A stretch of DNA of 35,366 nucleotides from a virus. The notes beneath the pieces were generated by a model. It was not told the DNA's origin. It made no database searches and was given only the letters and a program-made list of their open reading frames with translations. Within the stretch, counting starts at the first letter, position 1; the number at the start of each line of letters is the position of its first letter. This document shows, in pieces, positions 1 through 35,366 of the stretch. A program made the position numbers and the translations under genes. The stretch is from positions 1 through 35,366 of IMG/VR virus record IMGVR_UViG_3300021406_000027. One strand, 5' to 3'.

Positions 1-44
1 GACTTTTAATCTATGAGTTGCGGGTTCGACCCCCGTGCGCCCCA
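1..44 (+). tRNA. tRNA-Lys(TTT), 5' truncated by window edge
   Basis: Only the 3' part is in the window. The anticodon loop reads C-T-TTT-A-A, giving anticodon TTT (Lys). The T stem at 20-24 pairs with 32-36 around a normal 7-base TTCGACC loop. The acceptor 3' strand is 37-43 and the discriminator is A44. It opens the tRNA cluster that runs to 667. Confidence 0.85.
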
Positions 45-48
45 CTCT

Positions 49-121
49 GGTTCCATGAGGTAAAGGCAAGCCTGCGAGGTTTTCACCCTCGTTGTCCGGG
101 TTCGACTTCCCGGTGGAACTA
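49..121 (+). tRNA. tRNA-Glu(TTC)
   Basis: Acceptor 49-55 pairs with 114-120 (7 bp, one G-T). The anticodon stem CGAGG/CCTCG encloses loop TTTTCAC, anticodon TTC. The T arm (96-100/109-113) leaves an 8-base loop, one longer than normal, so T-arm geometry is slightly odd. No encoded CCA. Confidence 0.85.
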
Positions 122-122
122 C

Positions 123-195
123 GCCTCCTTAGAGTAGCGGTCATCTCGTCGCGTTCTCAGCGCGAAGATCGCCGGTTCGAACCCGGCAGGAGGTA
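123..195 (+). tRNA. tRNA-Glu(CTC)
   Basis: Acceptor GCCTCCT (123-129) pairs with AGGAGGT (188-194). The anticodon loop TTCTCAG is closed by TCGCG/CGCGA and gives anticodon CTC. The T loop TTCGAAC is canonical and the discriminator is A195. With the previous gene it covers both Glu codons. Confidence 0.9.
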
Positions 196-211
196 CGCAA
201 CAACTAAACAG

Positions 212-286
212 TGGCATGTAGCTCAATTAGGCAGCAGCGCCTGGCCGTTAACCAGGAGGTTGAAGGTTCGATTCCTTCCGTGCCAG
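212..286 (+). tRNA. tRNA-Asn(GTT)
   Basis: Acceptor TGGCATG (212-218) pairs with CGTGCCA (279-285). The anticodon stem CCTGG/CCAGG encloses CCGTTAA, anticodon GTT. The T loop is TTCGATT and the discriminator is G286, as expected for Asn. Confidence 0.88.
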
Positions 287-300
287 CGATATCGCTAGTG

Positions 301-350
301 TCCGGTTATAGGTGATTGGAATTCTGGGGTCATTCCCCGGTGAGGTCGGA
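301..350 (+). other. 50-base tRNA-like element without a T arm
   Basis: It lies between tRNA-Asn and tRNA-Gln. The ends can pair (301-307 with 344-350, several G-T pairs), and CTGGG/CCCGG closes a 7-base loop GTCATTC that would present CAT after a U33. No TTCRA T loop exists. It may be a decayed tRNA or simply a spacer hairpin; I cannot decide. Confidence 0.3.
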
Positions 351-355
351 CGCCT

Positions 356-427
356 TGGGATGTGGTGTAACGGCAGCATGACAGGCTCTGAACCTGTCGG
401 TTTTTGGTTCGAATCCAGGCATCCCAG
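356..427 (+). tRNA. tRNA-Gln(CTG)
   Basis: Acceptor TGGGATG (356-362) pairs with CATCCCA (420-426). The anticodon stem ACAGG/CCTGT encloses CTCTGAA, anticodon CTG. The D arm and the T loop TTCGAAT are normal, and the discriminator is G427. Confidence 0.9.
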
Positions 428-440
428 CGGTACAACTTAA

Positions 441-513
441 TGCGGGGTATATCAGCGGCAGATTGTCGGCCTCATAAGCCTGACGGACAAGGGTTCGAGT
501 CCCTTCCTCGCTA
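441..513 (+). tRNA. tRNA with CAT anticodon (elongator Met or Ile2)
   Basis: The anticodon loop CTCATAA (471-477) gives CAT. The acceptor has six good pairs (442-447 with 506-511) but positions 1 and 72 are T and T. The anticodon stem has either one C-T mismatch or a bulged T481. The T arm AAGGG/CCCTT with loop TTCGAGT is sound. Met versus lysidine-modified Ile cannot be settled from sequence; the clear initiator tRNA is at 594-667. Confidence 0.75.
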
Positions 514-517
514 CTAG

Positions 518-593
518 ACAGGTAGTCCGGTTCGACTCCGGCGGCGTGGCCGCGGCGACGCTGAAGTGTAATGGGAGCACGCCTGTCGCCAAA
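518..593 (+). tRNA. Probable circularly permuted tRNA, Trp-like (3' half before 5' half)
   Basis: The 3' half comes first: ACAGG (518-522), a T arm with loop TTCGACT (531-537) and acceptor strand 543-549. Six bases later comes a 5' half: acceptor-like CGACGCT (556-562), a D arm (GTGT/GCAC, 566-580), CCTGT (582-586) and CGCCAAA (587-593). CCTGT is perfectly complementary to the upstream ACAGG, and 556-562 pairs with 543-549 with one G-G mismatch. The D arm and loop resemble tRNA-Trp (CCA), but position 33 would be G. The last base abuts the first base of tRNA-fMet. Two decayed tRNA fragments are the alternative. Confidence 0.5.
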
Positions 594-667
594 CGCGCGG
601 TGGAGGAGTTAGGTTCCTTGCAGGGTTCATACCCCTGAGACGCTCGGTTCGAATCCGGCCCGCGCAA
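594..667 (+). tRNA. Initiator tRNA-fMet(CAT)
   Basis: It carries both bacterial initiator hallmarks: a C1-A72 non-pair (C594, A666) on an otherwise perfect acceptor (595-600 with 660-665), and an anticodon stem CAGGG/CCCTG with three consecutive G-C pairs next to the loop TTCATAC (anticodon CAT). The T loop is TTCGAAT and the discriminator A667. A phage-supplied initiator tRNA could affect translation initiation, which fits the GTG/TTG-rich starts here; that link is inference. Confidence 0.85.
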
Positions 668-679
668 CTAAGCCTAGGA

Positions 680-1384
680 ATGGGCACTCGTGTGGCATAT
701 TCTGGTGGTGTGTCTGTGCCTGATGGTTCGTTGCCTGATGTTGAGGTTGGTCGGTTCGCGTTGCGGACGTTCGCGCTCAGATACATCCGTGTGACTGATC
801 CGGCGCTTAGATACACAGGTTGGGAGACTGTGACTGATCTGGTTCAGAGGTTCGGGTGGTGGGAGGAAGGCCCGAACGCGGTTGTTAAGGTGTGGGCGTC
901 GCCGTCGTATGCGAAGGATGGTGATTGGGAGGACGGCACGTGTACGGCGACCTGTTCCCGCGGCCCGCAGGTCAACCGTAAGCTGCGCCAGAATAAGCTG
1001 GGCCAGAATGTGTATACGCACGAGGCGGCGCATCAGGTTCCTGATATGGATTGTTCTTGCGGTATTTATGGGTCGTTGTCGTATGCGGATCTGATTCACC
1101 AGTATAAGAGGAATGCGCATAATATTGTTGCGGTGGTTGCTGCTGAGGGTGCGACGGTGATCGGGGATCGCGGTTTGCGGACGGCGTTCGCCCGGGTGGT
1201 GGCGTATTGGGTCGGTCCGGACCCGGTTCATATTAAGGTGGCTGAGGTTCAGTTTTCGGGGGCGAAGCGGTTCGATTCGATCACCGATATGTTGCCGGCG
1301 TACGGGTTGGCGTTGTTGCCGCCGGGTGTGGAACCGGACGGTAGTGGCCCGAACTGGTGGACGGAGAAAACCGGTGGCCGCTGA
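680..1384 (+). CDS. Hypothetical protein with Cys pair and CGIYG segment
   Basis: Unknown protein of 234 residues. Its middle has a cysteine cluster (C-T-A-T-C near residue 90) and the segment DCSCGIYG about 40 residues later, followed by an alternating hydrophobic region with VIGDRGLRTAF. That second segment resembles small actinobacterial proteins with a CxCGIY motif, but I cannot assign a function. The start is uncertain: ATG680 sits only one base after AGGA, and GTG692 is an in-frame alternative. First protein gene after the tRNA cluster, 12 bases behind tRNA-fMet. Confidence 0.7.
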   Translation: MGTRVAYSGGVSVPDGSLPDVEVGRFALRTFALRYIRVTDPALRYTGWETVTDLVQRFGWWEEGPNAVVKVWASPSYAKDGDWEDGTCTATCSRGPQVNRKLRQNKLGQNVYTHEAAHQVPDMDCSCGIYGSLSYADLIHQYKRNAHNIVAVVAAEGATVIGDRGLRTAFARVVAYWVGPDPVHIKVAEVQFSGAKRFDSITDMLPAYGLALLPPGVEPDGSGPNWWTEKTGGR

Positions 1385-1769
1385 CGAGTGGGACGCTTTG
1401 AACTGGTCGGAGAAGGACGGCGTCTGGTACGCCGGCTCAGTGACTGGCGGTGTCTACAAGGTTTTTAAGTCCCCATACGATTTCATCAGATCCACCTTTG
1501 GTTTAGAGAAGACGAAAAGCGAGTTGTGGGAGTGTGACTATACGTCGTCGCGGTCGGGGAAGTTGATCGGTCACGTGGGGGAAAGCTACGACCTTGCGGA
1601 GATCAAGAAAGCGGCTGCGGCGCATCATACTAAGCGGCGGCTGTTGGGGTTTGTGGATATTATGTCTCGTCCGGTGTGGCATCCGGCGTCTGAGTTGCCG
1701 GCGTTTCTGCAGCGTAAATCTGGTGCTCTGGATGAGTGGAGATCAGACCACGGCGAGGGCGGCGAATGA
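1374..1769 (+). CDS. Hypothetical protein, 131 aa
   Basis: GTG1374 is chosen because GGAG lies at a good distance and it overlaps the previous stop by 11 bases, like other junctions here. The protein is mixed polar with a WYAGSVTGGVYKVF stretch and a C-terminal FVDIMSRPVWHPASELPAFL segment. No domain recognised. It ends in an ATGA junction with the next gene, so 680-1957 is probably one operon. Confidence 0.65.
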   Translation: MAADEWDALNWSEKDGVWYAGSVTGGVYKVFKSPYDFIRSTFGLEKTKSELWECDYTSSRSGKLIGHVGESYDLAEIKKAAAAHHTKRRLLGFVDIMSRPVWHPASELPAFLQRKSGALDEWRSDHGEGGE

Positions 1770-1957
1770 CCACCAATGCACTGCGCTACTTCACGACCAT
1801 GCCCATCGTGCCGAACGGCGCGAGGCGGAACTTCCAAATCTATCGGCGCGACGGCGAACCGGCCTACATCATGAGCGTCGGCCCGAATACTACAGGCATT
1901 CTGGTGCCGGACGGTTGCGCGGCGGCGGAGATGATCACGATCGAGTTGAATGCTTGA
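1766..1957 (+). CDS. Hypothetical small protein, 63 aa
   Basis: Starts ATGACC in an ATGA overlap with the preceding gene. The 63 residues suggest a beta-rich fold (FQIYRRDGEPAYIMSVG, then TTGILVPDG). No recognisable family. Last gene before the promoter/terminator region at 1954-2049. Confidence 0.6.
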   Translation: MTTNALRYFTTMPIVPNGARRNFQIYRRDGEPAYIMSVGPNTTGILVPDGCAAAEMITIELNA

Positions 1958-1983
1958 CAGCACCATAGTGGTGTGGGTAGGTT
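1954..1983 (+). promoter_or_regulatory. Candidate promoter TTGACA - N18 - TAGGTT
   Basis: TTGACA at 1954-1959 matches the -35 consensus exactly; TAGGTT at 1978-1983 is a plausible actinobacterial -10. A transcript would begin about 1990, run through the hairpin at 2012-2043 and possibly into the gene at 2128. A second -10-like TAGGCT lies near 2087. Confidence 0.5.
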
Positions 1984-2011
1984 GTTGGTGTGTAGGTAGC
2001 CAAGTACTTAA

Positions 2012-2049
2012 GCCCATCAACCACCGTCTGGTCGTTGGTGGGCTTTCTT
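2012..2049 (+). terminator. Rho-independent terminator
   Basis: GCCCATCAAC (2012-2021) pairs with GTTGGTGGGC (2034-2043), 10 bp with one G-T, 12-base loop, followed by TTTCTT. It would end transcripts from 680-1957, or attenuate the promoter just upstream. Confidence 0.75.
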
Positions 2050-2127
2050 GTGTCTGAAACCCCTAGCGTTAAAGGCCAGCTTGGTGGTAGGCTTGCACAC
2101 CGTTACGAAGGATCAAAGTGAGGAACG

Positions 2128-2892
2128 ATGACCAATCAAATTAAGCTCAACCAAATCATTGCCATCGAGAAAGGTGTCAAGAATCAGACCACCCGCGTGG
2201 AGACTGATCTGTACCACTCTTTGGAGAAGAAGCAGCTTTTCGCGGGTTTGAGTCGGACGTACCGTCCGAAGGATGAGGAGGACGGTGACCGTCTTCCGCC
2301 GGAGTCGGTGTCGGTTCAGATCAAGTCGACGGATGTGCTTAAGCAGCTCACCCAGGTGTTGACGAGGCTGTTCGATGTCACGGCCACTAAGGACGCGGCT
2401 AACACCAGGGCCAAGGCCGACGTTGTTGTAGACGGAACTGTGATCGCGGCGGCGGTGCCGGTGACGACGTTGATGTTCTTCGAGAAGGAGTTGGAGAAGA
2501 TCGCTGCGTTCGTGGGCCGGGTGCCTCTGCTTGATCCGGCTATCCAGTGGAGTTACGACGATTCGGTCGGGGTGTTCCGGTCCGCTCCGGTGGAGACGGT
2601 CCGCACGAAGAAGGTTCCGAAGAACCACGTGCTGGCCGAGGCCACGAAGGAACACCCTGCGCAGGTGCAGATGTTCACCGAAGATATCCCTGTCGGTATG
2701 TGGTCGAAGACCGAGTTTTCCGGTGCGATGAAGGCTGATGACGTCGCCGCTATCGCGTCGCGGGTCGATAAGCTGCGCACCGCGGTGAAGTTCGCGCGGG
2801 AAGAAGCTAACAGCATCGCCGTGGAGGACGTTCACTACGGCGAGAACATCCTTAACTACCTCTTCGAAGGAGGTTCACAAGTTTCGGGTTGA
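2128..2892 (+). CDS. Conserved phage-type protein, 254 aa, function unknown
   Basis: Well-formed gene with a strong GAGGAACG ribosome site 5' of ATG2128 and its own upstream promoter candidates. The 254-residue product is acidic and probably soluble, with a helical N-terminus (IIAIEKGVKNQTTRVETDLY), a central TLMFFEKELEKIAAFVGRVP segment and a C-terminal helix with VDKLRTAVKFAREEAN. I recognise it as a type common in large actinobacteriophages but know no function. It stands alone, immediately before the permuted tRNA block. Confidence 0.8.
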   Translation: MTNQIKLNQIIAIEKGVKNQTTRVETDLYHSLEKKQLFAGLSRTYRPKDEEDGDRLPPESVSVQIKSTDVLKQLTQVLTRLFDVTATKDAANTRAKADVVVDGTVIAAAVPVTTLMFFEKELEKIAAFVGRVPLLDPAIQWSYDDSVGVFRSAPVETVRTKKVPKNHVLAEATKEHPAQVQMFTEDIPVGMWSKTEFSGAMKADDVAAIASRVDKLRTAVKFAREEANSIAVEDVHYGENILNYLFEGGSQVSG

Positions 2893-2947
2893 GCACCCGA
2901 TGCCAAGCGCAGCTTGGCGAATCTCAGATTGATGATTGAAGCTGAGA
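2885..2947 (+). other. Three consecutive hairpins upstream of permuted tRNA 1
   Basis: CGGGT/ACCCG (2885-2899), GCCAAGC/GCTTGGC around GCA (2902-2918) and ATCTCAG/CTGAGAT (2921-2947) follow each other with almost no spacer, between the end of the 2128 gene and the first permuted tRNA. TTGATG (2929-2934) could instead pair with CATCAA (3029-3034) beyond the tRNA 5' half. They may be leader structure for tRNA processing; the role is inference. Confidence 0.5.
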
Positions 2948-2950
2948 TAA

Positions 2951-3027
2951 CCGATGTCCAGTGCAAGTTCGAATCTTGCCCTCGGCTCCACATGCCGGGG
3001 TAGCCCAATTGGTAGAGGCAACATCGG
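2951..3027 (+). tRNA. Circularly permuted tRNA 1 (3' half upstream of 5' half)
   Basis: Order on the DNA: anticodon-stem 3' strand CCGATGT (2951-2957), variable loop CCAGT, T arm GCAAG-TTCGAAT-CTTGC (2963-2979), acceptor 3' strand CCTCGGC (2980-2986), TCCA (2987-2990), a 3-base spacer CAT, acceptor 5' strand GCCGGGG (2994-3000), TA, D arm GCC/GGC (3003-3019), A, then anticodon-stem 5' strand ACATCGG (3021-3027). Acceptor halves pair over 7 bp (one G-T) and anticodon strands over 7 bp. All four arms are complete; only the order is permuted, with the break in the anticodon loop. U73 with encoded CCA resembles Gly or Cys tRNAs. The anticodon cannot be read because the loop is split. Confidence 0.75.
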
Positions 3028-3063
3028 CCATCAACGTTAAATTATTGCTCTAGATTCAAACCC

Positions 3064-3101
3064 AGGTAGACGTGTCAAATCGACCGGGTGAAGGTAGACG
3101 T
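3064..3101 (+). repeat. 10-base direct repeat AGGTAGACGT
   Basis: AGGTAGACGT occurs at 3064-3073 and 3092-3101, in the spacer between the two permuted tRNAs. The second copy directly precedes the anticodon-stem strand of permuted tRNA 2 and contributes to the flanking helix with 3186-3194. It could mark a duplication boundary or a processing signal. Confidence 0.5.
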
Positions 3102-3176
3102 AGCAGAGATGGTGGTTCAATCCCGCCCGCCCCCTCCAAAATTCATGGGGGCGTGGCCCAATGGCAAGGCGCTGCG
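3102..3176 (+). tRNA. Circularly permuted tRNA 2 (3' half upstream of 5' half), Cys/Gly-like
   Basis: Order: anticodon-stem 3' strand GCAG (3103-3106), variable AGAT, T arm GGTGG-TTCAATC-CCGCC (3111-3127), acceptor 3' strand CGCCCCC (3128-3134), TCCA (3135-3138), spacer AAATTCAT, acceptor 5' strand GGGGGCG (3147-3153), TG, D arm GCC/GGC (3156-3170), G, then CTGC (3172-3175). Acceptor strands form a perfect 7-bp stem; CTGC/GCAG close the anticodon stem, followed by one G-A mismatch. Outside it, GAAGGTAG (3090-3097) pairs with 3186-3194 over 8 bp with one bulged A, so the flanks are held together. U73, CCA and the short D arm resemble tRNA-Cys or Gly; the anticodon is unresolved. Confidence 0.7.
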
Positions 3177-3256
3177 ACACTTAAACTAACCTTCGTCCTT
3201 AAATGTGTTGACACGGAAATGAATACCACCAAATGACCCGAAAAATCATTTGATTT

Positions 3257-3289
3257 GATGCCGGGCCGCCGGAGATGCGGCCCGGCATC
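3257..3289 (+). terminator. Perfect 13-bp GC-rich hairpin
   Basis: 3257-3269 pairs perfectly with 3277-3289 around the 7-base loop CGGAGAT. It separates the permuted tRNA block from the suppressor tRNA five bases further on. There is no U tract, but actinobacterial terminators often lack one; it could also be a processing barrier. TTGACA at 3209-3214 resembles a -35 box, without a convincing -10. Confidence 0.55.
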
Positions 3290-3294
3290 CCTAA

Positions 3295-3362
3295 GGCGCA
3301 CGTTCCGGTGACTAGCGAAGCTCTAACCTTCGCGACCGCGGGTTCGACTCCCGCATGCGCCG
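3295..3362 (+). tRNA. Amber suppressor tRNA (anticodon CTA), tRNA-Pyl-like shape
   Basis: Acceptor GGCGCA (3295-3300) pairs with TGCGCC (3356-3361), discriminator G3362. The anticodon stem is 6 bp (GCGAAG/CTTCGC) around CTCTAAC: U33 then CUA, which reads UAG. The D arm is minimal (GTT/GAC with a 5-base loop CCGGT) and one base separates acceptor from D stem. The T arm GCGGG-TTCGACT-CCCGC is canonical. A 6-bp anticodon stem, 5-base D loop, single linker base, CUA and G73 are known tRNA-Pyl traits; the normal T loop and 4-base variable region are less typical. No PylRS-like gene is in the window. A degenerate ordinary tRNA is the alternative. Confidence 0.7.
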
Positions 3363-3363
3363 C

Positions 3364-3651
3364 GTGAAAGCCAGGTTCCAAACCATCCCGCCGGAATGTC
3401 AGCACTGCGGCATCATCGACAGTCCAGACTTTGGTGCCCCGGTGGATTGCTACGAAGACAACGAACCCGACCCGCGCTGGTTCATGTGGTTATGCGCTAA
3501 TTGCCGAACCGACCAGTGGCATGCCAGCAACGGCACGGTCTCGTTGCGGGAGTTCCTTGGGCAAACCGAACTGGAACATAAATACTGGGTCGAAGGCAAG
3601 TGGGAGCCGTTCGCTGACGCTTACTACGAACGTGTCTGCGGAAACGACTGA
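3364..3651 (+). CDS. Small zinc-binding-type protein (two CxxC)
   Basis: About 95 residues with CQHC near the start and CANC further on, a four-cysteine zinc knuckle typical of small phage proteins. The C-terminus is acidic and aromatic (KYWVEGKWEPFADAYYERV). GTG3364 is preferred: an in-frame ATG3355 lies inside the tRNA acceptor. If RNase Z cuts after G3362, the mRNA would begin one base before GTG3364. No ribosome site is visible. DNA or RNA binding is possible but unproven. Confidence 0.6.
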   Translation: MKARFQTIPPECQHCGIIDSPDFGAPVDCYEDNEPDPRWFMWLCANCRTDQWHASNGTVSLREFLGQTELEHKYWVEGKWEPFADAYYERVCGND

Positions 3652-3654
3652 CAT

Positions 3655-4002
3655 TCACTGTCCGCGGTCGTGGATGTCTTTGACCATGGCGTGGATTTTC
3701 ATCATGGTTTCGTGGTTGGCGTCGGCTTGGGCGTCTTGGCGTGCGGTGATCTCGTTTGCTGTTCGTTGCAGAGCCGGCAACGCCCACCATTGAATCCAGT
3801 TGGAGAAGATGAGGACTTTCATCGCTAACGCCGCGTTTCCGACGGTGACTACGGGCAGGAAAAGGGCGATGTCGAACATGAGCTTTGAGGCCAGTAGGTG
3901 GTGGGCCAGCCATGCGCACAGTTTGTCGTTCATGCGGCCCAGCCAGCTTGAAGCCGTCGCCTGATATTTTTCCAGGTGTTCGTCGCGGTGCCGGATCGCC
4001 AT
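3655..4002 (-). CDS. Small membrane protein, DUF1003-like
   Basis: 115 residues: polar N-terminus, two closely spaced hydrophobic stretches (LMFDIALFLPVVTVGNAALAMKVLIF, written here as two parts: LMFDIALFLPVVTV and GNAALAMKVLIF), then a polar helix rich in N, E, D and K (ITARQDAQADANHETMMKI). This layout is like DUF1003 membrane proteins, where paired helices precede an acidic coiled tail. Convergent with the 3364 gene, three bases apart. GATAAT lies 7 bases before the ATG, suggesting a leaderless transcript. Function unknown. Confidence 0.65.
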   Translation of the reverse strand: MAIRHRDEHLEKYQATASSWLGRMNDKLCAWLAHHLLASKLMFDIALFLPVVTVGNAALAMKVLIFSNWIQWWALPALQRTANEITARQDAQADANHETMMKIHAMVKDIHDRGQ

Positions 4003-4015
4003 AAATCTGATTATC
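4003..4015 (-). promoter_or_regulatory. Leaderless-type -10 (GATAAT) for the 4002 gene
   Basis: On the minus strand GATAAT (4015 to 4010) is followed by seven bases and then the ATG at 4002, placing the expected transcription start on the start codon. No ribosome site is present. Same geometry as at 5296, 11972, 14010 and 31747. Confidence 0.5.
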
Positions 4016-4086
4016 GCCGCGGTTTACCAGTCCTATAGGCAGGACATGGATTGTGTGTTAATCTGATCGGCTGCCCCGAACCACTC

Positions 4087-4138
4087 TGGAGGTTACTATG
4101 CCCGGCTAACCCTCCTTCCTGTTGCATAGGAAAGGAGG
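4087..4138 (+). promoter_or_regulatory. Mini-ORF (MPG-stop) followed by a Shine-Dalgarno-sequestering hairpin
   Basis: TGGAGG (4087-4092) precedes ATG4098, which opens a three-codon ORF (Met-Pro-Gly-stop, 4098-4109). Directly after it, CCTCCTTCC (4111-4119) pairs with GGAAAGGAGG (4129-4138) over 9 bp with one bulged A. The right arm is the very strong ribosome site of the next gene (ATG4145). Folding would hide that site; a ribosome terminating on the mini-ORF would lie against the hairpin and could open it. Translational coupling is inference. Confidence 0.6.
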
Positions 4139-4144
4139 CAAACA

Positions 4145-4288
4145 ATGCCTGGTCCGATGTCCGCCCCGAACGGGGACGCTCGACTGGTCGCGATGACAGC
4201 CGAGCAGCGAGCGAACTTGCTTGCCGGCAAGAAACTAACTACCGGTAAAACCCGGAAGAAGAAGGGAGACCTCATGCCGAGGATATAG
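4145..4288 (+). CDS. Small basic protein, 47 aa
   Basis: ATG4145 is served by GGAAAGGAGG. The product is 47 residues, with a neutral N-terminus (MPGPMSAPNGD, echoing the MPG mini-ORF before it), a short helix (MTAEQRANLLAGKK) and a very basic tail with KTRKKKG. It ends in TAG. Nucleic-acid binding is plausible from charge only. Confidence 0.6.
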   Translation: MPGPMSAPNGDARLVAMTAEQRANLLAGKKLTTGKTRKKKGDLMPRI

Positions 4289-4330
4289 GTGCGCACAGGG
4301 CGCGCCATATTGGCATGAGAGGAGGCAGCT

Positions 4331-4540
4331 GTGGCTGCCGTCCAGAAAAACAAGGTTCGCGGCGCGGCCCCCAAGGTCCGCAACGCTAACCGCGCGAAGG
4401 GTTACTGGCTGAGTTTGCACAACGCCCGCGCTAACCGCCCCAACCGTGAACTGGTGCACCGCAACGCACGCCAGGGGATCAACTTCCCCGAGCTTCACCA
4501 CGTTGGGGCTGCCGCATATCGCCGGCTTCGTGTACGCTGA
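4331..4540 (+). CDS. Small basic protein, 69 aa
   Basis: GTG4331 follows a strong GAGAGGAGG site. The 69 residues are rich in Arg, Asn and Ala (KVRNANRAKGYWLSLHNARA, then RPNRELVHRNARQG). No domain recognised. Likely the partner of the 4145 gene in a short operon that ends at the 4569-4602 hairpin. Confidence 0.6.
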   Translation: MAAVQKNKVRGAAPKVRNANRAKGYWLSLHNARANRPNRELVHRNARQGINFPELHHVGAAAYRRLRVR

Positions 4541-4568
4541 CGGGTGCTGATTATCGACTGGTGTTACC

Positions 4569-4602
4569 GGTGCCGCGGCGTTGAGGAAGACGCCGCGGCA
4601 CC
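4569..4602 (+). terminator. Perfect 13-bp hairpin
   Basis: 4569-4581 is perfectly complementary to 4590-4602, with the 8-base loop TGAGGAAG. It lies 28 bases after the stop of the 4331 gene. No U tract. Similar in size and loop purine content to the hairpin at 3257-3289, so probably the same class of terminator or processing signal. Confidence 0.6.
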
Positions 4603-4640
4603 GTCACCCAAGTGCCGAGGCGGCGGCTAACCCGCAACAC

Positions 4641-4910
4641 ATGAAGATCGGTAAATTCCTTGACCACATGGACAAGGTCTATCATCACCATAATCACGGT
4701 CCATTCGGGTGGGTTTTCTGCGACCTGCTGGACTACTACTACGGGCAGTCGGCCAAGTCCTTGTTCAAGGAGCGGTGGGGCCGCGGCTTGGGCGGTCCCC
4801 CGCGTGCTGTGTTCCTACTCGGACCCATGGCGATGGTGAAGTTCGCCAACGGCAGGGTGAAGTGGGATTACAGCAAAGCTGTGCGCCGAACACCACCCCA
4901 GGAGTTGTGA
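4641..4910 (+). CDS. Hypothetical protein, 89 aa
   Basis: Starts MKIGKFLDHMDKVYHHHNHG; the histidine-rich stretch is followed by an aromatic segment (VFCDLLDYYYGQSAKSLF). ATG4641 is preferred over an in-frame TTG4581 lying inside the hairpin loop. Its stop overlaps the next start (GTGA). No family recognised; the histidines could bind metal. Confidence 0.55.
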   Translation: MKIGKFLDHMDKVYHHHNHGPFGWVFCDLLDYYYGQSAKSLFKERWGRGLGGPPRAVFLLGPMAMVKFANGRVKWDYSKAVRRTPPQEL

Positions 4911-5194
4911 GCGCCGAGGATTGCTGCGCCTGTTTAGGCTGCCCCGTCTGCGAACATGACTGCGGCCTACCCAACGAGGAAGGCGAAGCCAACCGGGCGC
5001 ATTACCGGGCCGTCATCGACGCGGTCGTCACCGGCTTGATCGATGACAAGCTGGTCCGGGTGTGCACATCATGCCAGGCGTTGTTCGACCCGAGGTTCGT
5101 GCCCGGTGCCGAAGTCTGCCATAGCTGCTTGACGGTAGACCCTGACTACGGCCACGAAGTGCCACCTAGGGCTATCCCACCCCACTTCGATTGA
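4907..5194 (+). CDS. Cysteine-rich zinc-knuckle protein, 95 aa
   Basis: GTG4907 in a GTGA overlap, preceded by AGGAG. The N-terminus has CCACLGCPVCEHDC; a second CxxC pair (CTSC, then CHSC about 20 residues later) forms a probable zinc ribbon around LFDPRFVPGAEV. Two metal sites are likely. Many phage proteins of this size bind nucleic acid or host proteins; the target is unknown. Confidence 0.65.
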   Translation: MSAEDCCACLGCPVCEHDCGLPNEEGEANRAHYRAVIDAVVTGLIDDKLVRVCTSCQALFDPRFVPGAEVCHSCLTVDPDYGHEVPPRAIPPHFD

Positions 5195-5281
5195 ACTACG
5201 AATCGTGCTCCCGCTGAGCCTGATTGGGTGAGGGCGACACGCGCTCCGACCAGTGATAACAATCATATAACGGTGGGGTGA

Positions 5282-5617
<336 letters not shown>

Positions 5618-5640
5618 TGCCAGTGCGCTAGCATGGTGGT

Positions 5641-5844
5641 GTGGTTTACACCGTTGCTGACGCGTTGAATAACGCGGTCGCCGCTATCTACGCTGGCGTG
5701 GGGCCGTCGCCTCCGCTGGTGGACATTCGGCGCGCTATGCGCCTGCTGGGGATACCGGAAGATGACCGCGCGCAAACTTGGGTGAATAACGGTTCGTCTT
5801 ACGATCCGGTGGACCAGGGCCAGGAAGTCCCGGGTGAGCACTGA
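5641..5844 (+). CDS. Hypothetical protein, 67 aa
   Basis: GTG5641 opens a 67-residue ORF: helix ADALNNAVAAIYAGVG, then PLVDIRRAMRLLGIPEDD. Its stop overlaps the next ATG (TGATG). No function recognised; codon-phase overlap with its neighbour supports a real gene. Confidence 0.55.
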   Translation: MVYTVADALNNAVAAIYAGVGPSPPLVDIRRAMRLLGIPEDDRAQTWVNNGSSYDPVDQGQEVPGEH

Positions 5845-5996
5845 TGCATCTAACTGAAGCGTTCGAACTATTAGATGCGTTGGGTGTGCCGCTAGAGAAG
5901 GCTAGCGGTGCGCTCCTGGATGCCCTGAAGGGCGGCAGGCTTGAGCTTGACGAGCACCGCAACCTGAGGGTAATCAAGCAGGATCTGATCCCGTGA
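5844..5996 (+). CDS. Small protein, 50 aa
   Basis: ATG5844 overlaps the preceding stop. The 50 residues form a likely helix-turn-helix-like arrangement: LTEAFELLDALGVPLEKAS, then GALLDALKGGRLELDEH and a basic end. Too short to assign; a small DNA-binding protein is one possibility. Confidence 0.5.
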   Translation: MHLTEAFELLDALGVPLEKASGALLDALKGGRLELDEHRNLRVIKQDLIP

Positions 5997-6058
5997 ACAT
6001 CATGACCTCGACTTCCCTGAGCCTGCGCGGCGATGGTGATGGCCGAACTGAGGATTGA
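5993..6058 (+). CDS. Possible 21-aa peptide
   Basis: GTG5993 sits in a GTGA overlap and the ORF ends at TGA6056, where the TTG of the next frame begins. It fills an otherwise empty gap, but a 21-codon ORF is weak evidence. Confidence 0.25.
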   Translation: MNIMTSTSLSLRGDGDGRTED

Positions 6059-6195
6059 CGGTGAGACGGCACGGTGATAACGGTAAGGCGACGTGGGCGA
6101 ACGAGCGCATCTGTGTTTGCGGTAAGTCGTATCGGACGATGCCTCCGTACACTAATCTGCCGTCGTTCGCGGAGCATGTAGCGAAGGAGGAAGGC

Positions 6196-6612
6196 ATGTC
6201 AGACGCTGCGGCGTGGGGCGATAAGCTGCCGAAGTATCCGGCGGTGGAGTGGTTGGATGAGCCGGAGGACCACGACTACGACGCGGCCCGCGAGTATTTG
6301 TCGTTGATAGATGACCCGGCTTCGGGGCGGGCGACTGATACGGTCACCCGGTTGCGGGCCGCTGACACGGCCAGCTACTTCGCGAAGGACATTCTGCGGG
6401 CTTCGCAGCTGCGGCTGCTTCCCGAGAGTAATCATCATGTGGATAAGGATCTCCGCAAGATCAAGAAAGGTGTCAAGCTGTCTCCGGTGTTGTTGGTTCG
6501 GGGTTTCTATTTGAAGAACGGGCCGCTGGTCATCGTGGATGGGTATCACCGGGTGTGCGCCGCCTATTATGTGGACGAGAACGCGCCTATCCGCTGCCGG
6601 ATCGTCACATGA
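6196..6612 (+). CDS. ParB/sulfiredoxin-like domain protein
   Basis: The C-terminal half carries a ParB-N-type pattern: SYFAKDILRASQLRLLP, a long gap, LSPVLLVRGFYL, then VIVDGYHRVCAAYYVDENAPIRC; the G-Y-H-R matches the ParB G-x-H-R signature. ParB-like domains bind or hydrolyse CTP/NTP, or cut DNA in some phage proteins. ATG6196 is chosen for the strong AAGGAGGAAGG site; the frame is open upstream to GTG6061 and TTG6055, encoding CVCGKSY, so a longer form is possible. 138 residues. Probably a phage regulator or nuclease rather than a partition protein, as no ParA is nearby. Confidence 0.7.
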   Translation: MSDAAAWGDKLPKYPAVEWLDEPEDHDYDAAREYLSLIDDPASGRATDTVTRLRAADTASYFAKDILRASQLRLLPESNHHVDKDLRKIKKGVKLSPVLLVRGFYLKNGPLVIVDGYHRVCAAYYVDENAPIRCRIVT

Positions 6613-6827
6613 GCACAGAAGTTCCGGCTTATGACCGTCCGCGCCGCTACCGGGGCCGTGGTCACCGGGCGCTTGCGGCTATTCACGACATCAGAGAGAT
6701 GCACTTTCAATACCGAGCGCCCGCGTTCGATGAATACGACACCTGCGCTTACTGCAACCAACTTGCTAGAGGTTACGTTCGCTGGCCCTGCGCCACGTAC
6801 CAAGCCATCGAAAAACACGGCCTTTGA
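6609..6827 (+). CDS. Small protein with CxxC, 72 aa
   Basis: ATG6609 overlaps the ParB-like stop (ATGA). N-terminus basic (YDRPRRYRGRGHRALAA); the C-terminal part has TCAYCNQLARGYVRWPC, a single zinc-knuckle-like cluster. Its stop overlaps the next TTG start. Function unknown. Confidence 0.6.
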   Translation: MSTEVPAYDRPRRYRGRGHRALAAIHDIREMHFQYRAPAFDEYDTCAYCNQLARGYVRWPCATYQAIEKHGL

Positions 6828-7255
6828 ACAACGCTGCTGACGATCCGTGGTTCGTGCCGACCACGGCGGTTCTGCTGGCCCGGTCCTGTATCGACTGCGG
6901 CAGGTTGCTGTCCGCGCACCACTTTTGGGGCGGCGAAGGGAAACGCCGGCAGGATTGTTTCAACTGTTCCCGTAAAAGGATGCAGCCCAAGCAGCTCGCG
7001 CAGCAGCGTGAGACGGCGAAAGACTGGTACGAATACTGTCAGGAGCTGACGAAGGCGGTCGCTGTCCGGGCGAGTAGCCGGTGGACGTTGGACGACGCGG
7101 TGGTGTTACGGGACACCAGTAAGTCGAACTTGGATGCGGCGTTGGAGTTGAGGCGCACGTATGCGTCGGTGTGCGCGCAGCGCCGCCGGCTGGGTGTGGC
7201 TGCTCGCCGCCCGGTTGAGGAGTGGCGGATAATCCTTCCAGAACACGCCGGATAA
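6824..7255 (+). CDS. Zinc-finger protein, 143 aa
   Basis: TTG6824 in a TTGA overlap. An N-terminal four-cysteine module (CIDCGRLL ... DCFNCSRKRM) is followed by a basic helical region (KQLAQQRETAKDWYEYCQEL) and a C-terminal Arg-rich helix. This resembles phage proteins that pair a treble-clef-type finger with a helical tail, but no HNH catalytic residues are visible. Likely nucleic-acid binding. Confidence 0.6.
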   Translation: MNNAADDPWFVPTTAVLLARSCIDCGRLLSAHHFWGGEGKRRQDCFNCSRKRMQPKQLAQQRETAKDWYEYCQELTKAVAVRASSRWTLDDAVVLRDTSKSNLDAALELRRTYASVCAQRRRLGVAARRPVEEWRIILPEHAG

Positions 7256-7312
7256 GGCTACGCCTGGGCAGCCCGGTGCCTTACAGTCGGGTGACACTAC
7301 GAAGGGCGCATC

Positions 7313-7510
7313 ATGGGTTTAATCCCGCAGGAACTGCTCAACAGACTTGGCCATATGGACACCGCTGTGACCACGATGGCCGCGATGGCCGACGATATGA
7401 AGGACATCAAAAATTTGCTGCAACAGCTGATCGACATCGAAACCGCCCGCGACGCGGTAACGGGCCGCATCAGGCCGCGGCCAGGGCAGCGTGAGAAACG
7501 CGCCGGCTGA
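7313..7510 (+). CDS. Hypothetical helical protein, 65 aa
   Basis: ATG7313 follows CGAAGGGCG. Mostly alpha-helical: PQELLNRLGHMDTAVTTMAA and MKDIKNLLQQLIDIETARD suggest a short coiled coil, with a basic tail. Ends in a TGATG overlap with the next gene. Confidence 0.6.
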   Translation: MGLIPQELLNRLGHMDTAVTTMAAMADDMKDIKNLLQQLIDIETARDAVTGRIRPRPGQREKRAG

Positions 7511-7776
7511 TGGCCGACGAACACCTGTTGTTTGAAACCGACAACGGTGTCCGGATCTACTACAAACCGGGCACCACCCAGCTACGCATGTCGGTACCCA
7601 ACCCGGTCACCGACCTGGTCGCCCAAGACTTGTACGCGGTTAAGGAGCGGTTGAAGCAGTTGGCCGATTTCAGTCCGGAAGCCGAAGAGTCTTACGAGGA
7701 CATGGTCGGCAAACTTTGGTGGAGGAAGAATGTATCAGGGCAATATGACGGATTGGATCCCGCCGCGGATGAATGA
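7510..7776 (+). CDS. Hypothetical protein, 88 aa
   Basis: ATG7510 overlaps the preceding stop. Likely beta hairpins at the N-terminus (LLFETDNGVRIYYKPGT) then a helix (YAVKERLKQLADF) and an acidic end. It overlaps the next gene by 47 bases, unusual here, so the exact end or the next start may differ. Confidence 0.55.
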   Translation: MADEHLLFETDNGVRIYYKPGTTQLRMSVPNPVTDLVAQDLYAVKERLKQLADFSPEAEESYEDMVGKLWWRKNVSGQYDGLDPAADE

Positions 7777-8260
7777 CAGCGTTTATCCGCTCACCGAGCA
7801 GGAGCTGGCCGCCGCGGAGAACGCACTCGATGAAGCTATCACCGGGTCCGCGTCTTTGACATCATGTGTGCACGCGGCGCTAGGCGCTATACACCGGCTA
7901 AGAGACAATGCTGGCACAGACATAATTAATCACCCCCCGCACTACAACAATCATCCTAGCGGCGTGGAAACCTTAGAGGTGACCAGGCTGTGTGGCTTCA
8001 GCATGGGTAACGCGATTAAGTATTGCTGGAGATATGCGGATAAGAACGGTGTTGAGGACCTGAAGAAGGCCCGCTTTTATCTGAAGGATTTGTTGGCCAC
8101 CGGTCAGGCTTCCCGCCCACCGTTCAAGGCTAACGAGCTGTTGCGACAGGTGGTCGCCGCCGATCATGATCTGCTGCGTATCGAGCTGCTGGGGCGTATC
8201 CGTTACGGCCAGATCGCTGAGGCCATCGCACTGATCTCACGGGAGGTTGGCGATGAGTGA
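7730..8260 (+). CDS. DUF3310 (SaV-like) family protein
   Basis: The core INHPPHYNNHPSGVETLEV, then GNAIKYCWRYADKNGVEDLKKA and RFYLKDLL is the signature of DUF3310 proteins of phages and prophages, thought to be linked to nucleotide kinases or replication but without settled biochemistry. ATG7730 has an excellent GGTGGAGGAAG site; ATG7745 is an alternative. The C-terminal 50 residues form extra helices outside the domain. Confidence 0.8.
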   Translation: MYQGNMTDWIPPRMNDSVYPLTEQELAAAENALDEAITGSASLTSCVHAALGAIHRLRDNAGTDIINHPPHYNNHPSGVETLEVTRLCGFSMGNAIKYCWRYADKNGVEDLKKARFYLKDLLATGQASRPPFKANELLRQVVAADHDLLRIELLGRIRYGQIAEAIALISREVGDE

Positions 8261-8387
8261 CCGCATCCCGCACACCTTCTCCGAAGGCGGTGTGGACCAC
8301 ATCAGTTTCTATGACCGGCATTCGGGTGTGGTTTTCACCCACGAGATTCTGCCGGCGGCTGATGATCTGGATATGATAGGAGAATGA
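8253..8387 (+). CDS. Small protein, 44 aa
   Basis: ATG8253 overlaps the end of the DUF3310 gene and has GGGAGG upstream. The 44 residues (HTFSEGGVDHISFYDRHSG, then VVFTHEILP) look like a small beta sheet. No family recognised. Confidence 0.55.
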   Translation: MSDRIPHTFSEGGVDHISFYDRHSGVVFTHEILPAADDLDMIGE

Positions 8388-8389
8388 TG

Positions 8390-8551
8390 ATGGATAACCT
8401 TGTGACTGTGACGTTGTCGAACGCCCGTGGTCAGGTGAAGCTGAACCCGACGACGATCCATAGTATTCGCCCGCGGACCACAGGCAGCGGCTCTGTGATC
8501 GTCTGCATCGGCGGAGCTGTTTACTGTGTCGAGGAATCCCTGGTCGGGTGA
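8390..8551 (+). CDS. Small protein, 53 aa
   Basis: Three consecutive ATGs (8384, 8387, 8390) share the frame; AGGAG at 8378-8382 is best spaced for ATG8390. Beta-rich sequence (LVTVTLSNARGQVKLNP, then GSVIVCIGGAVYCVEE). Ends in a GTGA overlap with the next ORF. Confidence 0.55.
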   Translation: MDNLVTVTLSNARGQVKLNPTTIHSIRPRTTGSGSVIVCIGGAVYCVEESLVG

Positions 8552-8679
8552 CGCTGACGGCTACCGGGGTAGCGCTGCAACATTACGTGTGGCCCATGCG
8601 GCACGCGAGGGGGTTTTGGTTTCACACCAAACAACGCACCCGGCGGTGCGACCTCCAAGCCACGACGCTCCACATATAG
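8548..8679 (+). CDS. Small basic protein, 43 aa
   Basis: GTG8548 in a GTGA overlap, ending in TAG. Arg/His-rich and aromatic (YVWPMRHARGFWFHTKQRTR). Supported mainly by operon phasing. Confidence 0.4.
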   Translation: MTLTATGVALQHYVWPMRHARGFWFHTKQRTRRCDLQATTLHI

Positions 8680-8688
8680 GAATCAGGA

Positions 8689-8988
8689 ATGAATAACGGA
8701 GATTACAGCGAACTCGACATCCAGGCGTCCAGATACTGCCTGGATCAGGCCACAAAGTTGGACGAGTCCCGAAACAAGGGTGTCGTCGTGAAGACGCTTG
8801 AAGAATTGTTGGCTGATGCCGATCTGATTTGGCAGTGGATGGCCGGCCAGTATCAGCCGCCGTCTCCGTCGTCTGGAAGCGTTAACGGTAACGGTTCGTT
8901 GGCTGCCGCGACGGCGAAAGGCCGGTCCGTCGGCTACCAGGCGTGGCACGCCGGTTCGGTTCCCGGCGTGGACGCTGAGGAACGCTGA
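8689..8988 (+). CDS. Hypothetical protein, 99 aa
   Basis: ATG8689 has AGGAATCAGGA upstream. N-terminal helices (LDIQASRYCLDQATKL; TLEELLADADLIWQWMAGQY) are followed by a Pro/Ser/Gly-rich linker and a polar tail. Unknown function. Confidence 0.6.
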   Translation: MNNGDYSELDIQASRYCLDQATKLDESRNKGVVVKTLEELLADADLIWQWMAGQYQPPSPSSGSVNGNGSLAAATAKGRSVGYQAWHAGSVPGVDAEER

Positions 8989-8993
8989 GGAGT

Positions 8994-9356
8994 ATGTTTC
9001 GGCGCAGAACGCCTCGTAGACCAGTCCAAGATGTTGTGAATTGGGGGCTGGCCGATCGGGGCGGCGTGTTTGTGCTCTACTTGCCGGATGGCAGCGAAGT
9101 GTGGATCAGGCGCAAGTATGGGCGCGTGCTGGTCCGCGCGTTGGCCGACTTCGTAAGTCCGCGCAACCAGGTGTTTTTCACGCTGTGCAAGCACTGCAAT
9201 CGGGCTATCACCTTGAACCCTGCGGACTTCAAAGGGTTCGAACCGGACTGGAATGGTCGCCGCTACTGGGGCCACATGATGCCGCCCGGCGATGAGCACC
9301 TGCCTTCGCCGAAGTCTCCGCTGCGGTGGTACCCGCCGTGGAGCGTTAGTCGCTGA
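8994..9356 (+). CDS. Hypothetical protein with CKHC, 120 aa
   Basis: GAGGAG immediately before ATG8994. Basic N-terminus (MFRRRTPRRP), a beta hairpin (GGVFVLYLPDGSEVWIRR), then TLCKHCNRAITL, a possible half zinc site. Convergent with the minus-strand glycosyltransferase, overlapping by 11 bases. Confidence 0.6.
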   Translation: MFRRRTPRRPVQDVVNWGLADRGGVFVLYLPDGSEVWIRRKYGRVLVRALADFVSPRNQVFFTLCKHCNRAITLNPADFKGFEPDWNGRRYWGHMMPPGDEHLPSPKSPLRWYPPWSVSR

Positions 9357-10353
9357 TAGCGAGTGCCCGGGTCTGCTGGAACACGCTGTTCATCCGCAGG
9401 ACGAACACGTTAACTGCGGTGTCGGTTGGGTTGGTGCCCAGTTTTTCGGCGGCGTGATCGGTTTCGCGGACCAACTCTTCTGCTTTGGCCCGGTCGGCGT
9501 CCGACAGGTTGGGGCGCTCCAAAATCTTCCCCAGAATCCCGTAGCTGCTGGCGAGGATCATGTTCGGGGTTGGTGTGTTCGCGGCGTAGGTGTCGTATCC
9601 GAGGCGTTTCGTGTTCCCGGCGATCAGTTCGAACGGGTACGAAATGTTGGTCAGCAGCCGTTGCAGATACTGCATGGAACCTTCCCACGTGACGTTGCGC
9701 CACCGCTCAGGGGCGTGCCACGGCCCTAGGAAACCGTTCGGCTGGTGGATCACCTCAGTTTTGATGAACGGGAATTTGACGTATTCCACCAGGATGTCCC
9801 AGTAGGCGACGGTCGGGTCGTCGTCCGTCCCGTCGGACCACGGCGCTGCCGGTGACTGCTGGATAGCGGCGTGGGCTTTCTCCGCGGACAGGTACGGTTC
9901 GACATGCAGCCCAACCACCAGGGCGTTCCCGATGATGTTTCCTTCGTCGTTGACGTTGAGGAACGACAGTGTGCGCTCGTTAAGTTCGACAGCCACGAAG
10001 AAGCTGGTGTTCTCGGCGGCGGTGTACACGTCGGCACCGGTGAACGAATCCCACATCTGCGTCAGCGGATACAGCGGCCCGTACACACTGTCGTCGGCGA
10101 ACACGACCCGGTCGTAGTCGTCCAGCCAGCCGTTTTGCACGGCGAGCCACCAACCGTGGTGCCACGCATCACCTTTGTGGCAGTACACGCCTTTGCAGAG
10201 CGGCCAAATGTTGGCTGCGGCTTCGGGATTCAGCTGGCCGCTTGACACAAAGACGATGTCCCCAAGCTCCCGTAGCTGTTCCAGGTAGTACTGGATTCGC
10301 CGGTCGACGGTGTCGAACACGTCGTTGTGGGCGAAAAAGATCAGTGTGCGCAT
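9346..10353 (-). CDS. Glycosyltransferase, rhamnan-synthesis (RgpF)-like
   Basis: 335 residues. The N-terminus (TLIFFAHNDVFDTVDRRIQY, then LGDIVFVSSG) and the central YDRVVFADDSVYGPLYPL match RgpF-like sugar transferases; the D-D-S is a likely nucleotide-sugar site. Later segments include NAFVVG-type strands and a C-terminal helical part. No signal or membrane segment, so cytoplasmic. It overlaps the upstream glycosyltransferase (ATGA), and both follow the minus tRNA block. Likely to add sugars to phage virion proteins or host envelope glycans; the acceptor is unknown. Confidence 0.75.
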   Translation of the reverse strand: MRTLIFFAHNDVFDTVDRRIQYYLEQLRELGDIVFVSSGQLNPEAAANIWPLCKGVYCHKGDAWHHGWWLAVQNGWLDDYDRVVFADDSVYGPLYPLTQMWDSFTGADVYTAAENTSFFVAVELNERTLSFLNVNDEGNIIGNALVVGLHVEPYLSAEKAHAAIQQSPAAPWSDGTDDDPTVAYWDILVEYVKFPFIKTEVIHQPNGFLGPWHAPERWRNVTWEGSMQYLQRLLTNISYPFELIAGNTKRLGYDTYAANTPTPNMILASSYGILGKILERPNLSDADRAKAEELVRETDHAAEKLGTNPTDTAVNVFVLRMNSVFQQTRALAISD

Positions 10354-11339
10354 CAAACCTCCCGCGGGAAAAGGGCCGCGATGTCGTCAATGAATCCTGC
10401 GGATTCGAGGGCGATCACCACCCGGTAGTAATTGAACCATTTCTGATGTTTGTCGAAGTCGCCTAGCAGGGCCATGACGAGGTCGGCTGCGGCGTCCTCG
10501 AAGCCGGGCTTCGTGTCATCTATCTTGAACATGTCGGGGATCGGCACATCAACCATGTTGCCGGCGCTTCCGCGGCGGTTAACAACAACACGCGCCCCGC
10601 ACACCGCGGCTTCTCGCGGCAACCTGTCCTTACCGGGGTGCGGACCGAAGTCGATGTACACCTTCGCCTGTTCAAGTAGCTCCTTCACCTGGTGCGGCCA
10701 CATCCGTGTCACCGCGGCCACTTCCGGCGCGTTATCGCGCTGGGCCAGCACATCAAGTATCAGCTGGGTCCGGGGCATCCCCTTCGCCGGGTTGTAGACA
10801 ACCAGATCCCGGCGCTCCCGGGGCACCTGAACAACACTAAGATTATCCAGATAGATGTTCGAAAGCCGATCAGATAGCCGATGCGCCGGCCCCAACCCCT
10901 CAGCCTCCAGGAACTCGCGCGCATATTCGCTCTGATATAAATGCTTGTCCACGCACCTACGCAGAACATTCAGATCATCCTCGAAATCCGACCCCCGAAG
11001 CTCCGCGGCCCGAAAGAAGCCATCAACGCTGAGCCACCAGAAAAAAGTTTCCGTCCCAGGAAACCTGTCAACCGCCTGAACCGCGGCCTCCGGGAAGATC
11101 ACCACCGAACCAGGTTCCACATCCTCCGCGGTCGCCGACCGGACATGGTATTTCTGGTAACACAGCGGCACCTCCCACCGCTGACCAGGCAACCGATCCG
11201 GCCACGTGAACGGCAAATACAGCATGAACGCCCGCTCACCCGCCCGGTTCAACACATCACCCAACTGGTGACAAAGCTCCGGGCCGCCGCTAACACAATT
11301 AGACGGCGCAACGATGAAGATCTTCCGCACAACGGCCAT
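10353..11339 (-). CDS. Glycosyltransferase (GT-B/GT4-like)
   Basis: 328 residues from ATG11339. The start KIFIVAPSNCVSGGPELCHQ matches GT-B enzymes with a glycine-rich acceptor loop; VVYNPAKGMPRTQLIL and YIDFGPHPGKDRLPREAAVC match the C-terminal donor half (the P-G-K-D-R-x-P-R-E-A signature). The start codon lies five bases after the encoded CCA of tRNA-Leu(TAA), so tRNA processing would give an almost leaderless mRNA. Probably works with the 9346 enzyme on one glycan. Confidence 0.8.
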   Translation of the reverse strand: MAVVRKIFIVAPSNCVSGGPELCHQLGDVLNRAGERAFMLYLPFTWPDRLPGQRWEVPLCYQKYHVRSATAEDVEPGSVVIFPEAAVQAVDRFPGTETFFWWLSVDGFFRAAELRGSDFEDDLNVLRRCVDKHLYQSEYAREFLEAEGLGPAHRLSDRLSNIYLDNLSVVQVPRERRDLVVYNPAKGMPRTQLILDVLAQRDNAPEVAAVTRMWPHQVKELLEQAKVYIDFGPHPGKDRLPREAAVCGARVVVNRRGSAGNMVDVPIPDMFKIDDTKPGFEDAAADLVMALLGDFDKHQKWFNYYRVVIALESAGFIDDIAALFPREV

Positions 11340-11347
11340 CCTAGTGG

Positions 11348-11428
11348 TACCCGTGGTGGGATTCGAACCCACATGGCTGTTGCCGACCGGACTTAAATCG
11401 GTTGCGTATGCCGTTCCGCCACACGGGC
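11348..11428 (-). tRNA. tRNA-Leu(TAA)
   Basis: Acceptor GCCCGTG (11428-11422) pairs with CACGGGT; discriminator A11348, encoded CCA at 11347-11345. The anticodon loop TTTAAGT gives TAA. A long variable arm (about CGGCAACAGCCATG) makes it a normal class II Leu tRNA. T loop TTCGAAT. Last tRNA of the minus cluster. Confidence 0.88.
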
Positions 11429-11442
11429 GTATCATGAACTTA

Positions 11443-11491
11443 GGGAACGGCCATTAAGATGGCGACACCCCAGGGCTGGACCGCCGTTCCC
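11443..11491 (-). other. 49-base stem element between tRNAs
   Basis: GGGAACGG (11443-11450) pairs with CCGTTCCC (11484-11491), and CCAT/ATGG forms a small inner hairpin. It occupies a tRNA-sized slot between tRNA-Leu(TAA) and tRNA-Leu(CAA) but has no T loop or readable anticodon arm. Similar in size and setting to the element at 301-350. Decayed tRNA or processing spacer. Confidence 0.35.
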
Positions 11492-11498
11492 GCTAACG

Positions 11499-11572
11499 TA
11501 CCCGGCGGGAGATTCGAACTCCCAACCACCACCTTTTGAGGATGGTCGCTCTGCCTGTTGGCGCACCCGGGC
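11499..11572 (-). tRNA. tRNA with CAA anticodon (Leu), short variable loop
   Basis: Acceptor 11572-11566 pairs with 11506-11500 (six pairs, G-G at 7:66). The anticodon stem CCATC/GGTGG encloses CTCAAAA, anticodon CAA. The variable loop is only 5 bases (TGGTT), unlike normal bacterial Leu tRNAs. Discriminator A, as LeuRS needs. T arm GGGAG-TTCGAAT-CTCCC. Confidence 0.8.
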
Positions 11573-11573
11573 G

Positions 11574-11647
11574 TACTCCGAGCGAGAGTCGAACTCGCAG
11601 ACACCAGCACCTCGAGCTGACGGCTTTGCCTGTTTGCCTATCGGAGC
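11574..11647 (-). tRNA. tRNA with GAG anticodon (Leu), short variable loop, C33
   Basis: Acceptor GCTCCGA pairs with TCGGAGT. The anticodon stem TCAGC/GCTGG encloses TCGAGGT; this gives anticodon GAG but a C at position 33, where U is nearly universal. Short variable loop, discriminator A, T arm GCGAG-TTCGACT-CTCGC. Confidence 0.75.
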
Positions 11648-11648
11648 G

Positions 11649-11724
11649 TACCTCGCCCGAGAGTCGAACTCGGAAACATCAGAATCTGAATCTGACGGCT
11701 TTGCCATGGTTTGCCTAGCGAGGC
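11649..11724 (-). tRNA. tRNA with CAG anticodon (Leu), short variable loop
   Basis: Acceptor GCCTCGC pairs with GCGAGGT. The anticodon stem TCAGA/TCTGA encloses TTCAGAT, anticodon CAG. Variable loop TGTTT (5 bases). The D arm (GGC/GCC) closely resembles that of the GAG tRNA next to it, so the two probably share an origin. Discriminator A. Confidence 0.82.
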
Positions 11725-11730
11725 TTGTTG

Positions 11731-11814
11731 CGGAAGGTAGAGGTGTCGATCCCCCGGGATGATTACCGCTTGGATGCTTTCAAGGCAACCTGGCTGGCCG
11801 CAGCCGTACCTTCC
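11731..11814 (-). tRNA. tRNA-Ser(TGA)
   Basis: Acceptor GGAAGGT (11814-11808) pairs perfectly with ACCTTCC (11738-11732); discriminator G11731. The anticodon loop CTTGAAA gives TGA, with one T-T mismatch in the stem. Long class II variable arm. The T loop begins ATCGA, with A in place of the universal T54. Confidence 0.78.
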
Positions 11815-11818
11815 ATCG

Positions 11819-11905
11819 CGGAAGGTGGAGGTCTTGATCCCCATCACACTTTCGTGGACGCTGGCATTAGCAGTACCGCCCGAACACCCGATCGGTTCAC
11901 CTTCC
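11819..11905 (-). tRNA. tRNA-Ser(GCT)
   Basis: The acceptor strands GGAAGGT/ACCTTCC are identical to those of tRNA-Ser(TGA). The anticodon loop CTGCTAA gives GCT, closed by GGTA/TGCC. Long variable arm, discriminator G11819. The T loop begins ATCAA, again A at position 54. First gene of the minus tRNA block. Confidence 0.75.
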
Positions 11906-11971
11906 CTGACTATGTAAGTCGGGAGGTACTCGATCGTAAGAATAGGTGCAATCGTTGGGCGGTCATGCCTA

Positions 11972-11977
11972 TATGAT
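11972..11977 (+). promoter_or_regulatory. Leaderless-type -10 (TATGAT)
   Basis: TATGAT ends six bases before GTG11984 with no ribosome site between. The gap 11906-11983 otherwise holds only a GACT/AGTC hairpin (11908-11920). No convincing -35. Confidence 0.5.
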
Positions 11978-11983
11978 ACGGCA

Positions 11984-12172
11984 GTGACGTACCCGAACAC
12001 AACTACTGTCTATCTGTCGTCTTCGTCTACTATCGTGACGGTTCCGTCTGGCATCGGTACGTTTTACTTGGCTAGCAGCGGGACCGGTGTCGCCATGGTG
12101 TATCTGCTGAGTCAGGGGCATTCGGTTATGCCGGGCGGTGTGTTGACAGCTACAGTTACGGGATTCCAATGA
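11984..12172 (+). CDS. Small beta-rich protein, 62 aa
   Basis: GTG11984, apparently leaderless. The sequence is Thr/Ser/Val-rich (TTVYLSSSSTIVTVPSG, then IGTFYLASSGTGVAMVYLL), like a fragment of a beta-sandwich or virion decoration protein. Its stop overlaps the next ATG (ATGA). Confidence 0.55.
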   Translation: MTYPNTTTVYLSSSSTIVTVPSGIGTFYLASSGTGVAMVYLLSQGHSVMPGGVLTATVTGFQ

Positions 12173-12375
12173 GCGCCCCGGGCGGCGGGTACGCCAAAGT
12201 GTCGACTACCTGGGTGGGTGGTGGTGCCTCCGGTGGGGTGGTGTCCATCCAGGTTCCGGCTGCGCAGCTGGGAAGCGGCCCGGGGAGTTGGTGCCTGAGT
12301 CCGGTAACCGTAACCGTTTCAAGGTTGCCGGGAGGCATATTGACGTTGTCGGCGTGCTCCCGGGAGCCTATATGA
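12169..12375 (+). CDS. Small Gly/Ser/Val-rich protein, 68 aa
   Basis: ATG12169 in an ATGA overlap. GGGYAKVSTTWVGGGASG, then VVSIQVPAAQLG and VTVTVSRLPGGILTLSA suggest a beta-rich fold like its neighbour. The pair may form one surface structure; function unknown. Confidence 0.55.
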   Translation: MSAPGGGYAKVSTTWVGGGASGGVVSIQVPAAQLGSGPGSWCLSPVTVTVSRLPGGILTLSACSREPI

Positions 12376-12713
12376 AGGCACGGTTGTTCGGCGGGCCGCG
12401 TAATGGTAAAGAGATCGATTACGCCGGCGACTCCACTGATTATGCCCACCCAGAGATCCTGTCGACCGGGGCTGGGTGGGACCAGATATTGAGGTGGCAC
12501 ACCTATGTGCCGATCAATAGGTTGCCGTTGCTGGCGCATGATTGCCGAGGCGGCTGCCCATACCCGGATGTTCCCGGTCACACGTTGGCGGTGGATAACG
12601 ACTGCGACCCTCCGGTGCACGTGGTTGAGTATGCGTTGCGTAGTTGGGTGCGCAGGACGATGGGCGGAGGCTTTATGGCTGCGTATGCGTGGTGCGCGAA
12701 TGAAGTTGGATAG
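12372..12713 (+). CDS. Hypothetical protein, 113 aa
   Basis: ATG12372 in an ATGA overlap; the frame is open upstream but that part duplicates the 12169 gene. Starts MKARLFGGPRNGKEIDY; contains CRGGCPYPD and WVRRTMGGGFMAAYAW. No family recognised. Confidence 0.6.
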   Translation: MKARLFGGPRNGKEIDYAGDSTDYAHPEILSTGAGWDQILRWHTYVPINRLPLLAHDCRGGCPYPDVPGHTLAVDNDCDPPVHVVEYALRSWVRRTMGGGFMAAYAWCANEVG

Positions 12714-13566
12714 ACCGTTCCGGGTGGTGACGCACCGCAACTGGCTGGCTGAGCACTTCAAAGAATACGGTGCGGTGCAGGACTTCGGATTCGATATCGA
12801 TCCTGATACCGCGGAGTCTGCGTATTGGTGGGCACCTGGGGCGTGGGTGGCGTGCGCGTGGCAGTCGGGTGTGCGGCTGCCGTTGCTACTGTGTGGGCAT
12901 CGGTGGATGGAAGACCTTCCGTACGAATATAAGGAACGGGATATCGCTGTCCGTAAGATCGAGGACATTGAGGACGCCCCGGATGCCGGTGAGGAACTTG
13001 TGCACGTGAAGTTGCCGGAAGCCAAGCTGGACAGCTTTCCGGCCAGCGTGTTCCACGCCAGCCATTTGGGTACGTCGTTGAAGCAGTTCTGGGTGCCCAA
13101 GGGTACGTTGTTGCAGCTGTCTGAGGTTGTGCATTTCGTTCGGGAGTGCCGGTTCTGGATGTGTCACGGCGTGGTGACCGCGCATTCCTGGTATTTAGTG
13201 GACGGCATGTTGTGGGATCACCCCGACTTTAAGGGCGACGCCCACTACGACAGCAAAGACCACACCTATCTGGATATGGCTGACCTGGCCGAGGATGTGG
13301 CCGCGAATGTGGCTTGCCCGCCGGGGTTCACCATCGACATGGGACTCACCGACGACGGCAGGATCCTTGTGGTGGAAACCAACGCGTCCTGGTCGAGTTC
13401 ACCTTACAACGGCGACCCGGAAGGAATCATCGACAGCATCGCGGCCAGCCACGACTTCGACAACGAATATCCGCAGTGGCGGTGGCGACCCAACCCGGTG
13501 TACGGGATCGTTCAGCCGCTGAAGTGGGCGGAAGTTATCAACGGAGGCCGGCGCGAATCCAGTTAA
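12700..13566 (+). CDS. ATP-grasp domain protein (R2K-clade type)
   Basis: 288 residues. The last 150 carry an ATP-grasp pattern: HVKLPEAKLDSFPAS (nucleotide-contacting strand), EVVHFVRECRFWM, SWYLVDG and FTIDMGLTDDGRILVVETN, the metal-binding D...E-x-N end seen in the family, followed by ASWSSSPYNGDPEGII. R2K-clade ATP-grasps occur in phages and are predicted to ligate amino acids or peptides to proteins or other amines. ATG12700 overlaps the previous gene by 14 bases. Cytoplasmic; substrate unknown. Confidence 0.72.
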   Translation: MKLDRPFRVVTHRNWLAEHFKEYGAVQDFGFDIDPDTAESAYWWAPGAWVACAWQSGVRLPLLLCGHRWMEDLPYEYKERDIAVRKIEDIEDAPDAGEELVHVKLPEAKLDSFPASVFHASHLGTSLKQFWVPKGTLLQLSEVVHFVRECRFWMCHGVVTAHSWYLVDGMLWDHPDFKGDAHYDSKDHTYLDMADLAEDVAANVACPPGFTIDMGLTDDGRILVVETNASWSSSPYNGDPEGIIDSIAASHDFDNEYPQWRWRPNPVYGIVQPLKWAEVINGGRRESS

Positions 13567-13939
13567 AGAAACCAGCGGCTGCGGCTTTCTTGTCCATCTC
13601 GGATAGCGGCGGAGCGTTTTGGGCCATCTCCGCTAACGCCACCTCGTCGCGCTGCCGGCGCTGGATGTCCACGACTGCGCTGGCACGCTCAGCCCTTATG
13701 CGCAGCACCTCCAAGTGGGCTTCGGCGTCCTTAACTTCACGCGCCAAGTCTTTCCGCTCCCGCTCCGCTTTAGCTAGCGCGATGTTGGCTTTGTCCAATT
13801 CGGTGACTGTTTCGCCGTCGAGTTCCAAGCGTTCAATGCCGAGAAGGGAACCGACGAGCATGCGCCCTTCGGCGCGCTGCGGATCTTCCCCCGCCGCGGG
13901 TGTCCCGCCTTTAGTTATCACGCTTTCTCCTATCTTCAC
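13538..13939 (-). CDS. Coiled-coil protein, 133 aa
   Basis: From GTG13939. The middle is a long charged helix (LDKANIALAKAERERKDLAR, EVKDAEAHLEVLRIRAERAS) with heptad-like spacing, ending in a short hydrophobic segment (AAAAGFFNWIRAGL). It overlaps the convergent ATP-grasp gene by 29 bases at the 3' ends. Function unknown; the helix suggests oligomerisation. Confidence 0.6.
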   Translation of the reverse strand: MKIGESVITKGGTPAAGEDPQRAEGRMLVGSLLGIERLELDGETVTELDKANIALAKAERERKDLAREVKDAEAHLEVLRIRAERASAVVDIQRRQRDEVALAEMAQNAPPLSEMDKKAAAAGFFNWIRAGLR

Positions 13940-14009
13940 TGTGAAACGACGCTATCTTAGCGGCGGCGGGTTTGCCGTTAACGCCGCGCCGGGCTGTGTA
14001 CTGCGGGTG

Positions 14010-14015
14010 TAGACT
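14010..14015 (+). promoter_or_regulatory. Leaderless-type -10 (TAGACT)
   Basis: TAGACT ends six bases before GTG14022. No Shine-Dalgarno. It sits in the divergent space between the 13939 (minus) and 14022 (plus) starts. Confidence 0.4.
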
Positions 14016-14021
14016 TCAATC

Positions 14022-14240
14022 GTGTTAAGGAACTGGTGGCTAGACCACGCCCCCTACCCCTTCTGGACATCATGCTGCGGGGTGTGGTCGCCGTGGTGCT
14101 GGATAGACGACATTGCGCACCTGTGGTTCCCTATAACGTTCGGGTTTCACCGCGACAGTGTTTCGCATTGGCCGCTTAAGGAGCCGTGGCTATGTCGGAA
14201 GCATACCCGTGCAGCGCATCGGTATGCGGAAAGGCGATGA
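14022..14240 (+). CDS. Tryptophan/cysteine-rich small protein, 72 aa
   Basis: Nine Trp in 72 residues (NWWLDHAPYPFWTSCCGVW, then SPWCWIDDIAHLWF) and a basic C-terminus. Possibly membrane-associated through aromatic residues. A lone plus-strand gene flanked by minus genes, apparently leaderless. Confidence 0.45.
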   Translation: MLRNWWLDHAPYPFWTSCCGVWSPWCWIDDIAHLWFPITFGFHRDSVSHWPLKEPWLCRKHTRAAHRYAERR

Positions 14241-14330
14241 TTAAGCCAGCGCGCCGCGGAGCAGCATCGCCAAAGAGATAATCTGCATCGATGACGCAGC
14301 CCACACCAGCACAAAAACCGGCAGCCTCAT
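14241..14330 (-). CDS. Membrane mini-protein, 29 aa
   Basis: ATG14330 overlaps the stop of the upstream gene (ATGA). Almost the whole product is one hydrophobic helix (LPVFVLVWAASSMQIISLAM). Operon phasing and clean hydrophobicity support it despite the length. Confidence 0.45.
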   Translation of the reverse strand: MRLPVFVLVWAASSMQIISLAMLLRGALA

Positions 14331-14485
14331 TTAACAACCAGGCCTGGGCAGTTACCTTTAGGTAGTCCGTGCCATTCGTTGCCGCACCGGTCGCACACCT
14401 GGGTGAACTTCCACGGCGTGTGGGCCTGCGGCAACGTCAGTTCGTAGTCGACCAGCTCATCTATCTCGTCGGGTTCCTCAGGCAT
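14327..14485 (-). CDS. Small zinc-knuckle protein, 52 aa
   Basis: ATG14485, five bases after the HNH stop. Acidic N-terminus (MPEEPDEIDELVDYE), then FTQVCDRCGNEWHGLPKGNC, a Cys3-His-type zinc site. Immediately downstream of the HNH nuclease and possibly its partner. Confidence 0.5.
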   Translation of the reverse strand: MPEEPDEIDELVDYELTLPQAHTPWKFTQVCDRCGNEWHGLPKGNCPGLVVK

Positions 14486-14489
14486 CCGG

Positions 14490-14858
14490 TCACCAGATCT
14501 CACTCGGCGTCCCTAGATGCAGCGGCGGGTCGTCGGTGCCCCGGTTCTGATTACAGTCATGATGGGAAGCCCCGAAGTTCAGAACATCCAACACCAGGTC
14601 TGGGCGTTCTTTCACGGTTTTGATGTGGTCCAGTTCGAACGCTTGTGGATGCCCGTAATCCAGCCGGTAGTCGATGGCGTCGCCGCACAGGTGGCACGGT
14701 TCCCGGTTGCGTGCGCAGTTCGCACGGAATTTGGCTTTCAAATTTTTGAAGACGGGACCGTCGCGCATCTCGCGGGCCTTGTCCCGATCGGCTTGCGTTT
14801 GGGGCCGCCGCCCAATCGTCGCCGACTCGGGTGTGTCGTTCAGTTCGTCTTCGTCCAT
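14490..14858 (-). CDS. HNH endonuclease
   Basis: 122 residues from ATG14858, which overlaps the preceding stop (TGATG). The C-terminal half has CHLCGDAIDYRLDYGHPQAF, then ELDHIKTVKERPDL and NFGASHHDCNQNRG: the D-H of the beta-beta-alpha-metal motif, the second His pair and two CxxC-type zinc ligands. Small phage HNH proteins nick DNA, for packaging or as free-standing homing enzymes. Far from any terminase here. Confidence 0.85.
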   Translation of the reverse strand: MDEDELNDTPESATIGRRPQTQADRDKAREMRDGPVFKNLKAKFRANCARNREPCHLCGDAIDYRLDYGHPQAFELDHIKTVKERPDLVLDVLNFGASHHDCNQNRGTDDPPLHLGTPSEIW

Positions 14859-15016
14859 CACAGATACTCGGGTTTCGCCCACCGTGTCCGCACCCATGGC
14901 CGGTCCTCGGTCATCGGTGGCACCGTCACAGGTTCGCGGCGGCGCAGCGAGTTGATCACCTCAAGTGCCCGCATGGCGCTGCGGTGTTCGTCTTCGCTGT
15001 TGGCGATGAGGATCAT
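14858..15016 (-). CDS. Small protein, 52 aa
   Basis: ATG15016 overlaps the stop of the structural-like gene, and its stop overlaps the HNH start. Sequence ANSEDEHRSAMRALEVINSL, then basic RRREPV and a polar end. Unknown. Confidence 0.5.
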   Translation of the reverse strand: MILIANSEDEHRSAMRALEVINSLRRREPVTVPPMTEDRPWVRTRWAKPEYL

Positions 15017-15957
15017 CACGCCGACCGGTTCAGGGCGCGTTGCCGCCAGTTACTTCCAACCAGGCTGAGCGGCATGCTGTCGTCGTTCGGCGGCGTCCAC
15101 ACCACGTCGCTGGGCGACTGGTAGGGCAGCAGGTCCAGGGTGGGGCTGGTGAGGCACACCGGGGTGGTGTCAGTCGGAGCGGTGAACGCGAACGGTGCCA
15201 AATACTGCGACGCCCCGTTGAACGTGACGTTGCTGAAGCTCACATCATAGATGAGTGGGCCACCCAGGTTGAGCTGCGCAATGTTGGACGCCAACTGAAA
15301 ACCTGGGGTGTCTACGTAGTCGATGGTGGACAGGACACCGTTAGCGATACGCGCCGTCAACGGTGGCAAAGACACGGCGGCGTTACCGATGATTTCCGGG
15401 GAACCCAGCGCGGTAACCGTCACCGTGACCTCGCAGAACCCGGCACCTTCAGGGTTGGTGAGCAGGCTACCGTCGCCGGTGATCGGCTCAATGAACCGGT
15501 AGCCCAGGTTGTTGGTGAACAGCACATCGTAGGCTTGCGGTTCCACATCGGCCACGACAGTGACGTTGTTGGAACCGATAGACGTCAACGCCACCAGCGC
15601 GTCATGCACCTGGGTGGGGGTCGCGTCGAACGCCAGCGCGGTGGTGGTGTAGCCGCCGTAAGACAACGTGAACGTGCCGCCGTTGGGGTTGCCGATAAGG
15701 TTGATCGTCTGCTCAGCGTTGTACGACGGGGTGATCAGGTAGTTACTGATGAACATCTGCTGCCCGCGCAGCAGCCGCGGCGTGAACGTAACCAAAGCGT
15801 TCACCGTCTGCACCACGGGAGAGTTCAAGTTACCCGACACGGACGGGTCAGCGACCGCGTTGAAATAGCCGGTCACCTCGAAAAACGAAAGCTGCGTAGG
15901 AACCGAACCATGTAGTGTTCCTTGGCCGGACAGATGCGCGGCTGCTGGTGTTGGCAT
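15016..15957 (-). CDS. Beta-rich structural-like protein, 313 aa
   Basis: The sequence is dominated by Thr, Val, Asn and Gly strands (LSFFEVTGYFNAVADPSVSG; FTPRLLRGQQMFISNYLI; FTLSYGGYTTTALAFDATP), low in Lys and Cys, as in phage tail, fibre or decoration proteins. GGTFTLSYGG followed by ATPTQVHDALVAL resembles a module found in tail proteins of actinophages. No signal peptide. It is isolated in a minus operon of small genes with no other virion gene near, so an accessory decoration or receptor-binding role is inference. Confidence 0.6.
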   Translation of the reverse strand: MPTPAAAHLSGQGTLHGSVPTQLSFFEVTGYFNAVADPSVSGNLNSPVVQTVNALVTFTPRLLRGQQMFISNYLITPSYNAEQTINLIGNPNGGTFTLSYGGYTTTALAFDATPTQVHDALVALTSIGSNNVTVVADVEPQAYDVLFTNNLGYRFIEPITGDGSLLTNPEGAGFCEVTVTVTALGSPEIIGNAAVSLPPLTARIANGVLSTIDYVDTPGFQLASNIAQLNLGGPLIYDVSFSNVTFNGASQYLAPFAFTAPTDTTPVCLTSPTLDLLPYQSPSDVVWTPPNDDSMPLSLVGSNWRQRALNRSA

Positions 15958-16232
15958 TAAGTCCGCCTCCCCGAATGGACTTGTTGAATGATTTCTTCGC
16001 CGTCCCGAATGTCTTCACCCCAACGCTGCGGCGGCGCGGCAGGAGCAGCTGGCGGTGCCGGCGGGGCCTGCAACGACCCGAGGAATGTAACTTCACCGTC
16101 CTCGTCCTGCTCTAACAGAATCCCGTAGCAGAAGTTAGCGAACCGGACGGTGCCGTTGATGCGGATTTCCACACGCCCACTCGGCCCGTTCATGTTCCGT
16201 TTAGGGGCCGGTTTCTTAGCGCGCGTCGCCAT
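15957..16232 (-). CDS. Small protein with Pro/Ala-rich tail, 91 aa
   Basis: ATG16232 with GAGGTAAC upstream; stop overlaps the next ATG (TAATG). N-terminus basic (TRAKKPAPKRN), middle beta-like (RVEIRINGTVRFANFCYGIL), then a Pro/Ala linker (APPAPPAAPAAPPQ). Its tight coupling to the 15016 gene suggests a shared role. Confidence 0.6.
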   Translation of the reverse strand: MATRAKKPAPKRNMNGPSGRVEIRINGTVRFANFCYGILLEQDEDGEVTFLGSLQAPPAPPAAPAAPPQRWGEDIRDGEEIIQQVHSGRRT

Positions 16233-16277
16233 TTGTTACCTCTTCGTGGGGGCGACCTGGGTGGTGCCGTCGAACTT

Positions 16278-16688
16278 TTATTGTCCCCGGTGAGGTGCCC
16301 GCGGCGGCGCAGGCACGCTCGGAACTTGCCGGTTCGGTTGCGCCCGCGCACCGCGCCGACCGATAGAGCCACGCACCGGCTTATTTTTCTGGGTGCCCGG
16401 AATCTTCGTGTAACCGGCAGGTGTCTGACCGGACGGGGTGACTTTCATCAGGCCGCGGGGCAGCGAACGGTCATCGCCGGCGGCGTTCTTCTCGTTCAAG
16501 TCCCTCATCTGCCCGGCCAGGTCGGCGGCAGCTTTCATCGCCTCAATGAAGTGCGGAACGTCATCGGGATGCACATGGCGGGGCAGCTGAATGACAGCGT
16601 CGGGGCCGACGCTGATCTGCCACGCCCCGTGCGTCACCAAATTCCACCCATTGGGGTAGGCGTGGATCTCGGTTTGGGTTTCGGTCAT
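16278..16688 (-). CDS. Hypothetical protein, 136 aa
   Basis: An N-terminal folded part (GWNLVTHGAWQISVGPDAVI, then HVHPDDVPHFIEAMKAAADL) is followed by a disordered basic tail rich in Arg, Pro and Gly. Unknown. The 45-base gap to 16232 holds a GC-rich stretch only loosely similar to the repeat family at 17392-32472. Confidence 0.6.
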   Translation of the reverse strand: MTETQTEIHAYPNGWNLVTHGAWQISVGPDAVIQLPRHVHPDDVPHFIEAMKAAADLAGQMRDLNEKNAAGDDRSLPRGLMKVTPSGQTPAGYTKIPGTQKNKPVRGSIGRRGARAQPNRQVPSVPAPPRAPHRGQ

Positions 16689-16885
16689 GTCGGATCACCT
16701 CGCTTGCTGCGTAAACTTTCCGCAGTGAAATCCGGGCGAGACACCAACGGCACATGCTTACGGCACACCGCGAAGTTTTTGATGACAGTGAAAGCTGGGG
16801 TCCGTTTACCTAGATTGACACACGCCGCGCAATGGATCGTGACGTGCGATACCTGCTCTAGACGCTCGAAAATTTCCTCAGCCAC
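16685..16885 (-). CDS. Small protein with CAAC, 66 aa
   Basis: GTG16885 is preferred (overlap with the preceding stop at 16878); GTG16906 is the longer alternative. HCAACVNLGKRTPAF and CRKHVP form a probable four-ligand zinc site. Ends ATGA into the 16688 start. Confidence 0.5.
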   Translation of the reverse strand: MAEEIFERLEQVSHVTIHCAACVNLGKRTPAFTVIKNFAVCRKHVPLVSRPDFTAESLRSKRGDPT

Positions 16886-17069
16886 GACCTGATTGTCGCA
16901 GCACAATCCAACTTTTCAGGACCGTTGGGTTGCGTGTCGTGTACAGCAGCTCCCCCGCGCGGTAGAAGCCGGCGTCCCGAATCTTTCCGGTGATCTGGTT
17001 GTAGTTGACGATTATCTTGTCGTCACCGCGGACCAGCACCTTGTGGCGACGCCAAAAGAACAGGTTCAT
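16878..17069 (-). CDS. Small basic protein, 63 aa
   Basis: ATG17069 with AAAGGCGGC upstream. NLFFWRRHKVLVRGDDKIIV, then NYNQITGKIRDAGFYRAGEL; beta-rich and basic. No family recognised. Confidence 0.5.
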   Translation of the reverse strand: MNLFFWRRHKVLVRGDDKIIVNYNQITGKIRDAGFYRAGELLYTTRNPTVLKSWIVLRQSGRG

Positions 17070-17081
17070 GGTCGCCGCCTT

Positions 17082-17342
17082 TCATGCTGCCGGTTCTCCG
17101 GGTGTCCCACGATGCCACACAACCTTGCCTATCGGTACGTGGGTGTAAATGAATGTGGACCCGAGTTGACACAGGTATTCGTAACTCCGCCCGACTTTAC
17201 AAGGCCTGCTGCGCGGGGTGTGGTCCGGGGTCTCCGACTCGGCGGACCTCGGGGGTTCGGTGGGCATTGGATGTTCAGAAAACATAGCTGTCACCGGCTT
17301 CGTCAGAGCACTTTGATCCAAGGTAGGAGTGGCAGGCGTCAC
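17082..17342 (-). CDS. Hypothetical protein, 86 aa
   Basis: GTG17342 opens a Pro/Thr/Ser-rich N-terminus and a short folded end (GRSYEYLCQLGSTFIYTHV, then PIGKVVWHRG). The start lies next to the palindrome at 17346-17374. Moderate support. Confidence 0.45.
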   Translation of the reverse strand: MTPATPTLDQSALTKPVTAMFSEHPMPTEPPRSAESETPDHTPRSRPCKVGRSYEYLCQLGSTFIYTHVPIGKVVWHRGTPGEPAA

Positions 17343-17345
17343 AGA

Positions 17346-17374
17346 CTTGGAGGCGCGCCGGGCGCGCCTCCAAG
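17346..17374. promoter_or_regulatory. 29-base near-perfect palindrome
   Basis: 17346-17357 pairs with 17363-17374 (12 bp) around CCGGG, with the symmetry almost unbroken through the centre. It lies between the 17342 start and repeat copies A and B. Either a strong hairpin in the minus transcript, upstream of GTG17342, or a dimer-binding operator; no U tract on either side. Confidence 0.5.
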
Positions 17375-17391
17375 AGGTGAAAAATTTAGTC

Positions 17392-17441
17392 CCGGGACGG
17401 CGATCGCGGTGTGGGCGGCGCGTCGCTGTTGGCCGCCCCGG
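17392..17441 (+). repeat. Repeat family copy A
   Basis: CCGGGACGGC ... 10 bases ... TGGGCGGCGC ... TGGCCGCCCCGG. Arms pair over 9 bp with one mismatch. Intergenic, between the 17342 and 17850 minus genes. Confidence 0.7.
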
Positions 17442-17449
17442 AAGTTAGG

Positions 17450-17501
17450 CCGGGGACGGTGGCTTCATCTTGGGTATCACGTTAAACCTGGCCGTCCCCG
17501 G
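17450..17501 (+). repeat. Repeat family copy B
   Basis: Perfect 10-bp arms CCGGGGACGG/CCGTCCCCGG (17450-17459, 17492-17501), inner TGGGTATCACG then 7 bases and TGGCC. The best-preserved copy; tandem with copy A, 8 bases apart. Confidence 0.85.
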
Positions 17502-17508
17502 AGTCTGA

Positions 17509-17850
17509 TTACTTAACTTTCGGTTTACGCTGCGCAGCCCGGAACTGGCGGCGCACATCATTGGAGATACGGCCACGCGTAGACACCGTGACGTTGTTGG
17601 CTTTGGCCCAGTTGCGGATCGCTGTGTTGCTGGTCGCCGACAACTTGACGCCCCGGCTAGACGATGACGCGCGCAGACGCTTCTTCCCCGACGCGTGCGC
17701 CGTGTACCGCTCGAACGCACGATCGAACTCGGCGGCGCTCTCCTCGCTCAGGTCGATGCTGTACTGCACGTTGTTGATGGTGAACTTCCGGGTCGCCTTC
17801 GCGGGCTGGCCGGTGATATCGTCAACTATCTCGACGGTTCGTTTCTTCAT
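17509..17850 (-). CDS. lsr2: Lsr2-like nucleoid-associated protein
   Basis: 113 residues, the usual Lsr2 length. N-terminal oligomerisation domain: TVEIVDDITGQPAKATRKFT, then NNVQYSIDLSEESAAEFDRA and FERYTAHA. A basic Ser-rich linker is followed by the C-terminal DNA-binding domain AIRNWAKANNVTVSTRGRIS with the R-G-R minor-groove motif and ending DVRRQFRAA. Lsr2 is the actinobacterial H-NS-like silencer of AT-rich DNA. A phage copy may silence phage genes, interfere with host Lsr2, or act as anti-silencer. The gene is framed by repeat copies A/B (after it) and C (before it). Confidence 0.93.
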   Translation of the reverse strand: MKKRTVEIVDDITGQPAKATRKFTINNVQYSIDLSEESAAEFDRAFERYTAHASGKKRLRASSSSRGVKLSATSNTAIRNWAKANNVTVSTRGRISNDVRRQFRAAQRKPKVK

Positions 17851-17870
17851 TGGGATTCCTTTCGGGTGAG

Positions 17871-17916
17871 CGGGACGGCGGCACTGACTTGGGTCGCGCT
17901 GACGGTTGGCCGTCCC
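17871..17916 (+). repeat. Repeat family copy C
   Basis: GGGACGG/CCGTCCC arms (17872-17878, 17910-17916), inner TGGGTCGCGC, then TGGCC after 6 rather than 7 bases. Directly upstream of the lsr2 start on the minus strand. Confidence 0.7.
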
Positions 17917-17950
17917 TTAATCCCAGAATACCTAATTGCCGTTACCGACG

Positions 17951-18106
17951 CTAATCCGCGATCTCCGATACCCATGTCCGGTAGTCCGTGTAGAGCCAAC
18001 GTAACCGGTCTGCGATAAGTTCGGCGTGTTCACGCTCAGAGAAGTAGCCCTTCACCACGGGGCCGGATGGCCCTTCGGCATGCACCATCCATTTACAGCT
18101 ACTCAT
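17951..18106 (-). CDS. Small protein, 51 aa
   Basis: ATG18106 with GAAGGG upstream, ATGA overlap with the preceding gene. CKWMVHAEGPSGPVVKGYF, then EREHAELIADRLRWLY; similar in layout (strand-strand-helix) to the next two upstream genes, perhaps paralogues. Confidence 0.55.
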   Translation of the reverse strand: MSSCKWMVHAEGPSGPVVKGYFSEREHAELIADRLRWLYTDYRTWVSEIAD

Positions 18107-18276
18107 ATCGCACCCTTCGCGTCGTCTGCCGTCAGGTAATGCGTAATCGTCTCCCACTTGCTGTCCCCGGCAGCCCGCTGCGCCAAACGCCACAGGTCAC
18201 CAGTCTGGTGCACCAGGTATTCCCAGTCGTCTTTACGGCAGAACCAGAACGAACCACGCCGCTCCCAGTTACCCAT
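18103..18276 (-). CDS. Small protein, 57 aa
   Basis: ATG18276 overlaps the upstream stop. NWERRGSFWFCRKDDWEYLV, then HQTGDLWRLAQRAAGD and a C-terminal LTADDAKGAI. Trp-rich with the same strand-turn-helix rhythm as its neighbours. Confidence 0.55.
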   Translation of the reverse strand: MGNWERRGSFWFCRKDDWEYLVHQTGDLWRLAQRAAGDSKWETITHYLTADDAKGAI

Positions 18277-18487
18277 CCTCAGCTTCCTTCCCCTCGACCG
18301 CGGCCATCGCATCATCCAGGTAATCAAAAGGACCCAACTCGACGCGTTCAGCTGAGCCGGCGTCCCCAAGATCCCAGGTCTGCTCGACACCGTAGACCCT
18401 CCACCTGCTGCGGCTACCGTTAATGGTCCAGTAGTATTTCTTGCCGGCCTTGGTGTAGGAGGCCGAATAGCTCCACTCGTCAGTCAC
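18269..18487 (-). CDS. Small aromatic protein, 72 aa
   Basis: GTG18487 with a strong AGGAGGCG site. SYSASYTKAGKKYYWTINGS, then RSRWRVYGVEQTWDLG and a helix with DYLDDAMAAVEG. First gene of the 17951-18487 minus operon, driven by the promoter at 18564-18591 with repeat copy D in its leader. Confidence 0.6.
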   Translation of the reverse strand: MTDEWSYSASYTKAGKKYYWTINGSRSRWRVYGVEQTWDLGDAGSAERVELGPFDYLDDAMAAVEGKEAEDG

Positions 18488-18510
18488 AGTCTGCGCCTCC
18501 TAGTGGTTGG

Positions 18511-18556
18511 GGGACGGCGAACTCCCCATGGGTATCACGTCTGGCTTGGCCGTCCC
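18511..18556 (+). repeat. Repeat family copy D
   Basis: GGGACGG/CCGTCCC arms (18511-18517, 18550-18556), inner TGGGTATCACG, 7 bases, TGGCC. It lies in the divergent region, within the predicted leader of the 18487 minus gene. The rest of 18488-18659 holds the minus promoter and no gene. Confidence 0.8.
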
Positions 18557-18563
18557 TGGCTAA

Positions 18564-18591
18564 ATTATACACCACCTGGCTGGCCTTTCAA
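18564..18591 (-). promoter_or_regulatory. Promoter TTGAAA - N16 - TATAAT (minus)
   Basis: TATAAT (18569 to 18564) followed by TTA is a consensus -10; TTGAAA (18591 to 18586) is a good -35 at 16-base spacing. Transcription would start near 18557, exactly at the edge of repeat copy D, and read into the 18487 gene. Confidence 0.7.
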
Positions 18592-18659
18592 AACTGTTAA
18601 CCCGCCACGCCGCACCACCTCCAGTTATTACACGGAAAACCGGTGCGAATCTAATTCGC

Positions 18660-19442
18660 ATGGCTTACCAACTCGGCTTAAAAGCACCCGTACCCGGCGC
18701 GATCCCGTTGCGACTCGCAACCTACCTCGACTTTATGAAACTCCCAACACCACCCGCAGTGTTCGGTCACTACGACCTGATCGACAACTGGGAAATGCTG
18801 GGCAACGACGAATGGGGCGATTGCGCTTTTGCGGGCGCATGTCACCAAGAGATGCTTTGGACTAAAGAGGGCGGCCACGAAGCCGACTTCAACTCGCCAG
18901 TAGACGGGTTCGACAACGCGGCCCTAGCCAACTACGGCGCGGTCACCGGATTCGACCCCAGCGACGGCCCGTCCGGGGACAACCCAACCGACCAAGGCAC
19001 CGCAATCAGCGACCTCGCCGACTACTGGGCGCACAGCGGCCTGGTGGACTCCGACGGCACCCGCCACAAAGTGGCCGCCATTGTCGACCTAAACCCCGGC
19101 GACCTGCGCGAACTGTGGGTAGCCACCTATCTGTTCCAGTCGGTGGGGCTTGGGTTCGCCGTCCCGCAGTCAGCTATCCAGCAAGCCCAGCAGGGAGAGG
19201 TCTGGGATGTTGTCCCGGGCAGCCCGATCGTCGGCGGCCACTACGTCCCAAGCGTGGGCCGCGTAGACGGCGGCAACGGCATGGTAGTGACCTGGGGGCA
19301 GCTCCAAGAATTCACGCCACGGTTCTACCAGAAATACAATAACCAGGGCATTGTTTGCTTGAGCGAGGAAATGCTCGTCAACATGAAGTCGGTCGACGGC
19401 TTCGATGACAAGACCTTGAGGGCCGACCTTAGGGCGCTCTAA
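18660..19442 (+). CDS. Cysteine-peptidase-like protein, 260 aa
   Basis: WGDCAFAGACHQEMLW (Cys about 55) resembles the nucleophile helix of papain/C39-type peptidases, and VGGHYVPSVGRVDGGNGMVV carries the expected His, followed by a W-G-Q. The 260 residues have no signal peptide. Just upstream of LysA, so it could be an extra peptidoglycan or protein hydrolase, but the fold is inferred from motif spacing only. ATG18660 has no clear ribosome site. Confidence 0.6.
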   Translation: MAYQLGLKAPVPGAIPLRLATYLDFMKLPTPPAVFGHYDLIDNWEMLGNDEWGDCAFAGACHQEMLWTKEGGHEADFNSPVDGFDNAALANYGAVTGFDPSDGPSGDNPTDQGTAISDLADYWAHSGLVDSDGTRHKVAAIVDLNPGDLRELWVATYLFQSVGLGFAVPQSAIQQAQQGEVWDVVPGSPIVGGHYVPSVGRVDGGNGMVVTWGQLQEFTPRFYQKYNNQGIVCLSEEMLVNMKSVDGFDDKTLRADLRAL

Positions 19443-19921
19443 TGTTCGACGCTCTACACCGCGCCTACAAAGCATTCACATCAGGTGTCGTTCCAGCACA
19501 CGACGTGACCGAGTCGCATCGATACACCGTCCATTACCCGGACCACCAGCCGAGACAGTCGGATCCACACTATAAGGATTTCGAGGCGTACCGGCGACGC
19601 ACTAAGGCGACCGCAAAATGCTCAGTCGGTGAAGCGCGAGGGGACTTCACCGACTGCCAACCCGGCCCCAACTCCTGGCCCACCGGCCTCGAACTACACC
19701 ATGACCACGTCGAATTCGCCCTAGAAAATGCTGTAGACCTGGCGTTATTAGACAAGGTTTACCCCGGTGTGTCGAACCCTGACGAGGTCGGAGCGTGGGT
19801 AGAGTCCGCTGACAACCTCGTATGGCTCTGCACGTTCCATCACCGCGGCCACGGCGGCGTACATGTAGCAAGCAGCTCTGATTACGAGGCGGAACGCTTC
19901 ATTAAGGGGCTGATCAGCTGA
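19442..19921 (+). CDS. HNH-type nuclease-like protein, 159 aa
   Basis: ATG19442 overlaps the preceding stop (TAATG). CSVGEARGDFTDCQPGPNSW carries possible zinc ligands; LELHHDHVEFALENAVDL, then NLVWLCTFHHRGHGGVH matches the HNH arrangement (paired His, an Asn and a following His). Sits between two lysis-type genes, like a free-standing HNH insertion. Confidence 0.7.
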   Translation: MFDALHRAYKAFTSGVVPAHDVTESHRYTVHYPDHQPRQSDPHYKDFEAYRRRTKATAKCSVGEARGDFTDCQPGPNSWPTGLELHHDHVEFALENAVDLALLDKVYPGVSNPDEVGAWVESADNLVWLCTFHHRGHGGVHVASSSDYEAERFIKGLIS

Positions 19922-21297
19922 TGGTTTTGCGTTCAAGCATGGAGTTCGCCAAGCGGGTGTTTATCGACCGGTTGACCACTGACCAGTACGGCAGTCTCGT
20001 GCAGCCGGACATCGGGAACTTTGATGAAGGCCCGGGCGACGAGTACGACTACGGCGGGTGCTACGACCCAGACAACTTGGGTATCGGGGCGGACTGTTCT
20101 GGTTCGGCGGGCATCTTCCTGGGTGCCGCGCTTCTCGGGCCGGCTGGGATGTCGTGGGATCGGCAGTTCACCACGGAAACGTTCTGCAACTGGCCGCCGG
20201 GGAACTGGCGGCAGACAACGCAAGAGGACCTGGTCAATAACTACTATCCGGCAAAAGTTTGCATTATGCACGGTGGTGGTGGACCGGATTCTCACATGAA
20301 CTGCAGCGTCGATGGAATTGTGATGGAATCCAACGGCGATTACGGAACTTGCACTTTGGGGCATGGGGCGATCGCCCAGGACGATGATTATTGGAATGAC
20401 TGGTGGGTTCTTGATGAGCCGGTCGTTGAGGACACCACGTATCGGACTCCTATGGTTTATCCGCAGGGTTTTGATTATGCGGTGGGTCCTATTTCTGGAG
20501 CTGATCTGAAAGCTGCCGGGAAGTCTTTTGTGTGTCGGTATGTGACGCCGTCGTTGCAGTGGAAATGTTTGCAGCCGGGCGAGTTCCAGGATTTGGTTAG
20601 CAATGGGATTGTTGTGGTCTTCAACTATGAGGGCGAAGGCAACGGGATGTTGAACGGGAACGCGCAGGGCATTCAGGATGCGCAGGAGGCGTTGAATTAT
20701 ATCCGCAGCTTGCCTGGTGTGCCGGCGGGATATAATCCGGTCGTTTATTTTAGTTGCGATTTCGATGAGTCACCTGATCAGGATGGCGCGCTGCAGGACT
20801 ACCTGGCGGGGTGCGCGCAGGTGTTGGGTGGTGTTCAGTATGTGGGGATTTACGGTGGGTATTGGCCGCTTTCACGCATGTTGGATGCCGGGGCGTGCAC
20901 CTACGCGTGGCAGACGGAAGCGTGGAGCGGCGGCAATCTTGATGCCCGCGTAAACATAGTCCAGCGCAACGGCGTGGGCTTCCAGAATTTCGACGGTGTT
21001 CAGTGTGATGCTGATGAAGCACACACCGATAATTTCGGGCAGTACTTAGGAGGAGATATGCCGGAGAGTACAGCGGACCTGATCTTGGACCAGCTGGCCG
21101 GCCCGCTTAACACGGACGGTACTCGTGGTTGGGCGCAGCTGGGGAACCGGTCGATCGTGGACTTCCTGGCCCAGGTTGTGGGGCCTGCGTTGACGCAGAT
21201 ACAGGCCACCGTCACCGCGGGGAATTCGAAAGCCGCCAAGGTTGATGTGCCGGACACCGAACACGATCAGTCGAAGATCCCGCCGAAGAAAAAGTAG
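19921..21297 (+). CDS. lysA: Endolysin LysA: peptidase plus DUF1906 glycoside-hydrolase-like domain
   Basis: 458 residues. An N-terminal NlpC/P60-like peptidase domain has Cys about 59 in GADCSGSAGIF and His about 125 in GPDSHMNCSVDG, a common mycobacteriophage LysA N-domain. The second domain (about 186-380) is DUF1906-like: YPQGFDYAVGPIS, SFVCRYVTPS, NGIVVVFNYEGEGNG, YNPVVYFSCDFDES, GVQYVGIYGGY and AWQTEAW, a TIM-barrel related to glycoside hydrolase 25. A helical C-terminus ends in a Lys-rich tail and TAG. No signal peptide, so holin-dependent. Cuts host peptidoglycan at lysis. Confidence 0.85.
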   Translation: MVLRSSMEFAKRVFIDRLTTDQYGSLVQPDIGNFDEGPGDEYDYGGCYDPDNLGIGADCSGSAGIFLGAALLGPAGMSWDRQFTTETFCNWPPGNWRQTTQEDLVNNYYPAKVCIMHGGGGPDSHMNCSVDGIVMESNGDYGTCTLGHGAIAQDDDYWNDWWVLDEPVVEDTTYRTPMVYPQGFDYAVGPISGADLKAAGKSFVCRYVTPSLQWKCLQPGEFQDLVSNGIVVVFNYEGEGNGMLNGNAQGIQDAQEALNYIRSLPGVPAGYNPVVYFSCDFDESPDQDGALQDYLAGCAQVLGGVQYVGIYGGYWPLSRMLDAGACTYAWQTEAWSGGNLDARVNIVQRNGVGFQNFDGVQCDADEAHTDNFGQYLGGDMPESTADLILDQLAGPLNTDGTRGWAQLGNRSIVDFLAQVVGPALTQIQATVTAGNSKAAKVDVPDTEHDQSKIPPKKK

Positions 21298-21298
21298 C

Positions 21299-21313
21299 CC
21301 GGCGTTACGCCGG
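21299..21313 (+). terminator. Short GC hairpin after lysA
   Basis: CCGGCG-TTA-CGCCGG, two bases after the lysA stop. No U tract. Weak terminator or mRNA stabiliser. Confidence 0.4.
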
Positions 21314-21342
21314 CGATCACAAGTTTATAGAGAGGAAGCGAT

Positions 21343-21918
21343 ATGACTACACCAGGGTCTGCCGATGAGGCGATCTTTGATGCTGTGAGCGGCACCGATC
21401 AGAACGGCAACGGGTTGTCATACGCCGAGGTGGCGTTCCTGTATGACGCGCACCTGCTGGGGTTGTCGAAGGACTACGCGTTTCCTGAGGGCGGCAATGT
21501 GTCGTTTTCTCGGCTGGATGCGATCACGACGTTGGCGAAGATCTTGTCGCGCACTCATTCGCATTCGGACGGTAATGACTACGACGTGTGGGATGCGATT
21601 CAGACGATTTTGAAGTGGGTGTTGCAGCAGGATGTGCACATCAACGACAACGAAGTTAACTCGGTGAATTACAAGAAGCCGGTGGCGGGTTCCGCGGAGG
21701 TGCCTGCCCGGGTGCGTCCGACTGGGGCTGCTCCGCCGGTTCCTCATGGTGACTACCCGGGGCCTGGTGGTGGGCACAGTTGGCATCCGGGTTGGGGGCC
21801 GCAGGGGTGGGGTCCGGGTTGGAATAACCCTTACCCACCTCCGCCGTGGTGGTGGCAGCCGCCTACTGGGCAGCCTTATAACCCGCCGCCTCCGCCGTGG
21901 TACGGGCCGTGGCCGTGA
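21343..21918 (+). CDS. Protein with helical N-domain and Gly/Pro/Trp-rich tail, 191 aa
   Basis: GAGAGGAAGCG before ATG21343. The first 110 residues are folded (EVAFLYDAHLLGLSKDYAFP; RLDAITTLAKILSRTHSHSD; VWDAIQTILKWVLQQDVHI). The last 60 are low-complexity Pro, Gly and Trp (GWGPQGWGPGWNNPYPPPPW). The tail may bind cell wall or proteins. Between LysA and LysB, so an accessory lysis or envelope role is likely but unproven. It lies in the lysA frame, separated by two TAG codons. Confidence 0.65.
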   Translation: MTTPGSADEAIFDAVSGTDQNGNGLSYAEVAFLYDAHLLGLSKDYAFPEGGNVSFSRLDAITTLAKILSRTHSHSDGNDYDVWDAIQTILKWVLQQDVHINDNEVNSVNYKKPVAGSAEVPARVRPTGAAPPVPHGDYPGPGGGHSWHPGWGPQGWGPGWNNPYPPPPWWWQPPTGQPYNPPPPPWYGPWP

Positions 21919-21919
21919 C

Positions 21920-22135
21920 ATGGACCAGCTCCTCGTTTGGGAGCGGAATCTCATAGGCGAATTCATCGCCCACGTGGAGGACAAAATGTTTTTTCGGATC
22001 GCCCCGAGCATCAATTATGGGTGCAGTTTGTGGCTGATCCGTCGCAGCGACCACCTGTTGGGTGGGTTGCGTAATCCGCTGGGTTGGTTCGCCTCCGAAG
22101 AAGACGCCCAATCTGCCGCTGAAACGTATCTATAA
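21920..22135 (+). CDS. Small protein, 71 aa
   Basis: ATG21920 follows the previous stop directly. WERNLIGEFIAHVEDKMFFR, then SLWLIRRSDHLLGGLRNPLG and FASEEDAQSAAETYL. Not recognised; no signal or membrane segment. Confidence 0.55.
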   Translation: MDQLLVWERNLIGEFIAHVEDKMFFRIAPSINYGCSLWLIRRSDHLLGGLRNPLGWFASEEDAQSAAETYL

Positions 22136-22147
22136 AGGAAGGTTGCT

Positions 22148-22387
22148 GTGGATCCCGATGCGAAGGAATGTTTCAAAACTGCTTCTAATTTGTTGCAGCA
22201 GGTGACTGGGTGTCAACCATCGGTGGCGGCGCTGATCGTGGAGCAGATCGCGTTGGGCACGATCCGCTGGGAGCCGGACAAGCCGGGCGCGCAGCATCAG
22301 CGGAACGCGGAATTGTTCGCCGCCTGGTCGGCAGGTTTCGAGGCACGCGACAAGCTGGACTCCAACTTAAAGGACGTGAAGCAGTGA
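22148..22387 (+). CDS. Small helical protein, 79 aa
   Basis: GTG22148 with AAAGGAAGG upstream. Helical throughout (DAKECFKTASNLLQQVTG, then SVAALIVEQIALGTIRWEP and AELFAAWSAGFEARDKLDS). Overlaps the LysB start by 4 bases (GTGA), so translationally coupled to it. Confidence 0.6.
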   Translation: MDPDAKECFKTASNLLQQVTGCQPSVAALIVEQIALGTIRWEPDKPGAQHQRNAELFAAWSAGFEARDKLDSNLKDVKQ

Positions 22388-23256
22388 CCAGTTCCATTCC
22401 GATGGTGCAGTTGATGCATCAGCTTGACGGTACGACGTGGAATCCGGTGGGCACACTGTTCACTGTCGACGGGACCGTGTATCCGGGTGCGCCGGGGATA
22501 CCGTTACCGTACGCGGGTTTCGCTTCCGACATTGCGTGGGGTTTGATGACGGTCGCTGACGGTATGTGGTTGTGGGATCCGATCGCTTACCCGGCGGCGG
22601 TGTCACCTATGGGCGCGTCGGTCAGTGTTGGGCGGGCGAACCTGGTGGCTTCGATCATGGCGACCCCGGCGGGTTGGCCGATCGTCATGTCTGGTTACAG
22701 TCAGGGCGCGATGGTGGTGGACCAGTGCTGGGTGGGTGACTTCCTGAACCCGTCGGGTGTCCTGCACAACCGGCTGGGTGATGTGAAAGCGATCTTCAAC
22801 TATGGGGATCCGATGCGCTGCCCGGGGGTGTCGAACGGGAACGCGTTAGCGGGCATCCCGGTGCCCGGCGAGTCGAACGGGCAAGTTACCGGCGGGATCG
22901 CCGGTCCGCTTTGCTTGACCGCCGCCCAGACACCCGACTTTTTCTTCTCCACGAACCTGCCCGGCGACCTGTACGGGTCGGCCCCGGTTGGGGCTAATCC
23001 TTGGACAGCGGAGTCGAAAGTCGGTGCCGTCGAAACAAACATTTTCAACATCGTGCAAAAGGCCACGTTCCTTGACATCATTTCCATCGCGAAGGATTTG
23101 TTGACCCCGATCGCCACCGTCGAGGGAATCATCAACGGTCTGGTGTTTTTCTCCGCCGGCCAGAATGCGCCGCATTGGCAGTACGGACCTTACGTCGGTG
23201 CCGCTGTCGGTTGGATGGTCGACACAGGCCTCTCATTGATTGGACAAGCCGCGTGA
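22384..23256 (+). CDS. lysB: LysB-type mycolyl-arabinogalactan esterase (cutinase/serine-esterase fold)
   Basis: 290 residues from GTG22384. PIVMSGYSQGAMVVDQCWVG contains the serine-esterase elbow G-Y-S-Q-G (Ser about 106), as in mycobacteriophage LysB and cutinases. IFNYGDPMRCPG follows as in LysB; DLYGS supplies the likely Asp and APHWQYGPY the His. LysB releases mycolic acids from arabinogalactan and completes lysis of the outer mycomembrane. No signal peptide, as in most LysB proteins. Four-base overlap with the preceding gene. Confidence 0.88.
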   Translation: MTSSIPMVQLMHQLDGTTWNPVGTLFTVDGTVYPGAPGIPLPYAGFASDIAWGLMTVADGMWLWDPIAYPAAVSPMGASVSVGRANLVASIMATPAGWPIVMSGYSQGAMVVDQCWVGDFLNPSGVLHNRLGDVKAIFNYGDPMRCPGVSNGNALAGIPVPGESNGQVTGGIAGPLCLTAAQTPDFFFSTNLPGDLYGSAPVGANPWTAESKVGAVETNIFNIVQKATFLDIISIAKDLLTPIATVEGIINGLVFFSAGQNAPHWQYGPYVGAAVGWMVDTGLSLIGQAA

Positions 23257-23269
23257 AGGGGGCTGAGTA

Positions 23270-23437
23270 GTGCAACGTTTCTTTAGTAGTCTGCTGGATT
23301 TTTCCAGACTGGTTAGGGTTTATCAGACCGCGCCGGTTCTGGTGATCATCAATTTCTTCGGCACGGTGACCGTCCCCGGCGACGACGAACTGGAAGTTAG
23401 CGACGCAGAAGAATCGAAGCCGAAAAAAACGGGGTAA
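23270..23437 (+). CDS. Small protein with hydrophobic segment, 55 aa
   Basis: GTG23270 with AAGGGGGCTGAG upstream. FSSLLDFSRLVRVYQTAPVL, then VIINFFGTVTVPG and an acidic-then-Lys tail (EESKPKKTG). Possibly a peripheral membrane peptide near the lysis genes. The 61 bases to the next gene contain CTCTTTTTAT, a possible weak stop. Confidence 0.5.
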   Translation: MQRFFSSLLDFSRLVRVYQTAPVLVIINFFGTVTVPGDDELEVSDAEESKPKKTG

Positions 23438-23498
23438 ACACTCCCCGGCTCTGCGTGTCGTAGCCTCTTTTTATCGGCGTCGCTGCGAACCTTAAGAC

Positions 23499-25130
23499 GT
23501 GCGCAAAGTGTACTGGTGGAGAGAAGGTTGTACCGGGCACGAACACGTCGGCGGCAATAATTTCGGTGACGAACTCGTCCCGTTGATGCTACAGCTGCTG
23601 GAGGTGCGGCAGTTCGAATGGTCGCCTCCGGAGGATTCAGATTTCGTTATCACCGGGTCGGTTCTTGAGCATTTGCCGAGGGGCTGGGCGGGCACTGTGT
23701 GCGGCGCGGGGATGCTGCACGAAGGTTCGAAAATCAACGTAGGCAAGGCCACCGTTTTGGGTGTGCGCGGGAAGCTGACGCTGGAACGTTTGAAGGGTTT
23801 GAAGAATCCTGAGGATGTGGTGTTAGGCGATCCGGCTTTGCTGGTTCCGGCGTGGATACGCCAGTATCAAGGCAAATGGGATCTCGGTATCATTCCGCAC
23901 TGGTCGGACAAGGAGTTGTTCCAGCGGTACCCGTACGGGCATTTGATTGATGTACGGAAGCCTCCGCTTGATGTTGTTGAGGACATCGCTAAATGCAAGC
24001 GCGTCATCAGCTCTAGCCTGCATGGGATTATCGTGGCGGATGCTTACGGCATCCCGCGGCAAGCGGAGTTGTTCCCGGACGCTTTGAAACGTAAGCAGCA
24101 TGAGGGCGGCGACTTCAAGTGGCTGGATTACGCCTCCAACTTTGATGGCGACCCGCATTTCGGTGAACTGTGGAAAGCTCCGCACGATCGGGTGGCGGCT
24201 ATGCAGCGGGATCTGCGGCAGATGCTGGCCACTGCGATGAGCATGGCCCCGCCGTTGCACACCGCGCCGGAACCGGTGCGGGAGAAGAGCAAGTTTTTCT
24301 GCTGGATGCCGAAGAAAAAACCTCAGGTGTCGTTGTTGGTGCCGTTCCGCGACGACAACGAGCACCGCGTCAGGGTGTGGCATTGGCTGAAGCGGTACTG
24401 GGAGGCGAACCTTAGCTCGTTGGAGATCATCGAGGGCCACGACCCGCATTACCCTTTTTCCAAAACCACAGCGGTGAATGATGCCGCTAGTCGGGCGCGG
24501 GGCCGGATCTTCGCGATCATCGACGCCGACACCTACCTGGACGCGAGGTGTTTGCAGCAGTATCTCGACAACATTGATGCGGCGGTGAAGTCCGGGAAAA
24601 GGATGTGGTACATCCCGTACAACCATCTGTATCGGTTGTCGGAGGAGGCCACGAGGGCTTGTTTGGGGTGTGATCCGGAGGAGACGTACATGGTTCCGCA
24701 TCCTCCGCCGCCGAGTTGGTTGGAAGATGCGGGTATGGCTAAGCATGATGCTGCCGCGAAGTCTTCGGGGCATCAGTACGGTGCGTTGGCTCAGGTGGTG
24801 CCGCGTGAGGCTTTCTTCATGGTGAATGGTATGGATCCGCGGTTCCGTGGCTGGGGCGGCGAGGACGTGAGTTTTATGAACGCGGTGGATACGGTGTATT
24901 GCCAGCATTGTTTAGGTACTAATGATGTGGTTCACATGTATCACGCCCGTCCGGGTATGTCGTGGGATACGCGGCGTTGGGTGGGGCAGCCCGATGTTGT
25001 GGCTAACTCGCGTTTGACGCAGCGTTACACGATGTCGAAGTCGGAGCCAGGTTTTATGCGGGCACTCGGGAGTGAGTATGAGCCGCCGCGGGATGTTTTG
25101 AAGAAGCACTGGTGGACGCGGGATGCGTGA
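23499..25130 (+). CDS. Fusion: polysaccharide pyruvyltransferase-like domain plus GT-A/GT7C glycosyltransferase
   Basis: 543 residues. Residues 1-260 are pyruvyltransferase-like: GGNNFGDELVPLMLQLL, DFVITGSVLEHL, LGVRGKLTLERL, VVLGDPALL, and CKRVISSSLHGIIVADAYGI. The second half is a GT-A fold: QVSLLVPFRDDNEHRVRVWH, KTTAVNDAASRARGRIFAII and DADTYLD (the D-x-D site), ending with a GT7C signature FRGWGGEDVSFMNAVD. No signal or membrane segment. Ketal-pyruvyl capping plus glycosyl transfer in one chain suggests modification of one surface glycan. GTG23499 has no strong ribosome site. Confidence 0.82.
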   Translation: MRKVYWWREGCTGHEHVGGNNFGDELVPLMLQLLEVRQFEWSPPEDSDFVITGSVLEHLPRGWAGTVCGAGMLHEGSKINVGKATVLGVRGKLTLERLKGLKNPEDVVLGDPALLVPAWIRQYQGKWDLGIIPHWSDKELFQRYPYGHLIDVRKPPLDVVEDIAKCKRVISSSLHGIIVADAYGIPRQAELFPDALKRKQHEGGDFKWLDYASNFDGDPHFGELWKAPHDRVAAMQRDLRQMLATAMSMAPPLHTAPEPVREKSKFFCWMPKKKPQVSLLVPFRDDNEHRVRVWHWLKRYWEANLSSLEIIEGHDPHYPFSKTTAVNDAASRARGRIFAIIDADTYLDARCLQQYLDNIDAAVKSGKRMWYIPYNHLYRLSEEATRACLGCDPEETYMVPHPPPPSWLEDAGMAKHDAAAKSSGHQYGALAQVVPREAFFMVNGMDPRFRGWGGEDVSFMNAVDTVYCQHCLGTNDVVHMYHARPGMSWDTRRWVGQPDVVANSRLTQRYTMSKSEPGFMRALGSEYEPPRDVLKKHWWTRDA

Positions 25131-25318
25131 TGGACGCCATCGAGGTTGCTGCCAGGTTGCTTGTTTCCCCGATCCGTTGCCTGTACGCGCACCTGTATCG
25201 GGCTGGTCTGCTTGATATCCGGGGCCGGCAAACGTCATATGGGTGTCATTCGTTTACTGGCCGGCCCCGGTGTCACCAAGCATACATCCGCCACGCCGCC
25301 GAAGACAACCCGAACTAA
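25130..25318 (+). CDS. Small basic protein, 62 aa
   Basis: ATG25130 overlaps the preceding stop (TGATG). The N-terminus is an amphipathic helix (IEVAARLLVSPIRCLYAHLY); the C-terminal half is encoded by repeat copy F, so the ORF may really be shorter or the repeat may have inserted into it. Low-to-moderate support. Confidence 0.4.
   Translation: MDAIEVAARLLVSPIRCLYAHLYRAGLLDIRGRQTSYGCHSFTGRPRCHQAYIRHAAEDNPN
25219..25270 (+). repeat. Repeat family copy F
   Basis: Perfect 10-bp arms CCGGGGCCGG/CCGGCCCCGG (25219-25228, 25261-25270), inner TGGGTGTCATT, 7 bases, TGGCC. The arm changes relative to copy B are compensatory, keeping the pairing. Precedes the 25363 gene. Confidence 0.85.
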
Positions 25319-25362
25319 CGCCACAAGAATCTACGATTAGTTCGCCGACGAAAGGAAAAACA

Positions 25363-25590
25363 ATGGCTGACTCCATCGACATCGCCACGCTTAAGGCTGA
25401 GGTTTTGTCCGCTCTGACTGATGTCGAGACTGTTCTCGCTGACGCTTTAGCGGTAGCTAATTTGGTGAACGAACTGCCCGACCTTCCGGGTGTGACCACG
25501 GTCAAGAAGTTCGTCGCCGACGTTACCCCTTGGGTTGAGAACGCCGAGACTGTTCTCAAAGATGTAGTCACGTTCCTCGATGGCGCGTAG
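25363..25590 (+). CDS. Small helical protein, 75 aa
   Basis: CGAAAGGAAA before ATG25363. Acidic and Val/Leu-rich helices (IATLKAEVLSALTDVETVLA; VKKFVADVTPWVENAETVLK). No transmembrane stretch. Overlaps the holin start by 11 bases, so probably a lysis-region partner. Confidence 0.6.
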   Translation: MADSIDIATLKAEVLSALTDVETVLADALAVANLVNELPDLPGVTTVKKFVADVTPWVENAETVLKDVVTFLDGA

Positions 25591-25915
25591 TTTCCGGCTG
25601 CGGTCCGCCGTGGCTAGTCTGACGTCGGCGTCGTTTTGGATTGATGTCGCTGAGCGTGCTGTGCGTTCGTTCGCTCAGGGCACGCTGGCGGCGATGGGTG
25701 TGGGTGCGGCGAACTCTGTTCAGCCGGGCTTGACGGTGTCGGTGCCGTGGCATGTGGCGCTGGTCGCTGGCTGTGTCATGGGGGTGCTGTCGGTGCTGTC
25801 GTCGTTGGCCAGCACTCCGGTCACCACCTCCGACCCTTACACGGGGTCGTTTCTTGCCGCGCCGCCGAACCAGGCGGAGCATGTCCGGTCTTTTTGTAGC
25901 TTCGGGAGGAGCTGA
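25580..25915 (+). CDS. Holin, r1t-type
   Basis: 111 residues. ASFWIDVAERAVRSFAQGTL, then AAMGVGAANSV and WHVALVAGCVMGVLSVLSSL give two transmembrane helices with a short polar turn; FWxDxxERAxRTFAQ is the typical start of r1t-family holins of actinophages. The charged C-terminus contains DPYTGSFLA. Makes membrane lesions that release LysA. Confidence 0.85.
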   Translation: MARSFRLRSAVASLTSASFWIDVAERAVRSFAQGTLAAMGVGAANSVQPGLTVSVPWHVALVAGCVMGVLSVLSSLASTPVTTSDPYTGSFLAAPPNQAEHVRSFCSFGRS

Positions 25916-26101
25916 ATGTTTATCGGGGATCAGCCGCGTTCCGGGTCTGGGCAAACGGCGTACAGTTTCACTCCCGAATCAGGGTATGTGGAGGTTTCTA
26001 CCACTTCTACAACTGACAGCATTTGGCCTCCGGAGTTCCAGCCGATGGAACTCACGTGGGATGAGGCGGTCGAGTACGACAGCCGGAGACACAATATTTA
26101 G
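25916..26101 (+). CDS. Small acidic protein, 61 aa
   Basis: ATG25916 one base after the holin stop, with GGGAGGAG upstream. Ser/Thr-rich (SGQTAYSFTPESGYVEVSTT) then WDEAVEYDSRRHNI, ending TAG. Unknown; in the lysis operon. Confidence 0.5.
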   Translation: MFIGDQPRSGSGQTAYSFTPESGYVEVSTTSTTDSIWPPEFQPMELTWDEAVEYDSRRHNI

Positions 26102-26115
26102 GACTGCCAATCAAT

Positions 26116-26154
26116 TCGGCGGCGCATGCCATATTTAGTATGCGTGCCGCCCGA
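26116..26154 (+). terminator. Imperfect hairpin between lysis genes
   Basis: GGCGGC-GCAT (26119 onward) faces ATGC-GTGCCGCC (26140-26151) around an AT-rich loop ATATTTAGT. Partial terminator or processing site between the 25916 and 26172 genes. Confidence 0.4.
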
Positions 26155-26171
26155 GTTGTGAGGAGTAGCTG

Positions 26172-26600
26172 ATGTCGGTCATGGCGTGGCTCCCGTACGT
26201 GCCGGCGGCTCTGACTTTTTTGGGTGTCATTTTGGCACCGGAACTTGGGCGTCGGGCGGGCAGGAAGCAGCTTCAGGCGGCGGTGGTTGCGGCTAACGCT
26301 GAGATGAAGAAGGCTGTGGCCGATGAGCGGGAGTCGGCTACCAACGAGTGGGCGAAGATCACTGAGGCTATGCAGCGGTGGAACGAATCGTTGGCCACTC
26401 GTCTGGCGGAGGTGGAGAAGCGGCTTGGTGATGCTGAGATCCGGTCGGCTGCTGCTGAGCTGAAAGCTGACCTGGCTGAGAAGCATTACCGGATCGCGAT
26501 CGCCTATGTTCGGCAGGTTATCCGCTGGTTGGAATCGAACCGTCCGGGTGAGAACTTCCCGAAGGCTCCGCCGGAGCTGGAAGACGATCTGCTTCCGTAG
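26172..26600 (+). CDS. Membrane-anchored coiled-coil protein (second holin candidate)
   Basis: 142 residues with GAGGAGTAGC before ATG26172. One N-terminal transmembrane helix (WLPYVPAALTFLGVILAP) is followed by a long charged helix (AAVVAANAEMKKAVADERES; MQRWNESLATRLAEVEKRLG). The form matches LysZ/second-holin-like proteins next to r1t holins in actinophages. It could be a pinholin, a spanin-like linker or an antiholin; not decidable here. Confidence 0.65.
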   Translation: MSVMAWLPYVPAALTFLGVILAPELGRRAGRKQLQAAVVAANAEMKKAVADERESATNEWAKITEAMQRWNESLATRLAEVEKRLGDAEIRSAAAELKADLAEKHYRIAIAYVRQVIRWLESNRPGENFPKAPPELEDDLLP

Positions 26601-26601
26601 T

Positions 26602-26657
26602 ATCCGGGACGGCAATTCATTGTTGGGTGACATACACGCCATGGCCGCCCCGGATAA
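26602..26657 (+). repeat. Repeat family copy G
   Basis: TATCCGGG-A-CGG pairs with CCG-C-CCCGGATA (11 bp, one mismatch), inner TGGGTGACATA, 7 bases, TGGCC. Fills the gap between the 26600 stop and the PPE gene. Confidence 0.8.
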
Positions 26658-26716
26658 TGGTAATTCTACCGGAGTGGCAACCAGATAAACAGCGGTCAGC
26701 GGCCCACAATTGGGCC

Positions 26717-27847
26717 GTGGACCTAGCGTTACCTCCTGAAATATCTTCCGTCCAGATCTACACCGGGCCTGGTGCGTCGCCGCTTGTCGCTGCTGCGACA
26801 GCGTGGGCCGACACCGCCGCCGAGTTGGAGCAGTTCTCCACCAGCCAGACAGCTATCACCGGTGCCATTCCGTGGTTCGGGCCGTCCGCGCAGGCCATGT
26901 CGGTGGCCAGCGCCGGAATCTCCAACTGGGCCATGGATTCAGCTATTCAGGCCGCTTCGATGGGTGTCGGAGCGACGATGGCCGCGGCTGCTTTCGAAAC
27001 TGTGTACGCCACGATCACACCACCGTTTGAGGTGTTCGAGAACCGGACCAGGTTAGCGATGCTGATCGCCACCAACATTTTGGGGCAGAACTTCCCGGCG
27101 ATCGCCGCCACCGAGGCCCAGTACGGGGAGATGTGGGCGCAGAACATCGCGTCGATGTCCGCGTACCAGGTGTCATCCGTCGCGGCCACGAACCCGTTGA
27201 ACGGGTTCGCCGTGTTGCAGGAGTTCATGTCCGGCCTGTCCGACATCTTCGCGCCAGGATCCAACACAGCCACAACCGGTTTGCCTGGCCTTTTGAACCT
27301 GATCAGCGGCGCATCCGGGTCAGCGTTCGGGACGTTCCTGAACAACAACTTCATCTCAACGTCGGTGCTGAACTCGCTCGGATCGTCCGGCTTCTACATG
27401 CCGTCGCAGTGGCTGTACCCGCTGATCGCCCTGTTCGAAGGCGCTCAGACTTCCAGCTCAGGTTCCAGCTCGGGCAGCTCTTCGGGTGGTGCCGTCTTAC
27501 CGCCCGGGGTTTCACCGTATCCGGGATGGAATCAGGACCCCTACGTTGCCCCAACCCCGGGACCGGTGACGGGACGCCTGGGATGCGGCGCACGTATCGG
27601 CGGCCTCACCACCCCGCCCACCTGGGCGGCCCCACAAGCCCCGGGCGCACCAACGGCGCTGCGCCCGGCCACAAATACACCATCCGACGCCGCCCCCGCG
27701 GCGGAGGACTCGACACCACTACTGGGCCTGGGTGGACTCGCCGGCCTAGCCGGATTACGTGGCGGCACACCACCCAAAACGCAAAAACCGCCGCCGGAAT
27801 ACGGCATCAAATCAACAGTGATGCCTAAGCATCCACTCGGAGGATAA
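26717..27847 (+). CDS. PPE-family protein, PPE-SVP type
   Basis: 376 residues from GTG26717. The N-terminus VDLALPPEISSVQIYTGPGA aligns with classic PPE starts (Pro-Pro-Glu at 6-8), then AATAWADTAAELEQF, PWFGPSAQAM, FETVYATITPPFEVFENRTR and TEAQYGEMWAQNIASMSAYQ, all hallmarks of the 180-residue PPE domain. A Ser/Gly linker precedes GGLTTPPTWA (SVP-like motif) and a C-terminus IKSTVMPKHPLGG typical of the subfamily. PPE proteins usually pair with a PE protein and leave through ESX type VII secretion; no PE gene is adjacent. The frame is open upstream to ATG26657 and GTG26627; GTG26717 was chosen by homology, without a clear ribosome site. Confidence 0.9.
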   Translation: MDLALPPEISSVQIYTGPGASPLVAAATAWADTAAELEQFSTSQTAITGAIPWFGPSAQAMSVASAGISNWAMDSAIQAASMGVGATMAAAAFETVYATITPPFEVFENRTRLAMLIATNILGQNFPAIAATEAQYGEMWAQNIASMSAYQVSSVAATNPLNGFAVLQEFMSGLSDIFAPGSNTATTGLPGLLNLISGASGSAFGTFLNNNFISTSVLNSLGSSGFYMPSQWLYPLIALFEGAQTSSSGSSSGSSSGGAVLPPGVSPYPGWNQDPYVAPTPGPVTGRLGCGARIGGLTTPPTWAAPQAPGAPTALRPATNTPSDAAPAAEDSTPLLGLGGLAGLAGLRGGTPPKTQKPPPEYGIKSTVMPKHPLGG

Positions 27848-27850
27848 AAG

Positions 27851-28060
27851 ATGAAAGACGAAACGGCGCTCGAAGCCACCCAGGTGTGGGTGGTGGAGTA
27901 CACGTCCATAGGCAGCTTGGCGCGTACCTCGTTCTTTTGGAGCGAGACGCACGCCCAGCAGTGGTTCGACTTCTGTGCAGCCGACGCCACGAAGTCAGGT
28001 AAGGCCGCGCCGACGCTGTACGTGTCCGGTGTGAGCTTCACCGAAGTCACCCCAACGTAG
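27851..28060 (+). CDS. Small protein, 69 aa
   Basis: TCGGAGGATAAA before ATG27851, 3 bases after the PPE stop. TQVWVVEYTSIGSLARTSFF, then ETHAQQWFDFCAADA and SGVSFTEV: strand-helix-strand. Coupled to PPE upstream and the NlpC-like gene downstream; it is not an EsxG- or PE-like sequence (no WxG, no PE). Confidence 0.6.
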   Translation: MKDETALEATQVWVVEYTSIGSLARTSFFWSETHAQQWFDFCAADATKSGKAAPTLYVSGVSFTEVTPT

Positions 28061-28662
28061 TGAACCGCCGCCGCTTCCTCGGCCTTGTGGGGCTGACGAT
28101 GGCGGCTGCGGTCACCGCGTGGGAGTTCGTGCCGCAGATCAAACAGGCTGCTGGTGCGACGCGGCAGTTCTTTACCCGCGGCACGTATGCGGCGTGGGAC
28201 CGGCCTGGAGTGCCGCCAACTTTAGTTATGGTAGCTGTACTATTGTTGGCGCTGCTGTTTCCGCAGCCGGCGCACGCAGCCGGCAACGTTGGCGCGGTCG
28301 CTCGGGCGCAGTCGGCGGTCGGCAGCGACATGTTCGGCCCGTACGGGTGCGGCATGTTCGTCGCCTGGGCGTACGGCATACCGGGCATCGGCTACTACAC
28401 CGCCTCCGACTTCTACCAGGCCATGCAACACGCAGGCCGGATCCATCCGCCGGCTGATCCCGCACCGCCCGGATCGATTGTGTTCTCCAACGGCGCTGAC
28501 GGCGGACACGTCGACATCGCGGTTGGTGACGGAACCTACATTTCCGGGGGCGTCATGGGCTTCTCGCCCGGCTACGGCAATGGCCACAACGTTCAGGTCC
28601 TGCCCGTCCCGAACACCTCACCTGGTGCGGTGTATCTGGGTTGGAGCGATCCGCCGTGGTGA
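28060..28662 (+). CDS. Secreted NlpC/P60- or CHAP-like hydrolase with Tat-type N-terminus
   Basis: 200 residues. RRRFLGLVGLTMAAAVTAW is a twin-arginine signal (R-R-x-F-L) with a hydrophobic core. A second hydrophobic stretch (TLVMVAVLLLALLFPQPAHA) ends like a signal-peptidase site at about residue 73. The mature domain has Cys about 97 in YGCGMFVAWAYG and His about 150 in GADGGHVDIAVGDG, then GGVMGFSPGYGNGHN, a cysteine peptidase/amidase arrangement. A signal-bearing hydrolase would act outside independently of the holin. GTG28060. Confidence 0.72.
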   Translation: MNRRRFLGLVGLTMAAAVTAWEFVPQIKQAAGATRQFFTRGTYAAWDRPGVPPTLVMVAVLLLALLFPQPAHAAGNVGAVARAQSAVGSDMFGPYGCGMFVAWAYGIPGIGYYTASDFYQAMQHAGRIHPPADPAPPGSIVFSNGADGGHVDIAVGDGTYISGGVMGFSPGYGNGHNVQVLPVPNTSPGAVYLGWSDPPW

Positions 28663-28808
28663 GCAAAGTGTTGGTCGGGTTGATGCTGGCCGGGATGCTG
28701 GTCCTGCTGTCCCGCTACATCACAGCACCGGAGTGGTGGTGCCACGGCACCGACATCCCAACCAAAGCCCTCATCGGTGACTGCTACGTCTTCGGCGAGG
28801 TCCGGTGA
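28659..28808 (+). CDS. Small membrane/secreted protein, 49 aa
   Basis: GTG28659 in a GTGA overlap. VLVGLMLAGMLVLLSRYI is one transmembrane helix or signal anchor; the rest (WWCHGTDIP ... IGDCYVFGEV) has two Cys that could form a disulfide outside. Coupled to the NlpC-like gene. Confidence 0.55.
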   Translation: MSKVLVGLMLAGMLVLLSRYITAPEWWCHGTDIPTKALIGDCYVFGEVR

Positions 28809-29047
28809 AGATGCCCGGGGCGTGGGGCGGGTATTGGGTTACGCGGGTGTCCTGGCCGCCCCGGGCACGCCTGGTGCAAGGTGCTGTCACCTGCGGAATC
28901 TGGTGGTGCTTACTGATAGATGTGATCGGCAACTGGGCCGGTCAAAGCCACAGCGCGGACTCATCGTTCGTACCTATCATCGTCGGCACCGCCGTCGTCC
29001 TAGTCTTCACACACCCCGTCGCGCTGGCGCGCGTCCTAGACCGGTAA
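28805..29047 (+). CDS. Membrane protein, 80 aa
   Basis: GTG28805 in a GTGA overlap. Two transmembrane helices (AVTCGIWWCLLIDVIGNW; SFVPIIVGTAVVLVFTHPVA). Its first 20 codons are repeat copy H, giving MPGAWGGYWVTRVSWPPRA. Last gene of the plus-strand lysis/envelope operon. Confidence 0.6.
   Translation: MKMPGAWGGYWVTRVSWPPRARLVQGAVTCGIWWCLLIDVIGNWAGQSHSADSSFVPIIVGTAVVLVFTHPVALARVLDR
28812..28867 (+). repeat. Repeat family copy H (inside a coding start)
   Basis: TGCCCGGGGCG pairs perfectly with CGCCCCGGGCA (28812-28822, 28857-28867), inner TGGGTTACGCG, 7 bases, TGGCC. It is translated as the N-terminus of the 28805 gene. Confidence 0.8.
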
Positions 29048-29080
29048 ATAAGTGACAGTGCGCCGATAAAAAGCCTTCCG

Positions 29081-29311
29081 TTAAGTCGCGGGGTGCTCGG
29101 TTCCGAGTACGAAGGTGCCCCGCTTGACGGTGTGGTCAAGTACAACCGCCACGCCATAGAAGCGCGTCAACTCCCTGCCGAACCACTTCTCGGCGTCGAG
29201 TGGGTGCAGGTAGAGATGACTAGGCTCCGGTTGGAACAGGGCGTCCTTATGCCGCTGAACCGCCTTCAAAATCGAGCCGTGGGCGTATATCGCTTCATCC
29301 ACAGTTCTCAC
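29081..29311 (-). CDS. Small protein, 76 aa
   Basis: GTG29311, with AGAGAGGAACG upstream. TVDEAIYAHGSILKAVQRHK, then LYLHPLDAEKWFGRELTRFY and a beta end. Convergent with the 28805 gene. Unknown. Confidence 0.55.
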   Translation of the reverse strand: MRTVDEAIYAHGSILKAVQRHKDALFQPEPSHLYLHPLDAEKWFGRELTRFYGVAVVLDHTVKRGTFVLGTEHPAT

Positions 29312-29350
29312 GGTAGGCGTTCCTCTCTATGCCGATAACCATGCGTTTCG

Positions 29351-29749
29351 TCAACTATGGGTAGGCGTCTCGGCGTGACGTGTCGCAGCTAGGCATTGAA
29401 TCAGCATTTCGGCGATCATGTCCGGTGTCAGGTCCACGTTGCAGCTAGGGCCGCGGCGCGCGTGCTTGTACCAGCAAATCCTGACCTCGCCCCATTCGAA
29501 GTTGGGCGGGCAACCGTCTGGATGTGTGTCGCCGTCGCACCAGCAGTAAGGGCGCATGGTGAAAACGTCAGTGACGAAAGGCTCCCCGCCGTAGTTGTCC
29601 GTCAGTGGATAAGTTGGTTCCTGGGTGATGTTCCCGACGACGCGGGCTATCTCATCACCGATGGCGCGGAGGGCGGCTACAGCCAGCTCTGAGCATTCGC
29701 GCTTCTGCCAGGGGGTATTACTGAACCCGAGTTGCCCCAACTCGGGCAT
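29351..29749 (-). CDS. Hypothetical Cys-containing protein, 132 aa
   Basis: ATG29749 (or GTG29761) is chosen because the longer frame runs through the upstream gene. A helical start (KRECSELAVAALRAIGDEIA) is followed by MRPYCWCDGDTHPDGCPPNF and EVRICWYKHARRGPSCNVDL with several Cys/His that may bind metal. Unknown. Confidence 0.55.
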   Translation of the reverse strand: MPELGQLGFSNTPWQKRECSELAVAALRAIGDEIARVVGNITQEPTYPLTDNYGGEPFVTDVFTMRPYCWCDGDTHPDGCPPNFEWGEVRICWYKHARRGPSCNVDLTPDMIAEMLIQCLAATRHAETPTHS

Positions 29750-29769
29750 GAAGCCGTCCACCGTTGACC

Positions 29770-29976
29770 TTATTTCTGGTGTGTTCTTGCGCCTTGGGCC
29801 AGCAACCCGGGCGCGTGTTCCTTCGCGTGATGCCCACAGAACTGCAGATCCAGACCGCTGGCCAGCCGAGCGACGCTGGTCGCTGCTGCCCCGCACCGAT
29901 CGCAACGTTCAAGCCGAGACTCGTGCGTATGCTGGGCCAGCAGCTCCGGTGCCTCAGTAACAGTTACGTCGGTCAT
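29770..29976 (-). CDS. Actinobacterial small zinc-ribbon protein, 68 aa
   Basis: The core LERCDRCGAAATSVARLASG, then LDLQFCGHHAKEHAPGLLAQ matches a small family widespread in actinobacteria: CxxC, a short beta loop, CGHH. Function unknown, zinc binding likely. ATGA overlap with the next gene upstream. Confidence 0.7.
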   Translation of the reverse strand: MTDVTVTEAPELLAQHTHESRLERCDRCGAAATSVARLASGLDLQFCGHHAKEHAPGLLAQGARTHQK

Positions 29977-30230
29977 AACCCCATCCCTTTCGGGTTGATC
30001 GGATGGACCATGGTGTCGTCGGTGAGAGCGCCGGTGGAGTCTAGCGTCACCGCCAATATCGCCGCCGCATGCAGCGCCTCAGCACCGACAACGCCGTCAT
30101 TCAACGGCACCGACAGCACCGCCCACCTGCCGTCTGCGCGTTCATCGAGCGCGAACTCCCAGCTGGCTCCGTCATACCGTAGAGCACGCGCCGCGCGTTC
30201 CACGAATTCGTCGTCTACAGGTAGAACCAT
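29973..30230 (-). CDS. Hypothetical protein, 85 aa
   Basis: ATG30230 overlaps the stop of the IS110-like gene. FVERAARALRYDGASWEFAL, then ADGRWAVLSVPLNDGVVGAE; looks like a helix followed by a small sheet. Unknown. Confidence 0.55.
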   Translation of the reverse strand: MVLPVDDEFVERAARALRYDGASWEFALDERADGRWAVLSVPLNDGVVGAEALHAAAILAVTLDSTGALTDDTMVHPINPKGMGL

Positions 30231-31240
30231 CAGTTCTCCTTGGTCCGGGCGGTGCGGGTGGCCGCGATCCGTTTCGACACCTTCTTCGCTACGGATTCGG
30301 TAGCTGCATCATGCTCGCCGGCGGCGGCTTCTTTGTGGAGACGCTCCGCCTCTTTCCACAGATCTTTGAGGAACGTTTTAGCGACGATCCGCAGGGCGCG
30401 CCGGTTCTTGTGGCCGTCCCGCAGGTCCGACCCGACCGGGGCAGGTTTACCTGGTGTGCCGCACGGCGGGCACGGATGGGTGTGCACAGCGTCCTCGTAT
30501 TTAGCGCGGGCCTGGTCGTACACCACCCGGTACGGTGAGCCTTTACGGTTCCGTTCGGGCTGCGCGACCGCGATCATGCACCGCTCAGCGATAAGGTAGA
30601 CCCGCATTTTGGCTTCGTCGTTCCAGTTGGCCAGCTCACCGCGGGTGCGTCGCCGCCCGGCACCGTCAACGGGTGCGAGGCCGCAGTACGAATACAGTTC
30701 GTACAGGCCGCGGGGCCGGTCGTCGCCGTCGTGCCAGTAAGGGTCGCCGAGCGCGCCGAGTAGGCGGGCGAACTGCTTGGCCCCGACACCGGTGATCGGC
30801 TGCGCCCACGTCCACAACGGGTGGCTTCTCATGACCCGTTCGAGGTTCTTTATCGCCATGTCCAGGGAGTCGTCCAGCGCTTCCACTAGGGCTTCCAGCC
30901 TGCGCACGTCGGGGTGGTCGGTCGGCAGCCCGAACCCGCGGTGTTTCCCGTCGCTGTCCGCTTCGGCCCTGGTCAGCTGTCGCAACCTGTTTTGGTTTGC
31001 GTTGCGGACGTTCTCCAGGTCGTCCACAACATCGGCGGACAGCCGCAGGAACGGCGACCGCAGGAAAGAGCCGGGGACAGCGGCAACGGTCTGGGTATCA
31101 CGCACGTTCTGGCCGTCCCTGGGGCTTGTGGGTGCAGGCAGTATCTTCAGGCTTGGCCGCCCCGGCAAGTTGACCTTGGTTGACGTTCGTTGCTTGGCTG
31201 GGGCGACGATCTTGGCGGGTTTCTTGGCAGGGTTGGTCAT
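30230..31240 (-). CDS. IS110-type transposase C-terminal domain protein
   Basis: 336 residues. A basic, Pro-rich N-terminus and a helical region (LEALVEALDDSLDMAIKNLE) lead to the Transposase_20 (IS110/IS116/IS902) pattern: TWAQPITGVGAKQFARLLGA (helix-hairpin-helix), LYSYCGLAPVDGAGRRRTRG, NWNDEAKMRVYLIAERCMIA and GHKNRRALRIVAKTFLKDLW. The N-terminal DEDD/RuvC-like domain of true IS110 transposases is not evident, and no element ends are seen. It is phased into the operon on both sides, so it looks domesticated rather than mobile. Repeat copy I lies in its 5' coding part. Confidence 0.75.
   Translation of the reverse strand: MTNPAKKPAKIVAPAKQRTSTKVNLPGRPSLKILPAPTSPRDGQNVRDTQTVAAVPGSFLRSPFLRLSADVVDDLENVRNANQNRLRQLTRAEADSDGKHRGFGLPTDHPDVRRLEALVEALDDSLDMAIKNLERVMRSHPLWTWAQPITGVGAKQFARLLGALGDPYWHDGDDRPRGLYELYSYCGLAPVDGAGRRRTRGELANWNDEAKMRVYLIAERCMIAVAQPERNRKGSPYRVVYDQARAKYEDAVHTHPCPPCGTPGKPAPVGSDLRDGHKNRRALRIVAKTFLKDLWKEAERLHKEAAAGEHDAATESVAKKVSKRIAATRTARTKEN
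31071..31122 (+). repeat. Repeat family copy I (inside a coding region)
   Basis: CCGGGGAC-A-G pairs with CCGTCCCTGG (9 of 10), inner TGGGTATCACG, 7 bases, TGGCC. It lies in the first 60 codons of the minus-strand IS110-like gene but keeps the plus orientation. An alternative arm pairs 31119-31125 with 31159-31165. Confidence 0.7.
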
Positions 31241-31740
31241 GGTAGGTCCTCAGGGTCTAGTTCGCGGGCGGTTTCAACACCGGCTTTACGCATCCGCAGA
31301 GCCAGGTCTTCATAAAATTCGGCTTGTGCGACAACCAGCGCCGCGTCTTTGCGTCGCGCTACAGCGCAGAAGTCCAGGTCGTCGGCGGTGCAGTCACCCA
31401 CCAACTTCCACCCGGTTCCGGTGCAGATTTTGGACCGGAAAATGTTCTCCCATTTCACCGAGCGGATAGCTGCGACGTTCGCTGACACCGACTGACGTGT
31501 TGACGGTGGCCGCCGCATCGCGGCGATAGCGGTGTTGCGTTCGAGGCGCAGCAGGTCGGGAACCACCATCCGTAGGGCCTGCTCGTAGAACGCGAGGACC
31601 ATTTCGGGTGGCGTGTTTTTGACGACCGCGGCTGCGATGACGTCGGGTTGGGAGCGTGGCCGTCTAGCGGCGATGTCCCGGACGAATGAGCGTAGTTGCA
31701 TTTCCGGGTCTTCCTGGTTTTGTTTGAGTGCTGCTGTCAT
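31237..31740 (-). CDS. Hypothetical protein, 167 aa
   Basis: ATG31740, apparently leaderless behind TATAAT. Helical (FVRDIAARRPRSQPDVIAAA; EMVLAFYEQALRMVVPDLLR), then KICTGTGWKLVGDCTADDLD and a final helix. ATGA overlap with the IS110-like gene, so the two are co-expressed; could be its partner. No family recognised. Confidence 0.65.
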   Translation of the reverse strand: MTAALKQNQEDPEMQLRSFVRDIAARRPRSQPDVIAAAVVKNTPPEMVLAFYEQALRMVVPDLLRLERNTAIAAMRRPPSTRQSVSANVAAIRSVKWENIFRSKICTGTGWKLVGDCTADDLDFCAVARRKDAALVVAQAEFYEDLALRMRKAGVETARELDPEDLP

Positions 31741-31746
31741 ACATAA

Positions 31747-31752
31747 ATTATA
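31747..31752 (-). promoter_or_regulatory. Leaderless promoter -10 TATAAT (extended)
   Basis: TATAAT (31752 to 31747), preceded by TGA (extended -10) and followed by TTA, ends seven bases before the ATG at 31740. Weak or no -35. It should drive the 29351-31740 minus operon. Confidence 0.65.
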
Positions 31753-31777
31753 TCACACCCGGGTGCTATTTGGAACT

Positions 31778-31957
31778 TTACGTGAACCAGCTATCGCAGC
31801 ACTGACACTTGAGGCAGTGCGACTCCCGGCTGCATTCGCCACACGGATCGTCAACGTCAACTACTCGCGGAATGCCGAGGTAATCAAGCAGGCCTGGTTG
31901 CTTCGCGTCGATGAACGCGGCCATCTCGGCGCGCCGCTCAGGTGTCGGACGCATCAT
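31778..31957 (-). CDS. Cysteine-rich small protein, 59 aa
   Basis: ATG31957 (GAAGGA upstream) or GTG31978. A helix (RRAEMAAFIDAKQPGLLDYL) then DPCGECSRESHCLKCQCCDS, seven Cys/His in 20 residues, a clear zinc cluster. It overlaps the hydrophobic ORF at 31938-32054. Confidence 0.5.
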   Translation of the reverse strand: MMRPTPERRAEMAAFIDAKQPGLLDYLGIPRVVDVDDPCGECSRESHCLKCQCCDSWFT

Positions 31958-32054
31958 GGCCGTAAAGATCCTTCGCACGGGTGATGTTCAAACCGGCACT
32001 CACCATGCCAACCATGCCTACACATAACACAAACACACAAACACACACGACCAC
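31938..32054 (-). CDS. Possible membrane peptide, 38 aa
   Basis: GTG32054. The first 20 residues are Val/Cys hydrophobic (VVVCVCVFVLCVGMVGMV), like a signal or transmembrane segment, encoded by a GT-repeat tract at about 32010-32050. The repeat could create hydrophobicity by chance. Confidence 0.3.
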   Translation of the reverse strand: MVVCVCVFVLCVGMVGMVSAGLNITRAKDLYGHDASDT

Positions 32055-32065
32055 GACGGAACCAG

Positions 32066-32236
32066 CTAAGCGTCATCATCTGGTGCCTTGTGTCCGCACT
32101 TGATGCAGTAGCCGCCGGCGTCGGTGAACAGGCTCGGGTACACCATGTGACAATCGGAGAGCTGTTCGATGCTCCAACGCCACCAGCGGATATGCTCCTG
32201 CATCAGCACGGTACGCGTCCTGCATTTCTTACTCAC
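32066..32236 (-). CDS. Small protein with zinc-site Cys, 56 aa
   Basis: GTG32236 in a GTGA overlap with the upstream gene. KKCRTRTVLMQEHIRWWRWS, then SDCHMVYPSLF and GGYCIKCGHK: Cys/His spacing fits a zinc ribbon. Ends in TAG. Confidence 0.55.
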   Translation of the reverse strand: MSKKCRTRTVLMQEHIRWWRWSIEQLSDCHMVYPSLFTDAGGYCIKCGHKAPDDDA

Positions 32237-32406
32237 GATGTCAGGCGCAGTTCAACGCGGTGGACCCTCGTGGTGGTATGGACATTCGGATCTCCGGTGG
32301 TAACTTCCACTCGGTATGCTGTGGGCCGCACATCATCGATACAGTCTGGCGATACTCCCAGCAACGCGGCCATCGCGTCGTGTAAGCGCGCTTGATCTTT
32401 GCTCAT
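32233..32406 (-). CDS. Small protein, 57 aa
   Basis: ATG32406 with GAGGAGAACC upstream, the clearest start in this stretch. A helix (DQARLHDAMAALLGVSPDCI) then beta strands (YRVEVTTGDPNVHTTTRVHR). Repeat copy J lies 18 bases before its start. Confidence 0.6.
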   Translation of the reverse strand: MSKDQARLHDAMAALLGVSPDCIDDVRPTAYRVEVTTGDPNVHTTTRVHRVELRLTS

Positions 32407-32423
32407 GGTTCTCCTCGTTTGGT

Positions 32424-32472
32424 CCGGGGCGGCGTCGGTCGTTGGGAAACATTCCGGCTATGGCCGCCCCGG
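32424..32472 (+). repeat. Repeat family copy J
   Basis: CCGGGGCGGC/GCCGCCCCGG arms (32424-32433, 32463-32472), inner TTGGGAAACATT, 7 bases, TGGCC. Intergenic, upstream of the 32406 minus gene; plus orientation like all others. Confidence 0.75.
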
Positions 32473-32480
32473 TAGCTTAA

Positions 32481-32588
32481 CTATGAATAGATGAAGTAGG
32501 TAGGTTTAATGTGGACCCGGAGCCGTGCGGACGCCCTGTGGTCCCGTAGGACATGGCCTTTATGGCACTGCGCCCCGGGTCCAAGCAT
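32481..32588 (-). CDS. Possible small basic protein, 35 aa
   Basis: ATG32588, right after the stop of the 32694 gene. MLGPGAQCHKGHVLRDHRAS, then ARLRVHIKPTYFIYS. No strong ribosome site; phasing is the only support. Ends in TAG. Confidence 0.35.
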   Translation of the reverse strand: MLGPGAQCHKGHVLRDHRASARLRVHIKPTYFIYS

Positions 32589-32589
32589 C

Positions 32590-32694
32590 TTAGTCGACGC
32601 GGCCTTCGCGTGTCCACGCCTCCGGTTCGCCGACGGTGATCGAGTTGATCTCATCTTTGAGACCAGCTGGTACCTCTACAGTGTCGCTGCCCAT
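32590..32694 (-). CDS. Small acidic protein, 34 aa
   Basis: ATG32694 is preceded by a perfect AGGAGG at ideal distance. MGSDTVEVPAGLKDEINSIT, then VGEPEAWTREGRVD. Short but with one of the strongest ribosome sites in the window. Confidence 0.5.
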   Translation of the reverse strand: MGSDTVEVPAGLKDEINSITVGEPEAWTREGRVD

Positions 32695-32722
32695 TTTTCC
32701 TCCTCTCGTTATGTTGAAGTGG

Positions 32723-33859
32723 TCAGGAAATCTGTGCGGCGTATTGCTGCAGCGCCTCGAATTGTTGTTGCAAGGTAGCTAGCACCTCGGCGGGGGCCGG
32801 GGATGTAATGTTTTCGATAGCTTCAGCTAACTCGGTCAACGCTGCTTGCACCTCCGGGATGCCGAGACCTGCACGTAACGGTCCAGAAGAAACTTGCATA
32901 GGAGACTCCGGCGGCGGTGTTTTAGGTACGGTGTTACGAGTCAGCCACCACCATCCGGTGCCATCACCGAGTGGCCTGTTCTGATGGTCACGCCGCCGGG
33001 ATTCGCCGAGGATGCTGGGAGCGTGGACCAGCGGTCCTTTCGCTAACAGGATGCCGTCGGGCAGGACAGCGATGTTATGTGAGGTGTGGGCGGTGCCGTA
33101 GATCGGGACCCGCGACGACGGCGGCCAGTGGTGTCCCCTCTCGGCTGGGCCGGTCACCTGGCCGAAGATCTCACCGCCCAAGGTTTCAATGTCAGCGTCG
33201 GTGAGGTTAGATTCGACGGCGAAGATGTCGCCCTGCCGTTCGACCTGTATGCCGCCGGCTTCGGCGTCCACCACCGATGGTGGTTTCAACGCTTCGCGGG
33301 CCTCGGCGATGCCGCTGACCGGGTGGGGTAGGCGGCACAGGAAGTACAGCGGCGGCTCTTCCTGATCGTCGTACCCGGACAGGTAGTAGCGGTCGCCGAT
33401 CGTGAACACCGACTCCATCGCTTCGCTGGTTTCGATGACTTTCGGGGCCGGGTCTTTAGGTGATCGTGCTTGGCGGAACGCTTCCCTGGCGTAGGGGAGC
33501 ACGGGGGCGTGAGCCTTTTTGGCTTCATGCATGAACCGGTCGCGCCAGTATTGCGCCGGGATTGTCGGGTGCGAAGCCATCGGTGTGTCCAGGCTTAGGA
33601 GGTAGACGCCGTTGTCGCGTTGCGCTAGCTGCCATCCGCCGGTTCTGCGGTACAGCTGGTGGTTCACGATGTACAGGTAGTTTCTGTAGTTCGTGACCCA
33701 ACGTCCGTCGTCTTCTTCTCCGCGCAGGTATGCGCGGAGACATTCGTCGGCTTCTTTGAAGTAGTCCGGTTCTTCGTCCGGTTGCGCGTCGGGTTCCGGT
33801 TCGGGTGACAGCCCAAGAACCCCGCGGATGCGGTCCCGCATGTAATCGTAGAACGGCAT
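32723..33859 (-). CDS. Hypothetical protein, 378 aa
   Basis: ATG33859 with GGGAGGTGG upstream and TATAAT about 38 bases before. Acidic Pro/Glu region near the start (PEPEPDAQPDEEPDYF), then WVTNYRNYLYIVNHQLYRRT, VFTIGDRYYLSGYDDQEEPP, and RVPIYGTAHTSHNIAVLPDG; a helical C-terminus (VQAALTELAEAIENITSPAP, then ATLQQQFEALQQYAAQI). Largest unknown in the right end; virion-associated or regulatory cannot be told apart. Confidence 0.7.
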   Translation of the reverse strand: MPFYDYMRDRIRGVLGLSPEPEPDAQPDEEPDYFKEADECLRAYLRGEEDDGRWVTNYRNYLYIVNHQLYRRTGGWQLAQRDNGVYLLSLDTPMASHPTIPAQYWRDRFMHEAKKAHAPVLPYAREAFRQARSPKDPAPKVIETSEAMESVFTIGDRYYLSGYDDQEEPPLYFLCRLPHPVSGIAEAREALKPPSVVDAEAGGIQVERQGDIFAVESNLTDADIETLGGEIFGQVTGPAERGHHWPPSSRVPIYGTAHTSHNIAVLPDGILLAKGPLVHAPSILGESRRRDHQNRPLGDGTGWWWLTRNTVPKTPPPESPMQVSSGPLRAGLGIPEVQAALTELAEAIENITSPAPAEVLATLQQQFEALQQYAAQIS

Positions 33860-33896
33860 GCCACCACCTCCCGTTTAAGCCAGTCCGCTACACTAA

Positions 33897-33902
33897 ATTA
33901 TA
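33897..33902 (-). promoter_or_regulatory. Promoter -10 TATAAT (minus)
   Basis: TATAAT (33902 to 33897) followed by TTA, as at 18564 and 31747. A weak -35 (TAGACC) lies 16 bases upstream. Leader of about 30 bases to ATG33859 with a good ribosome site. Confidence 0.55.
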
Positions 33903-33921
33903 CGCTACCCGGCTGGCAGGT

Positions 33922-34146
33922 CTAGCACCAGTCGAAACGATACGAATCAGGAATCTGAAACGCCTCCGACTCCTGCCCAGGAAACAAGCCCAGCATCAAC
34001 ATCAACTTGACCGCATCATCAGTGTCGGTCGCGTAGTGAGCTACCGTGCGCCGGGCCGCGGCGCGCTGCTCCTCACCGATATCCCCAACGATGCCGGGCA
34101 GCGGCGGAACAGTGCGACCGATCTGCTCTCCATTAGCGAAGCTCAC
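33922..34146 (-). CDS. Small protein, 74 aa
   Basis: GTG34146. GIVGDIGEEQRAAARRTVAH, then YATDTDDAVKLMLMLGLFPG and a Phe/Tyr-rich end. I have a sense of similar small actinobacterial proteins but no function. Stands alone with 73 bases to the next gene. Confidence 0.5.
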   Translation of the reverse strand: MSFANGEQIGRTVPPLPGIVGDIGEEQRAAARRTVAHYATDTDDAVKLMLMLGLFPGQESEAFQIPDSYRFDWC

Positions 34147-34219
34147 GCGGTGTATCCAGAAGTCATGCTCGGACTGTATACCACCGCACTGGCATCAACC
34201 TACCTTATTCAGATAATCC

Positions 34220-34447
34220 TCAGATCAGTTTCAAATGCTCAGGCTTGTACGCTACCTCGCTGTGGTCGCCGATCTTCTTGGAGTGCACCACCCGCACATA
34301 CACCCAGTCGGCACCCGCGCCTTTGATGTGCCCGATCTTGCCTTTGTACCCGAACTGGGGGTGCAGGATCCGGACATGCCGGCCACGTTTCCACGCCTCA
34401 CCTACGCACCTGCGCCGTTTGCCGGGATCGTAGCGTCGTTCGGCCAT
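34220..34447 (-). CDS. KOW-like small protein, 75 aa
   Basis: ATG34447. A basic start (AERRYDPGKRRRCVGEAWKR) followed by GRHVRILHPQFGYKGKIGHI, then KGAGADWVYVRV and VAYKPEHLKLI: the G-x-x-V-x-I ... G-x-x-G-x-I/V layout of a KOW/SH3-like barrel. Such domains bind RNA or ribosome-associated factors. Overlaps the preceding gene by 46 bases in another frame. Confidence 0.6.
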   Translation of the reverse strand: MAERRYDPGKRRRCVGEAWKRGRHVRILHPQFGYKGKIGHIKGAGADWVYVRVVHSKKIGDHSEVAYKPEHLKLI

Positions 34448-34572
34448 GGGTCGTCTCTCCAATCTGAGCGCCGCCGCAACAACGGATTCGGGATACGCGC
34501 ATCGCTCTTCGGGTGATACCAATATTTAGCTTGCGGATTCTGTTCAAAGAAACGCTTCGCGACCGGGTTCAT
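34402..34572 (-). CDS. Small protein, 56 aa
   Basis: ATG34572. NPVAKRFFEQNPQAKYWYHP, then KSDARIPNPLLRRRSDWRDD; basic and aromatic, ending in TAG. Its 3' third overlaps the KOW-like gene start, so one of the two may be mis-started. Confidence 0.45.
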   Translation of the reverse strand: MNPVAKRFFEQNPQAKYWYHPKSDARIPNPLLRRRSDWRDDPWPNDATIPANGAGA

Positions 34573-34580
34573 CCCCTCAG

Positions 34581-34922
34581 TTAACTATCCCGGGGTGACC
34601 TGGCGGGAAAGCTCATGTTAATGTCTTCGTCTGGTGTCCACGCGCAGTCGGTGTCGTGCCCGTCCTCGAGCGTGCAGGTATACGGAACACCGTGCTCGTC
34701 GGTGCGCGCCTTCCAGCACAGGAACGGCTCCTGAGGCTGCCAGTGGATCCGCGCCGCCACCAGCTGCGGGCGGTCCGGGCGACCCAACTCCTCGTACCGT
34801 TTCAGAAGGAACTTGTACATGCTGCGGGCCGCTTCCTCATCCCGGTACTCGAACACCTTCACCGGTGTTCCGGCCTCGCCCCAGCGGACACCCCACTTGA
34901 TGCCGCCGGCGTACCCGCTCAC
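34581..34922 (-). CDS. Hypothetical protein, 113 aa
   Basis: GTG34922 in a GTGA overlap with the metallophosphoesterase stop. GGIKWGVRWGEAGTPVKVFE, then EAARSMYKFLLKRYEELGR and FLCWKARTDEHGVPYTCTLE, DGHDTDCAW. Possibly metal-binding at the C-terminus. Unknown. Confidence 0.55.
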   Translation of the reverse strand: MSGYAGGIKWGVRWGEAGTPVKVFEYRDEEAARSMYKFLLKRYEELGRPDRPQLVAARIHWQPQEPFLCWKARTDEHGVPYTCTLEDGHDTDCAWTPDEDINMSFPARSPRDS

Positions 34923-35366
34923 AGCGTCTCCGGCGTCAGGAGCATGGTGTTCTTTCCGAGGTTGGTGGCGTCGCAGTCCAAACCCAGGAACCTGGTGCCG
35001 CCCATGAACCGCTCGTAGCAGCGGTGATAGTGCCCGTGAGCCCACAGCTTCGGACAGGTGGCGTCGTAGACGCGGCGCACTTTGTCGCGGTGCACCGACG
35101 CCCCGTACAGCATGTGGTCCGGGAATTCACCGCGCACCTGAGTCTTGAAGTCGGCTCCCACGCCAGGAATGTCAACCCCGGTCGGGCAGTCGTGAGCGAC
35201 CACCACATCAACCGGAACGCCATCATCGCGGGACGCGTACTCGATGTCGTTCAACGACAACTCCTCACCGGCCCACCAGCCCACGTTCTCGGTACGCATG
35301 TACCTGTCCACCGAGAACGCACCACCCAACGCCATGAACCGTTTACCCCACCACGTCCACCGGAAC
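34919..35366 (-). CDS. Calcineurin-like metallophosphoesterase, 5' end outside the window
   Basis: The frame is open to the window edge, so the N-terminus with the first metal motifs is missing. Visible are RFMALGGAFSVDRYMR, an E-N-V-G-W-W-A-G-E-E segment, VDVVVAHDCPTGVD (third metal motif type) and KLWAHGHYHRCYERF (the G-H-x-H motif), then LGLDCDATNLGKN. This matches small phage metallophosphoesterases that hydrolyse phosphodiesters, proposed to act on DNA ends or cyclic nucleotides. Confidence 0.85.
   Translation of the reverse strand, partial: FRWTWWGKRFMALGGAFSVDRYMRTENVGWWAGEELSLNDIEYASRDDGVPVDVVVAHDCPTGVDIPGVGADFKTQVRGEFPDHMLYGASVHRDKVRRVYDATCPKLWAHGHYHRCYERFMGGTRFLGLDCDATNLGKNTMLLTPETL

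Follow-up and report, generated by a model that had tools for sequence, protein, structure and literature searches.

A likely circularly permuted tRNA-Trp-derived sequence between two tRNA-Met genes of a phage tRNA array

Introduction

In all, 34 permuted tRNA genes have been described from algae and one archaeon, none of them from a bacterium or a phage (Soma 2014, PMC3978253). The intervening sequence of these genes measures 1-74 bp and their junctions lie mostly at 37/38 (type II), while the permuted tRNAs of C. merolae keep U8, G18G19 and U33 and have ends that form a bulge-helix-bulge (PMC3978253). Our own search of titles and abstracts, with subscription journals mostly outside its reach, returned no bacterial or phage permuted tRNA gene.

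Here we analyse a 35,366-base virus fragment from IMG/VR (the window), whose tRNA array is akin to those of the Gordonia phages GodonK, Phendrix and Sixama. A sequence-only reading of this DNA had proposed a permuted tRNA lying directly before tRNA-fMet, and had taken it as a hint of a common scheme in which the processing of neighbouring tRNAs defines permuted ends.

Results

Anatomy of the insert

Between an elongator-type and an initiator tRNA-Met gene the window carries 79 additional nucleotides, which a letter-by-letter parse resolves into two tRNA halves in swapped order:

441-514, + strand: elongator-type tRNA-Met(CAT), upstream neighbour (ARAGORN; Rfam tRNA, 43.5 bits)
515-593, + strand: 79-nt insert between both tRNA-Met genes, missing from five related phages
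515-517, + strand: TAG, start of the insert
518-549, + strand: 3' half of a tRNA (tRNA positions 39-73; parse and ARAGORN drawing of the rejoined sequence)
518-522, + strand: anticodon 3' strand ACAGG
523-526, + strand: variable loop TAGT
527-541, + strand: T arm CCGG-TTCGACT-CCGG, 4 bp only
542-548, + strand: acceptor 3' strand CGGCGTG
549, + strand: G73
550-556, + strand: intervening sequence CCGCGGC, 7 nt
557-593, + strand: 5' half of a tRNA, Trp-like (tRNA positions 1-38; best phage tRNA alignments are to tRNA-Trp)
557-563, + strand: acceptor 5' strand GACGCTG, then AA
566-580, + strand: D arm GTGT-AATGGGA-GCAC, then G
582-586, + strand: anticodon 5' strand CCTGT
587-593, + strand: anticodon loop CGCCAAA, with anticodon CCA at 589-591 and G at position 33
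594-668, + strand: initiator tRNA-fMet, downstream neighbour (ARAGORN; Rfam, 44.1 bits)

The sequence-only reading was right in its coordinates and in most of its anatomy: the 3' half does precede the 5' half, ACAGG at 518-522 is complementary to CCTGT at 582-586, the last base of the insert is 593 with fMet starting at 594, and the one G-G mismatch of the acceptor is the G1-G72 clash. Six of the seven acceptor positions pair (one of them as G-U), the anticodon stem is fully paired (5/5) and is prolonged by G517-C587, and the halves are split at 38/39, exactly after the anticodon loop. The T stem is one pair short, a detail that the sequence-only reading did not give. At the place of N73-CCA, G549 and the start of the spacer read GCCG. 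The upstream tRNA-Met has A73 at 513 and no CCA after it; in general, the linear tRNAs at 1-668 have no encoded CCA, and the permuted domains at 2952-3177, described below, encode TCCA. Elsewhere in the array, between tRNA-Asn and tRNA-Gln, lies another tRNA-like sequence (299-355) with a 7/7 acceptor, an anticodon arm with the loop GTCATTC, and no T arm.

As the earlier reading of the D arm had suggested, the 5' half finds its best alignments in our set of phage tRNAs with tRNA-Trp, from Sixama, NiceHouse and Racecar. The loop CGCCAAA is one base apart from the CTCCAAA of these best-matching Trp genes, and G73 is the same. The 3' half aligns best to tRNA-Cys and poorly to Trp, and is too diverged to assign. 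With 593 rejoined to 518, ARAGORN reports no tRNA at its default threshold; relaxed to 95%, it folds the sequence as a tRNA-Trp(CCA) cloverleaf.

Other ways of reading the same letters failed: neither ARAGORN nor Rfam, even at E<=5, finds a linear tRNA at 515-593; an overlapping linear tRNA made of the 5' half and the start of fMet has no anticodon 3' strand at that place; and a standard 5-bp T stem combined with the acceptor GGCGTGG/CGACGCT disrupts the D arm and yields a score of just 6.2.

Insertion site and relatives

The gap between the Met and fMet genes is 0-1 nt in GodonK, Phendrix, Sixama, Annadreamy and BillNye (5/5), and since the two genes abut in these five relatives, the insert is most simply a clean insertion in its own lineage. 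Neither 50,697 phage records nor IMG/VR, scanned for exact matches to patterns of the D half, the T half and fMet, yielded a homologue of it; among the close relatives reached through these patterns and through the flanking protein P0001 none had the insert, and no phage tRNA matched the relinearised insert over its whole length. The comparison with sister phages that the earlier reading had proposed thus turned up neither a linear nor a permuted tRNA at this place: Met and fMet simply abut. Because the insert has no homologues, decay cannot be demonstrated.

Pairing between the halves and the possibility of chance

The first alternative to be weighed is that no permutation ever took place, and that the decayed 3' half of one gene happens to precede the 5' half of another. 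We consider this unlikely, although tRNA arrays gain and lose genes and the 3' half, closest to tRNA-Cys, is a poor match to Trp. Our scorer for permuted tRNAs, with 94 phage tRNAs as its training set and a 4-bp T stem allowed, gave the insert 44.8, as against at most 11.9 in 100 shuffles of the 35-kb window. This high score shows tRNA descent and not permutation, because plain two-tRNA junctions also total well; for the same reason a null of random half-tRNA junctions judged by total score was uninformative. Likewise, the insert scores 22.5 bits in R1, a covariance model built from conserved permuted domains, but many ordinary tRNA-tRNA junctions equal it, and we rejected the total covariance-model score as proof of permutation.

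It is the pairing between the halves, rather than the total score, that argues for permutation. When unrelated T halves and D halves were combined, an acceptor of at least 6/7 together with an anticodon stem of 5/5 occurred in only 7 of 8,192 combinations (0.085%), and with Watson-Crick pairs only, a single one was as well paired (0.012%); none of 81 adjacent tRNA-tRNA junctions reached acceptor >=6/7 and anticodon stem 5/5. In the insert, moreover, neither break takes anything from the anticodon stem, which is exactly complete; this speaks against two unrelated remnants. A scan of both strands of 537 kb of tRNA-rich phage DNA gave no qualifying matches other than 14 DUF7873-linked members and the insert. 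Taking together all the explanations that involve it, permutation is likely, although not proven.

DUF7873-linked domains and the structural mimic

The window holds two further, better-supported elements with the same arm order:

2128-2892: DUF7873 gene (E=1.4e-100), followed by two permuted domains
2952-3026 and 3101-3177: permuted tRNA-like domains with 7/7 acceptors and encoded TCCA

These twin domains score 88.1 and 57.5 bits in R1, of which they are themselves members. Among 11 sequences, both partners vary in 16 of the 20 pairs, and these paired changes stand out against slid controls; the T and acceptor stems are 100% paired, a percentage inflated because the members were picked by a scan that requires pairing. 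Relatives of DUF7873, of which the literature that we searched makes no mention, are encoded in 73 phage records, and permuted domains lie just downstream of the gene in the Gordonia, Arthrobacter, Rhodococcus, Pseudanabaena, Rhizobium, Vibrio and Klebsiella phages examined; a Microcoleus phage with DUF7873 gave weak, distant matches only. As the anticodon stem runs on and no loop is evident, the twin domains look like parts of a longer RNA and not like tRNA genes; they resemble Y RNAs (YrlA): an element of Sixama scores 46.8 bits against YrlA, where the cut-off is 69 bits.

Several other elements are of note. The YrlA-like RNA of Sixama (13106-13204) is partly called tRNA-Leu by ARAGORN and lies about 1.3 kb downstream of a gene for the Ro (TROVE) protein (10191-11822). 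GodonK (17730-17800) and Phendrix (17048-17118) carry a permuted T arm-acceptor-D arm element directly after tRNA-Val, with a 7/7 acceptor and ACCA (ATCA in Phendrix). In Streptomyces phage tRNA arrays there is an unannotated permuted tRNA-like domain (1774-1844 in one of them) with conserved flanks, matched by 59 records, and in Klebsiella phage FBKp24 a tRNA-Sup(TTA) annotation (3512-3591) overlaps the permuted domain at the same RNA locus. The window itself has, at 3295-3363, a small tRNA with a CUA anticodon and a short D arm, called tRNA-Pyl, which is a possible amber suppressor.

The insert shares its arm order and its phage with the DUF7873-linked domains. It is not orthologous to them. 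Their acceptors pair 7/7, most of the copies encode NCCA, covariation is strong and R1 scores them at 57-88 bits; the insert, with GCCG, reaches 22.5 bits and does not lie beside a DUF7873 gene. Nor is the common scheme of the sequence-only reading supported: the other two strong elements (2952-3026 and 3101-3177) are part of a longer conserved RNA beside DUF7873, with no such flanking tRNAs.

These domains bear on a second alternative, somewhat less probable than the first, in which the insert would be a small permuted tRNA-like RNA without a decoding role, similar to the tRNA-like part of YrlA and retained because it binds, or acts as a decoy for, an enzyme that handles tRNAs, an anticodon nuclease for example. 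Permuted domains of the order T arm-acceptor-D arm are clear elsewhere in the window and in related phages, and such a mimic would need neither U33 nor a CCA end. However, the insert is not conserved, a Ro-binding stem would not fit between the flanking tRNAs, and we found no gene for the Ro (TROVE) protein, which Sixama has, in the 35-kb fragment, GodonK or Phendrix. No match to YrlA (RF02553) was found in 280-690 up to E=5, nor at the insert in a search of the whole fragment. With no such match, an outer stem of 6 bp and a position flush between two tRNAs, the insert was rejected as a Y RNA.

Could the insert work as a tRNA?

The third alternative is that of a working permuted tRNA-Trp gene, in which RNase P acting on the next tRNA would generate the 3' end, flanking processing would free the RNA, a ligase would seal 593 to 518, and the joined RNA, opened around 549-556 by RNase P and 3' processing, would become mature tRNA-Trp. 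The exact half-tRNA ends, the 7-nt loop CGCCAAA with CCA correctly placed, the perfect anticodon stem and G73 all fit such a gene. The proposal that neighbour processing sets the ends survives in part: RNase P cleavage at 593/594 would make the exact 3' end, but the 5' end is inexact, because the tRNA-Met discriminator at 513 leaves C514, T515, A516 and G517 as an overhang of about four nucleotides.

The rejoined sequence itself fails the test of an orthodox tRNA, with A8, G33, a 4-bp T stem and G1-G72, the GG of the D loop alone being kept. Compared with 174 phage tRNAs, G33 is found in none (171 have U33), A8 in 11, an unpaired 1:72 in 9 (7 of these tRNA-Met) and a T stem of at most four pairs in 12; in addition, CCA is missing, the insert having GCCG where most of the conserved permuted domains encode NCCA. 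The predicted minimum-energy fold is a long hairpin, at -33.7 kcal/mol versus -20.9 for the cloverleaf, and when phage tRNAs were permuted in silico and given the same spacer, only 5% showed a gap this large (12.8 kcal/mol). Considered in its own right as a plain stable hairpin, the insert was rejected, the z-score being merely -1.3 to -1.65. There is no bulge-helix-bulge at its ends: beyond GACAGG/CCTGTC the flanks TA and GCCAAA are unpaired, and intact tRNAs lie outside them. Finally, we looked for RtcB and for ligases of the T4 Rnl1 type, and found neither in the window fragment, GodonK, Phendrix or Sixama; Annadreamy, Racecar and NiceHouse do encode Rnl1-type ligases. Taken with the tRNA faults, the fold gap and the inexact 5' end, this makes a working permuted tRNA unlikely, and the least probable of the explanations weighed here.

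Discussion

Of the sequence-only reading, the observation is confirmed and the interpretation supported in part. We give about an even chance to the view that the insert is a circularly permuted sequence of tRNA-Trp(CCA) descent from which a decoding tRNA is no longer made; behind it come, in this order, chance juxtaposition, the structural mimic and the working gene. Given its several faults and its lack of relatives, the insert probably does not work as a tRNA but is a copy that has worn out or is purely structural. The perfect anticodon stem and the complete, exactly bounded loop speak against decay, which would soon erase such features. In the course of events that we favour, a permuted tRNA-Trp(CCA) sequence would have landed between two abutting tRNA-Met genes. 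Within a polycistronic tRNA transcript, the insert would be freed by RNase P at 593/594 and, near 513, by the 3' processing of tRNA-Met, as a short RNA about 76-80 nt long that the 5-6 bp stem GACAGG/CCTGTC closes. The released RNA would stay permuted, and would be degraded or persist merely as a structural tRNA mimic. The sequence itself shows the anatomy, the fit between the halves, the exact place of insertion and the faults; we infer that the insert is transcribed and cut in this manner and that it is a permuted tRNA-Trp copy whose decoding function was lost or never acquired.

If the insert were functional, permuted tRNA genes, reported from algae and one archaeon, would extend to phages, with a maturation route that dispenses with the tRNA-splicing endonuclease; we know of no permuted tRNA gene from a bacterium or a phage, so that a working one here would be the first. 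Even as a relic, it shows that tRNA sequences with swapped halves do arise in the tRNA arrays of phages. The insert also points to the better-supported finding in this window, the covarying RNA with two permuted tRNA-like domains beside DUF7873, which is found in phages of very different hosts and whose role is directly testable.

How, then, does the insert compare with known systems? (i) As in the permuted genes of algae and Thermofilum pendens, the 3' half comes first, the acceptor strands pair across a short spacer (1-74 bp in the known genes, 7 in the insert) and the junction lies in or at the anticodon loop (37/38 in the known type II genes, 38/39 in the insert). Unlike the permuted tRNAs of C. 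merolae, the insert has no U8, U33 or bulge-helix-bulge, and any splicing route for it would be conjectural. (ii) With the YrlA Y RNAs (Rfam RF02553) it shares the permuted order of T arm, acceptor-like helix and D arm and the outer stem that closes them; it differs from them in having neither a YrlA match nor a Ro-binding outer stem, in a fragment where we found no Ro protein. (iii) As with the tRNA pseudogenes of phage arrays, a faulty tRNA sequence lies between intact tRNAs; ordinary tRNA remnants, however, are linear, whereas the insert has its halves exchanged and yet keeps matching stems.

Follow-up and report, generated by a model that had tools for sequence, protein, structure and literature searches.

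The question what a phage gains from a tRNA for a stop codon, when its genes are written in the standard code, is raised here by a tRNA gene with the amber anticodon CUA in an uncultivated virus. The DNA analysed (hereafter the window) is the whole stretch of record IMGVR_UViG_3300021406_000027, 35,366 bases; the contig is a fragment and the phage genome is incomplete. A preliminary description, made from the letters of the sequence, had called the gene an amber-suppressor tRNA with a tRNA-Pyl-like architecture. We provide evidence that it is probably a further member of the already known phage amber-decoding tRNAs, with an unusual core. Coordinates of the features discussed are collected in Table 1.

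Table 1. Features discussed in the text (positions in the window unless a phage is named)
Feature	Position	Strand	Basis
tRNA-Lys-like 3' half, cut off, ahead of the main tRNA cluster	1-41		
Main tRNA cluster of the contig (Glu, Glu, Asn, Gln, Met, Met)	49..668	+	ARAGORN
Degenerate tRNA fragments, both 5' halves and pieces of T arm and 3' acceptor, ahead of the intact CUA tRNA	2963..3195	+	sequence
12-bp perfect GC-rich hairpin, ATGCCGGGCCGC-cggagat-GCGGCCCGGCAT, directly 5' of the CUA tRNA	3258..3288	+	sequence
tRNA, anticodon CUA, short D arm, 6-bp anticodon stem, canonical T arm, G73	3295..3362	+	
Weak phrog_12828 match	3355..3651	+	
Lysin A gene, stop TAG	19921..21297	+	
PPE-family protein	26627-27847	+	
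Protein matching phrog_4285	30230-31240	-	
Swapped CUA tRNA gene, Asterius	L009:5971-6044		
Swapped CUA tRNA gene, Khaleesi	L026:321-391		
Asterius gene 212, protein with RF-1 domain	L165:16174-16584		
Myrna 'tRNA Sup TTA'	94710-94781 (L166:49211-49282)		

Source and genome context

Megablast with the first 25 kb of the window matches no phage record. Searching IMG/VR with the protein downstream of the tRNA yielded no close relatives of the window, and a search with its ATP-grasp protein yielded four contig pieces, none of them with a tRNA; phage relatives of the ATP-grasp protein are present only in Myrna, Phabba and ScoobyDoobyDoo. The lysin A carries an Rv2525c-like domain and its tblastn relatives are almost all from mycobacteriophages. 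A lysin-B-like protein is encoded as well, and together the two predicted lysins indicate a mycobacterial host.

Two further proteins are worth recording. Amid the phage genes lies a PPE-family protein (PF00823, E=3e-42, plus a PPE-SVP C-terminal match), which has no tblastn relative in 50,697 phage records and matches at least 80 Mycobacterium genome loci at an identity of up to about 50%. The second matches phrog_4285 (transposase, E=1.6e-83) and no Pfam family.

Anatomy of the CUA tRNA

The gene is called by ARAGORN as tRNA-Pyl(cta) at 3295-3363 (+), and a direct reading gives GGCGCA-C-GTT(CCGGT)GAC-TA-GCGAAG(CTCTAAC)CTTCGC-GACC-GCGGG(TTCGACT)CCCGC-A-TGCGCC-G73. The anticodon (bases 34-36, at 3323-3325) is flanked by U33 and A37 and stands on a perfect stem of 6 bp (GCGAAG/CTTCGC). 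The D arm consists of a 3-bp stem (one G-U) and a 5-base loop, CCGGT, that contains GG; it is separated from the acceptor by a single linker base and from the anticodon stem by two bases (TA). The variable region is GACC (4 nt) and the T loop, TTCGACT, is canonical. The acceptor can be drawn either as 6 bp with an unpaired A66 or as 7 bp with a C.A mismatch, G1:C72, G51:C63 and G73 are present, and CCA is not encoded. The anatomy given in the preliminary description (CUA in a 7-base loop, 6-bp anticodon stem, 3-bp D stem with 5-base loop, one linker base, G73, an ordinary T loop and a variable region of 4 bases) is confirmed by this reading.

The core is abnormal: U8 is absent, the D stem is weak and the acceptor has 6 bp. 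On folding, pairing probabilities are 0.73-1.0 for the acceptor, anticodon and T stems and 0.12-0.15 for the thermodynamically weak D stem. Covariance scoring, which had been suggested as a check, turned out negative, as the tRNA falls below the gathering score of the general tRNA model (Rfam RF00005), a miss that we attribute to the abnormal core. The best match at this position in the Rfam scan is tRNA-Sec (25.8 bits, below the cut-off of 47). Chance is no explanation for the gene: in 300 Markov-resampled windows with the dinucleotide frequencies of the original (10.6 Mb), ARAGORN returned three hits, one of them CUA, which amounts to about 0.01 per window.

Relatives in cluster C1 mycobacteriophages

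A blastn search with the tRNA retrieved 95 Mycobacterium phage records, in which the matching features are labelled tRNA-Pyl, tRNA-OTHER or tRNA-Arg. Further labels used in C1 phages are tRNA-Sup (cta) in LinStu, tRNA-suppressor (cta) in Sebata and tRNA-Stop(cta) in InterFolia and Tonenili. The Arg(UCU) register annotated in some records was rejected, since the CUA register forms a better stem. CUA was read in all 12 C1 records fetched (I3 among them), and 190/190 C1 records match across the CUA tRNA slot. On its face this conflicts with a passage in PMC10264068 which states that C1 phages avoid a tRNA for the stop codon (cta).

The relationship was quantified in a set of 108 tRNAs taken from the window, C1 phages, Myrna, one Mycobacterium genome and others. 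The best non-self match of the window tRNA is a C1 CUA tRNA, here named allele A (Bixzunavirus; for example Asterius gene 161 and LinStu gene 156), with 56-58 of 77 columns identical depending on the query direction. Both have CUA, one linker base, an identical T arm, a 5-base D loop with CGG and TA ahead of the anticodon stem, and both fail the general tRNA model. Allele A differs in its 7-bp acceptor and 4-bp D stem (6 and 3 bp in the window), in a 5-bp anticodon stem with a C31.C39 mismatch (a perfect 6 bp in the window), and in a 5-nt variable region and A73 (4 nt and G73 in the window). The two tRNAs have different bases on both strands of the acceptor and anticodon stems, yet pairing is preserved in these stems.

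A second allele (B) occupies the same slot in other C1 genomes, for example in Sebata and in I3, where it is labelled tRNA-Pyl(cta). It has CUA like the window tRNA, but is a canonical tRNA (59.7 bits) whose sequence is not closely related. The CUA tRNAs of Asterius (allele A) and Khaleesi (allele B) are only 62% identical, against 97.4% identity for the 150-base flanks on either side. Judged by these alignments, a C1 slot that held one CUA tRNA gene came to hold another, unrelated one. Since the two dissimilar alleles lie between near-identical flanks, the anticodon survived the exchange, and we consider this the best evidence for a presumed selection of the amber anticodon. The idea that CUA might be a lone mutation can also be dismissed, since it is found in the C1 homologue as well as in several unrelated phage lineages.

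Upstream sequence and possible decay

The hairpin that precedes the gene has no U-run, and a scan shows no terminator-like site; our guess is that it could serve as a processing or pause site. The region of degenerate fragments further upstream gives weak matches to YrlA and weak, sub-threshold ones to permuted tmRNA. Within it, at 3111-3180 (+), tRNA halves stand in permuted order: a 3' half (T arm, CGCCCCC-TCCA at 3128-3138) is followed by a 5' half that starts from GGGGGCG (3147-3153). These are probably remnants of tandem tRNAs.

With such pieces directly upstream it might be argued that the CUA tRNA is decaying too, as one of several non-functional remnants in which CUA is a relic. The abnormal D arm and acceptor, the score under the RF00005 cut-off and the isolated position of the gene, 2.6 kb away from the main cluster, would fit. 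We nonetheless regard decay as unlikely: pairing is preserved in the acceptor, anticodon and T stems and is perfect in the anticodon stem; the odd core recurs in the C1 homologue, which about 91 records retain; and the stems of the two have changed on both strands.

Comparison with tRNA-Pyl

The likeness to the tRNA-Pyl of Methanosarcina and Desulfitobacterium comprises CUA, the 6-bp anticodon stem, the small (here 5-base) D loop, the single linker base and G73. Of the features described for tRNA-Pyl in PMC7609411, G1:C72, G51:C63, U33 and A37 are present as well. All this would suit a true tRNA-Pyl, charged by a PylRS encoded elsewhere in the phage or in the host. Other features differ: tRNA-Pyl has a 3-nt variable arm, and a fourth nucleotide impairs the tRNA-Pyl of M. 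barkeri, which moreover has a small D loop without G18G19 and a T loop without U54-Psi55-C56 (PMC7609411). In the window tRNA the variable region measures 4 nt, the D loop contains GG and the T loop is canonical.

The partner enzyme that tRNA-Pyl needs was searched for, as the preliminary description had advised, with a negative outcome: PylRS (PylS) is absent from the 35,366 bases of the window, and the PylS profile finds none of 198 genomes of Mycobacterium, the inferred host genus, above the curated cut-off (weak matches stay under 30 bits). One of 14 control genomes exceeded the cut-off, presumably that of Methanosarcina acetivorans. The closest homologue, allele A, has neither the 6-bp stem nor G73. 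The two tRNAs thus do not have the Pyl-like traits in common, and within this pair such traits would not reflect shared ancestry. A true tRNA-Pyl is therefore very improbable. What stands of the Pyl-like architecture is the CUA anticodon, the 6-bp stem, the linker, the D loop size and G73; with canonical loops, a 4-nt variable region, no PylRS in the window or the 198 genomes and a homologue without the 6-bp stem and G73, the resemblance is superficial.

Usage of TAG in the window and in C1 phages

TAG is the stop of 6 of the 49 best-guess genes in the window and of 38 of the 223 genes in phage Asterius. The TAG triplets listed in the preliminary description (5617, 8679, 21297, 26600 and 28060) are all real, and its view that there is no full code change is borne out. 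Code-15 gut phages carry CUA tRNAs and have TAG reassigned; the window phage has not. The presence of a CUA tRNA, as in those phages, is what could speak for a recoded genetic code with TAG as sense. This we hold to be extremely unlikely: TAG terminates genes in both genomes as given above, and reading it as sense lengthens open reading frames much as reading TAA does (open stretches of 150 codons or more: 86 for TAG against 74 for TAA, with 54 under the standard code and 128 for TGA).

Read-through at the window TAGs examined would lengthen the products by 0 to 16 codons, with 8679 as the sole exception, and in lysin A only 10 residues would be added before a second TAG. In Asterius, the next gene (non-overlapping neighbours) is in frame for 7/30 TAG stops, against 19/67 for TGA and 7/25 for TAA, so that there is no enrichment, and among eight TAG read-through products no Pfam domain spans the TAG. 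Taken together, there is no sign in these sequences of selected read-through fusions.

Phage I3 is a C1 phage with a CUA tRNA. According to the title of Ramakrishnan and Shaila (1979), as listed in PMC9262239, amber mutants of I3 were isolated via a transferred host amber suppressor gene. As far as that title goes, mutants that need a host suppressor argue against strong suppression by the phage's own CUA tRNA, since an I3 that suppressed amber codons efficiently would hardly yield amber mutants.

No release factor gene is present in the window. In the C1 phages, a protein with an RF-1 domain is encoded (Asterius gene 212: 136 aa, PF00472, E=2e-16), which is probably ArfB-like. A tmRNA is encoded by these phages too, and a peptidyl-tRNA hydrolase gene lies next to the CUA tRNA; the three may perhaps form a ribosome-rescue set.

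A role in counter-defence has to be weighed too, in which the tRNA resists or occupies host tRNA nucleases (VapC, RelE) rather than decoding UAG. A passage in PMC10264068 proposes that C1 phage tRNAs evade anticodon nucleases, and C1 phages have RNA-repair-like genes (RlaP, 2'-5' RNA ligase and PNKP-phosphatase domains). Nonetheless, a stop codon has no host tRNA that nucleases could deplete and a phage copy could replace, and CUA was retained through the allele exchange, which makes this role quite improbable.

Other phage CUA tRNAs and stop-codon tRNAs

Among the matches listed, at least 64 other phage CUA tRNAs occur in 120 IMG/VR loci. In these loci and in DSS3_MAL1 the anticodon loop is (C/T)TCTAA(A/C) as in the window; their cores are mostly canonical. 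A search for the CUA tRNA pattern with the CTCTAA loop had no match in 198 Mycobacterium genomes and so revealed no chromosomal source.

In the same loci, and again among the matches listed, a mismatch at 31-39 (mostly C.A) is seen in 24/71 CUA tRNAs against 37/665 other tRNAs; after clustering at 85% the ratio is 17/60 against 35/616. The sample (IMG/VR loci and C1 phages) derives mainly from one sequence pattern, and the apparent excess of this mismatch in phage CUA tRNAs is a lead only. In the records read, base 39 of C1 allele B is A, C or T; a G, which could pair with C31, does not occur there. In the window tRNA 31-39 is a G-C pair.

Annotations of Myrna within 45.5-144.7 kb contain no recognisable CUA tRNA. 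That phage has an annotated ochre suppressor, 'tRNA Sup TTA' (Table 1), and C-cluster phages thus have two kinds of stop-codon tRNA.

A model for UAG decoding

The reading that we consider probable is that of a UAG-decoding elongator tRNA of the C1 kind, charged by the host and giving weak or conditional read-through. The cloverleaf with CUA is intact, homology to C1 allele A comes with changed yet paired stems, CUA was kept through exchange in C1, no PylRS was found in the window or the 198 Mycobacterium genomes, and TAG is an ordinary stop. In such a model the gene would be transcribed during infection, a host enzyme would add CCA, and a host synthetase would charge the tRNA with a standard amino acid. 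The charged tRNA would then compete weakly, or late, for UAG with RF1, the release factor of the host, presumably with low efficiency, and the outcome would be partial or conditional read-through of amber stops of the phage, and perhaps of the host, from which the phage may benefit. Points against this reading are the abnormal core, the RF00005 miss (shared with C1 allele A), the lack of TAG fusion enrichment and the I3 amber mutants.

As a first guess from sequence, the amino acid carried could be Gln or Glu. The isotypes with G73 in one Mycobacterium genome are Asn, Asp, Gln, Ser and Trp, and among these we favour Gln because its anticodon, CUG, comes closest to CUA. With A73 in the C1 homologues, the amino acid may differ there.

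A bolder proposal, which we find conceivable though on the unlikely side, is that of a compact, non-canonical lineage of amber tRNAs, represented in a distant mycobacteriophage and in about half of all C1 phages, missed by the general model and selected for UAG decoding without recoding; chosen UAG stops would be read through only during infection.

The swap of one CUA tRNA for another in the C1 slot, together with an odd core that is common to a distant phage, suggests that it is UAG decoding itself that has been kept. C1 phages grow on M. smegmatis, and the question what benefit a CUA tRNA brings to a phage is therefore directly testable.

What the first reader, a model, noticed from the sequence alone, without database searches (positions are those of the whole stretch)
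26717..27847. Full-length PPE-SVP protein encoded by a phage, next to holins and a secreted hydrolase
Seen: the complete PPE N-domain landmarks and the SVP-type C-terminus. Known: PPE proteins are mycobacterial, secreted by ESX systems, and act in envelope transport and host interaction. A phage copy without an adjacent PE partner could use a host PE and ESX system to place a protein on the host surface: superinfection exclusion, envelope remodelling before lysis, or lysogenic conversion are options.
Basis: partly seen in the sequence, partly recalled or inferred. Interest (0 to 1): 0.88.

Follow-up and report, generated by a model that had tools for sequence, protein, structure and literature searches.

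The report
Phage lysis-operon PPE envelope protein
A virus of mycobacteria carries its own version of a PPE envelope protein, and relatives of it sit in the cell-bursting gene cassette of about a dozen distinct mycobacterial viruses, suggesting that these viruses borrow the host's secretion system to act on its waxy outer membrane late in infection.

Summary
Window 26717-27847 (+) is an intact PPE protein (Pfam PPE 3e-42, PPE-SVP 2e-7; AlphaFold N-domain best matches PPE15 of PE8-PPE15-EspG5). It lies between phage genes on both sides, in the late run LysA, LysB, r1t holin, coiled coil, PPE.

It is not a lone moron. I found PPE genes in the lysis region of about 12 distinct mycobacterial phages and prophages. 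They sit either 0-16 bp upstream of a C39-peptidase/LysA pair or directly after the holin and coiled-coil genes. They form one PPE lineage, apart from sampled host PPEs except for one host pair, with its own C-terminal region. None was found in 50,697 named phage records, and the phage records lack PE genes. One prophage PPE (phiMAV_1, M. avium 104) was mentioned in 2014 without this context.

Best explanation: a late-expressed PPE that pairs with a host PE, is exported by ESX-5 and acts in or on the mycomembrane around lysis. Lineage, location and late co-transcription are supported by computation; export, partner and function are inferred. Lysogenic conversion and superinfection exclusion fit the operon position less well.

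The parts
26717..27847 (+). PPE protein (PPE-SVP type), 376 aa, GTG start; N-domain residues 1-165, low-complexity middle, C-terminal SVP region ending PEYGIKSTVMPKHPLGG
   Evidence: Pfam PPE and PPE-SVP over cut-off; AlphaFold/Foldseek PPE15, PPE4, PPE41; full-length relatives in other phages
18660..19442 (+). C39-peptidase-like protein that marks this lysis cassette (phrog_19005)
   Evidence: phrog_19005 9e-30; homologues next to PPE in related phages
19921..21297 (+). LysA endolysin (Rv2525c-like glycoside hydrolase domain)
   Evidence: PF08924 2.4e-17; endolysin PHROGs
22210..23256 (+). LysB mycolylarabinogalactan esterase
   Evidence: phrog_102 endolysin 1e-33; weak cutinase and PE-PPE hydrolase-domain matches
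25580..25915 (+). r1t-type holin
   Evidence: PF16945 3.6e-11; phrog_443 holin 2.5e-16
26172..26600 (+). membrane-anchored coiled-coil protein, the gene directly after the holin in cluster K4-type phages
   Evidence: phrog_3413 1e-12; Fionnbharth gp34 and Boilgate gp30; 46% alignment identity to L002 9360-9887, which precedes a PPE there too
27851..28060 (+). 69-aa ORF 3 bp after the PPE stop, no known family
28060..28662 (+). exported protein with weak CHAP/NlpC-P60 resemblance, N-terminal RRRF and hydrophobic segments
   Evidence: CHAP 0.03, NLPC_P60 0.039, both below cut-off; no relative in named phages

Best explanation
The gene is a member of a phage-dedicated lineage of PPE-SVP proteins belonging to the lysis region of phages of PPE-rich (slow-growing) mycobacteria. 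It is transcribed late, with LysA, LysB and holin. The protein pairs with a host PE protein, is taken by the host EspG5 chaperone to ESX-5 and reaches the mycomembrane or cell surface. There it weakens or opens the outer membrane, or helps lysis proteins act on it, complementing LysB at the barrier that spanins remove in Gram-negative hosts. Supported by computation: protein family, fold, phage location, recurrence in lysis cassettes, phage-specific lineage. Inferred: late expression in the window (from gene order), ESX-5/PE use (from subfamily and nearest structure), outer-membrane action (from known PPE localisation).
For: Family and fold: (best match PPE15 from a PE8-PPE15-EspG5 complex; TM-score 0.82 by target length). 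Recurrence: PPE in the lysis region of L002, L004, L149-L153, L156, L157, L179 and, truncated, L161 (IMG/VR) and in prophages of genomes G123 and G207. Tight operon packing: upstream gap 3-4 bp, downstream 0-16 bp in L144, L149, L151, L156, L157. One lineage: 11 phage PPEs fall with only two host rows, SH-aLRT 99, 0 of 500 shuffles as clustered; holding them together raises the log-likelihood by 5.4, p-AU 0.768. Phage-type C-terminal region: leave-one-out profile ranks 8 of 10 phage PPEs, the window's included, above all 145 host PPEs; PEYG near the C-terminus in 9 of 11 phage rows (L179 is a further one) and 0 of 166 host rows. Hosts: PPE-bearing prophages sit in genomes with 42 and 53 PPE matches. 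Literature: ESX-5 occurs only in slow growers and affects outer-membrane permeability (PMC4418733); ESX-5 PPE substrates localise to the outer membrane (PMC10597459); PPE51 affects membrane integrity (PMC12607722).
Against: No direct functional evidence. Many related phages lack the gene (14 of 24 C39+LysB contigs) and L161 has it truncated, so it is not essential. In the window, G123, L002 and L004 it lies at the downstream end of the lysis genes, where morons and lysogenic-conversion genes also sit, near the integrase in L002 and G123. PPE51 loss, not gain, increases permeability. ESX export may be slow relative to lysis, and no PE partner is supplied. Hydropathy of the C-terminal region is no higher than in host PPEs. 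Late expression is inferred from gene order only.
Confidence: 0.45

Rival explanations
1. Superinfection exclusion or surface change: the PPE is displayed on the infected or lysogenic cell and blocks a receptor or DNA entry by competing phages.
For: PPEs are surface-exposed ESX-5 substrates. The gene is present in some relatives and absent in others, and its C-terminal half diverges fast (dN 0.24 after residue 165 versus 0.06 in the N-domain, L149/L151), as expected for a surface protein under changing selection. In G123 and L002 it lies near the integrase.
Against: In L144, L149, L151, L156 and L157 it is packed into the late operon, so lysogenic expression would need its own promoter; one lineage is kept in lysis cassettes of otherwise diverged phages.
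Confidence: 0.2
2. Lysogenic conversion: a host-benefit gene (nutrient uptake, envelope or niche trait) carried by temperate phages.
For: Prophage copies exist in sequenced strains; host PPEs serve nutrient uptake; one prophage (G207) also carries a PE_PGRS gene.
Against: Late-operon placement; phage-specific lineage and C-terminal region rather than recent host copies; no own promoter tested.
Confidence: 0.15
3. Export helper: the PPE forms or stabilises an outer-membrane passage for another phage product such as LysB, the C39 peptidase or the 28060 exported hydrolase-like protein.
For: PPEs are proposed to carry proteins across the outer membrane (PMC10597459); the PPE is directly coupled to the C39 gene in seven phages or prophages and to an exported protein in the window.
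Against: The downstream gene differs between phages (C39, 69-aa ORF, membrane protein), so no constant cargo is seen.
Confidence: 0.15
4. Assembly or binning artefact, or host DNA next to a prophage.
For: PPEs are abundant in host genomes, and the window is a metagenomic-type fragment.
Against: Phage genes on both sides; the same arrangement in independent contigs and prophages; PPE most similar in the tree to other phage PPEs.
Confidence: 0.02

Closest known systems
phiMAV_1 prophage of M. avium 104, MAV_0790 (Fan et al. 2014, PMC3986857)
   Same: A PPE family protein inside a mycobacterial prophage, between the tail genes (MAV_0795) and lysis genes (MAV_0786 cutinase, MAV_0787 glycosyl hydrolase), which is the same position as in L149-L157
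   Different: Reported as a single unexpected gene with a suggested pathogenicity role; no link to the lysis cassette, no phage lineage, no other phages. Its sequence was not compared here
Host PPE-SVP proteins exported by ESX-5 (PPE15, PPE18 type)
   Same: PPE N-domain, WxG motif, SVP C-terminal Pfam match, fold of PPE15
   Different: Phage lineage with PEYG near the C-terminus, degenerate SVP motif, no adjacent PE, placed among late phage genes
PEST cassettes of M. abscessus prophages (PMC10654092)
   Same: Phage-encoded substrates of host type VII secretion
   Different: PEST are polymorphic toxin + immunity + WXG100 cassettes next to the integrase, expressed in lysogens, in M. abscessus-chelonae; here no toxin, immunity or WXG100 partner
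LysB and Gram-negative spanins
   Same: Proposed role at the outer membrane during lysis; LysB is in the same cassette
   Different: PPE is no enzyme and no spanin by sequence; it would travel by ESX-5

Membership tests
PPE family (PF00823) | PPE N-terminal domain over the curated cut-off | tested here: met
   144.9 bits against 26, positions 4-162 of 165
PPE family (PF00823) | Pro-Pro-Glu near the N-terminus and WxG motif | tested here: met
   P6 P7 E8 and W53 x G55, invariant with 39 relatives
PPE family (PF00823) | Helical PPE fold as in PPE41/PPE15 | tested here: met
   Foldseek to 5xfs_B, E 3.2e-9, 45% identity over 161 columns
PPE family (PF00823) | Secretion as a PE-PPE pair through an ESX system | not testable with these tools
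   No PE gene in the record; needs experiment
PPE-SVP subfamily (PF12484) | SVP C-terminal region over the curated cut-off | tested here: met
   32.3 bits against 23; also met in L179, L156, L149, L151 but not in L002, L004, L152, L157
PPE-SVP subfamily (PF12484) | GxxSVPxxW signature | tested here: inconclusive
   Window reads GGLTTPPTW; G, P and W kept, SV replaced by TT
PEST cassette | Polymorphic toxin with toxin C-terminus, immunity gene and WXG100 partner | tested here: not met
   PPE protein shows no toxin domain in Pfam; neighbouring ORFs are a coiled-coil and an exported hydrolase-like protein; PE absent
Phage lysis-cassette component | Repeated position among lysis genes in diverged phages | tested here: met
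   About 12 distinct phages or prophages, two fixed positions
Phage lysis-cassette component | Required for or aids lysis | not testable with these tools
   Needs gene deletion and lysis assay
Spanin | Inner-membrane plus outer-membrane lipoprotein pair, or unimolecular spanin | tested here: not met
   No such family match; only an analogy of role

The most novel reading that the evidence does not exclude
Phages of slow-growing mycobacteria evolved a dedicated PPE that hijacks the host PE/EspG5/ESX-5 pathway during the lytic programme to disrupt the mycomembrane: a lysis protein delivered across the envelope by a type VII secretion system, and a mycobacterial counterpart of spanins.
Probability: 0.3. 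Interest if true: 0.9.

Novelty: new variant of a known kind. Interest (0 to 1): 0.7.

Why it matters
The functions of most PPE proteins are an open question, and how phages breach the mycomembrane of slow growers is little studied because almost all sequenced mycobacteriophages were isolated on M. smegmatis, which lacks ESX-5 (PMC10597459). A phage-dedicated PPE lineage fixed in lysis cassettes gives a natural, selectable test of what a PPE does to the outer membrane, suggests that ESX-5 may be used by phages, and is a reason why such phages could be missed by M. smegmatis isolation. It also points to lysis genes specific to phages of slow-growing mycobacteria.

Tried and rejected
Single-protein tblastn of PPEs from the window, L002 and L149 against named phages found nothing. 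Genome scan with the coiled-coil alignment found no relative; a wider per-genome search found prophages with the coiled coil but no PPE. Recent capture from a host PPE: rejected, since no host PPE in the set exceeds about 51% identity to the window in the N-domain and the phage copies group together. An early three-phage tree on the N-domain alone was indecisive. A PE partner in the phage: searched and absent in the window, L002, L004, L149-L153, L156, L157, L161 and L179. The PE_PGRS beside the coiled coil in the G242 prophage (L103) was set aside because it abuts an L,D-transpeptidase and mce genes and is probably host DNA at the att site. L158 (PE-PPE-Esx with integrase) was set aside as a host-type locus. 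Special membrane-spanning hydropathy in the phage C-terminal region: not found. Viral structure library: no significant match.

Full report
Observation. The window is a 35,366-bp linear IMG/VR virus fragment. At 26717-27847 (+) it encodes a 376-aa PPE protein, with Pfam PPE 3e-42 and PPE-SVP 2e-7, both over the curated cut-offs. The GTG start lies one codon before DLALPPEISS; the frame is open to 26627. An AlphaFold model from 40 aligned relatives has pLDDT above 90 over most of residues 1-150 and falls below 50 over most of 217-350. Its best PDB match is PPE15 in the PE8-PPE15-EspG5 complex, followed by PPE4 and PPE41. No significant structural match exists in the viral library, and PHROGs has no PPE family match.

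Context in the window. The + strand from 18660 to 28808 carries a C39-peptidase-like protein, LysA, a small protein, LysB, a pyruvyl-transferase/glycosyltransferase, an r1t holin, a TM coiled-coil protein, the PPE, a 69-aa ORF and an exported protein with weak CHAP/NlpC resemblance. The coiled-coil protein is the gene right after the holin in the K4-type phages Fionnbharth and Boilgate, which have no PPE there. To the right, minus-strand genes match phage families (phrog_4285, 4604, 29643, 1649) and M. smegmatis phages. The PPE is therefore inside a phage genome and not in host flank.

Recurrence. No named phage record matches the PPE, but IMG/VR and genome searches do. L002 (66 kb), L004 (59 kb), L152 and L179 (114 kb) have the PPE after LysB and the membrane or coiled-coil genes, as in the window. 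L149, L150, L151, L153, L156 and L157 have it immediately upstream of the C39 gene and LysA. Two near-identical prophage loci in genome G123 carry it between lysis genes and integrase, and a prophage in G207 carries it before the C39 gene. L149, L150 and L153 appear to share one PPE sequence by match coordinates and identity, so about 12 distinct elements are known, one of them (L161) with a truncated PPE fused to a phospholipase-D-like protein. In L149, L151, L156, L157 and L144 the gaps are 3-4 bp upstream and 0-16 bp downstream, as expected for a gene translated with its late neighbours. In the window the gaps are 116 bp upstream and 3 bp downstream. In an IMG/VR scan for the C39 gene, 24 of 80 contigs also had LysB; 10 of these carry a PPE, and none of the 56 without LysB does. 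The last contrast largely reflects host range.

A phage lineage. In a full-length tree of 11 phage PPEs and 50 host SVP-type PPEs, the phage proteins fall together with only two host proteins (a pair in ordinary host context) behind a branch with SH-aLRT 99; 0 of 500 label shuffles are as clustered. Holding the 11 as one clade improves the log-likelihood by 5.4, p-AU 0.768. The window row has a long branch, so its exact place is unsure. A profile of the region after the N-domain, built without the tested phage, ranks 8 of 10 phage PPEs above all 145 host PPEs, the window included (56.8 against 49.0 bits). L002 and L004 do not pass this test, but they pair with each other at 100/100 in the N-domain tree. 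PEYG near the C-terminus occurs in 9 of 11 phage rows (L179 is a further one) and 0 of 166 host rows; the two nearest host proteins read LEYG. Close pairs show dN/dS of about 0.5 (L149/L151, 0.154/0.312), i.e. constraint with fast change, mostly after residue 165.

No PE partner. PE (PF00934) was not found in the window, L002, L004, in L149-L153, L156, L157, or in L161 and L179. The G207 prophage carries a true PE_PGRS gene on the opposite strand near its PPE. A host PE would normally be needed. The two prophage hosts have 42 and 53 PPE matches, as expected for slow growers; G219, a genome whose C39 prophage lacks PPE, has 4, but other PPE-less ones have 21-36, so this is only consistent, not a test.

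Mechanism. Established knowledge: PPEs travel as PE-PPE pairs; EspG chaperones set system specificity (PMC5311947); ESX-5 exists only in slow growers and affects outer-membrane permeability (PMC4418733); ESX-5 PPE substrates localise to the outer membrane (PMC10597459); PPE51 influences membrane integrity (PMC12607722). Combining this with the lysis-cassette position gives the preferred explanation: a late PPE that reaches the mycomembrane by the host ESX-5 route and assists lysis. Every step after 'encoded and arranged like a late gene' is inference. Superinfection exclusion, lysogenic conversion and an export-helper role remain possible.

Known before. Fan et al. 2014 (PMC3986857) noted a PPE (MAV_0790) in prophage phiMAV_1 between its tail genes and lysis genes, without comment on the cassette. 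PEST cassettes (PMC10654092) are a different phage use of type VII secretion. A text search for phrases such as 'phage-encoded PPE' in the held library gave nothing; subscription papers are not covered. The finding is best filed as a new variant of a known kind: PPE-SVP proteins as a phage-dedicated component of the lysis region.

Noticed in passing
window 23499-25130 (+): Fused polysaccharide pyruvyl transferase and GT2/GT7C glycosyltransferase protein lying between LysB and the holin; possible surface-glycan modification by the phage.
   Followed up: no
window 3295-3363 (+): tRNA-like gene with CUA anticodon (called tRNA-Pyl by ARAGORN) near tRNA arrays at 49-668 and 11345-11814; TAG still ends 5 of 43 predicted genes, so general TAG recoding is unlikely.
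   Followed up: partly
window 28060-28662 (+): Exported protein with weak CHAP/NlpC-P60 resemblance and no relative in named phages, directly downstream of the PPE unit.
   Followed up: partly
window 12700-13566 (+): R2K-clade ATP-grasp protein, a peptide-ligase-like enzyme in a phage.
   Followed up: no
L161 8847-9734: PPE N-terminal 111 residues fused in frame to a phospholipase-D-like protein, apparently by deletion; shows natural loss of the PPE.
   Followed up: partly
L144 508-1230 (-): PE_PGRS gene (PF00934 6e-27, PGRS 7e-10) inside the G207 prophage between tail and lysis genes.
   Followed up: partly
L103 7039-8130 and L145 8898-9989: Two different prophages (G242, G219) both abut an L,D-transpeptidase gene, suggesting a shared integration site.
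   Followed up: no
L151 15898-16509: A serine-recombinase-type gene appears to interrupt LysB in this prophage.
   Followed up: no
L158 9078-11497: IMG/VR contig with integrase, PE, PPE and an Esx-like start; looks like a host ESX-type locus on a mobile or misclassified element.
   Followed up: no
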